NCBI GenBank assembly: GCA_903862885.1 | Contig: CAIOZU010000053.1 | Coordinates: forward strand, 1-64,000 | From: an uncultured Pseudomonadota bacterium | GTDB taxonomy: Bacteria; Pseudomonadota; Gammaproteobacteria; Steroidobacterales; Steroidobacteraceae | Length of the DNA stretch: 64,000 nucleotides | Direction of reading: 5' to 3' | Shown here: positions 1 through 64,000 of the stretch, one piece after another | Layout of the letters: every line of letters starts with the position of its first letter | Numbering within the stretch: position 1 is the first letter of the stretch | The notes under the pieces: model-generated | The model's database searches: none | The model's input: the letters and a program-made list of their open reading frames with translations, nothing else | Told to the model about the DNA's origin: nothing | Made by a program: the position numbers and the translations under genes

Positions 1-152
1 CCCCCGTGGGTCTTGCGCCACCGAAAGTAGGTCTTATCGGTAACCCCTAACTGCTTGCAGACCTCGGCTACCGTCTTGCTTTGACCTGACAGAACGTCAG
101 CCTCGCGCAGCTTGTGGATGATCTCTTCCGTCGTAAACCGTTGTTTTGGCAT
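1..152 (-). CDS. IS3-family transposase OrfA, N-terminal part
   Basis: Fifty codons are visible, starting MPKQRFTTEEIIHKLREADV and ending in YFRWRKTHG at the window edge. This is the helix-turn-helix DNA-binding N-terminus of IS3-family OrfA proteins (HTH_Tnp_1 type), which recognise the IS ends; the catalytic DDE part is in OrfB, outside the window. A GGAGGG Shine-Dalgarno lies about 9 nt before the ATG. No frameshift is seen in the visible part, so the element may still be intact. Confidence 0.8.
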   Translation of the reverse strand, partial: MPKQRFTTEEIIHKLREADVLSGQSKTVAEVCKQLGVTDKTYFRWRKTHG

Positions 153-219
153 GATCTTAACCCTCCGTTCCTCTATTTTAGGGAACATCAGGCTGGACCA
201 GTTATCTCAAGGCAGGTCA
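1..219 (-). mobile_element. IS3-family insertion sequence, left end, cut by window edge
   Basis: Read on the minus strand, the element begins at 219 with TGACCTGCCTTGAGATAACT and continues past position 1. The terminal TGA followed by an imperfect repeat, and the OrfA start about 70 nt inside, fit an IS3-family end. The boundary is set by the amidase reading frame, which matches its family up to 220 and then runs into the IS and stops. The other end and any target-site duplication lie outside the window, so completeness and activity cannot be judged. Confidence 0.75.
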
Positions 220-599
220 GCCGTCGTTGGCATAGGATCCATGCTCTCGATGTTGTCCTTGAGTAGGATGGGGATGCCGTGCAAAGGGCCACGCAACCTG
301 CCGGCACGACGCTCCGCATCGAGTGAACGTGCGGCGTCAAGAACCGCCGGATTTACGGCAAGCACTGAGCGATGCTCGGGACCGTGACGATCAAATCGTT
401 CGATGCGTTCAAGATAGGCGCCGACGAGCTCCTCTGACGTCACGGTACCCGCGGCCAAGGCTGCACTCAGCATGGTGATCGACTGTTCGGTTGGGTCAAA
501 TCGCCGTGATCGCGCGGCGCTGCCAAGGCTAATCGCAGGTGCGAGCGTCGCGCCTGTACCGATGACACTAAGGAATTTTCTTCGATCCATAAAACTCAT
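207..599 (-). pseudogene. Tat-exported amidase, truncated by the IS
   Basis: The N-terminal 127 codons of an amidase-signature enzyme remain. A twin-arginine signal (MDRRKFLSVIG, then a hydrophobic stretch and Ala-rich region) points to Tat export. The family region PLHGIPILLKDNI, which carries the first catalytic Lys of the Ser-cisSer-Lys triad, is present. At the family motif DPMPTTAG the frame enters the IS, reads D-L-P and stops at 207. The Ser nucleophile region is lost, so the remnant cannot be an active amidase. The rest of the gene may lie beyond the IS. The start could also be the internal ATG at 590. Confidence 0.8.
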
Positions 600-1121
600 C
601 TTTAGTCGACGGTGAGTGGGTTCGAGCCGCTGACCTGCGCTCAGGACCGCTGACCCGTCCGCGGATAGTGCTGCCTCAGCTTATCAGCAGATTAATAGAT
701 CATGCGCAAAAGTCATAGTGAGGATCAAAACACGTAGCATGCAGCGATCATCACATCGTCCGATAGACCCTCTCAGTAAAAGTCGTGTCCCAAGCGTCGC
801 AGTGCAACTGAGGCGCGCCATACGCTTTCAACAAGGGAAGAGGGGCTGGAAGCCGAGACGATCAGTGATCTAATCGAACAGTACCGACGCTAAGTTATCA
901 ACAGACGCCTAGGCTCGTCCATAGCTAGAGGACGGGCCGGATACAGAAGCAACTTGGGTTAGAGCGGCAACTGGCATTGAGGCGTCACGAGCGTCGAGTC
1001 TTGATAGTTATTGACAGGACAGCAACGAATCAAAGACACTAAGAATCTCTGTGATACGGCGGCTACTCACGGGAACTACGCCGGTCTACATTTTCTGCAG
1101 TGGTGGCGAGGCAGTCATGGC
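600..1121. other. Intergenic stretch, no supported gene
   Basis: About 520 bp separate the amidase remnant from the glycosyltransferase. It contains a 40-codon open frame ending with TAA near 893 (end EGLEAETISDLIEQYRR) that has no start codon with a ribosome site and no recognised family; it could be a gene relic. A TTGACA hexamer lies at 1011-1016 without a good -10 partner. No tRNA, strong terminator or repeat was seen. Confidence 0.5.
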
Positions 1122-2264
1122 ATGAATGCTGAGCTAGAACAGGAATCCAGTGACTTTTTGGCGGTGGTTCCAACGCCGTTGCAGCGCTCGTTGTCAATTA
1201 TCGTTCCCACGTTTAATGAACGACTGAACGTGATTCCGCTACTCGAGGGGTTGCGTACCAGCCTGCATGGCCAAGACTGGGAAGCCATTTTTGTCGACGA
1301 CGACTCGCCAGATGGCACGGCCCCACTACTTAGAGAATTGGCTCAGAACGACCCTCGCATTCGCTGCATCACGCGAGTCGGTCGGCGCGGTTTATCTTCA
1401 GCCTGTATTGAAGGCATGTTTGCCAGTTCCGCCCCGTACGTAGCCGTCATCGATGCTGACATGCAGCATGACGAGCGTCTGCTCGCGCAAATGCACCAGA
1501 TGCTGCAAGCGGGTGAGGTGGATATCGTGATCGGAAGTCGCTATGTGGCGGGCGGGGGTGTGTGCCATTGGCGCACGCACCGTGTCTTGATCAGTCGCCT
1601 CGCGACTGGCTTGTCGGCGCGATTGTTAAATATCAAATTGACAGATCCGATGAGTGGTTTTTTCATGATGCGCCGTGAGGTCTTGGTGGGTGCGGTGGAT
1701 CGCTTGTCTGGCTTAGGCTTTAAAATTTTGGTGGATCTATTCACGTCGCATGAGCGTCCGCTGCGCTTTGTCGAGCTGCCGTATCAATTTCGCAATCGCC
1801 ATGCGGGCGACAGTAAGTTGGATTCTGGGGTGGCGTGGGATTATGTATTGCTGTTGCTGGCGAAGTCGCTCGATCGATTGGTGCTCGGTCGCTTTCTGGC
1901 GTTTTCAAGCGTCGGCGCGATCGGTGTGTTGGTGCATTTTGCCGTGCTCGCGTGTCTACATAAGTGGTTGACGGTGCCGTTTGCGGCAGCGCAAGCCACC
2001 GCCATTGCTGTGGCCATGGTGTCTAATTTCACGTTGAACAATGAACTCACTTACCGCGACGTCCGTGTACGTGGTGTGTTTGCCTGGTGGCGCGCGTTGC
2101 TAAAGTTTTTTGCCGTCTGCCTTGTGGGGGCTGCATTAAATATGGGGCTGGCCACCTGGCTCTATCAATTGTCGAGCACGTGGTGGCAAAGCGCGCTGGC
2201 CGGGATTGTGGCCGGCAGCGTATGGAATTTCATACTGAGTAAGTCAGCTATCTGGGGCCGCTAG
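1122..2264 (+). CDS. Polyprenol-phosphate sugar synthase-like GT2 with GtrA domain
   Basis: Predicted 380 aa. The N-terminal ~240 residues are a family 2 glycosyltransferase of the dolichol-phosphate mannose synthase type: SIIVPTFNE, VDDDSPDGT, VIDADMQHDE (DxD metal/nucleotide site), GSRYVAGGG and the FRNRHAGDSK loop. The C-terminal ~130 residues form a GtrA-like four-helix membrane domain (RFLAFSSVGAIGVLVHF; NFTLNNELTYRD), thought to help move or anchor lipid-linked sugars. The likely role is to transfer a sugar from a nucleotide donor to undecaprenyl phosphate at the inner membrane. The ATG at 1122 was chosen over an upstream TTG at 1011 because the extra 37 residues are unlike the family and GGCGAGG precedes this ATG. 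It converges on a PMT-like transferase that could use its product. Confidence 0.88.
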   Translation: MNAELEQESSDFLAVVPTPLQRSLSIIVPTFNERLNVIPLLEGLRTSLHGQDWEAIFVDDDSPDGTAPLLRELAQNDPRIRCITRVGRRGLSSACIEGMFASSAPYVAVIDADMQHDERLLAQMHQMLQAGEVDIVIGSRYVAGGGVCHWRTHRVLISRLATGLSARLLNIKLTDPMSGFFMMRREVLVGAVDRLSGLGFKILVDLFTSHERPLRFVELPYQFRNRHAGDSKLDSGVAWDYVLLLLAKSLDRLVLGRFLAFSSVGAIGVLVHFAVLACLHKWLTVPFAAAQATAIAVAMVSNFTLNNELTYRDVRVRGVFAWWRALLKFFAVCLVGAALNMGLATWLYQLSSTWWQSALAGIVAGSVWNFILSKSAIWGR

Positions 2265-2308
2265 CCCGGTGCGTTCAACACGCGACACCTTCTTTGCAGT
2301 CTGCTGCC

Positions 2309-4195
2309 TTAGTGGGGAGCCGGTGGGCGATAGCCGCGCAAAATCCGGTAGTAATAACGGTGCACTAGCCGACCCTCTCGACTGATGGTCCCCTGCATGA
2401 TGGGGGTGAGCGTTGTCGCGGTTGCAGCGACATTAAGTTGCTCTAACGTGTCTTTCCGCCAGCTGATGAGTAATAGCGAGCGACCTTCTTGCTTGGCGAT
2501 CGGAAACCAACGCTCATACATCAAACCCATGCCGCCGAATAGATGGGCGCTGGAGGTGTTCGCCACCGCGTCTGGCCGCGGGTGCGTGTAATACGCAAGC
2601 TCACTGGCCGTCGCGTAGCGATCCATGCCAATGACGAGGGGTGGTTGGCCGCTGGTCGTTCGCTCGGCCTCGCTCAATACCTGTACCTGCCGGCCGAGTT
2701 CGCGCCAGCCCACTGGCACCAGCTCAGCGTGTGTGCCGTAACTGACGCCCGGAAAGCGGCCGACGAGATAGCAAAATAGCAGCGGGTAGAGCACGATCAA
2801 GCCGATCAGCATGCCTGGCCACCGACCGGCGAGTCGGTCGGAGAGGCCCGCCATCGCGCGCCGCGCGCCACCTACACTGCAAGCGAGCAGCGGTAGCGCC
2901 GCAATCCACGGCGCCCCGGTCCAGTCGAGTTTGACGGTGTGTCGGAGACTAAAAAGGGCGAATACCGCGAGTGGCACCCAGGTGAGTGTCTTTAATAAAC
3001 GCCCCGACTCTGGATACTCCGTACAGGCGGCGGCCGCACCGCGTCGGAGCAGTAGGCGAACAGCGGCGAATGCGCCGATCGGGGTAATGACCACAAGCAC
3101 CCCACCGATCAATGCGGGCAGTGCAAAGCGGGGTCTTTCAGCAAGACGTTGCATAGTTTGGAAGGTGAAGGAGGCCCACTCGTGTTCGGCATTCCAGTAG
3201 ATGACAGGGGAAAAAATAAGCAGTGCAATCGCTGCAGCCCCATACGGCTCAATGCGATACAACCAGTACCGGGCGCGGGGTTCTGAGATCAAGTAGACCA
3301 CCGTTCCTACGCCGAGCAGCGCAATCGTATATTTAGATAACAAGCCCAGTCCGATGGCTATGCCCACCGCCCACCACGCGCGCGCCTGACCGGCGACCAG
3401 CGCGCGCTCAAGAAAATAGACCGCCACTGCCCATGCCGCGGCGAGTGGCGCATCTGGGGTGATAAGAAAGCCCGACAAAAACATAAAGGGCAACCATTGC
3501 GCGAGCAGCAAGGCGTAGCGCGCCTCCGGCGCGCGCACCGTATTCAGTGCGGTGCGGTAGATAGCAAGCGAAGCGATGGCGCTGCACAGCATGGCACCTA
3601 CGCGAACTCCGAACTCAGAGGGCCCAAAGACCGCGGTACCAGCTGCAATTAACCAAGCCACCATCGGCGAGTGGTCTAGGTAACTGAAGTCTAGGTGCTG
3701 GGCATAATTCCAGTAGTAGGTTTCCTCGGGCAGCAACTCGACCTGTGCACCGTAGACCCCTCGCAAAGCGAACGCGCACGCGGTGAGTCCAAAGGCCACG
3801 GTCGTGGGTAGTGCGGTAATAGGGCGTGCATCGTTGATCCATGTCCATGCGGAGATCAGTGTCAGCTGACAGACAGCCGCAGAACTCAAAACGGTTAACA
3901 ACACGGCCACGGTAGGCTGCCCCGTGCCAACCAGATCAAAGACGCCTAAGCGCAGGCTCCCGATCAAGATGCCAAGCGCACCCAGCGCCACGGCGCAGCG
4001 ACCGATAGACGGTTCGGCTTGCCGAGAGGGGAGCCTGAGCATGATGCGTGTGCCACCGGACAGCGCGAGGCCCGCGCTCACGGCGATCGCGGCGGAGCAG
4101 CCTAAGCGGAGAAGAAAGGACGTGACTGCCAGATCAAGGACGGCGGACGCCCAGGGGTTGTCCATGGTGTTCTTGAGGGTCGACCGGATGTTCAC
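2309..4195 (-). CDS. PMT/ArnT-like integral membrane glycosyltransferase
   Basis: 628 aa, about 12-14 hydrophobic segments. Near residue 155 the first periplasmic loop reads PEETYYWNYAQHLDFSYLDHSP, the acidic-Tyr signature of GT39/GT83-type (PMT_2) enzymes, which move a sugar from a polyprenyl-phosphate carrier to protein, lipid A or another acceptor on the periplasmic face. The start is GTG; GAGGAG lies 7 nt upstream on the minus strand, a strong ribosome site. The acceptor cannot be predicted. The convergent GT2-GtrA protein is a plausible supplier of the lipid-linked sugar donor, an inference from adjacency only. Confidence 0.85.
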   Translation of the reverse strand: MNIRSTLKNTMDNPWASAVLDLAVTSFLLRLGCSAAIAVSAGLALSGGTRIMLRLPSRQAEPSIGRCAVALGALGILIGSLRLGVFDLVGTGQPTVAVLLTVLSSAAVCQLTLISAWTWINDARPITALPTTVAFGLTACAFALRGVYGAQVELLPEETYYWNYAQHLDFSYLDHSPMVAWLIAAGTAVFGPSEFGVRVGAMLCSAIASLAIYRTALNTVRAPEARYALLLAQWLPFMFLSGFLITPDAPLAAAWAVAVYFLERALVAGQARAWWAVGIAIGLGLLSKYTIALLGVGTVVYLISEPRARYWLYRIEPYGAAAIALLIFSPVIYWNAEHEWASFTFQTMQRLAERPRFALPALIGGVLVVITPIGAFAAVRLLLRRGAAAACTEYPESGRLLKTLTWVPLAVFALFSLRHTVKLDWTGAPWIAALPLLACSVGGARRAMAGLSDRLAGRWPGMLIGLIVLYPLLFCYLVGRFPGVSYGTHAELVPVGWRELGRQVQVLSEAERTTSGQPPLVIGMDRYATASELAYYTHPRPDAVANTSSAHLFGGMGLMYERWFPIAKQEGRSLLLISWRKDTLEQLNVAATATTLTPIMQGTISREGRLVHRYYYRILRGYRPPAPH

Positions 4196-4513
4196 GGGGG
4201 TGCTCCTCGTCTGACAGGCGGCGATGGGGTCTGCCGTCCATTCGAATAGTAGCGTATTCGGACCAGTGAATCATGCGCGCCTCACCCCGTGCGCTCCATC
4301 GGCTGGGGGGCTCCGTGGTTGGCCTGAGGCTTACCGAACCGTGATGCGTGTCGTGCTAAAAAGTGCAGTCGGTGGACTATGCTAGCGTGCCTTGGCAGGC
4401 AACAAAGCGCGTCATGGGGCACGCTTTTGCCGCGCGGCCAGCGAATCGGGTCGCGCCCACGGCTGCCTTGTCTGGTGAGTGATCCATTCGTATTGACCTT
4501 AGGAATATACATT
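4196..4513. other. Divergent intergenic region
   Basis: About 318 bp lie between the PMT-like gene and the FkbM gene and must hold both promoters. Only weak -10-like hexamers were seen (TATGCT near 4378). Open frames reach into this region on both strands, but none has a family-like sequence. No terminator or repeat was recognised. Confidence 0.4.
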
Positions 4514-5308
4514 GTGTCTACCCCTCTGCGTCCGATTGCCTTTGTCATCGCCAGCACCAATCACGGCTCGTTGTTGGTGAACCGTCATGACTACCGCCTC
4601 ACCGACAATGGTGGCTTCGGTGTGGGTTATCAATTGCTACAACACGCCGCTTTTGATCCCAATGAGATTAACTTGGCTGTTCAATTGTTGGCAACGCGGC
4701 GAACACACTTTGGCGATGGGGTGGTGGCAATCGATTGCGGAGCCAATATTGGTGTGCATACCATCGAATGGGCGAAGGCAATGCATGGGTGGGGTGAGGT
4801 CATCGCGTTCGAGGCGCAGGAACGAATCTATTACGCATTGGCCGGAAATATCACACTGAACAATTGCTTTAATGCCCGCGCTATTTTTGCGGCCGTGGGT
4901 GCTGAGAGCGGTGAGATTCTGGTTCCTTTACCGGATTACTTTTCTCCCTCGAGCTTCGGCAGTCTAGAAATTAAGCAGACCAGCACTACTGAGTTCATTG
5001 GTCAACACATTAATTACTCCGCTGAAAGCTGCGTGAAAACAACCATGATGGCGATTGATGGGCTGGGGCTTAAGCGTCTGGACTTCATCAAAATTGACAT
5101 CGAGGGCATGGAAATGGAGGCGCTCCGCGGTGCGGAGCAATCGATCGGCGCCTCTAAACCTCAACTCATGATTGAAAAGATAAAATCAAACGAGAGTGAC
5201 ATCCGTCAATTCCTCGAACGCTTCGGCTATCAGATCTTCACCGTCGGCATTAATTTACTGGCCATCCACCCGAGCGATCCGGCGGTCAGTCAAATTCAGC
5301 AGCAATAA
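4514..5308 (+). CDS. FkbM-family SAM-dependent methyltransferase
   Basis: Predicted 264 aa. The Rossmann SAM-binding motif AIDCGANIGVHTIEWAKAM is followed by VIAFEAQE (acidic ribose-binding position) and, later, LDFIKIDIEGMEMEALRGAE, the hallmark of FkbM/Methyltransf_21 proteins that O-methylate sugars or secondary metabolites. GTG at 4514 was chosen because TTAGGA lies 9 nt upstream and the 45 residues before it look non-coding. The neighbouring glycosyltransferases suggest a glycan substrate, but this is inference. The gene is transcribed toward the ammonia-lyase homologue, with a long hairpin between them. Confidence 0.85.
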   Translation: MSTPLRPIAFVIASTNHGSLLVNRHDYRLTDNGGFGVGYQLLQHAAFDPNEINLAVQLLATRRTHFGDGVVAIDCGANIGVHTIEWAKAMHGWGEVIAFEAQERIYYALAGNITLNNCFNARAIFAAVGAESGEILVPLPDYFSPSSFGSLEIKQTSTTEFIGQHINYSAESCVKTTMMAIDGLGLKRLDFIKIDIEGMEMEALRGAEQSIGASKPQLMIEKIKSNESDIRQFLERFGYQIFTVGINLLAIHPSDPAVSQIQQQ

Positions 5309-5335
5309 ATAAACGCTCGCAGCCTAAGAGCGGCT

Positions 5336-5378
5336 TGAGGTGGGCGGCGCGATAGGCCCTATCGCGGCACCGACCTCA
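5336..5378. terminator. Two-tier hairpin between convergent genes
   Basis: CGCGATAGG (5348-5356) pairs with CCTATCGCG (5358-5366), and an outer TGAGGT (5336-5341) pairs with ACCTCA (5373-5378). There is no clean U-tract on either strand. The position, 27 nt after the FkbM stop and just before the lyase stop on the other strand, suits a shared terminator or a 3'-end stabilising structure. Confidence 0.5.
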
Positions 5379-5387
5379 GGCACCCGT

Positions 5388-7181
5388 TTAGCGGTTCGCC
5401 GTAGCGCTTGGCATCGTTGGTCCCATAAGGTCAGGATATAACTGCTGGGGCGCATGCGCATGTAAAAAAAGAGCCGCCCGATCGTGCAGCGAACCGGCAC
5501 CGGAGGGGTCTCGATCCAGCACTTCTTTCTGAAAGACCGGCCATACGCTCAAGGCACCGGGTCCGAAATGGCGGGTAGGCTGATCGTTTTGGCGAAGCTC
5601 AAGCCAGTAGGTACCGGTCAACACGTCCTCCGCAAGCAACTCGATCGTGTCATCGACCGCCAGTCGGGCGCGACTCACTTTCAAACGACTCTGTGATTGC
5701 ATGTCCTCTACGTTTTGCACGATGGCGTTGCCCTCGGGCGGTACCGGCACGGCGAGCCCTTGAATTTCCTGCATGATCGACGAGGTCGCAAATCCTCCAC
5801 CCCAGCGTCCCCAACCGTGCTCATTGGGCGCTTTGATGCCAGTGAAAAACGGACTGGTGAAGCGGCTGATGCGTTGCGTGATGGCGGCGTCCATGTTGGC
5901 CAACGCAATCGTAAATGCCTCGAGGTCGTTGGCCATTGGGTAGGGATCCCAGTTGGCGTTGGAGACGATGTAGCCGTGTTGGTTATGGTTGCGCGGTCCG
6001 CCATGGACAAAGAACTTCTTAAGCTGCGGCGTTGCCAGTTCCCACGAGTCTTCTGGCGAGAGGCCGACACGAATCGCCGGATTGTGATCAGACGAGTTGA
6101 TCTGCAGAAGAACAGTCTCTTTTAGGTGACTGAACGCTTGCCATGCCGAGGCCTGACGGATGGATGAGGCACGTAGGCTTTCTGGATCCTGAATGATTCG
6201 TTTGGGATCGTCCTCGTACAGGTCGCTGCCACGGGTCATAGACAACATGCGCTTTGCATGCCAATTGAGCCACGGGAAGGGGCGATTCAGTTGCACCACG
6301 GCACTCAATGGGGTGACGCTGCTGTTCATGCCCTCGAGGTCAATCACGTAGGCCAAATCCGCCCAACCTAGCGCGGCCTCTGCATCGGCCAACAACAGCG
6401 CCGCCTGGCCTGTCGAGTAGGCATTGCTGCTAGTGAGCGCACTGTCATCTGCAGCGAAGGGTTTTAATGGCTTAAGTCCCGCCGCTTTCAGCGCTTGTGC
6501 TGCCGGCATGCGGATGCCGCGGTAATAGGCGTCACCCACACCCACCATCGTAGCGCCGACATTCATGAGTGGGCCGAGATCCCCTTCGCCGACCGTGCCG
6601 CGCGAACGCACCACCGGTGTGATCCGATGATTAATCAGATCCAGCAGCATCTGTGTGAGGGCGGGTGTTGCGGCCTCATAGCTCATGGTATTGGCGCGCA
6701 CCACGAGCATGGCACGCACCACCTCTTCTGAGGCGACTTCAGGGCCTACCCCGTTGGATTCGCCACTTTGAAAGATCTGCAGTTGGCGCGCTTCGAGCAT
6801 CGCCCGATTGGCTGGCGACTCAGCATCTCCCTCAAAAATCGCTGACTCGCGACCCGCACCGGAGCCGCGATTGAACCAATAGACCGGCATGCCCTCAAGG
6901 GTGGCTTCGAGCAATAGGTTAAAGGCGGCCTCGGAGCGTGCGCGCGCCTCGTCACTCAAGCTGACCTTCGCGCCATCACGCGCCACGAGCACCAGTTGCT
7001 GGGCCGTTAAGTCGTGCCCGGTGAGTCGCACCGTGTCACTCGCGTGGCTGGGGTTTATGGGGCGATAGTCCGCGGCGTACGCTGCACTGACCGCGCTGAG
7101 GATCATCAGACAGCCGACCATCCACCACGTCGCCGGATGACCGCATCGAGGGGTAGGGGTGCCGTTGAGTGAATTCGTCAT
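5388..7181 (-). CDS. Exported PAL/HAL-superfamily protein lacking the MIO triad
   Basis: 597 aa. A hydrophobic signal peptide (WWMVGCLMILSAVSAAYA, about residues 19-36) predicts Sec export. The mature part is a homologue of aromatic amino acid/histidine ammonia-lyases: VYWFNRGSGAG (residues 100-110) aligns with YGINTGFG and keeps its Tyr (Y101), followed by QDPESLR and NSSDHNP blocks. The segment that should read [12 protein letters not shown] reads GTVGEGDLGPL (G195-L205), so the Ala-Ser-Gly that cyclises to methylidene-imidazolone is replaced by Glu-Gly with one residue deleted. Normal ammonia-lyase chemistry is therefore unlikely. Some superfamily members, such as ergothionase-type trimethylammonia-lyases, are reported to act without MIO, so elimination of a better leaving group is one option. 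AGGAAGGA precedes the ATG at 7181. Longest-frame extension upstream is not supported. Confidence 0.85.
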   Translation of the reverse strand: MTNSLNGTPTPRCGHPATWWMVGCLMILSAVSAAYAADYRPINPSHASDTVRLTGHDLTAQQLVLVARDGAKVSLSDEARARSEAAFNLLLEATLEGMPVYWFNRGSGAGRESAIFEGDAESPANRAMLEARQLQIFQSGESNGVGPEVASEEVVRAMLVVRANTMSYEAATPALTQMLLDLINHRITPVVRSRGTVGEGDLGPLMNVGATMVGVGDAYYRGIRMPAAQALKAAGLKPLKPFAADDSALTSSNAYSTGQAALLLADAEAALGWADLAYVIDLEGMNSSVTPLSAVVQLNRPFPWLNWHAKRMLSMTRGSDLYEDDPKRIIQDPESLRASSIRQASAWQAFSHLKETVLLQINSSDHNPAIRVGLSPEDSWELATPQLKKFFVHGGPRNHNQHGYIVSNANWDPYPMANDLEAFTIALANMDAAITQRISRFTSPFFTGIKAPNEHGWGRWGGGFATSSIMQEIQGLAVPVPPEGNAIVQNVEDMQSQSRLKVSRARLAVDDTIELLAEDVLTGTYWLELRQNDQPTRHFGPGALSVWPVFQKEVLDRDPSGAGSLHDRAALFLHAHAPQQLYPDLMGPTMPSATANR

Positions 7182-7341
7182 GGATCGTCCTTCCTGTGAA
7201 TGCAGTACCCCTGAGTATGCCTGAGCGCGAGCGAACCGAGCACGCGTGACAGCCCAAGGGGGGGTGGAACGGAGGACGAAGACGCACACGGGACGGTGCG
7301 CACGTCTCCATCATTGTATTTAGGCGATTTGCGAGAAGGGG

Positions 7342-7426
7342 TGGTGCGCGGGGCGGGACTCGAACCCGCACGCCTTGCGGCACGGGATTTTAAGTCCCGG
7401 GCGTCTACCAATTTCGCCACCCGCGC
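7342..7426 (-). tRNA. tRNA-Leu(TAA)
   Basis: The acceptor stem GCGCGGG (7426-7420) pairs with CCCGCGC (7352-7346). The anticodon loop CTTAAAA gives anticodon TAA. There is a long variable arm typical of Leu, a GGTTCGAGTCCC T-arm, and an encoded 3' CCA (7344-7342). Length 85 nt. Confidence 0.97.
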
Positions 7427-7435
7427 GTGGCCCGA

Positions 7436-7441
7436 ATCATA
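7436..7441 (-). promoter_or_regulatory. Candidate -10 box of tRNA-Leu
   Basis: TATGAT on the minus strand ends 10 nt before the tRNA 5' end, the expected place for a -10 element. No good -35 hexamer is seen 16-18 nt further up. Confidence 0.35.
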
Positions 7442-7540
7442 CCTGTGTCCGCCGGATTGCGCCTAAAAAGTTATCGATAAGCTCGGTGTGTCGGCGCGCA
7501 CCGATCGACTGCCGTAAGATGCACACACAGTGAGGGTGGG

Positions 7541-8314
7541 GTGCACGTGAAAGCAGCAGAACTATTTGACTTGACCGGGCGTGTCGCGGTGGTGACCGGG
7601 GCCAGCCGGGGTATCGGGGCAGCGATCGCCCGCTGTTTGGCAGTCAACGGTGCCGAAGTGATCTTGGTCAGTCGTAAGGCCACTGCCTGTGAGCAGCTCG
7701 CTGCGACCATTCGTGCGAACGGTGGCCGTGCGCGCGCTTATGCGTGCCATATGGGTGATCTCGACGCCATCGACGCGCTGTACACCTGGTTGGGTGCTGA
7801 AGTGGGTGGACTTGATATTCTCGTGAACAACGCCGCGACCAACCCGCTGCAGGGATCGGTGTTGCAAATGGATGCTGCTGCCTTTGAGAAAACGGTGGAT
7901 GTGAATCTACGCGGTGTGTGGTTTATGTGCAGTCACGCGGCGCGCATGATGGCAAAATCCGGTGGAGGCTCCATCATTAATGTTGCCTCAGTGGCCGCCG
8001 AGCGGCCGATGGTCGGTTTAGGCCTGTACGGAGCCACCAAAGCGGCGGTGGTCAATCTGACCCAAGCCTTTGCTCGGGAGCTCGCAGGCAGTCGCATTCG
8101 GGTAAATGCGTTACTACCCGGCCTTGTTAATACCCAGTTTGCAGCCGCTCTACAGACCGACCCCACGGTGCGCGCAGAAGCCCTGCAGTCGATCCCCTGG
8201 GGTGAAATCGCCGAGCCTGAGGATATGGTCGGTGCGGCGTTGTTTCTGGCCTCCGATGCCTCCCGTTACATGACCGGCGCGAGCCTCCGGGTGGACGGCG
8301 GTTTAAACAGCTGA
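7541..8314 (+). CDS. Short-chain dehydrogenase/reductase
   Basis: 257 aa classical SDR. The cofactor motif TGASRGIG lies at residues 20-27, NNAAT near 96 replaces the usual NNAG, and the catalytic Ser and YGATK follow at about residues 144-162. The C-terminal PEDM..AALFLASDASRYMTGASLRVDGG matches FabG-like NAD(P)H oxidoreductases. Substrate unknown. Two GTG starts compete, 7541 and 7547; GAGGGTGGG immediately upstream fits the second slightly better by spacing. It stands alone between a tRNA gene and the ccm operon. Confidence 0.88.
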   Translation: MHVKAAELFDLTGRVAVVTGASRGIGAAIARCLAVNGAEVILVSRKATACEQLAATIRANGGRARAYACHMGDLDAIDALYTWLGAEVGGLDILVNNAATNPLQGSVLQMDAAAFEKTVDVNLRGVWFMCSHAARMMAKSGGGSIINVASVAAERPMVGLGLYGATKAAVVNLTQAFARELAGSRIRVNALLPGLVNTQFAAALQTDPTVRAEALQSIPWGEIAEPEDMVGAALFLASDASRYMTGASLRVDGGLNS

Positions 8315-8342
8315 ACGCGGCCGTTTGGTCGTGATGCTCGGG

Positions 8343-8348
8343 TATAAT
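8343..8348 (+). promoter_or_regulatory. Candidate -10 box ahead of the ccm operon
   Basis: A perfect TATAAT lies about 40 nt before ccmA and just after the SDR stop. A convincing -35 hexamer at 17 nt is missing, so the promoter may be activator-dependent or weak. Confidence 0.4.
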
Positions 8349-8389
8349 CGAGCGGTGAACATGCTCGTTTTACCTCGGACATCGTGCTG

Positions 8390-9010
8390 ATGGCAGCCTC
8401 CTTGCTTGAGGTGCGTGACTTGCATCTGTGGCGCGGGTCCTTACACGTCCTTCGCGGGCTTTCCTTCGAGGCCTGTGCAGGGGATGTGCTGGTGCTCGAG
8501 GGCGCCAATGGTTCCGGCAAGACCTCTTTGCTTCGTGTGCTGGCGGGTTTGCTGTGGCCGGAAGCGGGCGAGGTGCGTTGGGAGGGGCAGGCGTTAGACG
8601 ACGACCGCGCAGCACTCGGTCGACGGGTCAGCTTTCTGGGTCATGAGCAAGGGCTGCACGCCGATCTCACACCGGCGGAGAACGCGATGTTCGCGACCCA
8701 GCTGCGACGTCGCTGTGCAGCGGATGAGGTGCGAGAGGCCTTAGCGCAGGTCGGCATGGCAGATACCGACCGACCCACCCGCGCCCTGTCCGCGGGCCAA
8801 CGACGCCGAGTCGCCATGGCGCGCGTGTTGCTGGCGAAGGCGCCGGTGTGGCTTCTCGATGAGCCTTGGACTCATCTGGATGCGAGCGGCGTGCGGCTGT
8901 GTCAGGACCTGATTGAGGCGCATGCAGCGCACGGTGGTTTGGTGGTGTTAAGCGCCCACTATGGGGTCGACTTTAAAAGCACCCGGCTGCGTCGCTTGGG
9001 GTTGTCATGA
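8390..9010 (+). CDS. ccmA: CcmA, heme-exporter ATPase subunit
   Basis: 206 aa ABC ATPase. It has Walker A GANGSGKTSLL, signature LSAGQRRRVAMARV and Walker B VWLLDEPWTHLD. CcmA pairs with CcmB and powers release of holo-CcmE from the CcmC-heme-CcmE complex during cytochrome c maturation at the inner membrane. The ATG at 8390 is preferred; a GTG two codons earlier (8384) is possible, and no strong ribosome site is seen for either. The stop overlaps the ccmB start (ATGA). Confidence 0.93.
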   Translation: MAASLLEVRDLHLWRGSLHVLRGLSFEACAGDVLVLEGANGSGKTSLLRVLAGLLWPEAGEVRWEGQALDDDRAALGRRVSFLGHEQGLHADLTPAENAMFATQLRRRCAADEVREALAQVGMADTDRPTRALSAGQRRRVAMARVLLAKAPVWLLDEPWTHLDASGVRLCQDLIEAHAAHGGLVVLSAHYGVDFKSTRLRRLGLS

Positions 9011-9696
9011 GTACAGCGGTGACCTCCTTGCCTGCCGTCATGGCGCTTGTGTTTGCGCGCGAGTGTCGTCTGGCGTTTCGGCGCTGGTCACAGCTGGCGC
9101 AACCGGTGGTATTTTTCCTGATGGTCACGACGCTGTTTCCATTGGCATTGAGCCCAGAGCCTGCGCTGTTGCGCAGCATCGGACCGGGCGTGGTGTGGGT
9201 CGCCGCCGTGTTGGCTTCGCTGTTAGCGCTTGAGTCGTTATTTAAAACGGACTGGGACGATGGCACGCTGGAGCAATGGGCGCTGTCTGATCAGCCACTC
9301 GCGATGTTGTTGCTTGCTAAGGTGGCCGCACACTGGTGCTTGAGCGGGGTCCCATTGGCACTCTGTGCGCCCGTGGTCGGGTATGCACTGGGCCTACCTA
9401 TGAGCGCCTTGGGCACGTTGATGGGAGCGCTCGCACTCGGGTCGGCGGTGTTAAGTTTGCTCGGAGCGGTCGGAGCCGCGCTGACCTTAGGGTCGAGGCG
9501 AGGGAGCGTGTTGTTGGCCTTGATGGTGTTGCCACTGGCCATGCCCGTGTTGATTTTTGGTGCCCGCGCCACGGATCTGGCTATGAATGGAGACGCCCCC
9601 GACGCGGGACTGTGGCTGTTAGCGGCCGGACTGATCGCTGCCATCAGCTTGGTGCCACTGGCCTTAGGCGCAGCGGTGCGCGTGAGCTTTGAATAG
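9007..9696 (+). CDS. ccmB: CcmB, heme-exporter membrane subunit
   Basis: 229 aa with about six hydrophobic segments. The N-terminus FARECRLAFRRWSQLAQPVVFF and the DDGTLEQWALSDQP loop are typical of CcmB. It forms the membrane part of the CcmAB transporter that acts on the CcmC-CcmE complex. The start ATG overlaps the ccmA stop by 4 nt, so translation is coupled. Family-standard length, no oddities. Confidence 0.94.
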   Translation: MSTAVTSLPAVMALVFARECRLAFRRWSQLAQPVVFFLMVTTLFPLALSPEPALLRSIGPGVVWVAAVLASLLALESLFKTDWDDGTLEQWALSDQPLAMLLLAKVAAHWCLSGVPLALCAPVVGYALGLPMSALGTLMGALALGSAVLSLLGAVGAALTLGSRRGSVLLALMVLPLAMPVLIFGARATDLAMNGDAPDAGLWLLAAGLIAAISLVPLALGAAVRVSFE

Positions 9697-9709
9697 CAGG
9701 AGTAACCCA

Positions 9710-10465
9710 GTGACTCGCCTGACTTGGTTTTATCGACTCGCGTCTCCCCCGACGAGCTATGCGACGGCGGGGCGTTTGCTCCCGTGGTTCGCGGTGCCGG
9801 CGTTTCTGCTATTGGCCGTGGGGCTGTACGGCGGACTGGTGCTCGCGCCTAAGGACTATCAGCAAGGTGATGCCTTTCGAATTATTTATGTGCACGCACC
9901 GAGCGCGTGGCTGTCGTTACTGGGCTATTCCGTTCTCGGAGTGTCTGCGGGCATTGGACTGATCTGGCGCATGAAGCTTGCCCACGCGTTGGCGGCAGCC
10001 GTGGCACCGATCGGCGCTTCCTTTACCTTCCTGTGTCTAGTCACCGGCGCGTTATGGGGTCGACCGATGTGGGGTGCCTACTGGGCGTGGGATGCGAGGC
10101 TCACCTCAGAGCTGATTTTGTTGTTTATGTATTTGGGGTATCTAGCGCTTCGCAGCAGCTACGACGATCTGCAGCGCGCGGATCGGGCCAGCGCGGTACT
10201 CGCGTTGGTCGGTCTGGTGAACGTGCCTATTATTCATTTCTCTGTCAATTGGTGGAACTCCTTGCACCAAGGATCTACTGTGTTGCGTGCAGGCGGCCCT
10301 GCGATGCCCGCGGCCATGTTGATTCCCCTGCTGGAATCGTTTGCTGGCTTTACGCTGTTGTTTGCCGCGATCGCATGCATACGATTGCAAGCAGAAATTC
10401 TCAATCGAGAGCGGCGGCCGACTTGGTGGATGGATAGCGCAATCAAAGGAGTGCCCCATGACTGA
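9710..10465 (+). CDS. ccmC: CcmC, heme handling protein
   Basis: 251 aa, six membrane segments. The tryptophan-rich periplasmic signature WGRPMWGAYWAWDARLTSE and the conserved VHAPSAW and HFSVNWWNSLHQ segments carry the heme-contacting Trp and His residues. CcmC presents heme to CcmE. The start is taken as GTG 9710, preceded by AGCAGGAG about 8 nt away; an earlier TTG at 9689 lies inside ccmB and is less likely. Its end overlaps ccmD by 8 nt. Confidence 0.94.
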   Translation: MTRLTWFYRLASPPTSYATAGRLLPWFAVPAFLLLAVGLYGGLVLAPKDYQQGDAFRIIYVHAPSAWLSLLGYSVLGVSAGIGLIWRMKLAHALAAAVAPIGASFTFLCLVTGALWGRPMWGAYWAWDARLTSELILLFMYLGYLALRSSYDDLQRADRASAVLALVGLVNVPIIHFSVNWWNSLHQGSTVLRAGGPAMPAAMLIPLLESFAGFTLLFAAIACIRLQAEILNRERRPTWWMDSAIKGVPHD

Positions 10466-10616
10466 GTTCTTTCACATGGGTGGTTACGCCGCGTTCGTGT
10501 GGAGCGCCTACGGTTTGTTAGTCGTTGTGGTGGTGTGGAATGTGTTCTCGGCACGCGCTCTGTATCGCGCAGCACAGGCGGCAGCTCGGCGGCGTTTAGC
10601 AGAGAACGTGTTATGA
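10458..10616 (+). CDS. ccmD: CcmD, small heme-exporter accessory protein
   Basis: 52 aa. The N-terminus MTEFFHMGGYAAFVWSAYG, one hydrophobic helix and a basic C-terminal tail (AAARRRLAE) are the usual CcmD layout. CcmD is needed for release of holo-CcmE from CcmABC. AAAGGAG lies just upstream of the ATG, which overlaps the end of ccmC; the stop overlaps ccmE (ATGA). Confidence 0.93.
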   Translation: MTEFFHMGGYAAFVWSAYGLLVVVVVWNVFSARALYRAAQAAARRRLAENVL

Positions 10617-11074
10617 CACCGCGTCAGCGTCGCATCACCTGGGTAGTGGCGATTTTGGCAGGTGTCGGGCTGGCTGCGTTGGTGGCGGTTAAAGCGTTTG
10701 ATAACAACTTACTGTACTTTTTTGATCCGTCTCAAGTCCAGGCGGGACTGGCGCCGAAAGGAAAAAGCTTTCGGATCGGCGGCATGGTGACCAAGGGCAG
10801 TGTCATGCGCGCCCCCGGCAGCTTGGAGGTGCGCTTTGTGGTGACTGATTTCGCGCACAGTGTGCCGGTTCGCTACACCGGCTTGTTACCCGACTTGTTT
10901 CGTGAGGGGCAAGGAGTCATCGCGCACGGTCGTCTGCAAAACGGTGAGTTTATGGCGGATGAGGTGCTGGCGAAACACGATGAGAAATATATGCCACCGG
11001 AAGTTGCTCAGTCACTGAAGGCGAGCGCTCCGGCGCTCGTCACGCCGTACGCGCCGTCGCGAGACACGCCATGA
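10613..11074 (+). CDS. ccmE: CcmE, periplasmic heme chaperone
   Basis: 153 aa. There is one N-terminal membrane anchor (about residues 9-27), then the OB-fold domain. The heme-binding site VLAKHDEKYMPPE carries the covalent His (H122) and the following Tyr (Y126). CcmE takes heme from CcmC and delivers it to CcmF. The start overlaps the ccmD stop by 4 nt; the end overlaps ccmF by 4 nt. Confidence 0.96.
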   Translation: MTPRQRRITWVVAILAGVGLAALVAVKAFDNNLLYFFDPSQVQAGLAPKGKSFRIGGMVTKGSVMRAPGSLEVRFVVTDFAHSVPVRYTGLLPDLFREGQGVIAHGRLQNGEFMADEVLAKHDEKYMPPEVAQSLKASAPALVTPYAPSRDTP

Positions 11075-12993
11075 TCCCTGAATTAGGTACGCTCGCTTTA
11101 GTTCTTGCCTTGCTGCTGGCTGCCATGCAGGCTTTTTTTGGCTTGGCCGGTGCCCACTGGCAGCAAGCGGCGTGGATGCAAGTCGCTCGATCCTCGGTGC
11201 TGGCGGTGTGGCTTGCGGTCGCTGCGTCTTTCACCGCTTTGACCCTCTCGCTCGTGCAACACGATTTTTCTGTGGCTTATGTGGCACAAAATTCTAACTC
11301 CGCTTTGCCACTGCTGTATCGGGTGGCCGCGGTGTGGGGTGCGCACGAGGGCTCCTTGCTGCTGTGGGCCTTGATGCTGGCCTCCTGGGCGCTGCTCGTG
11401 GCGCTGTTCTCGCGAGGTCTGCCAGCGGACTTTAGGGCGCGTGTGTTGGGTGTGCTCGGTCTGATCAGCGTCGGATTTTTGAGCTTTACGCTTCTGACCT
11501 CGAACCCCTTCGCGCGCTTGATTCCGGCCGCTTTAGAAGGCGCTGATCTGAATCCTATCCTCCAAGACCCGGCGCTCGCCATTCATCCACCGATGCTTTA
11601 CATGGGCTATGTCGGCACCGCCGTGGCCTTCGCGTTTGCGGTGGCGGCGATGCTGTCGGGGCAACTGGATACGGCGTGGGCACGATGGACTAGGCCTTGG
11701 ACCCTGGCGGCATGGGTCTGTCTGACGCTTGGGATTGCATTGGGCAGTTGGTGGGCCTACTACGAGCTAGGCTGGGGCGGTTGGTGGTTTTGGGATCCGG
11801 TAGAAAACGCCTCGTTCATGCCGTGGCTGGTGACGACCGCCTTGATTCATTCATTGGCGGTCACTGAGAAGCGCGGTTTGTTTAAGCAGTGGACGGTGCT
11901 GTTGGCGATCTTCGCGTTCTCCTTGAGTCTGCTCGGTACTTTCTTGGTCCGCTCCGGCGTGCTGGTGTCGGTGCATGCCTTCGCAGCCGATCCTTCACGC
12001 GGTCTTTTTGTGTTGGCCCTATTGATATTTTTTATTGTGGGTGCCTTGACGTTGTATGCCTTTAGGGCTTCCTCACTACAGTCAGAAGGCGGATTTGCCG
12101 TGGTCTCGCGTGAGTCCTTCCTGCTGTTGAATAATGCGCTGCTGGTGGCGGCAGCGGGTTTGATCCTCGTCGGCACACTATGGCCTTTAGTCATGGATGC
12201 GCTGAAGCTAGGCAAAATATCGGTGGGGCCCCCTTATTTTAATGTGGTGTTTCTTGTGCCGACGGTGCCACTGGTGCTGTTAATGAGCGTCGGCATGCAT
12301 GCAAGCTGGAAGCGTGGCCATTTAAATCTTTATGCGAAACGCTTGACGCTGATTGCGGTGCTGAGTGTGCTCGGTGCGCTCTTGATCGCGCTCGCGGCCT
12401 ATCACCGGCCCGGCTTGCCGCTCACCCTATTGGGGTTTAGTGCAGGGCTACTGGCCATTGGCTCAAGTCTTATTGATCCATGGGCGCAGTGGCGTCGTGG
12501 GCAAGCACTGCCGCAGGCAGTGCTCGGCAGGGCCATCGCTCACTTAGGGATTGGCCTACTGGTCATGGGTATCACGGGTGTGGCGTCTTACACGGTCGAG
12601 CGGGATGTCAGTCTGGCGGTGGGTGAATCGGCTGAGATTGCCGGCTATCGGTTTACCTTTCAGGGTACCCAACCGGTGGAGGGGCCCAATTATCATGCGA
12701 TAGAGGGGCGCTTTCAGGTGCATGAGGGTGAGCGCACGTTGCCTGATTTGACGACGCAAAAACGCACCTACCGAGTCCAGCAAAATCCGATGACCCAAGC
12801 GGGCATTGCGGTCGCTTGGAATCGGGACTTGTTCGTGGCGTTGGGGGAGGACTTAGGCGGCTCAAAATGGAGCATGCGCTTGCAGTACAAGCCCCTCGTT
12901 CGCTACTTGTGGATCGGTGCGCTGGTGATGGCCTTAGGCGGTCTGATTGCATTATCTGATCGGCGCTATCGTCGTCAGACGGTGATCCCGTAG
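11071..12993 (+). CDS. ccmF: CcmF, cytochrome c heme lyase subunit
   Basis: 640 aa, about 15 membrane segments. The WWD-type signature GWGGWWFWDPVENASFMPWL lies near residue 235, and the flanking conserved histidines are present. CcmF, with CcmH/I, attaches heme to apocytochrome CXXCH motifs in the periplasm and itself binds heme b. It is coupled to ccmE by ATGA and is followed 1 nt later by ccmG. Confidence 0.96.
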   Translation: MIPELGTLALVLALLLAAMQAFFGLAGAHWQQAAWMQVARSSVLAVWLAVAASFTALTLSLVQHDFSVAYVAQNSNSALPLLYRVAAVWGAHEGSLLLWALMLASWALLVALFSRGLPADFRARVLGVLGLISVGFLSFTLLTSNPFARLIPAALEGADLNPILQDPALAIHPPMLYMGYVGTAVAFAFAVAAMLSGQLDTAWARWTRPWTLAAWVCLTLGIALGSWWAYYELGWGGWWFWDPVENASFMPWLVTTALIHSLAVTEKRGLFKQWTVLLAIFAFSLSLLGTFLVRSGVLVSVHAFAADPSRGLFVLALLIFFIVGALTLYAFRASSLQSEGGFAVVSRESFLLLNNALLVAAAGLILVGTLWPLVMDALKLGKISVGPPYFNVVFLVPTVPLVLLMSVGMHASWKRGHLNLYAKRLTLIAVLSVLGALLIALAAYHRPGLPLTLLGFSAGLLAIGSSLIDPWAQWRRGQALPQAVLGRAIAHLGIGLLVMGITGVASYTVERDVSLAVGESAEIAGYRFTFQGTQPVEGPNYHAIEGRFQVHEGERTLPDLTTQKRTYRVQQNPMTQAGIAVAWNRDLFVALGEDLGGSKWSMRLQYKPLVRYLWIGALVMALGGLIALSDRRYRRQTVIP

Positions 12994-12994
12994 C

Positions 12995-13537
12995 ATGTGG
13001 CGCTATCTGACACCGGCGATCGTCTGTCTGTTGCTGGGACTCGGACTCAGCTGGGTGCTGCTTCGCATTGGCAGCGGCGACCTGGATGTGCGCGAAATCC
13101 AGAGTCCGCTGCTTGGAAAACCTGCACCTGAGTTTATTTTGCCATCCCTCACGGAGGCCAGCACATCGGTGGACTCTCGCCATTTCAAGGGTTCGCCGTA
13201 TCTCATCAATGTCTGGGGTAGTTGGTGTGCAGCTTGCCGTGAGGAGCATGCGATGCTTCTAAAAATTTCTGCCTTACAGCGGTTGCCGCTGATTGGTCTC
13301 GATTGGAAAGATGATCCGGCCATTGCCGTGGCCTATCTCAACGAATGGGGTAACCCCTACCAGCAGGTGGCCTCTGACGCAGAGGGGCGGGTGGCGATCA
13401 ATTGGGGCGTGTATGGCGCACCGGAGACCTTCCTAGTGTCCGGCCAAGGCGTGGTGCTCTTCAAGTTTGTCGGGCCGCTCACAGAGGCGGTTTGGCATGA
13501 CAAGTTTATGCCCTTGATTGAGCGCGAGGTGCACTGA
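12995..13537 (+). CDS. ccmG: CcmG/DsbE, membrane-anchored thioredoxin
   Basis: 180 aa. An N-terminal membrane anchor (about residues 5-24) precedes a thioredoxin fold with active site WGSWCAACREEH. The cis-Pro loop is GVYGAPETFLV. It reduces the apocytochrome CXXCH disulfide (or CcmH) so that heme can be attached. The stop TGA shares its A with the ccmH ATG. Confidence 0.95.
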   Translation: MWRYLTPAIVCLLLGLGLSWVLLRIGSGDLDVREIQSPLLGKPAPEFILPSLTEASTSVDSRHFKGSPYLINVWGSWCAACREEHAMLLKISALQRLPLIGLDWKDDPAIAVAYLNEWGNPYQQVASDAEGRVAINWGVYGAPETFLVSGQGVVLFKFVGPLTEAVWHDKFMPLIEREVH

Positions 13538-14004
13538 TGCGTGCGATGCGACGACTGGCGGGAGTCATCTGTCTGGCGAGCATGATCGGTGCAGCCGGTG
13601 CGATTGATGGCACGGCGGCCTTTTCTGATGCCACTCAGCAGGCGCGGTATGAGGCGCTCACGCATGAGTTGCGCTGCTTGGTGTGCCAGAACCAAAGCGT
13701 GGCGGACTCAAATGCCGATCTGGCGGCGGACCTACGTCGGCAGGTACGCGAAATGATGGCGGCCGGCCAGACGGATCAGCAGATTAAGAGTTTTATGACA
13801 GAGCGCTACGGGGATTTTGTGTTGTATGAGCCGCCACTGACGGCGCGCACCTGGCTTCTGTGGGGAGCGCCTGTGTTGCTCTTGCTGCTGTGCTTGGGTG
13901 GTGCGTGGCGCGTGATCCGCACGCGAAGCCGCGCGCCGATGGAGGAGTCGGCGGATGAGCGCCTGGCTTCCTCACCAGGGCCAGCCCACGGAGACAGGTC
14001 ATGA
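13537..14004 (+). CDS. ccmH: CcmH N-terminal type thiol reductase (CcmH/CycL)
   Basis: 155 aa. A signal peptide is followed by the LRCLVCQNQSVADSNADLA motif with redox Cys pair RCxxC, a three-helix domain, and a C-terminal membrane anchor (LLWGAPVLLLLLCLGGAWRV). It corresponds to the N-terminal half of E. coli CcmH, which handles apocytochrome thiols. The split from the TPR part (next gene) is common outside enterics. The end overlaps ccmI by 4 nt. Confidence 0.94.
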   Translation: MRAMRRLAGVICLASMIGAAGAIDGTAAFSDATQQARYEALTHELRCLVCQNQSVADSNADLAADLRRQVREMMAAGQTDQQIKSFMTERYGDFVLYEPPLTARTWLLWGAPVLLLLLCLGGAWRVIRTRSRAPMEESADERLASSPGPAHGDRS

Positions 14005-15104
14005 CGCTATTCATTGGCATCGCGCTGATCGTGTGGTTACTCGTGGTGGCGGTCGTCTGTCGGCCACTCCTCCAGCGATCATCGGCAGGGCGCCGCGGTT
14101 GGGTGTCATTCGGGGTGATCCTGATCCTCCTGCCACTGTGGGGTGTCTTTCTCTATAAAAAGTCGAGCAACTGGCCGTGGGATGACAGTCAGCGTGCTTT
14201 ACAAAGCGCTGGCATGCCGGCTGATATCGCTGGGCTCGTGGGTAAGCTTGAGAGCCGACTGGCGCGTTCGCCGGATGATGTCGTCGGCTGGATGATGCTG
14301 GGACGCTCCGCGTTTGTGATGAAGGACTTTGCAAAAGCAGTCAAAGCCTTCTCACAGGCCTATCAATATTCGCATCACCAGAATGCCGAGGCGACCGTCG
14401 CCTACGGTGTCGCACTGGTGCTCGCCGACGCACAAGAATTCTCGCCGCAGGCGGATCAGCTGTTTGCAGAAGCCTTAGCGCTCGATCCCCAGTATCCGGA
14501 TGCGCTGTTTTATGGCGCGCTCGCCGCCAGGGCCAATGGTCGGCTCAGCGAGGCCCGCCAGCGTTGGCTTGCGCTGTTAGCCCAGAAACCCTCCGCTGAG
14601 GTTGCCACGGCGGTCACCGAACGGCTGCATGAGGTGGATCAAGCGCTTGGGATCAACCAGGATCTTGAGTTAGCCGCCTTGGTACAGGCACCCGTGTCGG
14701 TCGAGGAGGCCAACCCCGCGGTACCGCTCGCCAAGGCCGCTGGCGTCGCCCCAGGACCCGGCGTTGTGACCGTGACGGTGTCGATCGATCCCAGCCTTCG
14801 CGCGCGTGTGCTCCCGCATACACCGCTTTATGTTCTCGTCCGAGACGCCTCCACGCCAGGACCCCCCTTGGCGGCGAAACGACTGGTCGATGTCACGCTG
14901 CCACTGGTGGTGTCTCTCAGTGAGGCCGACGCCATGGTGCCCGGGCATTCGCTCCACAGCGCGCAGCACGGGATTATCGTGGTGGCACGCTACTCCGCTT
15001 CAGGCAATCCGATCGCCCAATCGGGCGACCTGTTTGGCTCGGTGGCTTATGACTTAGCGCAGGGCAAGAGCACGCCACTGCAGATCAACCGGCAGACGCC
15101 CTAG
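14001..15104 (+). CDS. ccmI: CcmI/CycH, apocytochrome c chaperone with TPRs
   Basis: 367 aa. Two N-terminal membrane helices (about residues 1-22 and 34-51) are followed by a TPR region (residues ~65-215; VGWMMLGRSAFVMKDFAKAV and ALDPQYPDALFYGALAA are TPR-like). A C-terminal beta-rich periplasmic domain (VTVTVSIDPSLRARV onward) follows. It binds the C-terminus of apocytochromes and delivers them to CcmFH. It completes a full System I set, ccmABCDEFGHI. Confidence 0.9.
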   Translation: MTLFIGIALIVWLLVVAVVCRPLLQRSSAGRRGWVSFGVILILLPLWGVFLYKKSSNWPWDDSQRALQSAGMPADIAGLVGKLESRLARSPDDVVGWMMLGRSAFVMKDFAKAVKAFSQAYQYSHHQNAEATVAYGVALVLADAQEFSPQADQLFAEALALDPQYPDALFYGALAARANGRLSEARQRWLALLAQKPSAEVATAVTERLHEVDQALGINQDLELAALVQAPVSVEEANPAVPLAKAAGVAPGPGVVTVTVSIDPSLRARVLPHTPLYVLVRDASTPGPPLAAKRLVDVTLPLVVSLSEADAMVPGHSLHSAQHGIIVVARYSASGNPIAQSGDLFGSVAYDLAQGKSTPLQINRQTP

Positions 15105-16351
15105 TGTGGGTGTGGCGGGCAGGTGAGGGGCGACGCTTAGCCTTATCGTTTTGTTACTTCGCTTCATTGCTCGCTAGTTACTATCTGATTCGCCCGGTGC
15201 GAGACGCACTCGCTGCGAGCAGCGGACCCTCGACGATCAAGTACCTGTCGAGTGTGGTGTTCGTGGTTATGTGGGTGATCGTGCCGCTGTTTGGCGTACT
15301 GATGACACGTATCAAACGCACCGTGTTACTGCCAGCAACCCAAGGGTTCTTTGTGGTGAACTTGCTGTGCTTCGCAGCGACCTTTCAGTTTTTTGCGGAG
15401 ACCCCATGGGTTGGGCGTGTGTTTTACGTGTGGACGACGGTATTTAACCTATTAGTCGTGTCTCTGTTTTGGAGCTTCATGGCAGATATCTGGCATGAGG
15501 CGCAAGGGCGTCGACTGTTTGGGGTGATCGCTGCGGGCGGCAGCCTCGGTGGCATCATCGGTCCTTTGGCCGCGCGCACACTCACGCCCTCCATGGGCAT
15601 CAGTGGCATCACAGCGCTTGCCGCTCTGAGTCTGAGCTTAAGCATGGTGATCACGGTCCTGTTAGCGCGCGATCGCCGCGTCATAGACGCAGGCCAGGCA
15701 TCGGGTGGGCTACGTCTTAACGAGCCTTTGGGTGGAGAGATCCTCGCGGGCGTGTCGCTACTGGTGCGGTCACCCTTTTTGCTTGGCATCGCGGTGTTAG
15801 TCGTATTTGGCGCCATGCTCGGCATGGTGGTGTATATCGAACTCGCCAAAAGCGCGGTGCGCCTGTTTGCCACCACCGCATTGCGAACAGAATTTTTTGC
15901 GACTCGTGATCTGTGGGTCAACATCGCCAGTTGCCTAATTCAAGCGGTCGTCGTTGGATTTTTAGCGACCCGGGTGGGCGTACGGACGACCTTAGTGTTC
16001 GCCGTGGCGGTGGTGTTCGCAGGCTTTGTGTCGGTGGCATGGCTACCGACAGCGGGCGTGTTGCTTTGGGTGAACAGCGCCTTTCGAACAACCGAGTTTG
16101 GGATCGGCAAACCGGCCCGCGACATGCTGTGGACGGTGGTTGATACCGAATCAAAGTACAAGGTGAAGAGCGTGATCGATACGGTGGTGTATCGTGGCGC
16201 AGACGTATTTGGCGGATGGGCACATGCCGCGTTTGGCGCGCTCGGTATGAGCTTAGGGATGATGGCGTCGGCGTGCGCCGCTATTACGCTGGCGCTCGGT
16301 ATAGTGGCATTCAAGGTGGGCACTCGATACCGTCAACTGAGTGGTGCCTAG
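15104..16351 (+). CDS. NTP/NDP-exchange-type (ATP/ADP translocase-like) membrane transporter
   Basis: 415 aa, about 11-12 membrane segments. The N-terminal ASYYLIRPVRDALAASSG is characteristic of the proteobacterial branch of the NTP/NDP exchange transporter family, followed by FWSFMADIWHEAQGRRLFGVI and AAGGSLGGIIGPL. In intracellular bacteria and plastids the family swaps ATP for ADP; free-living members have no settled substrate. The GTG start shares its G with the ccmI stop (TAGTG), so it is translated with the ccm operon, which is unusual. A general MFS transporter is the alternative reading. Confidence 0.78.
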   Translation: MWVWRAGEGRRLALSFCYFASLLASYYLIRPVRDALAASSGPSTIKYLSSVVFVVMWVIVPLFGVLMTRIKRTVLLPATQGFFVVNLLCFAATFQFFAETPWVGRVFYVWTTVFNLLVVSLFWSFMADIWHEAQGRRLFGVIAAGGSLGGIIGPLAARTLTPSMGISGITALAALSLSLSMVITVLLARDRRVIDAGQASGGLRLNEPLGGEILAGVSLLVRSPFLLGIAVLVVFGAMLGMVVYIELAKSAVRLFATTALRTEFFATRDLWVNIASCLIQAVVVGFLATRVGVRTTLVFAVAVVFAGFVSVAWLPTAGVLLWVNSAFRTTEFGIGKPARDMLWTVVDTESKYKVKSVIDTVVYRGADVFGGWAHAAFGALGMSLGMMASACAAITLALGIVAFKVGTRYRQLSGA

Positions 16352-16400
16352 CCCAAACACAGGGTGGTTTTTTAATCGACCGAAGCAGGAGTGTAGACCG

Positions 16401-16769
16401 ATGATTGGATATGTGTGTCTTGGAACAAACGACTTAGAAGCTGCGAAGCGTTTCTATGATGAATTACTTGCCGTGCTCGGCGCAAAACGCATCTGGGAAA
16501 CCGAGCGGTTCGTCGCTTGGGGTCATTCGGAGACGACCCCGATGCTGTTGATCATCAAGCCCATCGATGGCGGTCGGGCGACCGTCGGTAATGGCACGAT
16601 GGTAGCGCTTGCGGTGTCCTCGCGCGCCCAAGTGGATGCGCTGCACAGCAAGGCATTGGCTTTAGGGTGCACTGATGAAGGGGCCGTCGGTAATCGCACG
16701 GACAACTTCTACGCAGGCTATTTCCGCGAACGCGAGGGCCATAAAATCGCGGTGTTCTACGCGGGTTGA
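16401..16769 (+). CDS. VOC/glyoxalase-superfamily protein
   Basis: 122 aa. MIGYVCLGTNDLEAAKRFYDELL at the start and FREREGHKIAVFY at the end are the paired beta-alpha-beta-beta-beta motifs of the vicinal oxygen chelate fold. Metal-ligand positions include a His in GHSETTP and a Glu near the C-terminus. Substrate unknown. GCAGGAG about 9 nt before the ATG at 16401 supports this start. It is followed by a terminator hairpin. Confidence 0.85.
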   Translation: MIGYVCLGTNDLEAAKRFYDELLAVLGAKRIWETERFVAWGHSETTPMLLIIKPIDGGRATVGNGTMVALAVSSRAQVDALHSKALALGCTDEGAVGNRTDNFYAGYFREREGHKIAVFYAG

Positions 16770-16778
16770 TGTTTAACA

Positions 16779-16808
16779 GCGCAGGGGCGCCGGCTGGCAC
16801 CCCTGCGC
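16779..16808. terminator. Hairpin after the VOC gene
   Basis: GCGCAGGGGCGCC (16779-16791) pairs with GGCACCCCTGCGC (16796-16808), giving 13 bp with one G-U pair and a 4-nt loop, followed by ATTTACTT. It lies between convergent genes. The weak T-tract lowers certainty. Confidence 0.65.
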
Positions 16809-16873
16809 ATTTACTTCATAAATCAAAAGATGTTGTTTATATAACTAATTGATAATTATATGAAATACTGTCT

Positions 16874-18052
16874 TTAGGCCACTTCAAAGAGCGCCGCCGC
16901 GCCTTGCCCACCGCCGATGCACATGGTGACCACCACGTAACGGACGCCCCGCCGCTTGCCTTCGATCAGTGCGTGCCCCGTGAGACGGGTGCCGGAGACG
17001 CCGTACGGGTGGCCCACGGCAATCGCACCGCCATTCACGTTCAGACGCTCCTCAGGAATGCCTAAGCGATCCGCGCAGTAGAGCACTTGCACAGCAAAGG
17101 CTTCATTGAGTTCCCACAGGCCGATGTCGTCGACGGTAAGACCCGCGCGCGCTAACAACTTAGGCACGGCGACTGCCGGACCGATGCCCATTTCGTCGGG
17201 CTCGCAACCCGCGACCGCAAACCCGCGGAAGATACCGAGTGGGGAGAGATGGCGACGTGCGGCACTGGCCGCACTCATCACCACGCAGGCTGCTGAGCCA
17301 TCCGAAAACTGACTGGCGTTGCCCGCTGTGATCACACCGCCCGCGACGGCAGGCTTAATGCGACTCACGGCTGCTAAGGTGGTGTCGGCCCGAATGCCTT
17401 CATCTGCAGCGATAGTGACCTCGCGCGTGGACAGCTGGCCGGTGGCTTTATCCGCCACACCCATGCGCACGGTCATCGGAACGATCTCGTCATTAAACTT
17501 ACCCGCCGCCTGGGCTGCAGCGGCGCGTAACTGACTTTGAACGCCATAGGCGTCCTGACGTTCACGCGAGATCTGATAGCGCGCAGCCACTTGTTCAGCG
17601 GTTTTAAGCATCGGCCAATAAACCTCAGGCTTGATCGCGAGCACGCCTGGATCCACTAACATGTGGCGGTTGATCTCGCCCTGCACGCACGAAATGCTCT
17701 CCACGCCACCGGCGACGAAGTGCTCTCCTTCGCCACTGAGGATGCGTTGTGCAGCGATGGCAATGGATTGAAGTCCCGAGGAGCAGAAGCGATTCACCGT
17801 CATGGCAGGCACTGTCACGGGACATCCCGCTGCGAGAGCAATTTGCCGTGCGATGTTAAAACCGGTGGTCCCCTCCGGATTGGCGCAGCCGATGATCACA
17901 TCATCGACCTCGGCTGGATCCAGTTGAGCGCGTTCGAGGGCGTGTTTCACACTGTGGCCACCTAAGGTCGACCCATAGGTCATGTTAAACGCGCCTTTCC
18001 ACGACTTAGCAAGCGCGGTGCGTGCGGTGGATACGATCACTGCATCAGTCAT
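16874..18052 (-). CDS. Acetyl-CoA acyltransferase (thiolase)
   Basis: 392 aa. Catalytic Cys is in [13 protein letters not shown] (~residue 90), the conserved NEAFAVQ and [16 protein letters not shown] loops carry the active-site His, and [13 protein letters not shown] carries the second Cys. It cleaves 3-ketoacyl-CoA with CoA in beta-oxidation. The start ATG at 18052 is preceded by GGAGAGAG. It lies 26 nt after the bifunctional dehydrogenase gene, so the two are probably one transcript, an order equivalent to fadB-fadA/fadJ-fadI. Confidence 0.93.
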
Positions 18053-18078
18053 AACTCTCTCCGAAGTGACGCGACGGC

Positions 18079-20163
18079 TCAGCTGAGCGCGCGACCGGTT
18101 GATAGACAATCTACAATCAGTGGCGCAGGCTCCCACGAGGAGTCGCCGTCTTTGGCGAGCGCCGTTAGGGTTCTCGCTACCTGAAAGAGTCCAACCTCGT
18201 TGGCGTAATGCATCGGCCCGCCGCGATAGGCTGGGAAACCATAGCCCGTCAAATACACCATGTCGATATCGGATGCGCGCGCAGCAATTCCCTCGCCAAG
18301 CAACTTGGCGCCTTCGTTAATCAGCGCGTATACGCAGCGAGTGACGATCCCGTCGTCGGTGAAGGCGCGTGCCTGAATGCCTAATGTTTTTCGATGTTGA
18401 TCGAGCAGGGCGATGACATCAGGATCTGGAATCGGTGCGCGCTGCCCGGCTTCATACCGATACCAGCCTTTGCCCGTTTTCTGGCCGAAGCGACCCAACT
18501 CACATAAGGCGTCTGCGACATTGGGTTTAACTGGGCGGCCTGGGTGCAACGCGGCGCGGCTTTTACGAATGGCCCAACCGATGTCATTGCCCGCCAAATC
18601 GGACACACGAAACGGTCCCATGACCATACCAAACGCTTCCATCGCCTGATCCACCTGCCACGGGGTCGCACCGCGGGCAATGAGATCCTCAGCCGCCGCC
18701 CAATAAGGCATGAGCATCCGATTGCCAATAAAGCCGTCGCACACGCCGGCGACCACCGCAATTTTTTTGATCTTCTTAGCGAGGCCCATGACGGTGGCCA
18801 GCACCTCTTTAGCGGTCGCTTGTCCGCGCACGACTTCTAGCAGCTTCATCACATTGGCCGGGCTAAAAAAGTGCAAACCGATGACGTCGGCTGGTCGGCG
18901 AGTGAAACTTGCAATCCGATTAACGTCCAAAGTGGACGTGTTGGTCGCTAGAATCGCCCCAGGCTTGGCCACGGCGTCCATCGCTTTAAACACGGTCTCT
19001 TTGACAGAAATATCCTCAAACACCGCCTCGATGATCAGATCGCACGTGGCTAAGTCGCTCATTTGCAGCGATCCACGCAGGCGCGCCATACGCTGAGTGA
19101 AGTCGGCCTCGGTGAGTTTTCCTTTTAGCAGGCTGCCCTGATAGTTTTTGGTAATCGTGGCGATGCCACGATCCAAGGCTTCCTGTTTGGTTTCTATCAA
19201 GATCACAGGAATGCCGGCATTCAGAAAGTTCATGGCTATGCCGCCGCCCATGGTGCCTGCACCGATGACACCCACGCTGGCGATGGCTCGCATCGCTGTG
19301 GTATCGGGCACATCAGGGATCTTCGATGCCGCGCGCTCTGCCTGAAACAAGTGTCTTAGTGCACGACTTTCGGGTGTCAGCATCAGTTCGGTGAACAGGC
19401 GCTGCTCAATGGCATCGCCTTCAGCGAAGGTCGGTTTAAGAGTCGCTGCAATCGCGTCAACAATTTTCAACGGGGCAGGGTAGGGCCCAGCGACACCTTT
19501 AATCATGTTGCGGGCAAACTGCAGGAAGGCCTCATGGCTTGGGTAACGCACCTTCAAGTCGCGCACGCGCTGGATAGGAATTTTCTCGCTGACGACTCGT
19601 TCAGCAAAAGTGATCGCACCGGCGATGAGATCACCCTCAATGAGTTCATTGAACAACGGCGTACCCTTAAACTGAGCTGCAGGTAGCGGTTGGCCACCGA
19701 CAATAAAGCTCAGCGCCGCCTCGAGCCCAATGAGCCGCGGTAGGCGCTGCGTGCCACCGGCACCAGGCAGCAGTCCGAGTTTCACTTCAGGCAGAGCGAT
19801 CGACGCAGAGGGACTGGCGACGCGAAAATGGGTGCTGAGGGCAAGCTCAAGGCCACCCCCCATGCACACGCCATGAATAGCGGCGATCACGGGCTTCGCC
19901 GACTGCTCGACGAGATCCACCACCGTGCGCAGATGCGGCTCCAGCATGAACCGAGGGGTGTCGAATTCACGGATGTCTGCACCGCCGGAAAACGCGCGGT
20001 CGGAACCCGTGAGGACGATCGCTGACACCGCAGGATCGCCATTCGCCCGGTCGAGGGCCGCGACCAAGGCGCTGCGCAGCTCGTAGCCTAGGCTGTTGAC
20101 AGGCGGCTGTGCCATGGTCAGGAGCGCGATTCGCCCCTTGAGGGTGTATTGCAGACAAGTCAT
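18079..20163 (-). CDS. Bifunctional enoyl-CoA hydratase / 3-hydroxyacyl-CoA dehydrogenase
   Basis: 694 aa. Residues ~1-190 form a crotonase domain with oxyanion-hole and catalytic glutamates in [10 protein letters not shown] and [18 protein letters not shown]. Residues ~295-475 form an NAD-binding 3HCDH domain ([34 protein letters not shown] with the catalytic His). Two 3HCDH C-terminal domains follow ([21 protein letters not shown]). It hydrates trans-2-enoyl-CoA and oxidises the product. It resembles FadJ/FadB but is slightly shorter than E. coli FadB (about 730 aa). GGAGC lies upstream of the ATG. Confidence 0.93.
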
Positions 20164-20480
20164 GAGAGCTCCAAGCCAAGGTAAACCAGCGACGCGCTGC
20201 GATTATAGGGGGATTTACGGTGCGCCTTAGGTCGCTTCGGGATTGTGTCTAGACGCGCCCTATACGTAATTTGACATAATATACATTATGCGAAGTATAG
20301 GAGGTATCCTGCCCACGCGTCAGCGTCCGCCTGCAGAGCAACCGCGCGCCTCATCGGTGTCGCACAGACCGAGCCCTTGACCCCGCGCGCTGCTCAGCCG
20401 ATCCTGCTGTCTATACAGCCTGAGGTCCCATCGTCGTTGCCAACGACTGGGCCGAGATGCCGCACTTGTAAGGAGCGACC
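20164..20480. other. Divergent control region between beta-oxidation genes and hutH
   Basis: This 317-bp stretch drives the dehydrogenase-thiolase pair leftward and hutH rightward. Besides the promoter/operator at 20271-20300 it holds a perfect AGGAGG (20299-20304) that has no good start codon within range, and a 30-codon frame at 20288-20380 (MRSIGGILPTRQRPP...) that begins inside the promoter. Neither is a convincing gene. Confidence 0.5.
20271..20300 (+). promoter_or_regulatory. Candidate hutH promoter with inverted-repeat operator
   Basis: TTGACA (20271-20276) is followed after 17-18 nt by AGTATA/GTATAG. Within it, CATAAT-ATAC-ATTATG (20275-20290) is a 6-bp inverted repeat in an otherwise GC-rich region. 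A GntR-family HutC gene lies just downstream of hutH, and HutC repressors use AT-rich palindromes, so this is the best operator candidate. Confidence 0.5.
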
Positions 20481-22049
20481 ATGTCTACCCGTCGACGACC
20501 CGCGAAGCCCAAGCGTTTCACCCTGCGACTGTCGGGTGATGACCTGACCGTGGCTGATCTGCGTCGAGTCTGGGAGACGCCAGTGAGCGTATCTTTGGGT
20601 CGTGTTGCCGTGCGTGCGCTTGAGCACAGCGCCCGTGTCGTCCAGGACTTGGTCGCTCGCGAAGAAACCGCCTACGGCATCAATACGGGTTTCGGGCTGC
20701 TCGCGCATACGCGCATCGCCCGTGACGAGTTGTCTTTGCTGCAGCGAAATTTGGTGTTATCGCACGCCGTCGGCACCGGCGCCTTGTTATCTGATGACGT
20801 CGTGAGACTCACGCTGGTGCTAAAAATCGCGAGCCTCGTGCAAGGATTCTCTGGCATCCGCGTGAGCACCGTGCGTGCGCTTGTATCCCTTCTTGAACAT
20901 GACATCTATCCGTGTGTGCCGTGCCAGGGATCGGTGGGCGCCTCTGGGGATCTGGCCCCGCTGGCACACATCACGGCGGCGTTAATTGGCGTGGGTGAGG
21001 TACGCGTGAACGGGCGCGTACAGACGGCTCGCAAGGCGCTGGCGAACGCGGGTTTGAAGCCAGTGCAGTTAGGTCCTAAAGAAGGACTCGCCTTATTAAA
21101 TGGTACCCAGGTGTCTGCGGCGTTGGCCATCGGTGCCTTGCTACAGATTGAGAATGTGTTTGCGGCGGCAGTGGTCGCTGGGTCGCTGTCAGTCGATGCC
21201 CTCAAAGGATCGGATGTGCCTTTTGATGCGCGCATTCATCACGTGCGCCGCCAACCGGGCCAGCAACACATTGCGAGTATCTATCGAAAATTACTCAATC
21301 ACAGTGAAATCCGCGCCAGTCACGCCGATTGTGATCGCGTGCAGGACCCCTACTCCCTGCGCTGCCAACCCCAAGTGATGGGTGCCTGTCTGGATGTGAT
21401 GCGCTTCGCCGCTGGCACGTTGGTCCGTGAGGCAAACGCAGTCACCGATAACCCGTTGGTGTTCCCTGACGATGGCAGTGTGTGTTCGGGGGGTAACTTT
21501 CACGCGGAACCGGTCGCCTTGGCTGCGGATCAGTTGGCACTCGTGATTGCTGAAGTGGGCTCAATGTCGGAACGGCGCACTGCGCTGTTAGTCGATCCAA
21601 AAATGAGTGGTCTACCCGCTTTTCTGGTCGATAACAGTGGACTGAACTCAGGCTTCATGATGGCGCAGGTCACCGCGGCTGCATTGGTCTCTGAGAACAA
21701 ATCGCTTGCTCACCCGGCGAGCGTCGATAGCATTCCGACGTCTGCCAATCAGGAGGATCATGTATCGATGGCCACCTATGCCGCCCGACGCTTGCACCTC
21801 ATGGCAGAGAACGCCGCCGCGGTGGTCGCTATTGAAATGCTCGCCGCGGTTCAGGGTGTTGAATTTCACCGTCCGGCACGCAGCTCTCCTGTGCTGGAGG
21901 AAGCGATTGCATTGGTTCGACAACGCGTGAGTCGGTATGAGAAGGATCGCTTCTTCGCACCCGACATAGAGGCGGCAAAAGCGCTAGTGACTTCGGGTGT
22001 ATTCCGGTCCGCACTCGGTGTGGTGGCCTTAGATGGCGGACCCGGCTAG
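20481..22049 (+). CDS. hutH: Histidine ammonia-lyase
   Basis: 522 aa. The MIO-forming triad is intact in [15 protein letters not shown] (A154-S155-G156), the catalytic Tyr is in AYGINTGFG (Y65), and [28 protein letters not shown] and SGGNFHAEP are all present. It deaminates L-histidine to urocanate. GTAAGGAG lies 8 nt before the ATG. The rest of the pathway (hutU, hutI) is not in the window. It overlaps or adjoins hutC directly. Confidence 0.96.
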
Positions 22050-22797
22050 CGATTGTCGTGTGACGATGGACACGACGACGCACCCGCTCCGCGACACGCC
22101 CCGTTATCAGGCAGTCAAAGACTATATTTTGGATCGCATTCGCCTCGGTGTCTGGGGGCCCAAGCAAGCCGTGCCCTCAGAGCACGAGTTAATGCGCACG
22201 CTCGGCGTGGCCCGAATGACTGCGAATAGGGCACTTAGGGAACTGGCTGCGGTCGGTGTACTAAAACGTGTGCCCGGTCTTGGCACGTTTGTCGCCGACC
22301 TCACCGCTGCCAGTCACCCGTTGGCACTGAGAAATATCTCAGAAGAAATTCGAGCGCGCGGTCATGCGCACCACGCTCGTGTGTTGCAGCTAAAAAAAAT
22401 GCGTGCCCCTCCACCCGTGGCTGCCCACCTCGCGCTGACTTCTGACTCTAAAGAGGTCTTTGTATCGAAGATATTGCACTATGAGAATAAGGTCCCTCTA
22501 CAGCTGGAGCTTCGCTATGTGAACCCGCGTATCGCGCCGGATTATTTGGGTGTCGACTTTCGTCTAACGACGCCACACGCCTATTTGGTCGCGATCGCAC
22601 CGCTAGAACGGGTTGAACACAAGGTACGCGCCGAGTGGGGTGAGCGTTCAATTCGGCAGGCGCTGACGCTGAACGCGAGCGAACCCGTTTTGTTGATCGA
22701 GCGCATTACATGGAGTCAGGGCATTCCTGCCACCTACACCCTCCTCCATCATCCCGGTTCACGCTTTGAACTGAGCGGGACTTTTAATCCAGGCTAG
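22033..22797 (+). CDS. hutC: HutC-like GntR-family repressor
   Basis: 254 aa. Residues ~24-90 form a GntR winged helix ([40 protein letters not shown]), and the C-terminal ~150 residues form a UTRA ligand-binding domain ([23 protein letters not shown] is a HutC-like segment). HutC repressors respond to urocanate. ATG 22033 overlaps hutH by 17 nt; ATG 22066 is an alternative with no better ribosome site. Its place after hutH supports autogenous control of histidine use. Confidence 0.88.
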
Positions 22798-22846
22798 CAA
22801 GTGCAGCTTGGCGCGGCATGATGCCAGGACTTCGCATCACAAGTGG

Positions 22847-24127
22847 CTAATTAAACTCGAGAATCTGTTGCAAGTTGTATTGCGCCGGATCCCAGTTATT
22901 TTTCCACTCAATGAAGGCCGCCGCGTTCATTGGGCGCGCAATCACATAGCCTTGAACCGTGTCACAGCCGGCCTCGACCACACACTGCCAGTCTTTGGCA
23001 GTCTCAGCACCTTCCGCTACCACCTGCATACCCAAGCTGTGTGCTAGTTGTACACTCGACTCTAAAATGGCATGCGCGATGGGGTCCTCGTGCGCGTTTT
23101 GGACAAATAGGCGATCCACCTTGAGTTCAGTGAAAGGCAACTGTTGGAGTATTTCAAGGCTTGCGTAGCCTGTGCCAAAGTCATCGATCGACAGACCGAA
23201 GCCCTTAAGCCGCAAGCGCGTGACCACATCTAGGCACGCAACCGCATTTTGCATAAAGCGACTTTCAGTGATCTCTAACGTGAATTGGCTCGGATGGGTG
23301 CCAGCCGACACAGCGATTTCGGTGAGCACTTCTGGTAGATCCAACTGGGTGAGATCATCCATCGACAGATTGACTGATACGGAGAGGTCATGACCAGCAC
23401 GGATCCATTCACCTAATTGCTTGGCTGCGCTGCGGAACACCGCTCGCGTTAATAAATCGATCATGCCCGCGGCCTCCGCTACCGGCACCACTGACCCAGG
23501 AGACAGAAGCCCATGCACAGGATCCCTCCAGCGCAACAACGCTTCAGCTGAGGTGCGCGCCTGTGGATGACGAGAGACTTTAGGCTGGTAGTGAAGCTCA
23601 AGATAGCCGTTGGCTAAGCCTTCTCTGAGATCGTCGGCAGAAATGCGGTGAGGTACTTGGTCATCCGTGCGCTTTTGACGCGGCAGTCCGCGCTCCGTGG
23701 CCAGACTCATGAGGGCCGCGCGCAATTCGCCGAGGGTTGCTGGCTTTTTGAGAATAGCGAGCGGCCTCAGATCATGAGCCACTAGCAGCGTACCGACCGC
23801 TGTTCGCATGCGGTCGTCAGCGCCGGATAACACGATAATGCTGCCGGTATATTGCTCGCTCACAAGATGCCTGACGTACTCCACCCCATCCATCTCCGGC
23901 ATATCGATATCACAAATCATTACATCGATTTGCCGGGCCGTCGCTTTCCTGTCTCGAAGGCATTGCAACGCAGCGAGGCCGTTATTCACTCGCTCCACAC
24001 ACGTCAGGCCTAATTGGTGGAGTTGTCCCGCTGTCACCTCCAACAGGAAGTCATCGTCATCAATCAGCAGGACCTCCAGGTGATGGAGTGTCGCGGGTAG
24101 CAAAGATCGCGCGGTCTGGTAAGGCAT
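22847..24127 (-). CDS. REC-EAL response regulator, c-di-GMP phosphodiesterase
   Basis: 426 aa. The receiver domain (residues ~17-140) has the acidic pocket LLIDDDD and phospho-acceptor D73 in MICDIDMPEMDG, and a Lys in LKKPA. The EAL domain (~165-410) keeps EALLRW (E195), SVNLS, LEITES, DDFGTGYASL, ELKVDR, EGAE and QGYVIARPM, so hydrolysis of c-di-GMP to pGpG is expected. There is no DNA-binding domain. The gene starts 26 nt after the hybrid kinase, its likely partner. Confidence 0.92.
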   Translation of the reverse strand: MPYQTARSLLPATLHHLEVLLIDDDDFLLEVTAGQLHQLGLTCVERVNNGLAALQCLRDRKATARQIDVMICDIDMPEMDGVEYVRHLVSEQYTGSIIVLSGADDRMRTAVGTLLVAHDLRPLAILKKPATLGELRAALMSLATERGLPRQKRTDDQVPHRISADDLREGLANGYLELHYQPKVSRHPQARTSAEALLRWRDPVHGLLSPGSVVPVAEAAGMIDLLTRAVFRSAAKQLGEWIRAGHDLSVSVNLSMDDLTQLDLPEVLTEIAVSAGTHPSQFTLEITESRFMQNAVACLDVVTRLRLKGFGLSIDDFGTGYASLEILQQLPFTELKVDRLFVQNAHEDPIAHAILESSVQLAHSLGMQVVAEGAETAKDWQCVVEAGCDTVQGYVIARPMNAAAFIEWKNNWDPAQYNLQQILEFN

Positions 24128-24153
24128 GGCGGTGTGCGGGTGGGCTGCTTAAT

Positions 24154-26589
24154 TTAATTATTGAAGTGTCGATGCAGCTGGTCGCTGATGGCACGAAGGG
24201 ACATGATCACCGGCTTGCAGGCCATTTGACTGGCGGCTCCATCCGCCGCGTGCAAAGCGGCTTCTAATATTTCACACTGAGCGGCTAAGTCATTCGCACC
24301 GAGCAGATACGCTGACGACTTTAATTTATGGGCCACGCGTGCCATGGCGGTCGAATCTTCTCTTTGCAGCGCCTCGCCTAACTCACGCTGAATATCTTCG
24401 CTGAGTTCCAAAAACTTTCTGATCAGCGCCTTGACTTTGTCTTGATCGTGGCCCACTGCATCTAACAGTTGCGATAGATCCCATTGCGGAGCGTGTCTAC
24501 TGGCTGTGCCGTCGAAAGGCCAAGGCTCTGAAACCACCGGCAGAGGCGCAGTCGCTTCGGATGGCATCCAGCGGGTAAGTGTTAAAAATAATTCCTCTGG
24601 ATTAATGGGCTTTGGCTGAAAGTCGTTGATTCCCACTGCCAAACACCGCTCCCGAGCTTCGGTGGTGGCATTCGCCGTGGCCGCAATCAACACCAAATCT
24701 TTGAGTGACGGCTGACTGCGAATCCGCCGGGCTAACTCGTAACCGTCCATATCAGGCATCTGGATGTCCATGAGAACGACGTCAAAGGGCCCAGAATCCG
24801 CAAGTCGCTCGAGTGCTGGGACACCGCTGTTAGCCAACGTGACTCGGGCGCCCACCGATTGCACTAACTCGGCCATCACTTGCTGATTAAACAGGTTGTC
24901 CTCAACGATCAGAATATGACGCCCACTCATCAGCGTCGGCATGCGGGCGAGACTCTGTAGTCGATGATGACGGCCCGTGGTGTGCTGCTCTAGACGGTCA
25001 ATGTCTGCAGCCTCAAAGGGGATAGAGAAGGTAAAGATACTGCCGACGCCGAGCTTGCTGTCGACCCATATCTCGCCGCCCATTTTTTGCACTAGGCGGT
25101 GACTGATGGACAAACCGAGCCCGGTTCCCCCGAATTCACGCGTGGTCGAGCTGTCGGCCTGATTAAAAGCCTGAAATAGACGATCGACGTGTGCCGCCGC
25201 AATGCCGATGCCAGTATCCGATATCGTGGTACGAATCGAATAAGTTTCTGCGTCCTTGTGCGCTAACTCTAGCGTCACCGATACCATGCCCTTCGACGTG
25301 AACTTAATCGCGTTACTAATTAGATTGAGCAACACTTGCTCGAATCGCAAGACATCTCCCTCCAAATAGCTGGGGATAGACGGTGACACAAACACCGAGA
25401 AGCCGATGTGCTTCTCAATAGCCATATCGTTAAAAATAGCCTCGATGCGATCAACTACCGCGCGGGGAGAGAATGGCTTTATCTCGAGGGTCAACGCACC
25501 CGCTTCGATTTTTGAAAAGTCGAGAATATTACTAACAATTTGTACCAGACTTTCAGCGGCTACTGCGGTCTTAGAGACGTAATCGAATTGCTTGCCACTC
25601 AGTCCCGTTTTTAGGCACAGGCGTGACAAACCTATGATGGCATTGAGTGGCGTTCGAATCTCATGGCTCATATTGGCAACAAACGCACTCTTCGCAATAT
25701 TCGCAGCCTCCGCATCTTCCTTGGAGCGCGCTAATTCAGCCGTCCGTTCCAGAACGCGTTGCTCGAGCTCCTCTTTTTGTTGGCGAAGCGCGGACTCACT
25801 ATTTTTAAAAGCCGTACAGTCACTTTGAATCGCGATAAAGCGCTCCACCTCACCGAAGTCGTCCAATATCGGCGTGATTTCAAGAGTAACCCAGTGAGGT
25901 ACCCCCGCCTTGCTGTAGTGAATCAACTCTGCACGAACCGGCTGCTTCTGTCTGATCTGAGCGAGAATATGGCGGACAGTGTCTGAATTGGTCAGCGGCC
26001 CTTGCAGTACAGAGCCGGGAAGACGGCCTTGAACCTCCGCTAGGGTGTAGCCTGTCTGATTGATAAAAGCCTGATTGACCCACTCGACCGCACCTAAGTG
26101 ATCGGTAATCAGCACCTGGTCACCTGTCGAGCTGGCGACCACCGATAGCTTAGCCAGCTCGTCTTGCGCTAACTTTTGTTCTGTGACATCAAAAATAACC
26201 CCGACCAGACCACCCTGTGGGATGCGCGCCACGGATAACTCAATCCAACTGTGCGTGCCATCCGGTCGACGTCGACTGAGCCGGGTGCGAACCCGTTGCG
26301 GATCCTCCATGGCCTTGTACATCGCCGCCATCCCCGGTTCGCCCACATAATCAGAGAGCGGGTGGCCAATGCACGCCCCGTTTGGCACCCCCATGATCGC
26401 GTCCCAGGCCTGATTCAGGTAGACGAGGCGATGTTGTTCATCCGTCTCAAACACAGCCTCTGACAGCATCTCTACCCGTCTACGCGTACGATTTTCCGCC
26501 TCAATGAGCGCCTCACTGAGGCGTTGAGTCGCCTCGACATGCAGATCTCTCTGCAGCGCACTGCGATCAACCGGGGTGTCAGAGGGCAT
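24154..26589 (-). CDS. Hybrid sensor histidine kinase (PAS-PAS-HK-REC-Hpt)
   Basis: 811 aa with no membrane segments, so probably cytoplasmic. Two PAS domains (~38-140 and ~150-265), a coiled-coil linker (~265-300), HisKA with H309 in [14 protein letters not shown], and HATPase ([25 protein letters not shown]) are followed by a receiver with D608 in [15 protein letters not shown]-terminal Hpt has H754 in [13 protein letters not shown]. This is a complete phosphorelay ending in Hpt, suited to pass phosphate to the REC-EAL protein encoded next. The signal is unknown. Confidence 0.94.
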
Positions 26590-26615
26590 CGGGTGTGTCT
26601 TCTTGTGCGCGAGCG

Positions 26616-27224
26616 CTACGAGCGCACGCCAAGCTCTTTCAAAATAACTGTGCTATCCGCTGCGCGCCCATACAGGGGGAAGATATTCTCGCAGTAAAAC
26701 TGATGTTCAGCCGCACTCCGGCCCGATGTGCAATCGGCCATGATCGTCACGCTCAGTCCCCGCTCGTAGGCCGCTCGACCGGTGGAGTCGATGCACAAAG
26801 AAGTGACCATCCCGCAGACTAAGACATTTTTTATAGCGCGCTCTTTAAGAAGGGTTTCAAGTGACGTCTGGGAGAAGGCATTAAAGCCGACTTTGCCCGT
26901 GACATAGAGAATTCTTTCACCAAAAGCCGTCATTTCTGGAATGGTCTGCGCACCGACGGAGCCCTCTTTAAAGGCTCCAAATTCCTTCATTGAGTTCAAA
27001 ATGCCAATCGGCTCTGCCATAGCACGATAGTCAGGCGCCAGTACGATAGGGGTTGATATCAGCGTGATTTGCGAATCGCGAACGGCTTTGATGAAAGCCA
27101 GTGTGTTGCCGAGCACCTCATCGACACGATGAGGCTCCTCCACCACACCGCGCAGAATGCCGTCTTTCGCGAAATAATCATTTTGGTAGCCGACAAAGAC
27201 CACCGCCGTGTCTTTTGGATTCAT
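26616..27224 (-). CDS. Isochorismatase-like cysteine hydrolase
   Basis: 202 aa. The catalytic triad is visible: D16 in GYQNDYF, K111 in VTGKVGFNAF, and C144 in TSLCIDSTGRAA with the preceding cis-peptide region VCGMVTS. Family members hydrolyse amides, imidic acids or isochorismate; the substrate here cannot be read. ATG 27224 was chosen because AGAGGG lies 8 nt upstream. The stop is 26 nt before the sensor kinase start, so the hydrolase is likely cotranscribed with the signalling pair. Confidence 0.86.
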   Translation of the reverse strand: MNPKDTAVVFVGYQNDYFAKDGILRGVVEEPHRVDEVLGNTLAFIKAVRDSQITLISTPIVLAPDYRAMAEPIGILNSMKEFGAFKEGSVGAQTIPEMTAFGERILYVTGKVGFNAFSQTSLETLLKERAIKNVLVCGMVTSLCIDSTGRAAYERGLSVTIMADCTSGRSAAEHQFYCENIFPLYGRAADSTVILKELGVRS

Positions 27225-27413
27225 TGCAATACCCTCTAGTTTAGTGCCGGTCATGTTAAAGCGACATCCATGTCACTAGAAATCAAATTGCCTGCTACAC
27301 GTTACAAAAATAATCGCTTCTTCGGTATGTGGCTATTTATGCGGGACCGTTAAAAATTCAGACCCCTGCGATCGTTCCATAGACCCGACATCAATACGCA
27401 CAGACACCTTGCG

Positions 27414-27875
27414 TCAATACACCTTCTCAATCACTGCTTGGCCATGGCCTGTATCGATCTCATCACCGACGTGCGCGCCCAGCAGTCGCTGCGCCATGGG
27501 CGACACGTATGAGATCAACCCCTCTCCAGGATCCGCCTCATCCTCGCCGACTAAAGACCAGCGCTGCAATCGACCATTCGCTAACGTTAACTCGACGCTG
27601 CTACCAAAGCGTACCGTGCCCGTGGGCGTGAGTAATCGCACGACTTCTGCCGACGTCCTGCGCGCAGACCAGTATCTCAAATCGCGCTGACACTGGCTTG
27701 CCAACGGCAGCTCGTGACGGTGCCGCGCCGCGCTTAACTCTGATTCCAATCTTTTTAGGTGCGCGTCGATCTGCGCGAGACCTCGCGGGGTGACTAAATT
27801 CCGATGGCCACTGATCGCACGCTCCGGTACGTCATCCTCCTCGCCCGAGGACTCCTTCACGAAGGCGCGGCTCAT
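27414..27875 (-). CDS. GreA/GreB-family transcription factor
   Basis: 153 aa. The start MSRAFVKESSGEEDDVPERA and the C-terminal GLISYVSPMAQRLLGAHVGDEI belong to GreA/GreB-like proteins. The N-terminal coiled coil (~35-70) is shorter and contains an arginine-rich stretch, and the C-terminal FKBP-like domain is complete. Classic GreA/B rescue backtracked RNA polymerase; whether the acidic coiled-coil tip is kept here is unclear, so regulation rather than cleavage stimulation is possible. It is divergent from the small unknown gene. Confidence 0.75.
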   Translation of the reverse strand: MSRAFVKESSGEEDDVPERAISGHRNLVTPRGLAQIDAHLKRLESELSAARHRHELPLASQCQRDLRYWSARRTSAEVVRLLTPTGTVRFGSSVELTLANGRLQRWSLVGEDEADPGEGLISYVSPMAQRLLGAHVGDEIDTGHGQAVIEKVY

Positions 27876-28024
27876 GCCGGTAAGCCCTTGCGTTCTCTAC
27901 TCAGAATTTCATCTATTCGCATTATTTATCAGTTAGTTATAAGAATGTACTGAGGTGATTTTGCGGAATTGTGCCACCGATTCCGGTAAGGGGGAAGACT
28001 TTTCTGGCGAGGCAGCCGCGGTGG

Positions 28025-28052
28025 TTGTTTTTTAGAGCGAGCGCTCTATAGT
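28025..28052 (+). promoter_or_regulatory. Candidate promoter with palindrome
   Basis: TTGTTT (28025-28030), 16 nt, TATAGT (28047-28052). The spacer contains AGAGCG-AG-CGCTCT (28034-28047), a 6-bp inverted repeat that would place a regulator over the promoter. The downstream gene starts at 28106. Confidence 0.4.
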
Positions 28053-28105
28053 GGAGGCTCTCCGTAAGCGACTTGTAGCACCACTCACTGGGGTAGCGGA
28101 CCACC

Positions 28106-28513
28106 ATGAATATCCACGATGCGATGCAAGCCGCCCTTCGCGAATTGGTATTAAATAACCATATAAAACATCGTCTTATATCATGTTACTTAAAATATTT
28201 TCAACACATTAATGAGGCAGAGCTACCGACGGCGCTGCGCGCTGAGCTCACCCGCGTGCGTCAAGCGCTGATTGCCGCCTCGCCGCTACCCGGTGAGACG
28301 CCAGTGCAAGCGACCGTTCGCAAGATGTCGATTGATGAAGCCGAACGATTAGCGCTCGATATTGTGTCGTTGGCCAGTGAGATAGCCAAAGGCTTCTCGC
28401 AACAGCTCGCCTGGGTGGATGAAAGCGCGGCGGCACCTTCTGCTGAGACGCCGCGTACGCGCAAAACCGTCAGGCAAAAAGTCATCCCGTTATTCGCGCT
28501 GCATGAGGCGTGA
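28106..28513 (+). CDS. Hypothetical protein, helical, unknown
   Basis: 135 aa, no family recognised. It is predicted mostly helical, with a hydrophobic amphipathic N-terminal half (MQAALRELVLNN; ISCYLKYFQHI), a middle acidic helix (SIDEAERLALDIVSLASEIAKGF) and a basic tail (TRKTVRQKV). The codons in the first 100 nt are richer in A and T than the rest of the gene. No signal peptide or Cys pair. It lies 64 nt before the EEP-family gene on the same strand and may share its transcript. No strong ribosome site is seen. Confidence 0.6.
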   Translation: MNIHDAMQAALRELVLNNHIKHRLISCYLKYFQHINEAELPTALRAELTRVRQALIAASPLPGETPVQATVRKMSIDEAERLALDIVSLASEIAKGFSQQLAWVDESAAAPSAETPRTRKTVRQKVIPLFALHEA

Positions 28514-28577
28514 GTCCGCGCGAATAAGTCGGCATCGCGGGTCACTCGTTTAGAGCAACGCTGCGTCAAAGCTCACT

Positions 28578-29315
28578 ATGCGTTTGGTCGTTTACAACAT
28601 TCGATACGCCACCGGCACCGGCGCTAACTTTCATTTGCCGGTACCTGGCTCCGGTTACTTGCGCGCCAATCGGCCCGTGTTAGATAGCATCACCGAGTTC
28701 ATTACAGCGCTTGATCCGGACATCGTGGGTCTGGTTGAGGTCGACTCGGGTTCGATCCGAACAGGCATGCTCAATCAAGCCGAATACATCGCCGCACGGC
28801 TCGGTCACTATTCGATTTACGAATGCAAATATGGCATTGAGTCGTTGGGCACGCTGATGCCGATCATTCGTAAACAAGGGAATGCCATTCTGGCGTCACC
28901 GCGTCTGCACAATCAGCGGTTCCATTACTTTGATACGGGCGTTAAACGCTTGATCATCGAACTGGAACTGGCTGACGCCATCATTTTCCTCGTGCACTTA
29001 TCACTAAAATACCGCCATCGTCAGGACCAACTGCGAGCGCTCCATGAGCTGGTGACCCGCGCTGAGAAGCCGGTGATTGTGGCAGGTGATTTCAATACCT
29101 TTTGGGGCGACAGCGAGATTTACCTATTCATGCAGGCGGCCGGTTTGAAGAGCGCCAACACGCAAGGGCTGCCCTCCTACCCGAGCCACCAACCTAAGCG
29201 CGAGCTCGATTTTTTCCTATACAGCGCAGGCATTCGAGTCACCCGATTTCAGATGCCAGCCGTACGTCACTCGGATCACTTGCCGTTGGTCTGTGACTTC
29301 GAGGTCACTGGCTGA
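28578..29315 (+). CDS. Endonuclease/exonuclease/phosphatase (EEP) family protein
   Basis: 245 aa. The fold motifs appear in order: MRLVVYNIRYATG, the metal-binding Glu in DIVGLVEVD, the His of LVHLSLKYRHRQDQL, VIVAGDFNTFWGD, and the terminal catalytic HSDHLPLV. Such proteins hydrolyse phosphodiesters in nucleic acids, lipids or inositol phosphates. There is no signal peptide, so a cytoplasmic substrate is likely. The real substrate is not readable from sequence. Confidence 0.85.
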   Translation: MRLVVYNIRYATGTGANFHLPVPGSGYLRANRPVLDSITEFITALDPDIVGLVEVDSGSIRTGMLNQAEYIAARLGHYSIYECKYGIESLGTLMPIIRKQGNAILASPRLHNQRFHYFDTGVKRLIIELELADAIIFLVHLSLKYRHRQDQLRALHELVTRAEKPVIVAGDFNTFWGDSEIYLFMQAAGLKSANTQGLPSYPSHQPKRELDFFLYSAGIRVTRFQMPAVRHSDHLPLVCDFEVTG

Positions 29316-29442
29316 TCCGCCCTAAGCGTTGTGAAGTCTGTTAAGTTGGGCGTTGTGTTCCGACCCTGTCGCGGGTAGGCTTGCCACGGACACGATTCGC
29401 ATAACAGTTGCGTCTCAGTCTGTCTTTGCTAGGCCACGCTCT

Positions 29443-30546
29443 ATGGACGATACCGCAGACGATAAGATCCTTCGCACGTTTGTGCCATTGGACGGCTTTA
29501 AACGCGAAACTGTCGCGTCACTGGCTCGAAAGACAGGACTCAGTCGTTTAGCGGCTGACCGTTTTTTGTTCCGTACGGGTGACCAAGATAAAAAAACCTT
29601 TTATTTAGTCGCCGGTGAGGTGGAGTTGCAGCAACAGGGCACGGTGGTCGCGACGATTCGGGGTGGCTCGATTGAAGCGCGCAGCCCGCTCGCACCCCTC
29701 ATGCCACGTCGTTTCAGCGCCCGCGCGATCACTGATATCGTCTACCTTGAAATAGACAGCGATATGCTGGATATCTTTCTTACATGGGACCGAACCGGCA
29801 CCTATGAGGTGTCCGAGATTTCCCCAAAAACCGGCGCCTACCGGGTCGCTGAAATCATGCCCAAGGGCACCGGTCATGCCGCAGACACGAGCAATGAGGA
29901 CTGGATGACCACCCTGCTGCAGGTGAATGCCTTTCATCACGTACCGAGCACCCATCTGCAGCAAATTTTTGCATTCGTCGAACATTGTAAGGCCGCGGCG
30001 GGTGAGTTGATCGTTAAGCAAGGTGATGTCGGTGATTTCTTTTATGTCGTGATTTCCGGACGCTGCTCAGTGGTTCGCGACACGCCCACCCAGGCAAGCG
30101 GCATCTTGTTAGCTGAATTAGGCTCTGGGGACAGCTTTGGGGAAGAGTCCCTGATCGGACAGATGCCGCGAAATGCCAGTGTACGCATGCTGACCGATGG
30201 GTCACTGGTGCGCTTGTCGAAAGAGCATTTCATTAATTTATTGGCCATCCCCATGCGGCGGGTACTGGATTTGAGTCCCGCGATGGCCGCGGTCAAGTCG
30301 GCGCGTGCCGCGTGGGTCGATGTGCGCATGCCGGACGAATTCAGGGCGCACCACATTCCAGGGGCAATCAACATGCCGCTCTATGCTTTTCGACTCAAAA
30401 TGAGCGCTCTAGAGCACGCGTTGGAATACATCGTGGTGTGCGATGACGGGCGCCGCAGTGAAGCGGCGGCCTTTATTTTGACGGAGAACGGCTACACCGC
30501 CTCGGTGCTCGAGGGTGGGCTAAACGCTCACCGCGCCGCGCTTTAA
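29443..30546 (+). CDS. Double cyclic-nucleotide-binding domain protein with rhodanese
   Basis: 367 aa. Residues ~10-120 form a first, degenerate cNMP-binding barrel (FLFRTGDQDKKTFYLVAGEVEL) without a clear phosphate-binding cassette. Residues ~150-270 form a second one with a good cassette (SFGEESLIGQMPRNASVRML). The C-terminal ~90 residues are a rhodanese domain (WVDVRMPDEFRAHHIPGAINMPL; VVCDDGRRSEAAAFIL with active-site Cys). There is no HTH, so it is not a Crp-type transcription factor; it may link a nucleotide signal to sulfur transfer. ATG 29443 was preferred over an ATG 90 nt upstream as the first in-family position. Confidence 0.85.
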   Translation: MDDTADDKILRTFVPLDGFKRETVASLARKTGLSRLAADRFLFRTGDQDKKTFYLVAGEVELQQQGTVVATIRGGSIEARSPLAPLMPRRFSARAITDIVYLEIDSDMLDIFLTWDRTGTYEVSEISPKTGAYRVAEIMPKGTGHAADTSNEDWMTTLLQVNAFHHVPSTHLQQIFAFVEHCKAAAGELIVKQGDVGDFFYVVISGRCSVVRDTPTQASGILLAELGSGDSFGEESLIGQMPRNASVRMLTDGSLVRLSKEHFINLLAIPMRRVLDLSPAMAAVKSARAAWVDVRMPDEFRAHHIPGAINMPLYAFRLKMSALEHALEYIVVCDDGRRSEAAAFILTENGYTASVLEGGLNAHRAAL

Positions 30547-30566
30547 TCCACTGAGCCGACGGAGAT

Positions 30567-30595
30567 CCACCGCCCGACGGTACACCGGGCGGTGG
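30567..30595. terminator. Hairpin between convergent cNMP-rhodanese and pilZ genes
   Basis: CCACCGCCCG (30567-30576) pairs perfectly with CGGGCGGTGG (30586-30595) around a 9-nt loop. No T-tract follows on either strand, so it may act as a 3'-end block or a factor-assisted terminator for both genes. Confidence 0.5.
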
Positions 30596-30599
30596 CTGA

Positions 30600-30950
30600 T
30601 CACATGGTGTGCGTGGGTTTGTCGCCACCGAGGGCGCCGGCCAAGTAATTCTCAATCTTTTTCTGCGTACTACCGTGGTCCTGCTCGGAAAACTGCACCC
30701 CAATCCCCGGCACTCGTCGCCCCGTCACCCCCTTTGGAGTGACCCAAATGACTCGCCCCGCCACCGGCAACTTCTCGCTCTCGCCCATCAGATTGAGCAA
30801 CATGAAGACGTCATCGCCTAGTGTGTAGCTACTTTGCGTAGGCACGAATAAGCCGCCATTTTTCACAAAGGGCATATACGCCAAATACAGCGCGCTCTTA
30901 TCCTTGATGGTGAGCGTGAGCAGCCCGGGTTTGCTGGTTGCTTTTTGCAT
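30600..30950 (-). CDS. pilZ: PilZ, type IV pilus protein
   Basis: 116 aa. It has the short PilZ-type domain with FVKNGGLFVPT, GRVIWVTPKG and PGIGVQFSEQD, but lacks the RxxxR arm and the full D-x-S-x-x-G motif. It therefore resembles true PilZ, which does not bind c-di-GMP and works with PilB/FimX in pilus assembly. ATG 30950 has AAGGAC close upstream; a TTG one codon earlier is less likely. It follows holB, the standard gammaproteobacterial order. Confidence 0.92.
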   Translation of the reverse strand: MQKATSKPGLLTLTIKDKSALYLAYMPFVKNGGLFVPTQSSYTLGDDVFMLLNLMGESEKLPVAGRVIWVTPKGVTGRRVPGIGVQFSEQDHGSTQKKIENYLAGALGGDKPTHTM

Positions 30951-30963
30951 CAAAGTCCTTTCG

Positions 30964-31986
30964 TCACGACCGAGGTCGTAGTGCGCGGATCGACTCTAGT
31001 TCGCGAGCCAGCGTGATGTACAGCGATTCGAACAACAACGCCACGTTGGCGGATCCTCGAAGCGCGACCTGCGCGAGCCTTGTCTGATCGAGCAGCCCAT
31101 ACAAGGCTTGAATATGTCTTGTTCTAGCCTCCACTGGCAAGCCCTGACTTGCCAAGTTGTGATCTGGTGCCACTATCACAAGCCCGCGCCGGATCCGCTC
31201 GCACAGCCAGTGCTCGAGCCAACGCAGACGCTCTGCGGGGAATTGGCTATGCGAGCGTTCTGCCAGTGCGATGAGATCGGTGTCGGGTCGAAGCAGCATG
31301 ACCGGCAGCTCAGCCATTTGCTCGGTGACCGATGCCCCACCGTTGGAGACGAGGGTCATGGCCGCCACCGGTGCCCCGCTTGCTAAGGCCAACGGTCCTA
31401 GCCAGTCCACGGTCGAGTCCACCTCGGCGAGCCAAGCAGCGGCATCCGCTCTAAGTGGCGCTTTCACCCGCACGCGACTACAACGGCTCGCTACGGTCGG
31501 CGGTAAGCGTTCAAGACGCGCCACGGTCAGTATCAGCAGGGTACCGGCGGGCGGTTCCTCTAGAGTTTTGAGTAGCGCATTAGCCCCATTAGCGTTCATG
31601 GCATCGGCCGGATCAATGATAGCCACCTTGCGCCCACGACGGCCGCTTTTCAGCCGCAACCCACTGATCAACTCGCGGATATCGTCCACTGCGATCTGTT
31701 TCTTAGTCTCCACCAGACCGACGCGCTGTAAATCGGGATGGGTATCGGCTAGGTAGAAACGGCAGGACGGACAGACGCCGCAGGGATGCTCGTTGGGTTG
31801 ATCGCACAGCACCAATTGCGCGATCCACTCGGCGAGGGCCGCTTTACCTAGGCCCGCTTGGCCCTGAATTAATAGCGCATGCGCCAGCTTGTCTCCGCTG
31901 AGGGCATCGCGAATCTGTTGTCGACTCGCTTCTAGCCAAGGCGCTTGATCCAGCAAGGTGCGCGACACGACACTGGACTCTGCCAT
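30964..31986 (-). CDS. holB: DNA polymerase III delta-prime subunit
   Basis: 340 aa. P-loop-like GQAGLGKAALAEWIAQ (the Thr/Ser after Lys is Ala, as in the ATPase-inactive delta-prime), zinc module HPCGVCPSCRF preceded by LVLC, and sensor region LLKTLEEPPAGTLLIL with the conserved RCSRVRV. It is the stator of the clamp loader. ATG 31986 overlaps the tmk stop (ATGA), which decides the start over a longer frame. Confidence 0.94.
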   Translation of the reverse strand: MAESSVVSRTLLDQAPWLEASRQQIRDALSGDKLAHALLIQGQAGLGKAALAEWIAQLVLCDQPNEHPCGVCPSCRFYLADTHPDLQRVGLVETKKQIAVDDIRELISGLRLKSGRRGRKVAIIDPADAMNANGANALLKTLEEPPAGTLLILTVARLERLPPTVASRCSRVRVKAPLRADAAAWLAEVDSTVDWLGPLALASGAPVAAMTLVSNGGASVTEQMAELPVMLLRPDTDLIALAERSHSQFPAERLRWLEHWLCERIRRGLVIVAPDHNLASQGLPVEARTRHIQALYGLLDQTRLAQVALRGSANVALLFESLYITLARELESIRALRPRS

Positions 31987-32618
31987 CACAGTAGTCCCCG
32001 GGACTGCAGCGCCTGGCGCACTGCCATCGCCACGGCCGCAAGCCCCTGGCTCGCATCCACACACACGATGCGTTGCGGGTGTGCCTTGGCGAGCGACAGG
32101 TATTTGCGACGGACCCTCTCAAAGAATGCAACCGTTTCTTGCTCGAAACGATCGGTGGCGGTACCGCGTTCAGCCATGCGCTGTAACGCAATCTCCACCG
32201 GCGCATCCAACAGGATGGTCAGCTGCGGCAATAAGTCGCCGCAGGTCAGCTGGGCGAGCGCCTGAATGTCAGCGTCCGGCACGCCCCGTCCGCCGCCTTG
32301 GTAGGCAAAGGTCGCATCCAGGTAGCGATCGCATAAAACGCATTCGCCACGCTGCAGCGCCGGACGAATTAAATTATTAACGTGTACCGCGCGTGCTGCA
32401 AACATGAGGCACAGCTCAGCACTCGCCGGCAGACCCTCGTCCTTCTCGTGCAATACCACTTGCCGAATTCGTTCTGCGAGCGGTGTCCCGCCCGGTTCGC
32501 GGGTCGCAAGCACACGCTGTCCCGCCGCGCTGAGATGCTTGGCCGCTTCGCGCATCTGAGTGGACTTGCCCACCCCCTCGATGCCTTCAAAGCTAATGAA
32601 TGTGCCGACCGTCGTCAC
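31986..32618 (-). CDS. tmk: Thymidylate kinase
   Basis: 210 aa. P-loop FEGIEGVGKSTQ, the DR motif CDRYLDATFAYQGGGRG with the substrate-binding Tyr/Gln region, and the lid around RMAERGTATDRFEQE. It phosphorylates dTMP to dTDP. The GTG start overlaps the mltG stop (GTGA), so it is coupled. Confidence 0.96.
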   Translation of the reverse strand: MTTVGTFISFEGIEGVGKSTQMREAAKHLSAAGQRVLATREPGGTPLAERIRQVVLHEKDEGLPASAELCLMFAARAVHVNNLIRPALQRGECVLCDRYLDATFAYQGGGRGVPDADIQALAQLTCGDLLPQLTILLDAPVEIALQRMAERGTATDRFEQETVAFFERVRRKYLSLAKAHPQRIVCVDASQGLAAVAMAVRQALQSRGLL

Positions 32619-33646
32619 GGTGATGCCTCCAGAGCGCGGCGCGCATGCAGATAGTGCTGCACCGCCTTATTGTGCTCCAAAAGTGACCCAGAAAAGACGT
32701 GTCGACCATCCCCTTGGCCGCTCGCCACAAAATACAGTGCCGCGCTGTCTGCCGGCTGTACCGCCGCTTGCAGGGCAGCGGCTCCGGGCAAGGCGATCGG
32801 TGTCGGTGGTAATCCCATCCGCGTGTAGGTGTTGTATGCCGTATCGGTCGTCAGATCTACCCGATGCAGCGTGCCCTGGTAAGCCTGCCCTAGACCGTAA
32901 ATGACCGTCGGATCAGTCTGCAATCGCATGCCTTTTCGCAAGCGGTTAATGAACACCGCCGCAATGCGTGGGCGCTCATCGACTTGCGCGGTCTCTTTCT
33001 CAATGAGAGACGCTAAAATCAATGCCTCATACGGGTTCGCTAAAGGCAAGTTAGGCTGCCGACTTTGCCAGATGCGAGTCAGCTCGCTCTGCAGGTGTGA
33101 ATGCGCCAACGTCCACAGTTCTAAGTCGGTGGTACCGCGTGCCACCCGGTAAGTGTCCGGAAAAAACTGGCCCTCGGGCTTGAGTCCACCAAGGCCCAGT
33201 CGCGCCATTAACGCGTCATCGCTCAGTCCCATCCCAACGTGTTTAAGCAGCGGATTGGCCTCCAGTGCGGCGCGCGCCGTGGCGAAAGACCAACCCTCGA
33301 CCAACGTCACCGGGTGAAGCCATACGCGGCCTTCGACCAACTGATCCAACACACCGGCTGGACTCGTCCCCGGTACCAACACATACTCGCCCGCACGCAC
33401 ATGGGCCGCTTTATGTTCCAGCCGTGCAATGGCTACCCACCAGCGTGGGTGACTGATGACACCCTGCGTGGCCAGTCGGGCGGCGAGCTTCGACAGTGAC
33501 TCGCCACTCGCCAACTCAATCACCGTGGGTTGCGACAAGGTCGCCAACGGCGTGTGATACCAGCGCATCGCCAACTGCCAGGTCAGCGCCACCCCAGCCC
33601 CTAATAGGCACAGCGAAAGGATCGCACCCCACCGGGACACCCTCAC
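32615..33646 (-). CDS. mltG: MltG, endolytic murein transglycosylase
   Basis: 343 aa. One N-terminal membrane anchor is followed by a LysM-like region (IELASGESLSKLAARLATQGVI) and the YceG domain with catalytic Glu in ILASLIEKETAQ. RLQTDPTVIYGLG, TYTRMGLPPTPIALPG and YFVASGQGDGRHVFS are all family-typical. It cuts nascent glycan strands near synthesis sites. The GTG at 33646 overlaps the pabC stop (GTGA); the longer frame would bury 80 nt in pabC. Confidence 0.92.
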   Translation of the reverse strand: MRVSRWGAILSLCLLGAGVALTWQLAMRWYHTPLATLSQPTVIELASGESLSKLAARLATQGVISHPRWWVAIARLEHKAAHVRAGEYVLVPGTSPAGVLDQLVEGRVWLHPVTLVEGWSFATARAALEANPLLKHVGMGLSDDALMARLGLGGLKPEGQFFPDTYRVARGTTDLELWTLAHSHLQSELTRIWQSRQPNLPLANPYEALILASLIEKETAQVDERPRIAAVFINRLRKGMRLQTDPTVIYGLGQAYQGTLHRVDLTTDTAYNTYTRMGLPPTPIALPGAAALQAAVQPADSAALYFVASGQGDGRHVFSGSLLEHNKAVQHYLHARRALEASP

Positions 33647-34446
33647 CACTGGCTGATCCACGCCTGCGCTTGACGCGCGATGGGACCCACCGGCCACTGC
33701 CGACTGTCTAATCGCGTCACGGGCCACACGCCAATCAACGCATTACTCACAAACACTTCACTCGCCGCCTGCAACTCATCTGGCTGCACGTCTCGCACCT
33801 CCACCGCGTGGTGGGTGGCGTGCCATGCCTCGATCAAGGCGCCGCGCATCGAGCCGACTACGCCGCAGCGAGTAAGCGCTGGCGTCACGAGCGCTCCGTG
33901 GATCACCGCAAACACGTTGCTGAAGGTGCCGCACACGAGATGGCCCGCCTGATCGAGCATCAGCCCCTCCGCGACCTCATCGGTTAACTCCGCCCGTGCG
34001 AGCACTTGTTCCAATCGATTCAGATGCTTCAAACCCGCGAGGAGAGGCTGCCAACCCAGACGCGTACTCACCAGCTGCACGCGGATGCCGTCGGTCGCAT
34101 AACTTGCCGGTCGTGCGCGCATCGGTTGTGCGCTGATATAACGGTGCGCCGGTGCGCCGTCCGTGTATCGGTAGCCGGTACCCCCCTGTCCACGGGTCAC
34201 CACCAACTTTATCATCCCGACCGATGGCGCGGCCGCAGCGCGCGATAATTCAGACACTAACAGCGCACGCGCCGGACACGGGATGCGTAAGCGCGCACAC
34301 CCTGCCTCTAAGCGGTCAAGGTGGCGCTCCAATAGGCGGATACGTCCAGCAATGACTGCCATGGTTTCAAACAGTCCATCACCAAATTCTAGACCGCGGT
34401 CTAAACCATCGGACGAGGCGTGCGCGGTGCCATTCACCCATAGCAT
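33643..34446 (-). CDS. pabC: Aminodeoxychorismate lyase
   Basis: 267 aa fold-type IV PLP enzyme. RGLEFGDGLFETMAV at the start, the catalytic Lys in AGLKHLNRLEQVLAR, and SNVFAVIHGALVTP are typical of PabC. It releases pyruvate from aminodeoxychorismate to give p-aminobenzoate. It follows pabB with a 1-nt overlap (TGATG) and precedes mltG. Confidence 0.92.
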   Translation of the reverse strand: MLWVNGTAHASSDGLDRGLEFGDGLFETMAVIAGRIRLLERHLDRLEAGCARLRIPCPARALLVSELSRAAAAPSVGMIKLVVTRGQGGTGYRYTDGAPAHRYISAQPMRARPASYATDGIRVQLVSTRLGWQPLLAGLKHLNRLEQVLARAELTDEVAEGLMLDQAGHLVCGTFSNVFAVIHGALVTPALTRCGVVGSMRGALIEAWHATHHAVEVRDVQPDELQAASEVFVSNALIGVWPVTRLDSRQWPVGPIARQAQAWISQW

Positions 34447-35825
34447 CACGCACGCTCCGCGCCCAAACCCCGAATCAAGCCGCGCGCCTTAGCACGCGTC
34501 TCATCGAGTTCTCGATCAGGGTCTGAATCGGCAACGATGCCGGCACCTGCCTTGAGACTCAGCTCGCGCACTCCATCGGCGCGAGCCATCACGGTCGCCG
34601 TGCGAATTAAGATATTAAGATCTAAGCTCCCATCGCGTCCAAGATACCCCAGCGAGCCGGTGTAGGCGCCCCGCGCTTTGCCCTCCAGTTCCGCGATCAA
34701 CTGCATGCAGCGCACTTTCGGGCATCCTGTGATGGTGCCACCTGGGAAGACGGCTCGAATGATCTGCCCCGGAGTGACACCCGCGCGTTGCTGGCCACGC
34801 ACGTTAGACACAATGTGATGGACGTGGGCATAGCTTTCAATGCTCATGTACTCATCCACCTCCACCGTACCCGCCTCACAGATCCGACCCAGATCATTGC
34901 GCTCTAAATCCAGCAGCATCACATGCTCGGCCTGCTCCTTGAGATTGGCGCGTAGCTCCGCTGCCATGGTGGCATCATCGCCCCGTCGCGGTCGCGTGCC
35001 GGCAATCGGGCGCGTCTCCACCCGACCATGACGAGAGGACACCAGCCGCTCTGGCGACGTGGACAAAACGGTCATGCCCGGTAGCACCGCGAATGCCGCA
35101 AAGGGGCCCGGATTGGCACGTCGTAAATGGGCGTATAGAAGGGCTGGGTCGACGCCCGCCGCCAGTACGCCACGCCATTCACGCGCCAGATTGGCTTGAT
35201 AGATGTCGCCCGCCGCAATGTATTCGAGCGCCCGGCTGACCGCCAGCCGATAATGGCTCGGCTCCTCTTCGGTGAGCACCATCGGTGGCATTGCCGGCAA
35301 GGTCTCCTCTTCCGGTGAGGACGGATGGAGGACCGCCTGTAAGCGATCGAGCACCTCCTCATGGCCGGATTCGGCGACGACCCATGTCGTGCCTGCCTCA
35401 TGATCGTATATAGCGGCCGCACACACGCGCGTCGCCACCGCGATAGGCAGTGTGCCTATAGGCAGTCGCAGACTGGGTTCGATATCGGCCGCTAATTCGT
35501 AGCCCAGATATAAAAACCAACCACCCAAGAAAGGCAATGACTGCGTCGTATCCGTCCCCTGTCGCTCTTGCGCCCAGAGCTGATCGAGTGCCGCCAAAAA
35601 ACTGCCTGTGTCAGCGCTAGGCCCTGTGAGTCGCCGATTGGCGTGTAACACCAGCGGCTCCAGATCCGGTGTGGCCGCGAGCAACAAGTCATAACGGCCC
35701 TGTTTGGATCCGACGCTGGCACTCTCCAATAAAAACGGAAAGCGCGTGGGCGCTGCTTGGTGCGCGCGTAGAAGATCAGGGCGCCAGGGCCCCAGACATC
35801 GAATCACGGTGCGTGAAGTGTTCAC
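34446..35825 (-). CDS. pabB: Aminodeoxychorismate synthase component I
   Basis: 459 aa chorismate-binding enzyme: GGWFLYLGYELA, GDIYQANLAREW, TSPERLVS, the motif ETRPIAGTRPRRGDD, LLDLERNDLGR and FPGGTITGCPK. It makes 4-amino-4-deoxychorismate with a separate glutaminase (PabA). The motif is PIAGT, not the PIKGT with nucleophilic Lys of E. coli PabB; PIAGT PabB proteins are known from Xanthomonadales (recalled, not checked). GTG 35825 was chosen as the first sensible start after the fabF stop. The neighbouring pabC argues against TrpE. Confidence 0.88.
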   Translation of the reverse strand: MNTSRTVIRCLGPWRPDLLRAHQAAPTRFPFLLESASVGSKQGRYDLLLAATPDLEPLVLHANRRLTGPSADTGSFLAALDQLWAQERQGTDTTQSLPFLGGWFLYLGYELAADIEPSLRLPIGTLPIAVATRVCAAAIYDHEAGTTWVVAESGHEEVLDRLQAVLHPSSPEEETLPAMPPMVLTEEEPSHYRLAVSRALEYIAAGDIYQANLAREWRGVLAAGVDPALLYAHLRRANPGPFAAFAVLPGMTVLSTSPERLVSSRHGRVETRPIAGTRPRRGDDATMAAELRANLKEQAEHVMLLDLERNDLGRICEAGTVEVDEYMSIESYAHVHHIVSNVRGQQRAGVTPGQIIRAVFPGGTITGCPKVRCMQLIAELEGKARGAYTGSLGYLGRDGSLDLNILIRTATVMARADGVRELSLKAGAGIVADSDPDRELDETRAKARGLIRGLGAERA

Positions 35826-35847
35826 GGCTCGCGCAGGGAGACGCGAC

Positions 35848-37092
35848 TCATCGAAGCTTGCGGAATACCAAGCTGCCATTGGTGCCGCCGAAGCCAAAGG
35901 AATTTGACAACGCCACTTCGATGTTCATCGCACGCGCCACCTTAGGCACGTAATCCAAGTCGCATTTCGGATCGGGATTCTCAAGATTAATGGTCGGTGG
36001 TGCCACTTGGTCACGAATAGCTAACAAGGTAAAAATAGCCTCCACCGCCCCAGCCGCACCCAATAGATGACCGGTGACCGACTTGGTCGAACTGACCGCC
36101 ACGCGATACGCCTGATCGCCTAAGGCGCGTTTCACCGCGACCGTTTCAGCGATATCTCCTAACTGCGTTGAGGTGGCGTGGGCATTGACGTATTGCAAGT
36201 CGCTGGCATTGATACCCGCATCTTTCATCGCGTTGCTCATGGCCAGACGAGCACCCTCGCCATCCTCAGGCGGTGACGTGATGTGGTGGGCATCCCCGCT
36301 CATACCAAAACCCGAGAACTCGGCGTAGATGTGCGCGCCCCGTCGCTTCGCGTGTTCATACTCTTCAAGCACCAACGCACCCGCCCCATCCGCCATCACA
36401 AAACCATCGCGGTCCCGATCCCAGGGCCGACTGGCCGCTGTGGGCTGGTCATTGCGCTCGGACAGGGCTTTCGCCTGGCAGAATCCCGCCACGCCTAAGG
36501 GATTGATGGCCATCTCAGCACCCCCGGCGATCATCACATCGGCATCCCCGTACTGGATAGTGCGCGCGGCGAGACCAATACTATGAGTCGCTGTGGTGCA
36601 GGCGGTCACTACCGCCAAGTTGGGACCTTTAAGACCAAAGGTAATAGAGACGTGGCCGGAGATCATGTTGATGATGCTCGCTGGCACAAAAAAGGGTGAC
36701 ACCTTGCGGGGACCCTGCGCTTCCAACAACTTCTCATGACTCGACTGAATGGTATCTAAGCCACCAATACCCGCACCCATGATAATGCCCACGCGCGCCG
36801 CATTCTCCTCAGTGATCGCAAGCCCGCAATCTTTAAATGCCTGCACGGACGCGGCGTAGCCGTATTGCACGAACGGATCCATGCGACGCGACTCTTTAGG
36901 CGCAAGATAATCGTCGACATTGAAGCCACGCACCTCGCCTCCAAAACGCGTGGGATAGGCGGTGGTATCAAAGTGAGTGATTGGGCCGATGAAACTTCGG
37001 CCTTCAACCACATTTTGCCAGGCTTCTTTAACCGAGCTACCCACGGGTGACACGATCCCGAGGCCGGTCACGACGACGCGACGCTTGGACAA
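35848..37092 (-). CDS. fabF: 3-oxoacyl-ACP synthase II
   Basis: 414 aa. Catalytic Cys in [11 protein letters not shown], His in [12 protein letters not shown] and in [11 protein letters not shown], with the C-terminal [12 protein letters not shown]. It elongates acyl-ACP with malonyl-ACP. The TTG at 37092 is preferred because the protein then begins (M)[11 protein letters not shown] exactly like E. coli FabF and GGGAGG lies 4 nt upstream; an ATG 12 nt earlier sits on top of that ribosome site. A terminator separates it from acpP. Confidence 0.95.
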
Positions 37093-37120
37093 GGCGCCTC
37101 CCATTTACCGGTAGTGATGA

Positions 37121-37155
37121 ATAAAAAGACGCACTCGGTTTAGTCCGAGCGCGTC
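37121..37155 (-). terminator. Intrinsic terminator after acpP
   Basis: On the minus strand GACGC-G-CTCGG (37155-37145) pairs with CCGAG-T-GCGTC (37138-37128) around a short loop, followed at once by TTTTTAT. It lies in the 73-nt acpP-fabF gap, so only part of the transcription should reach fabF and beyond. Confidence 0.85.
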
Positions 37156-37165
37156 CACGCGGGCA

Positions 37166-37408
37166 TCAAGCCTTAGCCGGATGCTCCGTGATGTAATCAA
37201 TGGCTTGCTGAACGGTTGTGATCTTTTCAGCGTCCTCATCAGGAATTTCAGTCTCGAACTCTTCCTCTAAGGCCATCACGAGCTCGACAGTATCAAGCGA
37301 GTCCGCCCCAAGGTCGTCCACGAAAGAAGCGTCATTCGTGACTTCTTCTGCCTTTACGCCTAATTGTTCAGCGACGATCTTCTTGACTCTCTCTTCAATG
37401 CTGCTCAT
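37166..37408 (-). CDS. acpP: Acyl carrier protein
   Basis: 80 aa, acidic. The phosphopantetheine attachment site is in [20 protein letters not shown]. It carries acyl chains between fatty-acid enzymes. AAAGGATT lies 6-7 nt before the ATG. The terminator right after it fits the need for far more ACP than FabF. A TAAAAT hexamer at 37497-37492 on the minus strand may be part of its own promoter. Confidence 0.98.
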
Positions 37409-37566
37409 CGTTATTAATCCTTTGTAACGCTTTATGCGTAATAAGCGAGAGGGGTTGAGCTGCCCGTGAGCCCGAACCCTTCCGCCTGCGCATTTTAGGG
37501 TAAATCACTCGGCCCGGCTACTTACAATATTGCTTTTTAAATCAATCGCTTGCATTGTCTGCCCAT

Positions 37567-38334
37567 TCATGGCATGTGCATGCCGCCATTTACCGACAGG
37601 GTCTCCCCCGTGATATAGGCAGCGGCCGGTGAGGCTAGGAAGACCACCGCGGCGGCAATGTCGTCGACGCAGCCTAGCCGCCCCAGTGGGATTTGCGCAG
37701 CCAATTGCGTTCGCACCGGCTCCGGCAACGCGCGTGTCATGTCGGTGTCAATGAAGCCCGGGGCCACCACATTACAGGTGATATTGCGTGCCGATAACTC
37801 GCGGGCAAGTGACTTAGTGAAGCCGACGATACCCGCCTTAGCCGCCGCGTAATTCGCCTGGCCGGCATTGCCGATTTGTCCGACCACGGACGCAATACTG
37901 ATGATGCGCCCCTGACGTGCCTTCATCATGCCGCGCATCACCGCTTTCGACAGGCGGAAGACGCTGGTGAGATTGGTGTTCAAAATCACGTCCCAGTCAT
38001 CTTCTTTCATGCGCAGCAATAACCCGTCGCGGGTAATACCTGCGTTGTTCACCAGCACACTCACCGCGCCTTCCCGGCCTTCAATGTCCTTCAGTGCCGC
38101 CTCTATGCTGCCGCTATCCGTCACGTTGAGTGGCAGGCCGCGGCCCGTCAGGCCTGCGGCGATGAGTGCTTGGCTGATCTCGGCGGCACCGGCTTCGGTC
38201 GTGGCGGTGCCAATCACGGTGGCACCGGCTTTACCGAGGCCCAACAAAATGGCACGGCCAATGCCGCGCGAGGCACCGGTCACCAAAGCCACTTGTCCAT
38301 TCAATGTAAAATCAATCGCAGGCGTCGAACTCAT
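37567..38334 (-). CDS. fabG: 3-oxoacyl-ACP reductase
   Basis: 255 aa SDR. TGASRGIGRAI, NNAGITRDGLLLRM, the catalytic Ser in ISIASVVG and YAAAKAGI, and the C-terminal YITGETLSVNGGMHM are diagnostic for FabG. It uses NADPH to reduce 3-oxoacyl-ACP. ATG 38334 with AGGA upstream is the family start; it lies 16 nt after fabD. Confidence 0.96.
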   Translation of the reverse strand: MSSTPAIDFTLNGQVALVTGASRGIGRAILLGLGKAGATVIGTATTEAGAAEISQALIAAGLTGRGLPLNVTDSGSIEAALKDIEGREGAVSVLVNNAGITRDGLLLRMKEDDWDVILNTNLTSVFRLSKAVMRGMMKARQGRIISIASVVGQIGNAGQANYAAAKAGIVGFTKSLARELSARNITCNVVAPGFIDTDMTRALPEPVRTQLAAQIPLGRLGCVDDIAAAVVFLASPAAAYITGETLSVNGGMHMP

Positions 38335-38350
38335 GACAGGATCCTTGTAT

Positions 38351-39280
38351 TCATTGACCGGCCGCCAAAGCCAAAGAGGCGGGATCATCAATCGAGACCA
38401 TGGCAATCTCTTTGTTGCGCTCTATCCGGCGATTCAAGCTGGTGAGCACTTTGCCAGGCCCACACTCCACAATCCGCTGAGTGCCTTGAGCCAGCATATC
38501 TAGGATGGTGTCCGTCCAACGCACCGGACTGGAGAGTTGACTCACCAGCAAGTCGCGAATATGTTCCGGCGAATCGTGCCGCTGAAGTCCCATCGCGTAG
38601 ACAGGCCAACGCGGCGTTTGCAGGGCGACCTTAGCCAAGCGCTCGGCTAATCGCTGGCCTGCGGGCCGTAACAGCGAACTGTGCGCCGGCACACTCACTG
38701 GCAGCAACAAGGCGCGCTTGGCACCGCGCGCTTTTGCCTCCTCCATGGCGCGGTTCACCGCCGTCGCGTCGCCGGCAATCACTAATTGACCCGGCGAGTT
38801 GTAGTTCACCGGCTCAACGACTTGTCCTTGCGCGGCAGCCGCGCAGGCCGCCTCCACCGCGGCGTCCTCAAGCCCCAAAATGGCGGCCATGGCGCCCTGC
38901 CCTTGCGGCACGGCTTCTTGCATGACGCGTCCTCGAAACTGCACCAGGGCGACCGCCTCTTGGAAGTCCATGGCCTCCGCACACACCAGTGCGGTGATCT
39001 CGCCCAAGCTGTGTCCGGCCAACGCCAGCGGCTCGCCGCTCCAACGAGCGCGCCACGCGCGCCACACGGCGACGCCGGCTGTGAGCATCGCAGGCTGGGT
39101 GCGCTCGGTGACATTTAAATCAGCCTCCGGGCCCGCACTGCATAAGGTCCACAGGTCGTAGCCAAGAACGGCAGACGCCTCAGCAAATGTGGTACCAATC
39201 ACAGGCTCCGCCGCGGCCAAAGCACTCAGCATGCCTACCGACTGCGATCCCTGACCCGGAAATACCACCCCAATGGCCAT
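38351..39280 (-). CDS. fabD: Malonyl-CoA:ACP transacylase
   Basis: 309 aa. VVFPGQGSQSVGML at the start, nucleophile Ser in LAGHSLGEITALV, QFRGRVMQ with the substrate Arg, and the His in VPAHSSLL. It loads malonyl groups on ACP. ATG 39280 has AGGAGAG 8 nt upstream. fabH, often the preceding gene, is absent here; the type II secretion genes start divergently instead. Confidence 0.96.
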   Translation of the reverse strand: MAIGVVFPGQGSQSVGMLSALAAAEPVIGTTFAEASAVLGYDLWTLCSAGPEADLNVTERTQPAMLTAGVAVWRAWRARWSGEPLALAGHSLGEITALVCAEAMDFQEAVALVQFRGRVMQEAVPQGQGAMAAILGLEDAAVEAACAAAAQGQVVEPVNYNSPGQLVIAGDATAVNRAMEEAKARGAKRALLLPVSVPAHSSLLRPAGQRLAERLAKVALQTPRWPVYAMGLQRHDSPEHIRDLLVSQLSSPVRWTDTILDMLAQGTQRIVECGPGKVLTSLNRRIERNKEIAMVSIDDPASLALAAGQ

Positions 39281-39415
39281 CAGTGACTCTCCTACGTTAA
39301 CGGGGCGATTATAGCGGGGCTGTGATCGCTCGGGGGACATTACCCGATGACCCTCAGTGGCTTCGGTCGCTGTGTTAAAATCAGGCCGTCATTAATGCCC
39401 ACTGGAGACCATCTC

Positions 39416-39847
39416 ATGCGATCCCGACAGGCCGGTTTTACCCTGATTGAAATCATGGTGGTGGTGGTGATCTTAGCGATTCTTGGTGCCATGGTTGCTC
39501 CGCAAATCTTGGGCCGCATTGATGAAGCGCGAGTCACCAAAGCCAAAAATGACCTGAGGCTGTATGAGAGCGCACTCGATCTCTACCGCATGGATAACTT
39601 TCGTTACCCAACGACCGACCAAAGCCTAGACGCCCTGGTGCATCGACCCAATGATCCGAATTTGAAGAACTGGCGCAGCGACGGCTACGTCAAGCAACTC
39701 GTCAAAGACCCCTGGGGCCATGACTATGTCTACGTGGCCCCCGGCACCAATAGCGCCGCCTACGACCTGATGAGCTTAGGTGCCGATGGGCAAGTCGGTG
39801 GCACCGGTCTTGATGCGGATATCAGTGTGCGCGATCTCGGTAAATAA
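39416..39847 (+). CDS. gspG: GspG, major pseudopilin
   Basis: 143 aa. The prepilin leader MRSRQAG is followed by FTLIEIMVVVVILAILGAMV with Glu5, then the GspG-typical DLRLYESALDLYRMDNFRYPTT and a C-terminal Ca-binding-loop region (SLGADGQVGGTGLDADI). It forms the shaft of the type II secretion pseudopilus after cleavage by PilD. ATG 39416 has TGGAGA upstream. It is the first gsp gene here. Confidence 0.95.
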   Translation: MRSRQAGFTLIEIMVVVVILAILGAMVAPQILGRIDEARVTKAKNDLRLYESALDLYRMDNFRYPTTDQSLDALVHRPNDPNLKNWRSDGYVKQLVKDPWGHDYVYVAPGTNSAAYDLMSLGADGQVGGTGLDADISVRDLGK

Positions 39848-39861
39848 TCAGCGCCTATCCA

Positions 39862-40488
39862 GTGACCTATTTGATGTCGGCCGCCCCCCGAAGAGCGCGT
39901 GGCTTTACGCTGATTGAAGTGCTCGTGGTGGTGGTCATCATGGCCGTGGTCACCGCGGTGGCTGTGTTTTCTATGGGGGTGTTGGGCAGAGATCGCGGCT
40001 TGGAGGCTGAGGGCGATCGCTTGACCGATATCATCGGCGCCGCGATCGAGCAAGCAGGCCTTGAAGGTCAGGACTTCGGTCTGTGGGTCGCCAGCGATCG
40101 CTATCAAATCATGCGACTTAATGCGGCTAGCCAACAATGGGAGGCGATCCCACAGGACCGCTTGTACGAACGGCATCGCTTCGTGGCGGGCATCACCGCT
40201 GGTCTACAGATTGAAAGCAAAATTCTGGTACTCGCTGAGCCAACCGATCAACCGAAGCAAGATCTGTCGAAGCAAGAGCTGTCAAAGCAAGAGAAGCAAG
40301 GTCTGTCTAACCCGGAACGGCCGCAGCAAGGTCTGCCAAAGCAAGAGCCGCAGATTTACTTTTTTGCCGGCGGTGAAGCTTCACCGTACCAACTGACACT
40401 TAAGCGCGCAGGCAGCAAGGACACGCTGCGTATTCAAGGCGGCTTGGACGGCACCCTGTCGGTACAAAAGCCAGGCCAGAAGCCATGA
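39862..40488 (+). CDS. gspH: GspH, minor pseudopilin with repeat insertion
   Basis: 208 aa. Leader ..RRARG then FTLIEVLVVVVIMAVVTAVAV. Residues ~130-165 are an insertion of a five-residue unit K-Q-(D/E/G)-L-S repeated about six times with decay, encoded by 15-bp tandem repeats; typical GspH proteins are about 40 residues shorter. The final IYFFAGGEASPYQLTL belongs to the GspH core, so the frame is intact. The start may be GTG 39862 or ATG 39874. It is followed by gspI with a 4-nt overlap. Confidence 0.88.
   Translation: MTYLMSAAPRRARGFTLIEVLVVVVIMAVVTAVAVFSMGVLGRDRGLEAEGDRLTDIIGAAIEQAGLEGQDFGLWVASDRYQIMRLNAASQQWEAIPQDRLYERHRFVAGITAGLQIESKILVLAEPTDQPKQDLSKQELSKQEKQGLSNPERPQQGLPKQEPQIYFFAGGEASPYQLTLKRAGSKDTLRIQGGLDGTLSVQKPGQKP
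40253..40353 (+). repeat. 15-bp tandem repeats inside gspH
   Basis: Units GAAGCAAGATCTGTC, GAAGCAAGAGCTGTC, AAAGCAAGA(partial), GAAGCAAGGTCTGTC, a diverged unit, GCAGCAAGGTCTGCC and AAAGCAAGAGCCG follow each other. All but the 9-bp partial keep the reading frame, and 9 bp is also a multiple of three. A slippage-prone tract is likely. Confidence 0.85.
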
Positions 40489-41045
40489 ACCAGCGACGCC
40501 CCGACAGAGGATTTACCCTGATTGAAGTGATGGTTGCACTGGCCATTGCAGCGATCGGCCTCGCGGCGGTGTTAAGCGTGGTGACCCACGCTACCCGTAA
40601 CGCCGCCTACATGCGCCAGAAAATTTTGGCGACTTGGATTGGCCAAAATGTGGTCACCGAACTGCGCGTCAGCGGCGCCTTTCCCGCAACGAACAGTCGT
40701 TCTGGGCGTGTGCATTTTGCCGGGGCCGATTGGGCCTATGAACAGGTGGTGATCGAGTCCGGTGTCGCCGGCCTTAGACGCATCGACGTGGCCGTGCGAC
40801 TGGCCGCGCAGCCGAGCACAGAGGTCGTGGCCACCGTAACGGGTTTCGTTGGCGCCACGGCCACCAGCGCGCCACCGAGTACGACCGCATGGGACGTCGC
40901 CGCACCCGGCGCGCCCGCCGGTCTCACCGATGCGTCACGCGCACCCGCCCGCGGTGGCGCAGCCGGCGTCAGCAGTACCCTCGACGAGGGCACCGTCCAA
41001 CCCACGACCGCCACCCCCGACGATAACGGCGGCACCAGCCCATGA
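40485..41045 (+). CDS. gspI: GspI, minor pseudopilin with long Ala/Pro/Thr tail
   Basis: 186 aa. Leader MNQRRPDRG then FTLIEVMVALAIAAIGLAAVL, followed by the GspI globular part (ILATWIGQNVVTELRV; GADWAYEQVV). From about residue 122 the protein is low-complexity, rich in Ala, Pro, Thr and Gly, about 60 residues that GspI normally lacks. GspI starts the IJK tip complex. The end overlaps gspJ by 4 nt. Confidence 0.9.
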   Translation: MNQRRPDRGFTLIEVMVALAIAAIGLAAVLSVVTHATRNAAYMRQKILATWIGQNVVTELRVSGAFPATNSRSGRVHFAGADWAYEQVVIESGVAGLRRIDVAVRLAAQPSTEVVATVTGFVGATATSAPPSTTAWDVAAPGAPAGLTDASRAPARGGAAGVSSTLDEGTVQPTTATPDDNGGTSP

Positions 41046-41686
41046 CCCGCTCGCGCACACTGAGGCATCAGGGCGCAGGCTTCACGCTGATTGAAGTGCT
41101 GGTGTCTATTTTTCTCTTGGCGGTCATGAGCGCGCTCGCCTACGGCACGCTCAACTACGTCACTAAGGCGCGTACGATCACTCGCGACTCGTTTGATCGC
41201 CTGCGCGCTGTTGAAGTCACCATGCATTATCTAGTCACCGACTTAAGTCAACTCGAGCCGCGTCCGGTGCGCGACGCCCTGGGTGCGGTGGCAGTACCTG
41301 CGCTACTCGCTGATGCGCGCAGCACCGATCTATTATCGTTGACCCGCGGTGGCTGGGCGAACTGGGTGGGGCTTCCGCGCAGCACGCAGCAGCGCGTGAC
41401 TTATCGCTTAGAGCAAGACACGTTGGTACGCGAGTATCAGCTGGTATTAGATCCGACCTTATCGGACGCACCAGTGCGTCGCACTTTATTGACGGGTGTC
41501 ACAAAAGTCACCCTACGTTACCTTGATGCGGCGCGCACCTGGCAAACGCAATGGCCCGCGCCGACCGGTGACAACTCAGGTGGCAACTCCGCCATCGCGC
41601 TTCGCTTACGACCGCGTGCGATTGAGGTGGTGTTGGAGTTAAAAGACTTTGGGACCCTCCGTCGGGTGATTGAGGTGCCCGGGTGA
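41042..41686 (+). CDS. gspJ: GspJ, minor pseudopilin
   Basis: 214 aa. Leader ..RHQGAG then FTLIEVLVSIFLLAVMSALAY, then the GspJ pattern DLSQLEPRPVRDALG, GWANWVGLPRSTQQRVTYRLE and LLTGVTKVTLRYLD. It is a component of the pseudopilus tip with GspI and GspK. ATG overlaps the gspI stop, and the end overlaps gspK. Confidence 0.93.
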   Translation: MTRSRTLRHQGAGFTLIEVLVSIFLLAVMSALAYGTLNYVTKARTITRDSFDRLRAVEVTMHYLVTDLSQLEPRPVRDALGAVAVPALLADARSTDLLSLTRGGWANWVGLPRSTQQRVTYRLEQDTLVREYQLVLDPTLSDAPVRRTLLTGVTKVTLRYLDAARTWQTQWPAPTGDNSGGNSAIALRLRPRAIEVVLELKDFGTLRRVIEVPG

Positions 41687-42627
41687 ATCGCATGCGCGGT
41701 GTCGCGCTGATTATTGCGCTTGTGGTGGTGACCTTAGCCACGCTGATGGCCACGCGCATTGGCAGTCAAAGCAGTTTGGATCAACGTCGTGCGGCGACAC
41801 TGATGGCACACGAGCAGGCCTTGCAGATGGCACTGGGTGCGGAGGCCTGGGCGATTGAGGTGCTCTATCAAGATGCCACGACCACTCAACACGACTCCTT
41901 GGACGAGACGTGGGCAATGCCGCTGCCGCCACTGCCCATCGATGGCGGCCAACTACAGGCAAGTCTTGAGGATATGCAAGGTCGCTTCAATCTAAATAAC
42001 TTGCTGAAACCCGATGGCACCCAAAATATGTTGGCGGTTGCGCAATTCACCCGCCTGCTGGCAGCGTTAGGGCTTGAGCCCAAATGGGCTGACTTACTAC
42101 TCGACTGGATCGATGCGGATAGCCTCGTCACCGGCAATGACGGCGGCGAGGACAGTGTGTACACGAGCCTCTCGCCCAGTTACCGTCCACCCAACCGGCC
42201 GATCGCCAGCATCAGTGAGTTGCTCGCGTTGCCGGACTTCGGCGCCGAGCGCTATCACCAACTGGCGCCGTATGTGGCCGCCTTGCCGGTGGGCACACCG
42301 CTGAATGTGTGCACCGCCTCGAGTCTCGTATTGGACACCATCGCACCCGGCTTAAGTCACTTTGCAGAGGGTACAGCGCAGTTAGCCGTCTATCGTCAAA
42401 AAGGCTGTTTTCCGGCGCTGGCGGATGTGCAAGCGGCGGTCACCCCGCTGATCAAAAATCCGACTGATCGACAGGCGGTGATGGCCGGACTGAGTGAATC
42501 CACGCATTACTTTCGTGGAAAAACCATCGTGAGCCTTGGCACTACCCAGCTCACGATGTACAGTCTCATCGAACGCAATGCCGCGGGGCCATCCCGTGTG
42601 ATCATTCGCACTCTGGGCACTGAGTAA
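41683..42627 (+). CDS. gspK: GspK, pseudopilus tip protein
   Basis: 314 aa. MRGVALIIALVVVTLATLMA forms the N-terminal helix; the +5 Glu of other pseudopilins is absent, as expected for GspK. The large inserted domain is seen in LEDMQGRFNLNNLL, LDWIDADS and SISELLALPDFGAERY. It caps the pseudopilus. It starts at GTG overlapping gspJ by 4 nt and precedes gspL by 4 nt. Confidence 0.93.
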   Translation: MNRMRGVALIIALVVVTLATLMATRIGSQSSLDQRRAATLMAHEQALQMALGAEAWAIEVLYQDATTTQHDSLDETWAMPLPPLPIDGGQLQASLEDMQGRFNLNNLLKPDGTQNMLAVAQFTRLLAALGLEPKWADLLLDWIDADSLVTGNDGGEDSVYTSLSPSYRPPNRPIASISELLALPDFGAERYHQLAPYVAALPVGTPLNVCTASSLVLDTIAPGLSHFAEGTAQLAVYRQKGCFPALADVQAAVTPLIKNPTDRQAVMAGLSESTHYFRGKTIVSLGTTQLTMYSLIERNAAGPSRVIIRTLGTE

Positions 42628-42631
42628 CACC

Positions 42632-43909
42632 ATGGCTGATGCTTTCATACTACGACTGCCCCGCTTAGCCGCCCTCCCTGACGCCTCAATGACCCCGGTC
42701 AGCTGGCTTCGAATCGACGCGCACGGCGTGGTGACCGGTCCAATCGGCCGAGGGACTCTGGCGGACGCAGCGATAGCCGCTGAAGGGCTTTCTGTGCGCG
42801 TCTTGGTACCGGGCACCGATGTATTTCTCACGGCGCCCACCTTACCCGTTCGCGGTGCAGCGAAGTTGCTGCCACTCGTTCCGTTTGCGTTAGAAGATCA
42901 GCTGGCGTCAGACGTCGATCTGCTGCACTTCGCCGTGGGCCGGCAACGCGCGGATCAGTCATTACCGGTGGCGGTGGTTGATCGCAGCCGCCTCAGTGCG
43001 TGCTTAGCCAGTTTACAGGCGGTCGGTATCAGACCCATCTCCTTACAATCCGAAGCGAGCGCAGTGCCTGCCAATCCGGCACACACGGTCATTGTGATCG
43101 ACGCGGGTTGCCTGATGTGTCGCCCCGCAGAGGGCCTCGCCGTGACCCTAGATGCGACACCCTTACAACCGGCACTGGAGCTGGTGGGGCTTCTGCCGGT
43201 GGGACCTGAGGGCAGTGAAGCGCTCGTGTCCCCGGTGCATGGCTTACTGTATGTGTCGGCGGATGACTGGCCGAGTCACCAAGACGCGATTGAGAAACTA
43301 CGTGGCCGCTTAAGCAGTCTCAACGTACAAGTCATGCCAGAGGGCGTCCTTCCCGTACTCGCCGCAGGCACCAGCAGCCTTGAGGCGATCAACGTACTAC
43401 AAGGTGCCTACGCGCCCAGCGCCCGTTTGACCGATCACTTAGTCGACTACCATTGGGCCGGCGTGGCGGCGGCGATCTTGTTACTCCTACACGGTGTGAG
43501 CCTAGGCACGGGCTTTTGGCGCCATCACCAACAAGAGCGCGCGTTAGATGATAGCCTGCGAGCCGTCATCACGACCGCGCTACCGAATAGCCACGCCCTC
43601 GTCCAGCCGTCCACCGCGCGCCTCAGCATCGAGGCGCGTATACGCGTGATGCACGCGGCTGTGAACGCAGGGCTTATCGGTGCGCTTAGCATCGTGGCTG
43701 ACGGCTTCAAGGGCGGTGACTCGACCGTAGAGACCGCGAGCTACCAAGACGGCCGCACCACACTCACCATAGATGTACCGAACAGCCAAGTACTTGAACA
43801 ATTACGAAGCGCCGCAAGTGCGCACGGTTGGGTGGCCGAGTTGCAAGGCAGTACGCCGCACGATAGCCGATCGCGTGCCCGAGTGCTCATCAAGGAGCCG
43901 GGCCAGTGA
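42632..43909 (+). CDS. gspL: GspL, inner-membrane platform protein
   Basis: 425 aa. The cytoplasmic actin-like part (residues ~1-250, with KLLPLVPFALEDQLASDVDLLHFA) binds the GspE ATPase. One membrane helix near residue 275-290 (AGVAAAILLLLHGVSLG) leads to a periplasmic ferredoxin-like domain. It pairs with GspM, whose gene overlaps by 4 nt. Confidence 0.9.
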   Translation: MADAFILRLPRLAALPDASMTPVSWLRIDAHGVVTGPIGRGTLADAAIAAEGLSVRVLVPGTDVFLTAPTLPVRGAAKLLPLVPFALEDQLASDVDLLHFAVGRQRADQSLPVAVVDRSRLSACLASLQAVGIRPISLQSEASAVPANPAHTVIVIDAGCLMCRPAEGLAVTLDATPLQPALELVGLLPVGPEGSEALVSPVHGLLYVSADDWPSHQDAIEKLRGRLSSLNVQVMPEGVLPVLAAGTSSLEAINVLQGAYAPSARLTDHLVDYHWAGVAAAILLLLHGVSLGTGFWRHHQQERALDDSLRAVITTALPNSHALVQPSTARLSIEARIRVMHAAVNAGLIGALSIVADGFKGGDSTVETASYQDGRTTLTIDVPNSQVLEQLRSAASAHGWVAELQGSTPHDSRSRARVLIKEPGQ

Positions 43910-44391
43910 GCACGTCTTATCAACAAGCCATGCAGCGCTGGTTTAACGCGCTGCCCCGTCGTGAGCAAAGCGCCGTTCGGCTGGGTGTGATCGGCGGCGG
44001 CGTGATGGTGCTGCTGGTCATCTTGCTGATTTTGCATCGTATGCAGAGCCGCGCTGAGCTGCGTATTACGCACAAACGCGAGGACCTCGCGTATATACAA
44101 AGTGTGTTACCCGAGTTAACCGCCGCACCGGCGCAGTCCACCGGCCAATCGCTGGTTGCTGAAGTCGACGACTCCGCTAGCAGCGCGGGTCTTAAAGACG
44201 CGCTAAAAGGCACCGAACCCAGCGGGACTCAAGGCGTCATCGTGCGCTTTGAAAGCGCGCCACTGCCCGCTTTGCTCACTTGGATTGTCCGCATCCAACG
44301 CGAATACAATGCGAAGGTCACTGCGGCAACCATTGAGAAGACCAGCAGCAATGGCCTAGTCAACGCCACCGTCACCTTAGTAGGCCCATGA
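43906..44391 (+). CDS. gspM: GspM, inner-membrane platform protein
   Basis: 161 aa. A short cytoplasmic start (WFNALPRREQSAVRLG) is followed by one membrane helix (VIGGGVMVLLVILLILH) and a periplasmic ferredoxin-like domain. It stabilises GspL. Overlaps both neighbours by 4 nt. Confidence 0.88.
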   Translation: MSTSYQQAMQRWFNALPRREQSAVRLGVIGGGVMVLLVILLILHRMQSRAELRITHKREDLAYIQSVLPELTAAPAQSTGQSLVAEVDDSASSAGLKDALKGTEPSGTQGVIVRFESAPLPALLTWIVRIQREYNAKVTAATIEKTSSNGLVNATVTLVGP

Positions 44392-45122
44392 ATAGATTAC
44401 GTGCCTTGATTATCAGCGTTCTCAGCCTATTAGCGGTCACCGTGATTTTAGCCTGTACCGTACCTATCTCATGGCTCGCGGATCATGCGCCTGCCTCAGT
44501 GCAACTCGCCGGAGTACAGGGCAGTGTATTTTCAGGGCACGCCGAGGAAGTGAGGTTCCAGCACACCCGCCTCGGTCGTGTCACCTGGCACTTCGCACCG
44601 GCGCGGCTACTGCACGGCGAACTCTGTTACGACCTTTCTATCACCGCTCCCGGCCACCATCTGCAAGGACGCTTCGGGATCGCCCCAAGACATACCTGGG
44701 TTGCCTATCAGGTAGATATGGAATGGCCTTTGCGCTCACTGTCGGACCAAGTGGTGTGGGGCGGCATGCTCACCGCCTCCATTGACTCGCTGCACCTCCG
44801 GAATAGTTGGCCGACGCTCTTTGTGGGCTCACTCACGGTGCGGCATTTTACTCGTCCGGATTCAAATGTTGATCTGGGTAGCTACACCTTGGATCTGAGC
44901 GCCGGGCCTACGCCGCACGAGGTGCTGGGTCATCTACGAGATGTGGCGGGTCCTTTAGCAGTCGATGCGACCTTATCGCTGGCAGCCGATCGCAGCTACC
45001 ATATGGACGGCTCGGTGCTGCCGCGAGCGGGCACGCCTGAGGACGTCAAAGACAGCTTCACCTTCCTAGGCCCTCCCGATGCCAGCGGCCGACGCCTATT
45101 CCAGATGGCCGGCTCGATGTAG
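44388..45122 (+). CDS. gspN: GspN, type II secretion protein N
   Basis: 244 aa. One N-terminal membrane helix is followed by GVQGSVFSGHAEEVRF and WHFAPARLLHGELCYDLSI, typical of the beta-rich periplasmic GspN. Its exact job is unsettled; it is present in only some systems, including Xanthomonas xps. It ends 9 nt before the convergent AddA-like gene. No gspC, D, E or F was found in the window. Confidence 0.87.
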   Translation: MNRLRALIISVLSLLAVTVILACTVPISWLADHAPASVQLAGVQGSVFSGHAEEVRFQHTRLGRVTWHFAPARLLHGELCYDLSITAPGHHLQGRFGIAPRHTWVAYQVDMEWPLRSLSDQVVWGGMLTASIDSLHLRNSWPTLFVGSLTVRHFTRPDSNVDLGSYTLDLSAGPTPHEVLGHLRDVAGPLAVDATLSLAADRSYHMDGSVLPRAGTPEDVKDSFTFLGPPDASGRRLFQMAGSM

Positions 45123-45131
45123 CACAGCGGG

Positions 45132-48100
45132 TCAGGGAGTCGGTGCTGGCCACTCGCGCCAGGCCGAGTGCAGTGGAAAATAGAGTCCCAAACGAATCAC
45201 ACGCCGCGGTTCACGCTCTGCCAACAATGCCGCGTAGTGCACCAGCTGTGCTCGATATCGCTCTTGCTCTCGATCCAAAAAAGCGTCTAGGTCGGTACCC
45301 TCGTGCTCGCTGGTCTTGTAATCAATGATCCAGCGAATCCCCGCTTCATCAATGAAGGTACGATCGATGCGCGCGGATACCACCCGACCGTGCACGAGTG
45401 TCGAGAGATCGAGCTCACTGCGTGCGTCCTCGTGCGCGGTAGTGAATAGCCACTGACCTCGTGGATCCAAAGCAGTCGCTTTTAAAGCACGTCGCGCGCG
45501 ATCGATCGCCGCCGGTAATTGTTGCGCGCTCACACCCCACTCCTGCAAGCGGTGCCGCCAACTGGACTCGCGGCCTTCAAACGCGGTCGCCAAACTTAAG
45601 CCATGACGCGCCACGCGCTCAAGTTCTTCGTGAACCAAAGACCCCACATGGCGCGCGCTCGCAGTCACCCACTCAAACTCAAACTCTGAGGGACCCTCAG
45701 GCAAGCGGGCCACGCCACTGGTCAACGCCCACCCTGTCGCCGGTCCCACGAAGTCAGCGGGCAAGCGCGATAGGCTGGGGACCTGATTGGGATCTCGATC
45801 GCTGGTGTCGAGGGTGTCGCACACGGTGACGTGATCCGGCGCCGATGCGGCAAGCGTAGACCACACCACACTGAGGAGACTGGTTTTTGCAGGCGGCGCC
45901 CAAACCGACTCGGGTTTTTCTCCCCGTCTCCCATGCGACACCAAGTACAGGCGCTCCTGCGCGCGGGTGGCCGCGACATAGAAAAGCCGTGTGACCTCGT
46001 ATTGCTCACGTTCTTTAGCCAGCCCCCTAAGCCATGTCTCCAGTGCCTCACTCTGCTTTGATCGTGCGCGATGCGGCGCCATCAGTAGCGCGGTCTCGCT
46101 GTCGGCCCGCGAAAACTCCACCCACTCCAACAAGTGTCGCTCCGACGCGCGTGTTGTCCGGGCGAGGCCAGTTAGAATGACAACATCCCACTCCAAGCCC
46201 TTGGCGCGATGGATCGTCAGTAATTGCACGGTTGATGCGCCCGGATCCGGCGCGCCATACAGATCCTCTAAAGACTCCCCGAGGGCGGCCGGATCCAACA
46301 GGTCGCCCGCACGTTCCAATGAATCCAAACGAGTGAAAAACATGCGCGCATTGTCCAAATCGGCACTGACCAGAAGCGTGGCAGGGCCGCCTAAGCGTAA
46401 CCACGCGCGCTCTACGCAAGCACTCAAGGGCCCCTGACCGCGCTCGTCTATCGCCTGTTTCATGACCGTGACCAAACGCTCGATACGAAGCGCGTCCTCC
46501 GGTGCAAGTTGACCCACGCGCGTGCTGTCTGTGAGTGCAGACCACACGTCACGGGCCTCGGCGTTGCTCAGAAGGTGTTCGATGACCTCCAGTGACACAC
46601 CGCACCACGGCGCCCGAAGACACGCAAGCCACGCGATGCGATCGCCATAGTGCAACAGAGCTCGCGTGAGAGAGATCAAGTCACGTACGGCGAGGCGCTC
46701 AACCAACGGCACGAGATCAATCCCGTGAAATGCAATGCCATTGTCGCGCAAGGCGGCAGCGATCGGCGTGAGCTGTGAACGTGAGCGCCCAAGCACCGCG
46801 ATGCGAACCGTCGGGTCTTGGCTTTGCTCGGTGCGTATGATCTCAAGCGCCTCACGCGCTTCATCGCGCGCCGTGCCCCCCTCACACACTCGCCAATGCA
46901 CCTCAGATGCGGGTGTGGGTGCTCGCGTGGCCTCACTGGGCGCATAACAGATGGCACCGCGCTCTAAATCTTGGGTCGCAGGAAAGGCACGTGAAAACGC
47001 TTGATTAAACCAGCTCACCAAGGCCGGTCGCGAGCGAAAGTTGGCACTGAGCAGCAGCGACTCGGGTCTAAGCGCGCCCAGACCCTGTTGCTGAATGCCT
47101 AAAAACAGGCTGATGTTCGCTGCACGAAACCCATAAATCGACTGCATCGGATCGCCGACTAGGAACAATGTCCTGCCGTCATGTGGACTCCAACCCGAGG
47201 TGAGCTGCTTAAGCAATCTCACTTGGGTGACAGAGGTATCCTGGAACTCATCGACCAGCAGGTGCTCAATGCGCTCATCAAGCGCCAAAGTCAGATCCGT
47301 CGGTTCCTCGGGGCTACCTAAGGCCAGCAGCGCGGACTGTGAGACTTCGACAAAATCCACCTGACCGCGCTCCGCAAACAGCACCCGTAATTGCTGAGAC
47401 GCTGCTAACAAGACCGTATGAAGTGCCGCAACCACTTGCCACTCGGCCTCTGGATAGCCGATGGGCGGGAGCGCCATGACGGCACGCCATGCCTCGCGAA
47501 GCGCGTCATCATCCACCCGTGTGGCCATGAGGGCATTCATCGCATCGCGTTCCGCATCCGGCTTGCCCTTCGCTAGAAAACCTTGCGGCTTGCCAATGTA
47601 CTTGCGCCATTGACCGTCGGCAGTGAACACCAAGCCACCGAGCAACTTCCAAATGGCTTGGCTTGTGGGCTCGGTAGGCGGGCAATCGATGGGGCACAAG
47701 AGGAGCGCTTGCCACTTGCCATCGGTCGCCGCCAAGCGGCCTGCGGCCGAGCGCGTGAGTGCCAGCAGTTGGGGTAATAAGTCAGGGCCACTGCACGCAG
47801 CCAGCCGCGCCAGCGCTTGGTGCACCCAATCCTCTAATGTGCATTCCAAGCGGCGACGGAGTGTATCCTGACGATCCGTCGTGACATGCGATACCACCTC
47901 GTCGAGCCAGCGCTCTCGCCAACCCAACATCTCCGCTAGCAGGGTGGTCAGTCGATCGACTTCATTGTCAAAGTGTTCAAGCACCCGTGAGAGCGCGTCT
48001 GCTAAGGCGCCGGGTGACTCGAGTTGCTCTAGGGTGCGCTCTGCCGCCTCCCGGTACAGCGGCTTGGCGCGCAACTCAATTGAGAGACGAACCCCCGCCT

Positions 48101-48521
48101 TGGATAACACCGGCAATCGATCGGCCAACCAGTAATTTAATGAATCAATCGTCTGAATACGCAGCCGGCCCGGTTGTTTATCCAAATCCCAGCCCGCTTG
48201 ACGGGCGTGCGCAAGCACCGCTTTCGCGCGTGCGAGCATCGCCGCATCGTTGGCGTGATGGGGCGTGGCATCCTGCTCGGCGCGCGCGAGGGCATCGAGC
48301 ACCCGGGCACGCATCTCGGCGGCGGCTTTTTGGGTGAAGGTAATGGCTAACACCGACTCGGGTCGCTCCACGCGGGTCAGCAAGGTGAGAAAGCGATTCG
48401 TCAGCAGCGTGGTTTTCCCGGAACCGGCTGGGGCCTGCACAATAAAGGACTGAGTCGGATCGAGCGCCCGCTGCCTCGCTTCCTGATCACCCAAGCGCGG
48501 GCCGCTCGACGATGGGCTCAT
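45132..48521 (-). CDS. AddA/RecB-like UvrD helicase-nuclease
   Basis: 1129 aa. SF1 helicase motifs: Walker A APAGSGKTTLL (residues ~31-41), AITFTQKAAAEMRARV, VDEFQDTSVTQVRLL, VGDPMQSIYGFR, LSANFRSRPALVSWFN and LLTIHRAKGLEWDVVIL. The C-terminal ~200 residues form a PD-(D/E)XK nuclease (GSLVHEELERV; WIIDYKTSEHEG; YRAQLVHYAALL). It should process double-strand breaks together with the partner encoded just upstream, whose stop overlaps its start (ATGA). It is the proteobacterial AddAB-like pair rather than RecBCD. Confidence 0.9.
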   Translation of the reverse strand: MSPSSSGPRLGDQEARQRALDPTQSFIVQAPAGSGKTTLLTNRFLTLLTRVERPESVLAITFTQKAAAEMRARVLDALARAEQDATPHHANDAAMLARAKAVLAHARQAGWDLDKQPGRLRIQTIDSLNYWLADRLPVLSKAGVRLSIELRAKPLYREAAERTLEQLESPGALADALSRVLEHFDNEVDRLTTLLAEMLGWRERWLDEVVSHVTTDRQDTLRRRLECTLEDWVHQALARLAACSGPDLLPQLLALTRSAAGRLAATDGKWQALLLCPIDCPPTEPTSQAIWKLLGGLVFTADGQWRKYIGKPQGFLAKGKPDAERDAMNALMATRVDDDALREAWRAVMALPPIGYPEAEWQVVAALHTVLLAASQQLRVLFAERGQVDFVEVSQSALLALGSPEEPTDLTLALDERIEHLLVDEFQDTSVTQVRLLKQLTSGWSPHDGRTLFLVGDPMQSIYGFRAANISLFLGIQQQGLGALRPESLLLSANFRSRPALVSWFNQAFSRAFPATQDLERGAICYAPSEATRAPTPASEVHWRVCEGGTARDEAREALEIIRTEQSQDPTVRIAVLGRSRSQLTPIAAALRDNGIAFHGIDLVPLVERLAVRDLISLTRALLHYGDRIAWLACLRAPWCGVSLEVIEHLLSNAEARDVWSALTDSTRVGQLAPEDALRIERLVTVMKQAIDERGQGPLSACVERAWLRLGGPATLLVSADLDNARMFFTRLDSLERAGDLLDPAALGESLEDLYGAPDPGASTVQLLTIHRAKGLEWDVVILTGLARTTRASERHLLEWVEFSRADSETALLMAPHRARSKQSEALETWLRGLAKEREQYEVTRLFYVAATRAQERLYLVSHGRRGEKPESVWAPPAKTSLLSVVWSTLAASAPDHVTVCDTLDTSDRDPNQVPSLSRLPADFVGPATGWALTSGVARLPEGPSEFEFEWVTASARHVGSLVHEELERVARHGLSLATAFEGRESSWRHRLQEWGVSAQQLPAAIDRARRALKATALDPRGQWLFTTAHEDARSELDLSTLVHGRVVSARIDRTFIDEAGIRWIIDYKTSEHEGTDLDAFLDREQERYRAQLVHYAALLAEREPRRVIRLGLYFPLHSAWREWPAPTP

Positions 48522-51166
48522 GATTCCCCCTCGGCGATGTCGCCGTCTTCACTGTCTAAGGCACTGACATCGTGCTTAGAGGGAATACGACACACACCCG
48601 ATAACTGACAGCGTTCGCAGGCACCAGGTGCTGGATCGACCGATGACTCGCCGCTCGCGAAGGTGCGCACTAACTCAGTGGTCACGTTCTGCCATTCCGC
48701 GATAACGCTCGCCCAATCACGACCTAAGTAACCCGCATCGCGCCGCAAGCTTTCAATGCCCTTCATCGATGGCAGTAGATCATCGCGGGCGGCAAGCCCT
48801 GCGAATGACTGCTTCACAGTCGACAACATCGCCAACGCCACCGCCTCCGGTGGCGGCTGACGGTGTGCCGCGTAGAACGGTAACTGGGCAGGATTGGGAC
48901 GCGGACCCAACCATTTGCGGGTATCACGTTGGCCGGTTTTGTAATCCAAGATCACGGTACTGCCATCGCTTAACTGGTCGACTCGGTCGATTCGCACGGA
49001 CAGCATAAATCCCGCGACGTTGACCTCATGGGGTTGCTCACACTCAAGGACGGTGAACGCGTGGCGTGAACGCTCAGCCATCAGCCATTTTTGCATCACC
49101 CGCGTCAGCCACGCGCACTCTAAGCGTAGCAGTCGAGTGTCCGGCAGCACCGGTGTCTGCGCGCGCGTGGCTTCGGTCACTGCACTCACTACCGCCTGCC
49201 GCAGCGCCTCCTCACTTAAAGCGCATAAGCGCGCGTGATCGCGCGTCTCGCTCCAAAACAGCCGCATCGCTTCATGGGCAATCTCGCCGCGTACCCGTCT
49301 AGGCAACCCCGGCTGCGGCGTCTCGAGGGCGCGCGCCGCCAGACGCAGTTCCGCACTCGCCCAAAAGGGACACTCGGCCTGGCGCTGCACCAACCCCGTC
49401 CCGTTCGGTAGTGCGGAGCCAGGTGCGTAGGCACTTAACACACCGGAAGGAACGCGGTCGAGAAGCACACCGCCAAACAATCGCTGGGCGCGCGATGGCG
49501 TGGGCTCGTAGGGCAGGCGAAGAGGCGCGCCTTGCATCAAGCGGGAAGGCACCACCGCCGTCTCGCCACTGTATTGGGGCACACTGAGCACAACGCGTGG
49601 GGCGCTACGGCACCACGCGCTCAGTGCGTGCTGCGCCTCCGTCAACCGATGTGCGGCGCTGGCGCCTGGCATCTGTAACTGGCGCTGCAAGGCGAGTGAT
49701 AAAAAGGGCGATGGAGCCGGCGGTGCGGGAAAAGCCTCCGCAGACAATCCGGCGACCCACAACCCATCCAGCGGAAGCCCCGGATCTTCCCAGCGATCGA
49801 GTAGCCAGACGGAGGGGTCTGGCCGACGTGAGGGCAGCGTCGTCGCCCGCACCAAGCCACGAAACTCGGCGAGCGCCGCGCTCATACCCAAGGAACCCAC
49901 CAGCGGCGACAATCGCCCAAACACCGCCAAGGCCTCCGTCAGCGCATGCGCCGCGTGGTATTCGACGCTGGACAGGCCTCGGGGACCTGGCCAGCCGGCC
50001 GCGCGCAGCGCCCGCTGAAAACGGTCAGCCCAGTCTGCTGCGGTGGTCGTGGTGTCTGCCGATAGGGCGCGGCGCGTAGCGGCCACGGCGTTTAAAAAGG
50101 TGGCGTCCACGTGGCGACTCTCGTCCCACACCGTGGCGAGCCGATCGGTGCGCAGTCGCTGGCAGCCTAGGCGTCGGATCGACACATCCATCTGCGCGCG
50201 CGCACACAGCGCCTTAGCATCCCCCGCCAAGTAAGGTGATCGCAGCAACTGCCCCACTCTCAGCACCTCAATCTGCGAGCCCCCAAGCGCTAACAGCGCC
50301 AGCGCCGTATCGACCACCGCCGACTCACTCAATGAGCGATTGACTGAACTGGCGATGGGGAATGCCTCTACAGCGACATCCGCTTGCATGAAACGATCAG
50401 CCAACAACCGTTCCAACACGGGCAGCCGTTGCGCCAAATCCGGCACGATCACGGCAAAGCGCCCTTGTGGCATACGCGCATAACACTCGAGTAGCCACTG
50501 AATGATCGCCTCCGCCTCCGCCTCGGAGGACGCGGCCTCGTATCGCACCGGTAGACACGCGCCAGACGGCATACCGAGTGTACGCACCGAGTGGCCGGTT
50601 CCGACTAACGCGTCTGCAAGCGATCGACGTGCCGGCGTCTCGTCGGTAAATCCATGAAATGCGATGGGCGCCCGCTCACCGATTGGGCGTTGCTCTAAGA
50701 CCGCAGTCACTTCACGCACGAGGCGCACGGGATCGAGGGATCCCGTCTCGTGTGTGCGCTGTACAAAGGCCTGCGCCCAACCGCGAAAAGCGCTCTCCTC
50801 TGGGGTGTCGGTGGTCAGCGCATTCAGGGGGATCTGCCAATCCTGTACGAGTCCCCATGTGCGCGCCGCCTCGCGCGCGGTGGAGGGAATAGCCACCAGG
50901 CCCTGACCGACCTCGCTACGCTCTATAACCCACTGCCATAGACGCAGCTGCGCATAGGGATCCAGTAGCAGGCGGCGCTCGTCGACCGTACGGTAGGCCG
51001 CCTCTAGCCACGCGCTGTAGTGGCTAATGCGCGGTGTCTCCCATACCTCGTGCCCCGCTTGGTGGGCATGGCGACCGAGCGCAGCTCGCAGCGCCTGAGC
51101 CTGACGCGCCGTGGCGGTGATGATCTCACCACCCGACGCGAGCCACTCCCGATGCGCCGTTAGCAT
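48518..51166 (-). CDS. AddB-like nuclease, iron-sulfur type
   Basis: 882 aa. No Walker A motif, so probably not a helicase. The C-terminal PD-(D/E)XK nuclease shows RGEIAHEAMRLFW, TVILDYKTGQ and QLPFYAA. Four cysteines fit the AddB/Cas4-type [4Fe-4S] cluster that staples the nuclease: one in AECPFWAS and C-x2-C-x5-C in CERCQLSGVC. It matches the uncharacterised 'probable DNA repair protein' family that accompanies UvrD-type partners (recalled as TIGR03623). Coupled to the helicase gene by a 4-nt overlap. Confidence 0.85.
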   Translation of the reverse strand: MLTAHREWLASGGEIITATARQAQALRAALGRHAHQAGHEVWETPRISHYSAWLEAAYRTVDERRLLLDPYAQLRLWQWVIERSEVGQGLVAIPSTAREAARTWGLVQDWQIPLNALTTDTPEESAFRGWAQAFVQRTHETGSLDPVRLVREVTAVLEQRPIGERAPIAFHGFTDETPARRSLADALVGTGHSVRTLGMPSGACLPVRYEAASSEAEAEAIIQWLLECYARMPQGRFAVIVPDLAQRLPVLERLLADRFMQADVAVEAFPIASSVNRSLSESAVVDTALALLALGGSQIEVLRVGQLLRSPYLAGDAKALCARAQMDVSIRRLGCQRLRTDRLATVWDESRHVDATFLNAVAATRRALSADTTTTAADWADRFQRALRAAGWPGPRGLSSVEYHAAHALTEALAVFGRLSPLVGSLGMSAALAEFRGLVRATTLPSRRPDPSVWLLDRWEDPGLPLDGLWVAGLSAEAFPAPPAPSPFLSLALQRQLQMPGASAAHRLTEAQHALSAWCRSAPRVVLSVPQYSGETAVVPSRLMQGAPLRLPYEPTPSRAQRLFGGVLLDRVPSGVLSAYAPGSALPNGTGLVQRQAECPFWASAELRLAARALETPQPGLPRRVRGEIAHEAMRLFWSETRDHARLCALSEEALRQAVVSAVTEATRAQTPVLPDTRLLRLECAWLTRVMQKWLMAERSRHAFTVLECEQPHEVNVAGFMLSVRIDRVDQLSDGSTVILDYKTGQRDTRKWLGPRPNPAQLPFYAAHRQPPPEAVALAMLSTVKQSFAGLAARDDLLPSMKGIESLRRDAGYLGRDWASVIAEWQNVTTELVRTFASGESSVDPAPGACERCQLSGVCRIPSKHDVSALDSEDGDIAEGES

Positions 51167-51278
51167 AAACCCGTGACCGCCGAGAGAGAATGGAGAGACA
51201 TGCTGAGAGGATACCTCACGCGTACGGACGGCAGGGTATCCGCACCGCAGGCACCTGCGCTCCTTAGGGTATTAAATC

Positions 51279-52058
51279 TCATGGTGGCAAAGCACTCGGT
51301 GAACTGGCTGCGATCAATTGCTTCGTATAGGCATGCTGCGGATCCGAAAACAGCTGATCGGAGCGTCCCTCCTCAACCAAACGCCCCGCCTGCATGACCA
51401 GTACGCGATCACTCAACCAACGCACGACCGACAGATCATGGCTGACAAACAAGACCGCAGTGCCCTGGCTACGGCAACGTGCCATCAAAAGATTGAGCAC
51501 CTGCGCCTGTACAGACAGATCCAGGGCACTCACTACCTCATCACAGATCAGCACGCGCGGCCGACTCACTAGCGCACGCGCGATCGCGACCCGTTGGCAC
51601 TGACCACCGGATAGTTGGTGCGGCCGTCGGTCACGCAGATCAAGGGACAAGCCGACCTCTTGCATCGCGGTTAAGGTCTGCTCCTCCAGACGCCGTGGAT
51701 CTAAGACGCTCGCCGGCACGCCCAGAGGCTCTGCAATCGACTGGAACACGGTGAGTCGCGGACTCAAGCTGGCACTGGGCTGTTGAAAGATCGCCTGGTA
51801 GCTTGGCCGGAGCGCACGCAGGCGGCGCGGCGTGAGCTGCGACACATCCAAACCCTGCCAACAGACGCGTCCCATGGACACCTGGGTAAGACCGAGTAAA
51901 GCGCGAGCGAGTGTGGATTTTCCGGAACCGGACTCGCCCACTAAACCCACCACTTCACCCGCCTCGAGACTGAGACTCACGTCCCGCAACACATCCACCC
52001 TACCCGTCTGGTGCCTAAAGGCGACGCAAAGCTGCTGCGCAGTGAGCAGTGCCGTCAC
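51279..52058 (-). CDS. oppF: OppF-like oligopeptide ABC transporter ATPase
   Basis: 259 aa. Walker A GESGSGKSTLARALLG, signature LSGGQCQRVAIARALV, Walker B VLICDEVVSALD. The C-terminal DPQHAYTKQLIAA is typical of Opp/Dpp ATPases, though the OppF-specific tail is short. GTG 52058 was chosen: GCAGGAGAG lies upstream and it overlaps the oppD stop (GTGA). It powers peptide uptake with OppBCD. Confidence 0.9.
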   Translation of the reverse strand: MTALLTAQQLCVAFRHQTGRVDVLRDVSLSLEAGEVVGLVGESGSGKSTLARALLGLTQVSMGRVCWQGLDVSQLTPRRLRALRPSYQAIFQQPSASLSPRLTVFQSIAEPLGVPASVLDPRRLEEQTLTAMQEVGLSLDLRDRRPHQLSGGQCQRVAIARALVSRPRVLICDEVVSALDLSVQAQVLNLLMARCRSQGTAVLFVSHDLSVVRWLSDRVLVMQAGRLVEEGRSDQLFSDPQHAYTKQLIAASSPSALPP

Positions 52059-53029
52059 AGCGCGCTCTCCTGCCATGGCTGCCGACAGCGCACGCCCACT
52101 GGGCCTATCGAGGTCATCGGCACCGGGCTCTGGCAGACTCCGGTTGCGAACGGACAGCGCATCGCAAACACGCAGCATTTCGCTTCGGGTTGTTCCGCCC
52201 CTTCAGGCAGCGTCGGGATCGCCACATGACGTGGCGTGGTGAGGGTGACACGCGAGGCAAGCAGCGCACGGGTATAGGGATGCACTGGATTGCGAAGGAC
52301 GTCTGATGCGGGCCCTACCTCGACAAATTGCCCACTTAACATGACCGCCACCTCGTCACCTAAATGCGCGGCGACGTCTAGGTCATGGGTAATGCACAGC
52401 ACACTGGTGCCGCGCGCACGCACGAGGCTCAATAACGCCAACAGGTCGCGGCGACTGCTGGCATCTAACGCACTGGTGGGTTCATCCAGAATCAGTAACC
52501 GGGGGTTTCCGATCAGTGCAATCGCCCACATCACGCGCTGCAACATACCGCCTGACAACTCATGTGGGTATTGCATGAGTCGTCGTGTGGGCTCGGACAG
52601 ACGCACCTCACAGAGGCCAGCGAACGCCTGCTCGCTGGCCTGCTGTTTTGTGAGGTGCCCAGCATGATGCGCTGCTAACACTTCAGTTAATTGGCGACCG
52701 ATCGTGAGATGCGGTGCGAGCGCAAGGCTTGGATCTTGAAACACCATGCCGATCGCTGACCCTCGAAGGGCGCGCAGCGTGCGTGGCGAGGCCGAGAGCA
52801 GCTGGCATCCTTCAAACCAAACCTGGCCGCTGATCTGCGCCTCAGGCGCCGCCAGACCGAGGACAGCCAACGCCAGTTGGCTTTTGCCCGCCCCTGACTC
52901 TCCCACAATGGTCAAGGAGCGCCCCGCGCCGATCATGAAGTCAACCCCATCGACGGCCGGCAACGCACCCCGGTCAGAGTGAAACGCCACGCGCAGTCCC
53001 TGCACCTTCAGTAAAGCCTTAGGCGGCAT
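52055..53029 (-). CDS. oppD: OppD-like oligopeptide ABC transporter ATPase
   Basis: 324 aa. Walker A GESGAGKSQLALAVLG, signature LSGGMLQRVMWAIAL, Walker B LLILDEPTSALD, and the C-terminal oligo_HPY region (HPYTRALLAS) with a Cys cluster (KCCVFAMRCPFATGVCQ) that in OppD-type subunits holds a [4Fe-4S] cluster. The start ATG at 53029 overlaps oppC by 11 nt. Confidence 0.9.
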   Translation of the reverse strand: MPPKALLKVQGLRVAFHSDRGALPAVDGVDFMIGAGRSLTIVGESGAGKSQLALAVLGLAAPEAQISGQVWFEGCQLLSASPRTLRALRGSAIGMVFQDPSLALAPHLTIGRQLTEVLAAHHAGHLTKQQASEQAFAGLCEVRLSEPTRRLMQYPHELSGGMLQRVMWAIALIGNPRLLILDEPTSALDASSRRDLLALLSLVRARGTSVLCITHDLDVAAHLGDEVAVMLSGQFVEVGPASDVLRNPVHPYTRALLASRVTLTTPRHVAIPTLPEGAEQPEAKCCVFAMRCPFATGVCQSPVPMTSIGPVGVRCRQPWQESAL

Positions 53030-53831
53030 ACACCGACCATCGGGCGCGCGCCCACTCACCCACCGCCGTGAGTGAGAGCACCACCCACACCAGCAGCGCG
53101 CTGGGAACGAGCAACATCCACGGTGCGTACTCCATTTCTTGAGTGCCTTGGCTTAATAGATTGCCAAGACTTGCCGCCGGCTCCTGGATACCCAAGCCCA
53201 AAAAGGACAAGAAACTCTCAAGCAGGATCAACTGGGGTATCAACAAAGTGGCATACACCAACACCGGCGCGATGACATTCGGTAACACGTGTCGCCACAG
53301 CAGGGTATGTGGCGCAAGTCCGAGCACACGCGCCGCCTCGACAAAAGGTTGCTGACAGACCCGACGGGTCTCCGCCCGAACGATTTGCGCCACCGTCAAC
53401 CAACCGATCGAGGCGATCGCCACAAACAGCATCATCGGCCCGCGGCCCGCGACTACCGTGAGCAAGATGACAAAAAAGACATAGGGCAGTGCGTACACGA
53501 CGTCGACACATCGCATCATCCACGCATCCACCCGGCCACCCACAAAGCCGGCGAGCACACCGTACACGGTACCAAAAGAGACACTGAGTACGCCGGCCAC
53601 CAGCGCAATACCCAGTGAGATGCGGGTGCCGGCCAAACAGCGCGCATACAGATCGCGCCCTAAGCGATCCGTACCGAACCAATGGCTATAACGCCAACTC
53701 GGCGACATCGCCATATGACCCCAATCTAAGGTCTCAGGTGCCCAACGGGTCACGACTGCACCCACGCACGCCCACACCACCAGTGCGGCGATCAACCACA
53801 CACTAAGCGGCACGCGGGATGCACGCCTCAT
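53019..53831 (-). CDS. oppC: OppC-like permease
   Basis: 270 aa with about six membrane segments. HWFGTDRLGRDLYARCLAGTRISLGIAL is the standard OppC/DppC region, and the EAA-loop motif is in EAARVLGLAPHTLLWRHVLPN. The start overlaps oppB (ATGA). Substrate specificity among short peptides or other solutes cannot be read without a binding protein. Confidence 0.9.
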   Translation of the reverse strand: MRRASRVPLSVWLIAALVVWACVGAVVTRWAPETLDWGHMAMSPSWRYSHWFGTDRLGRDLYARCLAGTRISLGIALVAGVLSVSFGTVYGVLAGFVGGRVDAWMMRCVDVVYALPYVFFVILLTVVAGRGPMMLFVAIASIGWLTVAQIVRAETRRVCQQPFVEAARVLGLAPHTLLWRHVLPNVIAPVLVYATLLIPQLILLESFLSFLGLGIQEPAASLGNLLSQGTQEMEYAPWMLLVPSALLVWVVLSLTAVGEWARARWSVYAA

Positions 53832-54760
53832 CGTTTAAGCCCCTGACGTAGCTTCGGGTCCAGCGCCACCTGCAGCACATCCACCAAGCCATTAAGACCC
53901 ATCACCAACACGGCGTACACGATGACCTTGCCGAGCACCAAGGTGTAATCTCGATTGAGTGCGCCCTGCACTAAAAAGCGTCCCATGCCAGGGAGCCCAA
54001 ACAAGGTCTCAACGACTAACGAGCCGGTGAGCAGTGCCGCGGCGGTGGGACCGAGCGCACTGAGCACCGGCGAGACCGCCGGTGGCAGCACATGTCGCCA
54101 GATCACCGTGACCGGATGTAGCCCTTTAGCGTGCGCCGTGCGCACATGTGGTAAGTGCAGGGCCTCCAGCACACTGGCGCGCACCAATCGAGTGACAGCG
54201 GCCAGAGACGGCAAGGCCAGTGAGACCACCGGCAAGATCGCATCGCTCCACCGACCCGGCTCCCACCCGCCGACCGGTAGCCAGCGCAGGTACACCCCAA
54301 AGCCCAGCGCCAGCACCGGGGCCACCACATAGGTTGGGATAGCGATCGCCACCAAGGCCAAGGCGCCTACCATCCGATCGAATCGGCCGCCGGGCCACAA
54401 CGCCGCACCCACACCGACGGGTACGCCCACGATCAAGGTGAGCAACAACGCCATGCCACCGAGCGCCAAGCTCACGGGCAAGCCAATGGCCAGCAGCTGG
54501 TTCACGGTGAAGTCTCGGTCACTGAGTGACGGGCCTAAGTCGCCATGGGCGAGCGCCCACAGATAGCGTTCGTACTGTACGCCGACCGGCTGATCTAACC
54601 CGTACGCTCGATCGAGATTGGCCTTCACCGCCGGCGGTAAGGTCTGCTCTTGGTCAAAAGGCCCGCCCGGGGCCAGACGCACCATAAAAAAAGCGACGCT
54701 GACCACCGCAAGGACGGTGGGCACCAGCCAAAGGAGACGGCGGAGCGCGTACTGGAGCAA
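53828..54760 (-). CDS. oppB: OppB-like permease
   Basis: 310 aa, six membrane segments. The start is taken as TTG 54760: GGGGA lies 7 nt upstream, and the product then begins (M)LQYALRRLLWLVPT, as OppB/DppB proteins do; the longer frame adds 83 residues without similarity. LAPGGPFDQEQTLPPAVKANL is an OppB signature, and the EAA loop is VRTAHAKGLHPVTVIWRHVLP. First gene of oppBCDF. Confidence 0.9.
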   Translation of the reverse strand: MLQYALRRLLWLVPTVLAVVSVAFFMVRLAPGGPFDQEQTLPPAVKANLDRAYGLDQPVGVQYERYLWALAHGDLGPSLSDRDFTVNQLLAIGLPVSLALGGMALLLTLIVGVPVGVGAALWPGGRFDRMVGALALVAIAIPTYVVAPVLALGFGVYLRWLPVGGWEPGRWSDAILPVVSLALPSLAAVTRLVRASVLEALHLPHVRTAHAKGLHPVTVIWRHVLPPAVSPVLSALGPTAAALLTGSLVVETLFGLPGMGRFLVQGALNRDYTLVLGKVIVYAVLVMGLNGLVDVLQVALDPKLRQGLKR

Positions 54761-54968
54761 CAGACAGTCCCCTGACCACCGGAGCCGGCTTGAGACCGCC
54801 ATGATGCCCGATTTAGGACACGAGCAGTGGTGGAACTCACTGACTTTGCTCAAAAAAATCTCCTTATACGGGCGCAGCACGGCGTGCGTCGGGCACAGCA
54901 ATGGCGCTTCCAATGGGCACCGAGCGATCGGTGAGCGAATTTTTCCGGTGAATAGCGATAAACGGTGA

Positions 54969-54997
54969 TTGACACCCGACGGGCTTTTGCATAGCGT
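54969..54997 (+). promoter_or_regulatory. Candidate sigma70 promoter of etfBA
   Basis: TTGACA (54969-54974), 17-nt spacer, TAGCGT (54992-54997), about 40 nt before the etfB ATG. The -35 is perfect and the -10 matches three of six positions. Confidence 0.5.
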
Positions 54998-55036
54998 GCC
55001 GCATCGCAAAAATTAGCGGTTGCGGAGCGGGTAAGC

Positions 55037-55789
55037 ATGCAAAAGATTCTGGTGGGAATTAAACGAGTCGTCGATTACAACGTGCGCGTTCGGGTGAAGC
55101 CCGATGGCTCCGGTGTGGTCACTGATGGCGTCAAAATGAGCGTCAATCCCTTTGATGAGATTGCGCTCGAAGAAGCGCTTCGCATCCGCGAACGGGGTGA
55201 ACCGGTGGAGATCGTGGCGGTGAGTATCGGCCCGGATGACGCCCAGCAACAACTGCGTACCGCGCTCGCCATGGGCGCGGATCGCGCCATCTTGATTAAG
55301 ACCGATCAGATGATTGAGCCGCTGGCAGCGGCCAAGCTGATGCTTGAAATCATCAAGAAGGAAAATCCAGAGTTAGTCATTGTCGGCAAGCAAGCCATCG
55401 ATGATGACAGCGCGCAAACCGGTCCAATGATCGCGGCGCTGTGGGGACGACCACAGGCGACCTTCTGTTCCAAGCTCGATCTGAAAGGCAACACCGCCGT
55501 CATTCTGCGTGAAGTCGACGCGGGTCTTGAGACCATCGAGATTGACCTGCCGGCGGTGATCAGTGCGGATCTTCGTCTTAATGAGCCGCGCTATGTCAAG
55601 TTACCTGACATCATGAAAGCAAAGAAAAAGCCGCTCGATGTGATCGAGATCGCCAGCCTTGGGATCGATACGACGCCTGGATTGAAAACACTGCTGACGG
55701 AACCCCCGAAACCCCGCGCTAAGGGCGTCATGGTCAAGGATGTCGCTGAACTGGTTGATGCGCTGAAGAAGAGAGGATTGGTGTCATGA
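55037..55789 (+). CDS. etfB: Electron transfer flavoprotein beta subunit
   Basis: 250 aa. MQKILVGIKRVVDYNVRVRVK at the start, GVKMSVNPFDEIALEEALR, and the signature VGKQAIDDDSAQTGPMIAALW. It binds AMP and forms with EtfA the dimer that takes electrons from acyl-CoA dehydrogenases to ETF:ubiquinone oxidoreductase. GGAGCGGGTAAGC precedes the ATG. Overlaps etfA by 4 nt. Confidence 0.96.
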   Translation: MQKILVGIKRVVDYNVRVRVKPDGSGVVTDGVKMSVNPFDEIALEEALRIRERGEPVEIVAVSIGPDDAQQQLRTALAMGADRAILIKTDQMIEPLAAAKLMLEIIKKENPELVIVGKQAIDDDSAQTGPMIAALWGRPQATFCSKLDLKGNTAVILREVDAGLETIEIDLPAVISADLRLNEPRYVKLPDIMKAKKKPLDVIEIASLGIDTTPGLKTLLTEPPKPRAKGVMVKDVAELVDALKKRGLVS

Positions 55790-56742
55790 GTAAAGTACTC
55801 GTCATTGGCGAACATGATGGACACAAACTGTCGCAAGCGACCGCACGGTGCGTCAGCTGCGCTACGCAGATTCCAGGTGCTGAGATCACGGTGGCCGTAT
55901 TTGCCGCCGATCCGACCGCGGTAGCCGCACAAGCGGCCACGTTAACCGGCGTCACCCACGTGCTCACCATCAGTGGAGCCCACCATGCCCACCCGATGGG
56001 CGCCGTGTTGGCCCCCCATGTGGTGTCCTTGGCCAAGGGCTATACCCACGTGTTCGGAGCATCCACCACCTTCGGCAAGGACTTGATGCCGCGCGTGGCT
56101 GCCTTATTGAACGTCCCGCAGATATCGGATGCGATGTCGGTGGAAGGCGCTTACACCTTTAAACGCCCGATCTACGCAGGCAATGCGATTGTAACGCTCG
56201 AAGCCCCGGCGGATAAGATCTTAGTCGCCACCGTGCGCACGGCGTCCTTTGAGCCTGCGGCCAGCACCGGCAGCGCCACCATCACCGCTGCCGCGGTGAG
56301 TGTGGAGATGCCAACGCACACGCGTTTTGTGTCCGTTCAGGCCGCCTCCTCTGATCGACCGGATCTCGCCTCGGCCGCCAAGGTGGTCTCCGGTGGTCGC
56401 GCACTCGGTAGCAAAGAGAACTTCGAGTTGATCTTTAAGATCGCAGAAAAGTTAGGCGGCGCCGTGGGCGCCTCGCGTGCGGCGGTCGACGCCGGCTATG
56501 CACCGAATGAACTGCAGGTAGGCCAGACGGGCAAGATCATTGCGCCGCAGCTGTACATGGCCGTCGGTATCTCCGGCGCCATTCAGCACTTGACTGGCAT
56601 TAAGGACGCAAAAACCATTGTGGCGATCAATAAAGACGGCGAAGCGCCTATTTTCGAAGTCGCCGACTTTGGGCTAGTGGGCGACTTATTTGAGATCTTG
56701 CCGCAACTAGAAGCCGCGCTCAGTCAGTCAGGCGCAAAGTAA
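55786..56742 (+). CDS. etfA: Electron transfer flavoprotein alpha subunit
   Basis: 318 aa. The C-terminal FAD-binding domain contains GRALGSKENF, QVGQTGKIIAPQLYMAVGISGAIQHL and AINKDGEAPIFEVADFGLVGD, diagnostic for EtfA. It works with EtfB downstream of beta-oxidation, linking it to the thiolase/dehydrogenase genes at 16.9-20.2 kb. A strong intrinsic terminator follows. Confidence 0.97.
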   Translation: MSKVLVIGEHDGHKLSQATARCVSCATQIPGAEITVAVFAADPTAVAAQAATLTGVTHVLTISGAHHAHPMGAVLAPHVVSLAKGYTHVFGASTTFGKDLMPRVAALLNVPQISDAMSVEGAYTFKRPIYAGNAIVTLEAPADKILVATVRTASFEPAASTGSATITAAAVSVEMPTHTRFVSVQAASSDRPDLASAAKVVSGGRALGSKENFELIFKIAEKLGGAVGASRAAVDAGYAPNELQVGQTGKIIAPQLYMAVGISGAIQHLTGIKDAKTIVAINKDGEAPIFEVADFGLVGDLFEILPQLEAALSQSGAK

Positions 56743-56755
56743 CGCGTCGAAGGCA

Positions 56756-56785
56756 GTGGGCACCGAGTGGTGCCCACATCTTTTT
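56756..56785 (+). terminator. Intrinsic terminator of etfBA
   Basis: GTGGGCACC (56756-56764) pairs with GGTGCCCAC (56769-56777) around loop GAGT, followed by ATCTTTTT. A textbook rho-independent terminator. Confidence 0.92.
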
Positions 56786-56906
56786 AGCCCGACAGTGCAC
56801 CGATCGACGATCGATCGACGCCCAAAAATATTTATCCCGGTCATGCATGACAGCTCACTGCTTCATATTTATTAAGTTAATGAGTGGCTGCAGCGCATCA
56901 GGTTAA

Positions 56907-56945
56907 GGCGACCTCAGGGCGACCTCAGGGCAACCTCAGGGCAAC
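56907..56945. repeat. 11-bp tandem repeat over the M61 gene end
   Basis: GGCGACCTCAG, GGCGACCTCAG and GGCAACCTCAG follow each other, with a fourth partial unit GGCAACG. The array includes the peptidase stop codon (56936-56938), so copy number changes would alter the C-terminus or the stop. Confidence 0.8.
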
Positions 56946-58873
56946 GCCATCAGAATGTCATCTAAGCGGGCCGGCACGGACTCCACTCGTTTTAAGTGCG
57001 GATAGCGAAGCCCCTCGTAATAAGGCATCAGTACCACGTCAAAATGATCGTCCGAACGCACGATCAGCTCCAGTGGCTGTCGATCCTTCGCCGCCCGTGT
57101 GATGGCGCGGCCAAGCGCCTCCGCGCTATACGCCTCGCGGTTCACCGCGACCACCGTCATGCCCTCGGTCAGCGACGCCTTGAAGGCAGGTGAGCCCCAA
57201 CGCACTTCCTCGAGGAGGCCCGTTTTCTCACCGATGAGACAACCCAAAGAATAACTAAAGCTCGCCATCTTGCGTTCACTGTCGCTGTCTTTTAGATACT
57301 CATTCGGCTCAGCGGTATACACCAACTGGTAACCACCGCGCTCAATTCCGGCGAGAGGTGCTGGCGCTTGCGTACCATCAACGTGCGCTCGCAGGAACGA
57401 CGCCCAATCGTAGGGCTCAATCGCATTCAGCGCTTTGACGACATCAGCGAAGGTGTAGGTCACTGGCACGCTGCTGCCATCACGGATACCAAAAAATGCG
57501 CGCGCAAAATTATCAAGAGAGCGGACGCCCTTTGAGCGCTCACGAATCAATGTATCGACATCTAACCAAATTAACTGCCCCTCTGAGTAGTAGTCCTCAA
57601 AGCGCTGATAGTCGACCCAAGATAAAGGACGACGCGGATTTATAATTTCATCATTGGTGGTGTCTTGCAGAGAACGCCACTGACGTCCCGCCTCGTAATC
57701 AAAGTACGCCGCGGTAAGGGCAAGCGCATCTCGCGCCTGCTCTGCACTCCAAAGACCCGAGCGCGCAGCCAGCACCCGACCCCAATACTGGGTCTGCCCC
57801 TCGTACACCCACAGCAAGCTGTTTTGCATGGGTACTGAGTAATTCGCTGTCCAAAGGTCGGCTGGCCGACGAAATTTTCCGTTCCATGAGTGGGTAAACT
57901 CGTGCGGCAGCAAATCGCGACTGTCTGCATTTTTTTCCCAGTCGGTGAAATAGGACGCGCTGACCCCATCCTCGCTAGACTGATGATGCTCCAGGCCTTG
58001 TTCATGAATAGAATCACTGAGCGTCATCAAAAAGTCGTAGTGCGCATAGTGGTGTGAGCCATACAACCGATACGCCTGCTGCACCAGCGCCTTGTGAGCA
58101 TCGATGTACTCGGGTTTACTCACTAGATCCTGCTCATGATCAGCAAACAGATCTAAGTAAACTGGCGCAATCCCCTGTGGATCGAGATCGATGCGTCGCG
58201 TGTGCAAACCCGCGTACAAGGGACTGTCGATCAAGGTTTCAAAAGACGTTCGCTTGAACTGAGTGGTCGCACCATTTACCCCAGCGCTCTCTAATGCGGT
58301 GCCCCACTGCCAACCCGTCGGCAAACTGACCCGCACATCGACAGGAATCTGTCGGGTGTAATAACCCGCTGGATACAAGGCCAGCGCGTTCCATTCAAGC
58401 TCAACAATTTCGCGACTGATCTCTTGCGAACCCACCTTCTCACTGGTCGGCGATAAATAGTCGAAATCGACCTCAACGGTCGACACAGCCGACGTCATCG
58501 GTACATGAAAAGCGTACACATCCAGCGGATCTCGCGTCCAACTCACGGGCGTACCGTTGACCTTAAATCGAAAACCCGCGACACGATCAATCGGCCCTTC
58601 AGGAGAATGCGTGCCCGGCAGCCACTTCGGATACAAAAGAGCGGCACCACGACTTAGCCCAGTAAGCACTTCGTGCACATGCACAATGCGCCTTTGCACA
58701 TCGCTGGCATCGACCATCAAGGTCATCACACCCGGGTACGCTCGATCCTGCGGGGTGAGTAACGGAGCGGCTACCCCGGAGGCTAAAGGCCCAGGACTTG
58801 CCCCGGCCATCGTTCCCATCAGTGTGGCCCATACCGCCGCCAGCCGTCCCATCATCCGTATTCTGTTGCGCAC
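56936..58873 (-). CDS. M61-family aminopeptidase with PDZ domain
   Basis: 645 aa. An N-terminal signal peptide (~residues 1-25) predicts export. The N-terminal beta domain (~40-250) is followed by a thermolysin-like catalytic part with zinc motif H324-E-F-T-H328 in LLPHEFTHSWNGKFRRP and the third ligand E358 in LWVYEGQTQYWG. The C-terminal PDZ covers ~540-620 (EEVRWGSPAFKASLTEGMTVVAVN). Such glycyl-aminopeptidase-like enzymes act in the periplasm. The start is GTG, with GAGGA 7 nt upstream. The stop lies in a short tandem repeat. Confidence 0.92.
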   Translation of the reverse strand: MRNRIRMMGRLAAVWATLMGTMAGASPGPLASGVAAPLLTPQDRAYPGVMTLMVDASDVQRRIVHVHEVLTGLSRGAALLYPKWLPGTHSPEGPIDRVAGFRFKVNGTPVSWTRDPLDVYAFHVPMTSAVSTVEVDFDYLSPTSEKVGSQEISREIVELEWNALALYPAGYYTRQIPVDVRVSLPTGWQWGTALESAGVNGATTQFKRTSFETLIDSPLYAGLHTRRIDLDPQGIAPVYLDLFADHEQDLVSKPEYIDAHKALVQQAYRLYGSHHYAHYDFLMTLSDSIHEQGLEHHQSSEDGVSASYFTDWEKNADSRDLLPHEFTHSWNGKFRRPADLWTANYSVPMQNSLLWVYEGQTQYWGRVLAARSGLWSAEQARDALALTAAYFDYEAGRQWRSLQDTTNDEIINPRRPLSWVDYQRFEDYYSEGQLIWLDVDTLIRERSKGVRSLDNFARAFFGIRDGSSVPVTYTFADVVKALNAIEPYDWASFLRAHVDGTQAPAPLAGIERGGYQLVYTAEPNEYLKDSDSERKMASFSYSLGCLIGEKTGLLEEVRWGSPAFKASLTEGMTVVAVNREAYSAEALGRAITRAAKDRQPLELIVRSDDHFDVVLMPYYEGLRYPHLKRVESVPARLDDILMALP

Positions 58874-58902
58874 GCTCAGATCCTCAAAAAATTATTAATA
58901 TA

Positions 58903-58930
58903 AATCTATAACTAATTAATACGTATACAA
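58903..58930 (-). promoter_or_regulatory. Candidate promoter of the M61 peptidase
   Basis: On the minus strand TTGTAT (58930-58925), 16 nt, TAGATT (58908-58903), in a very AT-rich tract 30-60 nt before the GTG start. The AT richness stands out from the surrounding sequence. Confidence 0.35.
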
Positions 58931-59152
58931 AAACTTAAATAACCCTTCGCTCAGACACGGCCCGACCGACGAGCAAGACCGACCAGCTCACTGCGACTTT
59001 TTATAGCACTAACAGCGACAGCATCGCCTCGGTTTTGCCCGCGCCCTCACCGCCGAATCCGCGCGCCACGCCGATCGAGAGGGTCATGGGAAAGCGGTTC
59101 ATGGTGATCATCCTAAAATCGATTTGCGCCGGGATGTTCCCCATGGCCGCAG
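58931..59152. other. Intergenic sequence with a possible 33-codon minus-strand frame
   Basis: A frame at 59102-59001 (minus) starts MNRFPMTLSIGVARGFGGEG and has AGGATG 6 nt upstream. Its length and lack of neighbours in the frame make it either a small protein or a relic (SIGVA recalls the end of GGDEF domains, weakly). Nothing else is recognised. Confidence 0.3.
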
Positions 59153-59461
59153 CTACCACTTGTTGTGTACGGCGCTTTGTGCGCCGCCGGAGTCAGGACC
59201 ACGGACCGCTCTCGCCGCATCCGCCGCGTCTTGTACTGAAGTGGCAGGCGCACGCTCAGTCGTTTGCGCTGCACCGCTCCGGTCATCGACTGCCGTCAAG
59301 GGGGTGGCCGGTTCTTGAGGCGTGACCAAAGAGCGCGTGACGGCGGTAATTGTACCCGCGGCGTGATCAGTCGCGTCTGATGAGTTCTTCTGAGCGCACG
59401 CGCTCAGGCCTTGCAACAGAGCGACTAGCATGACGACTTTTAAACAGGTGCTACTCGACAT
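59153..59461 (-). CDS. Small predicted lipoprotein, unknown
   Basis: 102 aa. The signal sequence ends in a lipobox LQGLSAC, with Cys at about residue 22; residues after Cys (A-Q-K) do not show the Asp inner-membrane retention signal, so the outer membrane is likely. The mature part is Ala/Thr/Asp-rich and low in complexity, with no domain recognised. GAGGAG lies 6 nt before the ATG at 59461, a strong ribosome site. Confidence 0.7.
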   Translation of the reverse strand: MSSSTCLKVVMLVALLQGLSACAQKNSSDATDHAAGTITAVTRSLVTPQEPATPLTAVDDRSGAAQTTERAPATSVQDAADAARAVRGPDSGGAQSAVHNKW

Positions 59462-59592
59462 CGGGGTCTCCTCATACTGCGTATCCATCCTTTTTAAAAG
59501 GCAACCCGCTCGCCCCCGATACGCGATGTTTACAACCGCTGCTGACAGAATAGAGAATGCGGACTTAAGTCAGGCGACGTCGCTTCACTGGT

Positions 59593-59682
59593 TGGCGGAG
59601 AGGGTGAGATTCGAACTCACGAACCCCGTTAAGGGTCTCCGGTTTTCAAGACCGGTGCATTCAACCGCTCTGCCACCTCTCC
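59593..59682 (-). tRNA. tRNA-Ser(TGA)
   Basis: Acceptor GGAGAGG (59682-59676) pairs with CCTCTCC (59603-59597). The anticodon loop CTTGAAA gives anticodon TGA. A long variable arm (GACCCTTAACGGGGTTC region), GTTCGAATC T-loop and encoded CCA are present. 90 nt. It lies just downstream of serS, on the same strand, so enzyme and substrate genes are adjacent. Confidence 0.97.
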
Positions 59683-59741
59683 GAAATCACCGGTGCAACG
59701 GCACCGGCGCACTGTAGCAAAAACCGCACCGAAAAGGCGAC

Positions 59742-62349
<2,608 letters not shown>

Positions 62350-62352
62350 CGC

Positions 62353-62994
62353 CTACGGCGCCTGCCCGATCACATCCACGCCCGGTGGGACGATGAACGT
62401 AAACAGACTGTCCGGCAACACCAGATGGCGCTCCATGTTTTTGAGCTCAATGCGGGTGTGACTGCCGAGCTTATCGACAAACTCCAAACGGGACAGGCTG
62501 TCGCCGGCAAAGCCCATGCGAATTTCCGTAAAATCCGTGTCGCTGTTTTTCGGAATCAGCACACTCCACAGGAGACCGTCCAACGCACCGCCCTCGATGA
62601 CTTTAAAGCCTTCCGTGACGTGCGCTTGCCCGGCTAATAGCATGGCCGGCGTTTGTGACAGCGATTGTTTGATCTGACGCACCGTGACTTGTGACAAATC
62701 CGCATCAAACAACCATAAATGATCGCCATCGCACACGATGAGTTGCTGGGGCGCCCGGTACTCCCATCGAAAGCGCCCCGGTTTTCGAAGCCACAGGGTA
62801 CCGCTTGCACGCTCCGGTTTAGCACCGTCTTTGACGGTGATCTCCTGGACAAAGTCCGCACGCACCGCACTCAACGCGAGCAGGCCCCGATCCACACGGG
62901 ACGCCGCCGCGTTAGGCTCCGCTGACGCCGACGCCATGAGCCACACAACCGCGCAGGCCAAACCGCAAACAACCAAGGTGAAGCGGCGTACCAC
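62353..62994 (-). CDS. lolA: LolA, outer-membrane lipoprotein carrier
   Basis: 213 aa with signal peptide (cleavage near ASASA-EP). The LolA fold is seen in LSAVRADFVQEITVKDG, ASGTLWLRKPGRFRWEY, LWLFDADLSQVTVRQI and the C-terminal LPDSLFTFIVPPGVDVI. It ferries lipoproteins from LolCDE to LolB across the periplasm. The GTG start shares one nucleotide with the ftsK stop. Confidence 0.95.
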   Translation of the reverse strand: MVRRFTLVVCGLACAVVWLMASASAEPNAAASRVDRGLLALSAVRADFVQEITVKDGAKPERASGTLWLRKPGRFRWEYRAPQQLIVCDGDHLWLFDADLSQVTVRQIKQSLSQTPAMLLAGQAHVTEGFKVIEGGALDGLLWSVLIPKNSDTDFTEIRMGFAGDSLSRLEFVDKLGSHTRIELKNMERHLVLPDSLFTFIVPPGVDVIGQAP

Positions 62995-64000
62995 TACTCG
63001 TCACGGGTCGGTGGCAGTAAGACTTCTCGTGAGCCATTCGATTGCAACGGACCCACCAGACCGGCTGCCTCCATGCTCTCCACTAGCCGAGCCGCGCGGT
63101 TGTAACCAATTTTTAGCCGGCGCTGCACACCAGAGACGGAGGCCTTACGGCTCTCGGCAACAATCTGCACTGCTTGGTCATAGAGCAAATCTTGCTCCGC
63201 ATCCGCCCCCTCACCGCTCGCGTCAATGGGATCAAGCCCTGGTATCGGGCCAGTCGGCCCCTCCAGAATCTCTTCAATGTAGTTGGGTTCGCCGCCGCGC
63301 AGCGCATCCACGACGCGATGCACCTCTTGATCAGACACAAAAGCGCCATGTACCCGTGTCGGCACGGAGGTGCCCGGCGGCAAATACAACATATCCCCGT
63401 GACCTAGCAGGGACTCAGCACCGCTTTGATCCAATATGGTGCGCGAATCCACCTTCGCCGACACTTGGAATGCAATGCGTGTGGGAATATTCGCCTTAAT
63501 CAAGCCAGTGATCACGTCGACCGACGGCCGTTGTGTGGCCAAAATTAAATGGATGCCAGAGGCGCGCGCTTTTTGCGCGAGGCGTGCGATTAATTCTTCG
63601 ACTTTCTTCCCCACCACCATCATCAGATCAGCCAACTCGTCGATCACCACGACGATGTGGGGCAACGGCACGCAGTCCGGCACATTACCAGTCGAATCCA
63701 ACAGACTCACATCACCTGACTGCAACTTGCGCTGCAAGATCGGATCCGGAATCGCCTTGCCGGCGCTTCGGGCAGCATCGACTTTGTGATTGTAGCCACC
63801 TAAGTTTCGAACACCTAAGGCCGACATGAGGATGTAGCGACGCTCCATCTCAGCGACACACCAGCGCAGCGCATTCGCCGCTTGTTTCATATCAGTCACG
63901 ACCGGCGTCAGTAAGTGAGGAATACCCTCATAGACTGATAATTCCAGCATCTTAGGGTCAACCATGATCAGACGAACCTGCTCAGCCGTCGCTTTGTAAA
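62994..64000 (-). CDS. ftsK: FtsK DNA translocase, C-terminal part
   Basis: The frame stays open to the window edge ([20 protein letters not shown]), so the gene is incomplete at its 5' side; the ATG at 63965 is internal. Visible parts are the RecA-like motor with Walker [14 protein letters not shown] and [20 protein letters not shown], and the gamma winged helix ([24 protein letters not shown]) that reads KOPS and activates XerD. It moves chromosome termini through the septum. Confidence 0.96.

Follow-up and report, generated by a model that had tools for sequence, protein, structure and literature searches.

A predicted exported PF00221 lyase without the MIO triad and its relationship to ergothionase

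The minus-strand open reading frame at positions 5388 to 7181 of the 64,000-nucleotide stretch of DNA analyzed here (hereafter the window) raises the question of what an ammonia-lyase homologue might do without the residues from which the cofactor of its superfamily is formed. In HAL, PAL and TAL an Ala-Ser-Gly (ASG) triad cyclizes to MIO, which binds the amino nitrogen so that ammonia becomes the leaving group. The frame runs from an ATG at 7181 to a stop at 5388, and its 597-residue product matched PF00221 with 308 bits (E 1e-91; curated cut-off 27.3), placing it within the superfamily. Against the NCBIfam hutH model (TIGR01225) it scored 169.1 bits, far below the equivalog cut-off of 539.15. 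A canonical HutH with an intact ASG triad is encoded on the plus strand of the window (20481 to 22049; hutH 680 bits, cut-off 539) and served as the comparison protein. The hutH score, together with the comparison of the MIO sites, ruled out an ordinary HutH as the identity of the lyase.

All of the motifs quoted in the original prediction were located in the translation, and all lie on the minus strand. The MIO site, GTVGEGDLGPL (residues 195–205; 6567 to 6599), reads GTVGE-GDL and is one residue shorter than the GSVGASGDL of the window HutH. Alignment with 13 ASG-bearing HALs set E199, a gap and G200 against HAL A142, S143 and G144, with HAL D145 kept as D201, confirming that the triad had truly been lost. 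The Glu and gap were present in 36 of 36 aligned rows, and G198, E199 and D201 were invariant in the family. The motif YWFNRGSGAGR (residues 101–111; 6849 to 6881) contains Y101, the counterpart of HAL Y53 and the catalytic Tyr that had been said to be retained. In QDPESLR (residues 331–337; 6171 to 6191), Q331, E334 and R337 correspond to HAL Q277, Y280 and R283, and in NVEDM (residues 490–494; 5700 to 5714) E492 corresponds to HAL E414 and D493 is invariant in the family alignment. The block NSSDHNP (residues 362–368; 6078 to 6098) is conserved as part of the fold. The HAL active site is assembled from several subunits, and the equivalents of HAL Y53, Q277, R283 and E414 were kept in 35, 35, 36 and 31 of the 36 rows, respectively. 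These counts disfavor the non-catalytic role that had been offered as one possibility.

The N-terminus of the protein, MTNSLNGTPTPRCGHPATWWMVGCLMILSAVSAAYA followed by ADY, has an h-region and an AxA site and is Sec-like, with a predicted signal peptide of residues 1–36 (7074 to 7181) cleaved between AYA and AD. Judged by hydropathy and an AxA-like site, every one of the 34 rows in the family alignment had a signal-like segment. The peak 12-residue hydropathy at the N-terminus was 1.7–3.2 in these rows versus 0.3–1.5 in 15 HAL-like proteins without a signal. The predicted export thus held across the family, and a misplaced start codon that only mimicked a signal was ruled out.

Analyses of related sequences identified relatives at 33 genome loci and in nine genomes of the window organism's GTDB family. 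A set of 33 full-length relatives was 42–85% identical to the window protein. Each of these 33 had GE[G/A]D at the MIO site and a signal-like N-terminal segment, so that the VGEGDL-type motif is indeed conserved in a signal-bearing clade, as the original prediction had proposed to ask. Comparison with the nearest orthologue (L001) gave a dN/dS of approximately 0.05, with dS near saturation, indicating strong purifying selection on the window gene. The constancy of the motif and this ratio ruled out a sequencing deletion or a pseudogene. The distribution of the family was patchy: in 369 genomes drawn evenly across the class, two besides the window organism's own genome gave a match with E < 1e-40, one of them in a frame broken by stops. 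A broken relative with in-frame stops and the MIO site GSIGEADI was noted in G099:C13 (L097). In four loci (L009, L011, L012, and L026) the exported lyase gene occurred as two divergent neighboring copies in tandem, an arrangement that was frequent. A nested relative in Rhizobium ruizarguesonis (L082) has apparently lost its signal and has genes for an ABC importer and a CoA ligase as neighbors, which would fit a reaction that had moved to the cytoplasm.

Comparisons with solved proteins pointed to ergothionase. The best solved sequence match was the Treponema denticola ergothionase 6s7j (1.2e-37), followed by a HAL (1.3e-23). Ergothionase was likewise the top fold match (6.4e-25, TM 0.71/0.85) when the window protein was modeled with AlphaFold2 (pLDDT 86.7, pTM 0.87); a HAL scored 2.6e-22, and the best 50 PDB fold matches listed for the model all belonged to the PF00221 superfamily. 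The T. denticola enzyme reads SSIGEGDI at the MIO site, its GEGD being identical to that of the window lyase. Maximum-likelihood analysis of 62 rows gave an unrooted tree, displayed from its midpoint, in which ergothionase, the window-gene family and a second exported group were separated from HAL and several other MIO-less proteins with support of 100/99. The family was supported at 100/100 and its pairing with the second exported group as sisters at 95/88. The stem between these two was long (2.48 changes per column), and the function of the family may therefore have shifted further than assumed. With its MIO-free GEGD site and its place in the ergothionase clade, the window lyase is nearer to known biology than first supposed, and the idea of new chemistry or a lone exception is not supported, as the solved enzyme closest to it in both sequence and fold is itself MIO-free. 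To our knowledge, ergothionase is the sole characterized MIO-free lyase of the PF00221 fold. Its products, formed without MIO, are trimethylamine and thiourocanic acid, and a 2026 BLAST survey found it to be rare, while allowing that divergent homologues were possibly missed (PMC13405746).

The pocket of the window family nevertheless differs from that of ergothionase. HAL N195 is replaced by Ser in ergothionase, in the exported sister group and in 30 of the 36 family rows, including the window protein (S251 in SSNAY, residues 251–255; 6417 to 6431). In contrast, His83 and the Lys of the WNKD motif, which were retained in ergothionase and in seven of seven sister-group members, were replaced in the family: His83 mostly by Ala, Val or Pro, and by Glu in the window protein, and the Lys by Arg111, which was invariant in the family alignment. 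In addition, ergothionase F326 and L277 correspond in the family to Trp411 and Glu334. Taken with the retained equivalents of Y53, Q277, R283 and E414, these family-specific changes suggest that the catalytic machinery has been kept and the substrate pocket altered. Ergothioneine is probably not the substrate, since the His, Lys and Phe common to ergothionase and the sister group have been replaced. A 2019 paper on ergothionase reportedly named four essential residues, with which we do not equate His83 or the WNKD Lys here.

The exported sister group (L083–L087, L090, and L093) was found on plasmids of Sinorhizobium, Burkholderia, Paraburkholderia, Paracoccus and Polaromonas, and its members, where annotated, are called aromatic amino acid ammonia-lyase or HutH. 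Export had been expected to be unusual for a MIO-free protein, an expectation contradicted by an entire second signal-bearing group, which resides on replicons of rhizobia, Paracoccus and Burkholderia. Urocanase genes adjoined the lyase in four of the seven sister-group loci (L085, L086, L090, and L093), and in L086 and L090 a gene for an MHS/ProP-like carrier separated the two. A urocanase in this position would be expected if the lyase made an unsaturated imidazole acid, and would be needed by an ergothioneine or hercynine pathway. On this gene content, the four lyases are likely exported ergothioneine or hercynine lyases. On pSymA of S. meliloti, the signal-bearing MIO-less lyase at L084:7929-9569 occurs in many strains, although several records list no feature there, and lies near an ABC transporter and a gene annotated as dimethylsulfoniopropionate (DMSP) lyase.

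At its own locus the window lyase stands alone: neither a transporter gene nor MttB nor any other gene for quaternary amines adjoins it. It is flanked by an FkbM-type methyltransferase-like gene, a tRNA-Leu(TAA) (7342 to 7426, minus strand; 160 bases upstream of the lyase start codon), which we mention as a landmark and claim no functional link for, and an SDR gene; the same flanking genes were found at the orthologous locus L072. Scanning upstream of the lyase for promoters revealed neither a sigma-70 site nor an excess of terminators. At the start of the window (1 to 599) an amidase-like gene is cut after 130 codons, and an IS3-type transposase OrfA-like reading then follows in the same frame.

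The neighborhoods of the relatives were assigned by homology searches. Gammaproteobacterial relatives lay in operon-like runs with varying combinations of a TonB receptor, a TPR-sulfotransferase, a PhnD-like PF12974 protein, a PF00487 desaturase, a TauD dioxygenase, a ProP-related MHS carrier, choline sulfatase and FolD. In L005 and L007 the lyase had the TonB receptor, the PhnD-like protein, the MHS/ProP carrier, choline sulfatase and FolD as neighbors; in L076 these were MttB, DAO-GcvT and FolD. DAO-GcvT was also near the lyase in L074 and L079, and MttB with FolD in L077. The genes of the relatives for TonB receptors, ProP-like transporters, choline sulfatase, MttB and DAO-GcvT demethylases point to quaternary-amine catabolism, although which substrate the lyase uses cannot be told from those for choline sulfatase, sulfotransferase and TonB. 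The Mesorhizobium copies had no telling neighborhood. The PhnD-like protein recurred beside MIO-less lyases from three branches (L005; L083, at 33% identity; and L089 with L092). Ornithine cyclodeaminase and/or a PhnD-like PF12974 protein were observed beside MIO-less lyases of different branches in L083, L089, L092, L093 and L094.

MttB homologues without pyrrolysine include methyltransferases that demethylate quaternary amines (PMC8604678), and such homologues also occur in aerobes (PMC12478193). MttB lay within 10 kb of the lyase in five of ten genomes, where approximately 0.45 would be expected (chance approximately 0.04 per genome). This linkage had a P of approximately 3e-5 if the genomes are treated as independent, and of approximately 0.006 when shared descent is roughly corrected for by counting three independent cases among eight. 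The 17 genomes examined had 4–10 MttB genes each, compared with presence in just one of 14 control genomes, and the argument from linkage is weakened by this abundance in the genus.

The window organism's own genome (2.79 Mb) encodes five PF00221 proteins, and HutH is the only one with ASG. The MIO sites of its four MIO-less paralogues read GTVGEGDL (window), GAIGEADF (C36), TSYGTADL (C46) and GSVGYLSHMAH (C37). The C36 paralogue is also signal-bearing, and those of C46 and C37 are cytosolic. The C46 paralogue (L070:5031-6527; TSYGTADLTPL) adjoins a TonB receptor and two Rieske oxygenases. In the C37 paralogue (L069:5187-6686) the Asp has been lost with the triad, and its cluster of thioesterase, CoA ligase, CaiD-like hydratase, DDAH-like, LysR, MttB and DAO-GcvT genes appears carnitine-like. 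Orthologues in the genomes G002 and G004 kept both motifs, that of C46 as TS[FN]G[TV]ADL (L103 and L100) and that of C37 in L102 and L099, indicating that these are conserved types and not accidents. A search of this genome for a thiourocanase partner found only one urocanase.

Based on these observations, we favor, with moderate confidence, the interpretation of the window lyase as an ergothionase-type betaine lyase that works in the periplasm and without MIO. As read from sequence and gene context, its most likely activity outside the cytoplasm would be to remove trimethylamine from a compound of the betaine type, probably an aromatic betaine but not ergothioneine. The cofactor-free beta-elimination proposed in the original prediction thus appears the likeliest reaction. 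For its course we infer that Tyr101 would remove the beta proton and that trimethylamine would depart from an alpha-trimethylammonium acid to give an unsaturated acid, while E199 may hold the substrate cation. No MIO would be needed, as a quaternary ammonium leaves readily by itself and is unable to form the MIO adduct. In the relatives, substrate would enter via TonB receptors and be cleaved outside the cytoplasm, and the products would be imported by MHS/ProP-type carriers and passed to demethylating C1 pathways.

A plain ergothionase, acting on ergothioneine or ergothioneine sulfonate and differing in compartment alone, we regard as unlikely. Ergothionase is the closest solved relative, with GEGD and the Ser for HAL N195 in common, and soil and water bacteria do encounter fungal ergothioneine. 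However, the replacement of His83 and the WNKD Lys, both kept throughout the sister group, and the changes of F326 to Trp and L277 to Glu speak against this substrate, as do the lack of any urocanase-like gene near the sampled family members and the single urocanase of most genomes. More doubtful still is a binding or structural periplasmic protein that has kept the fold without catalysis. The frequent partnership with a PhnD-like binding protein, the loss of MIO and the several changed pocket residues would suit such a role, but the conservation of Y101, Q331, R337, R111, E199 and D201 and the strong purifying selection argue for an enzyme.

We give little credence to the cofactor-free elimination of some other good leaving group, such as a sulfonium (DMSP-like) or a sulfate ester. 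The annotated DMSP lyase gene near the sister-group member L084 and the TPR-sulfotransferase and choline sulfatase genes near family members are in its favor; the sulfur genes are not constant, however, and the MttB, DAO-GcvT and FolD neighbors point to N-methyl compounds. Returning to the betaine lyase interpretation, a broader form of it is one to which we give slightly less than even weight: that the family is an undescribed clade of periplasmic cofactor-free lyases cleaving trimethylamine from a non-ergothioneine aromatic betaine, and represents one among several MIO-less lineages of a genus in which the fold has been turned into a series of quaternary-amine lyases (four such paralogues alongside one HutH). 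In the open literature, the scope of our search, with most subscription journals outside it, we found no description of a secreted ergothionase-type branch with a changed pocket and no paper on a hypaphorine or hercynine lyase.

On these data, the MIO-free members of PF00221 form several families, which where annotated are called histidine or aromatic amino acid ammonia-lyase; two of the groups are exported, and MIO-free members sit among quaternary-amine genes. If the proposed chemistry is correct, a short check of the sequence for ASG would tell ammonia lyases apart from lyases that release trimethylamine in genomes from soil, water and plant symbionts, and many annotations would be corrected by this test.

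Among known systems, HutH shares the fold and several catalytic residues with the window lyase, which differs in lacking the MIO triad, in its export, in its place in the tree and in its low hutH score (169 bits against 539). The exported sister group resembles the family in its signal-like N-terminus, its lack of ASG and its PhnD-like partner (33% identical in Polaromonas), but has G[EQA]AD and QDPLSFR and has kept His83 and NKD as in ergothionase. The closest parallel is the T. denticola ergothionase (6s7j, 6s7q), 23% identical over the fold match, which falls in one supported clade with the window lyase and has the PF00221 fold without MIO, the GEGD site, the equivalents of Tyr53, Gln, Arg and Glu, and Ser for HAL Asn195. 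The catalytic domain forms the start of the 6s7j chain; the window protein has in addition a signal, a longer inner loop and a longer C-terminus, and differs from ergothionase in having no His83, Arg for Lys, Trp for Phe and Glu for Leu. The window lyase is thus a member of a real, conserved and secreted branch of the ergothionase clade with a changed pocket.
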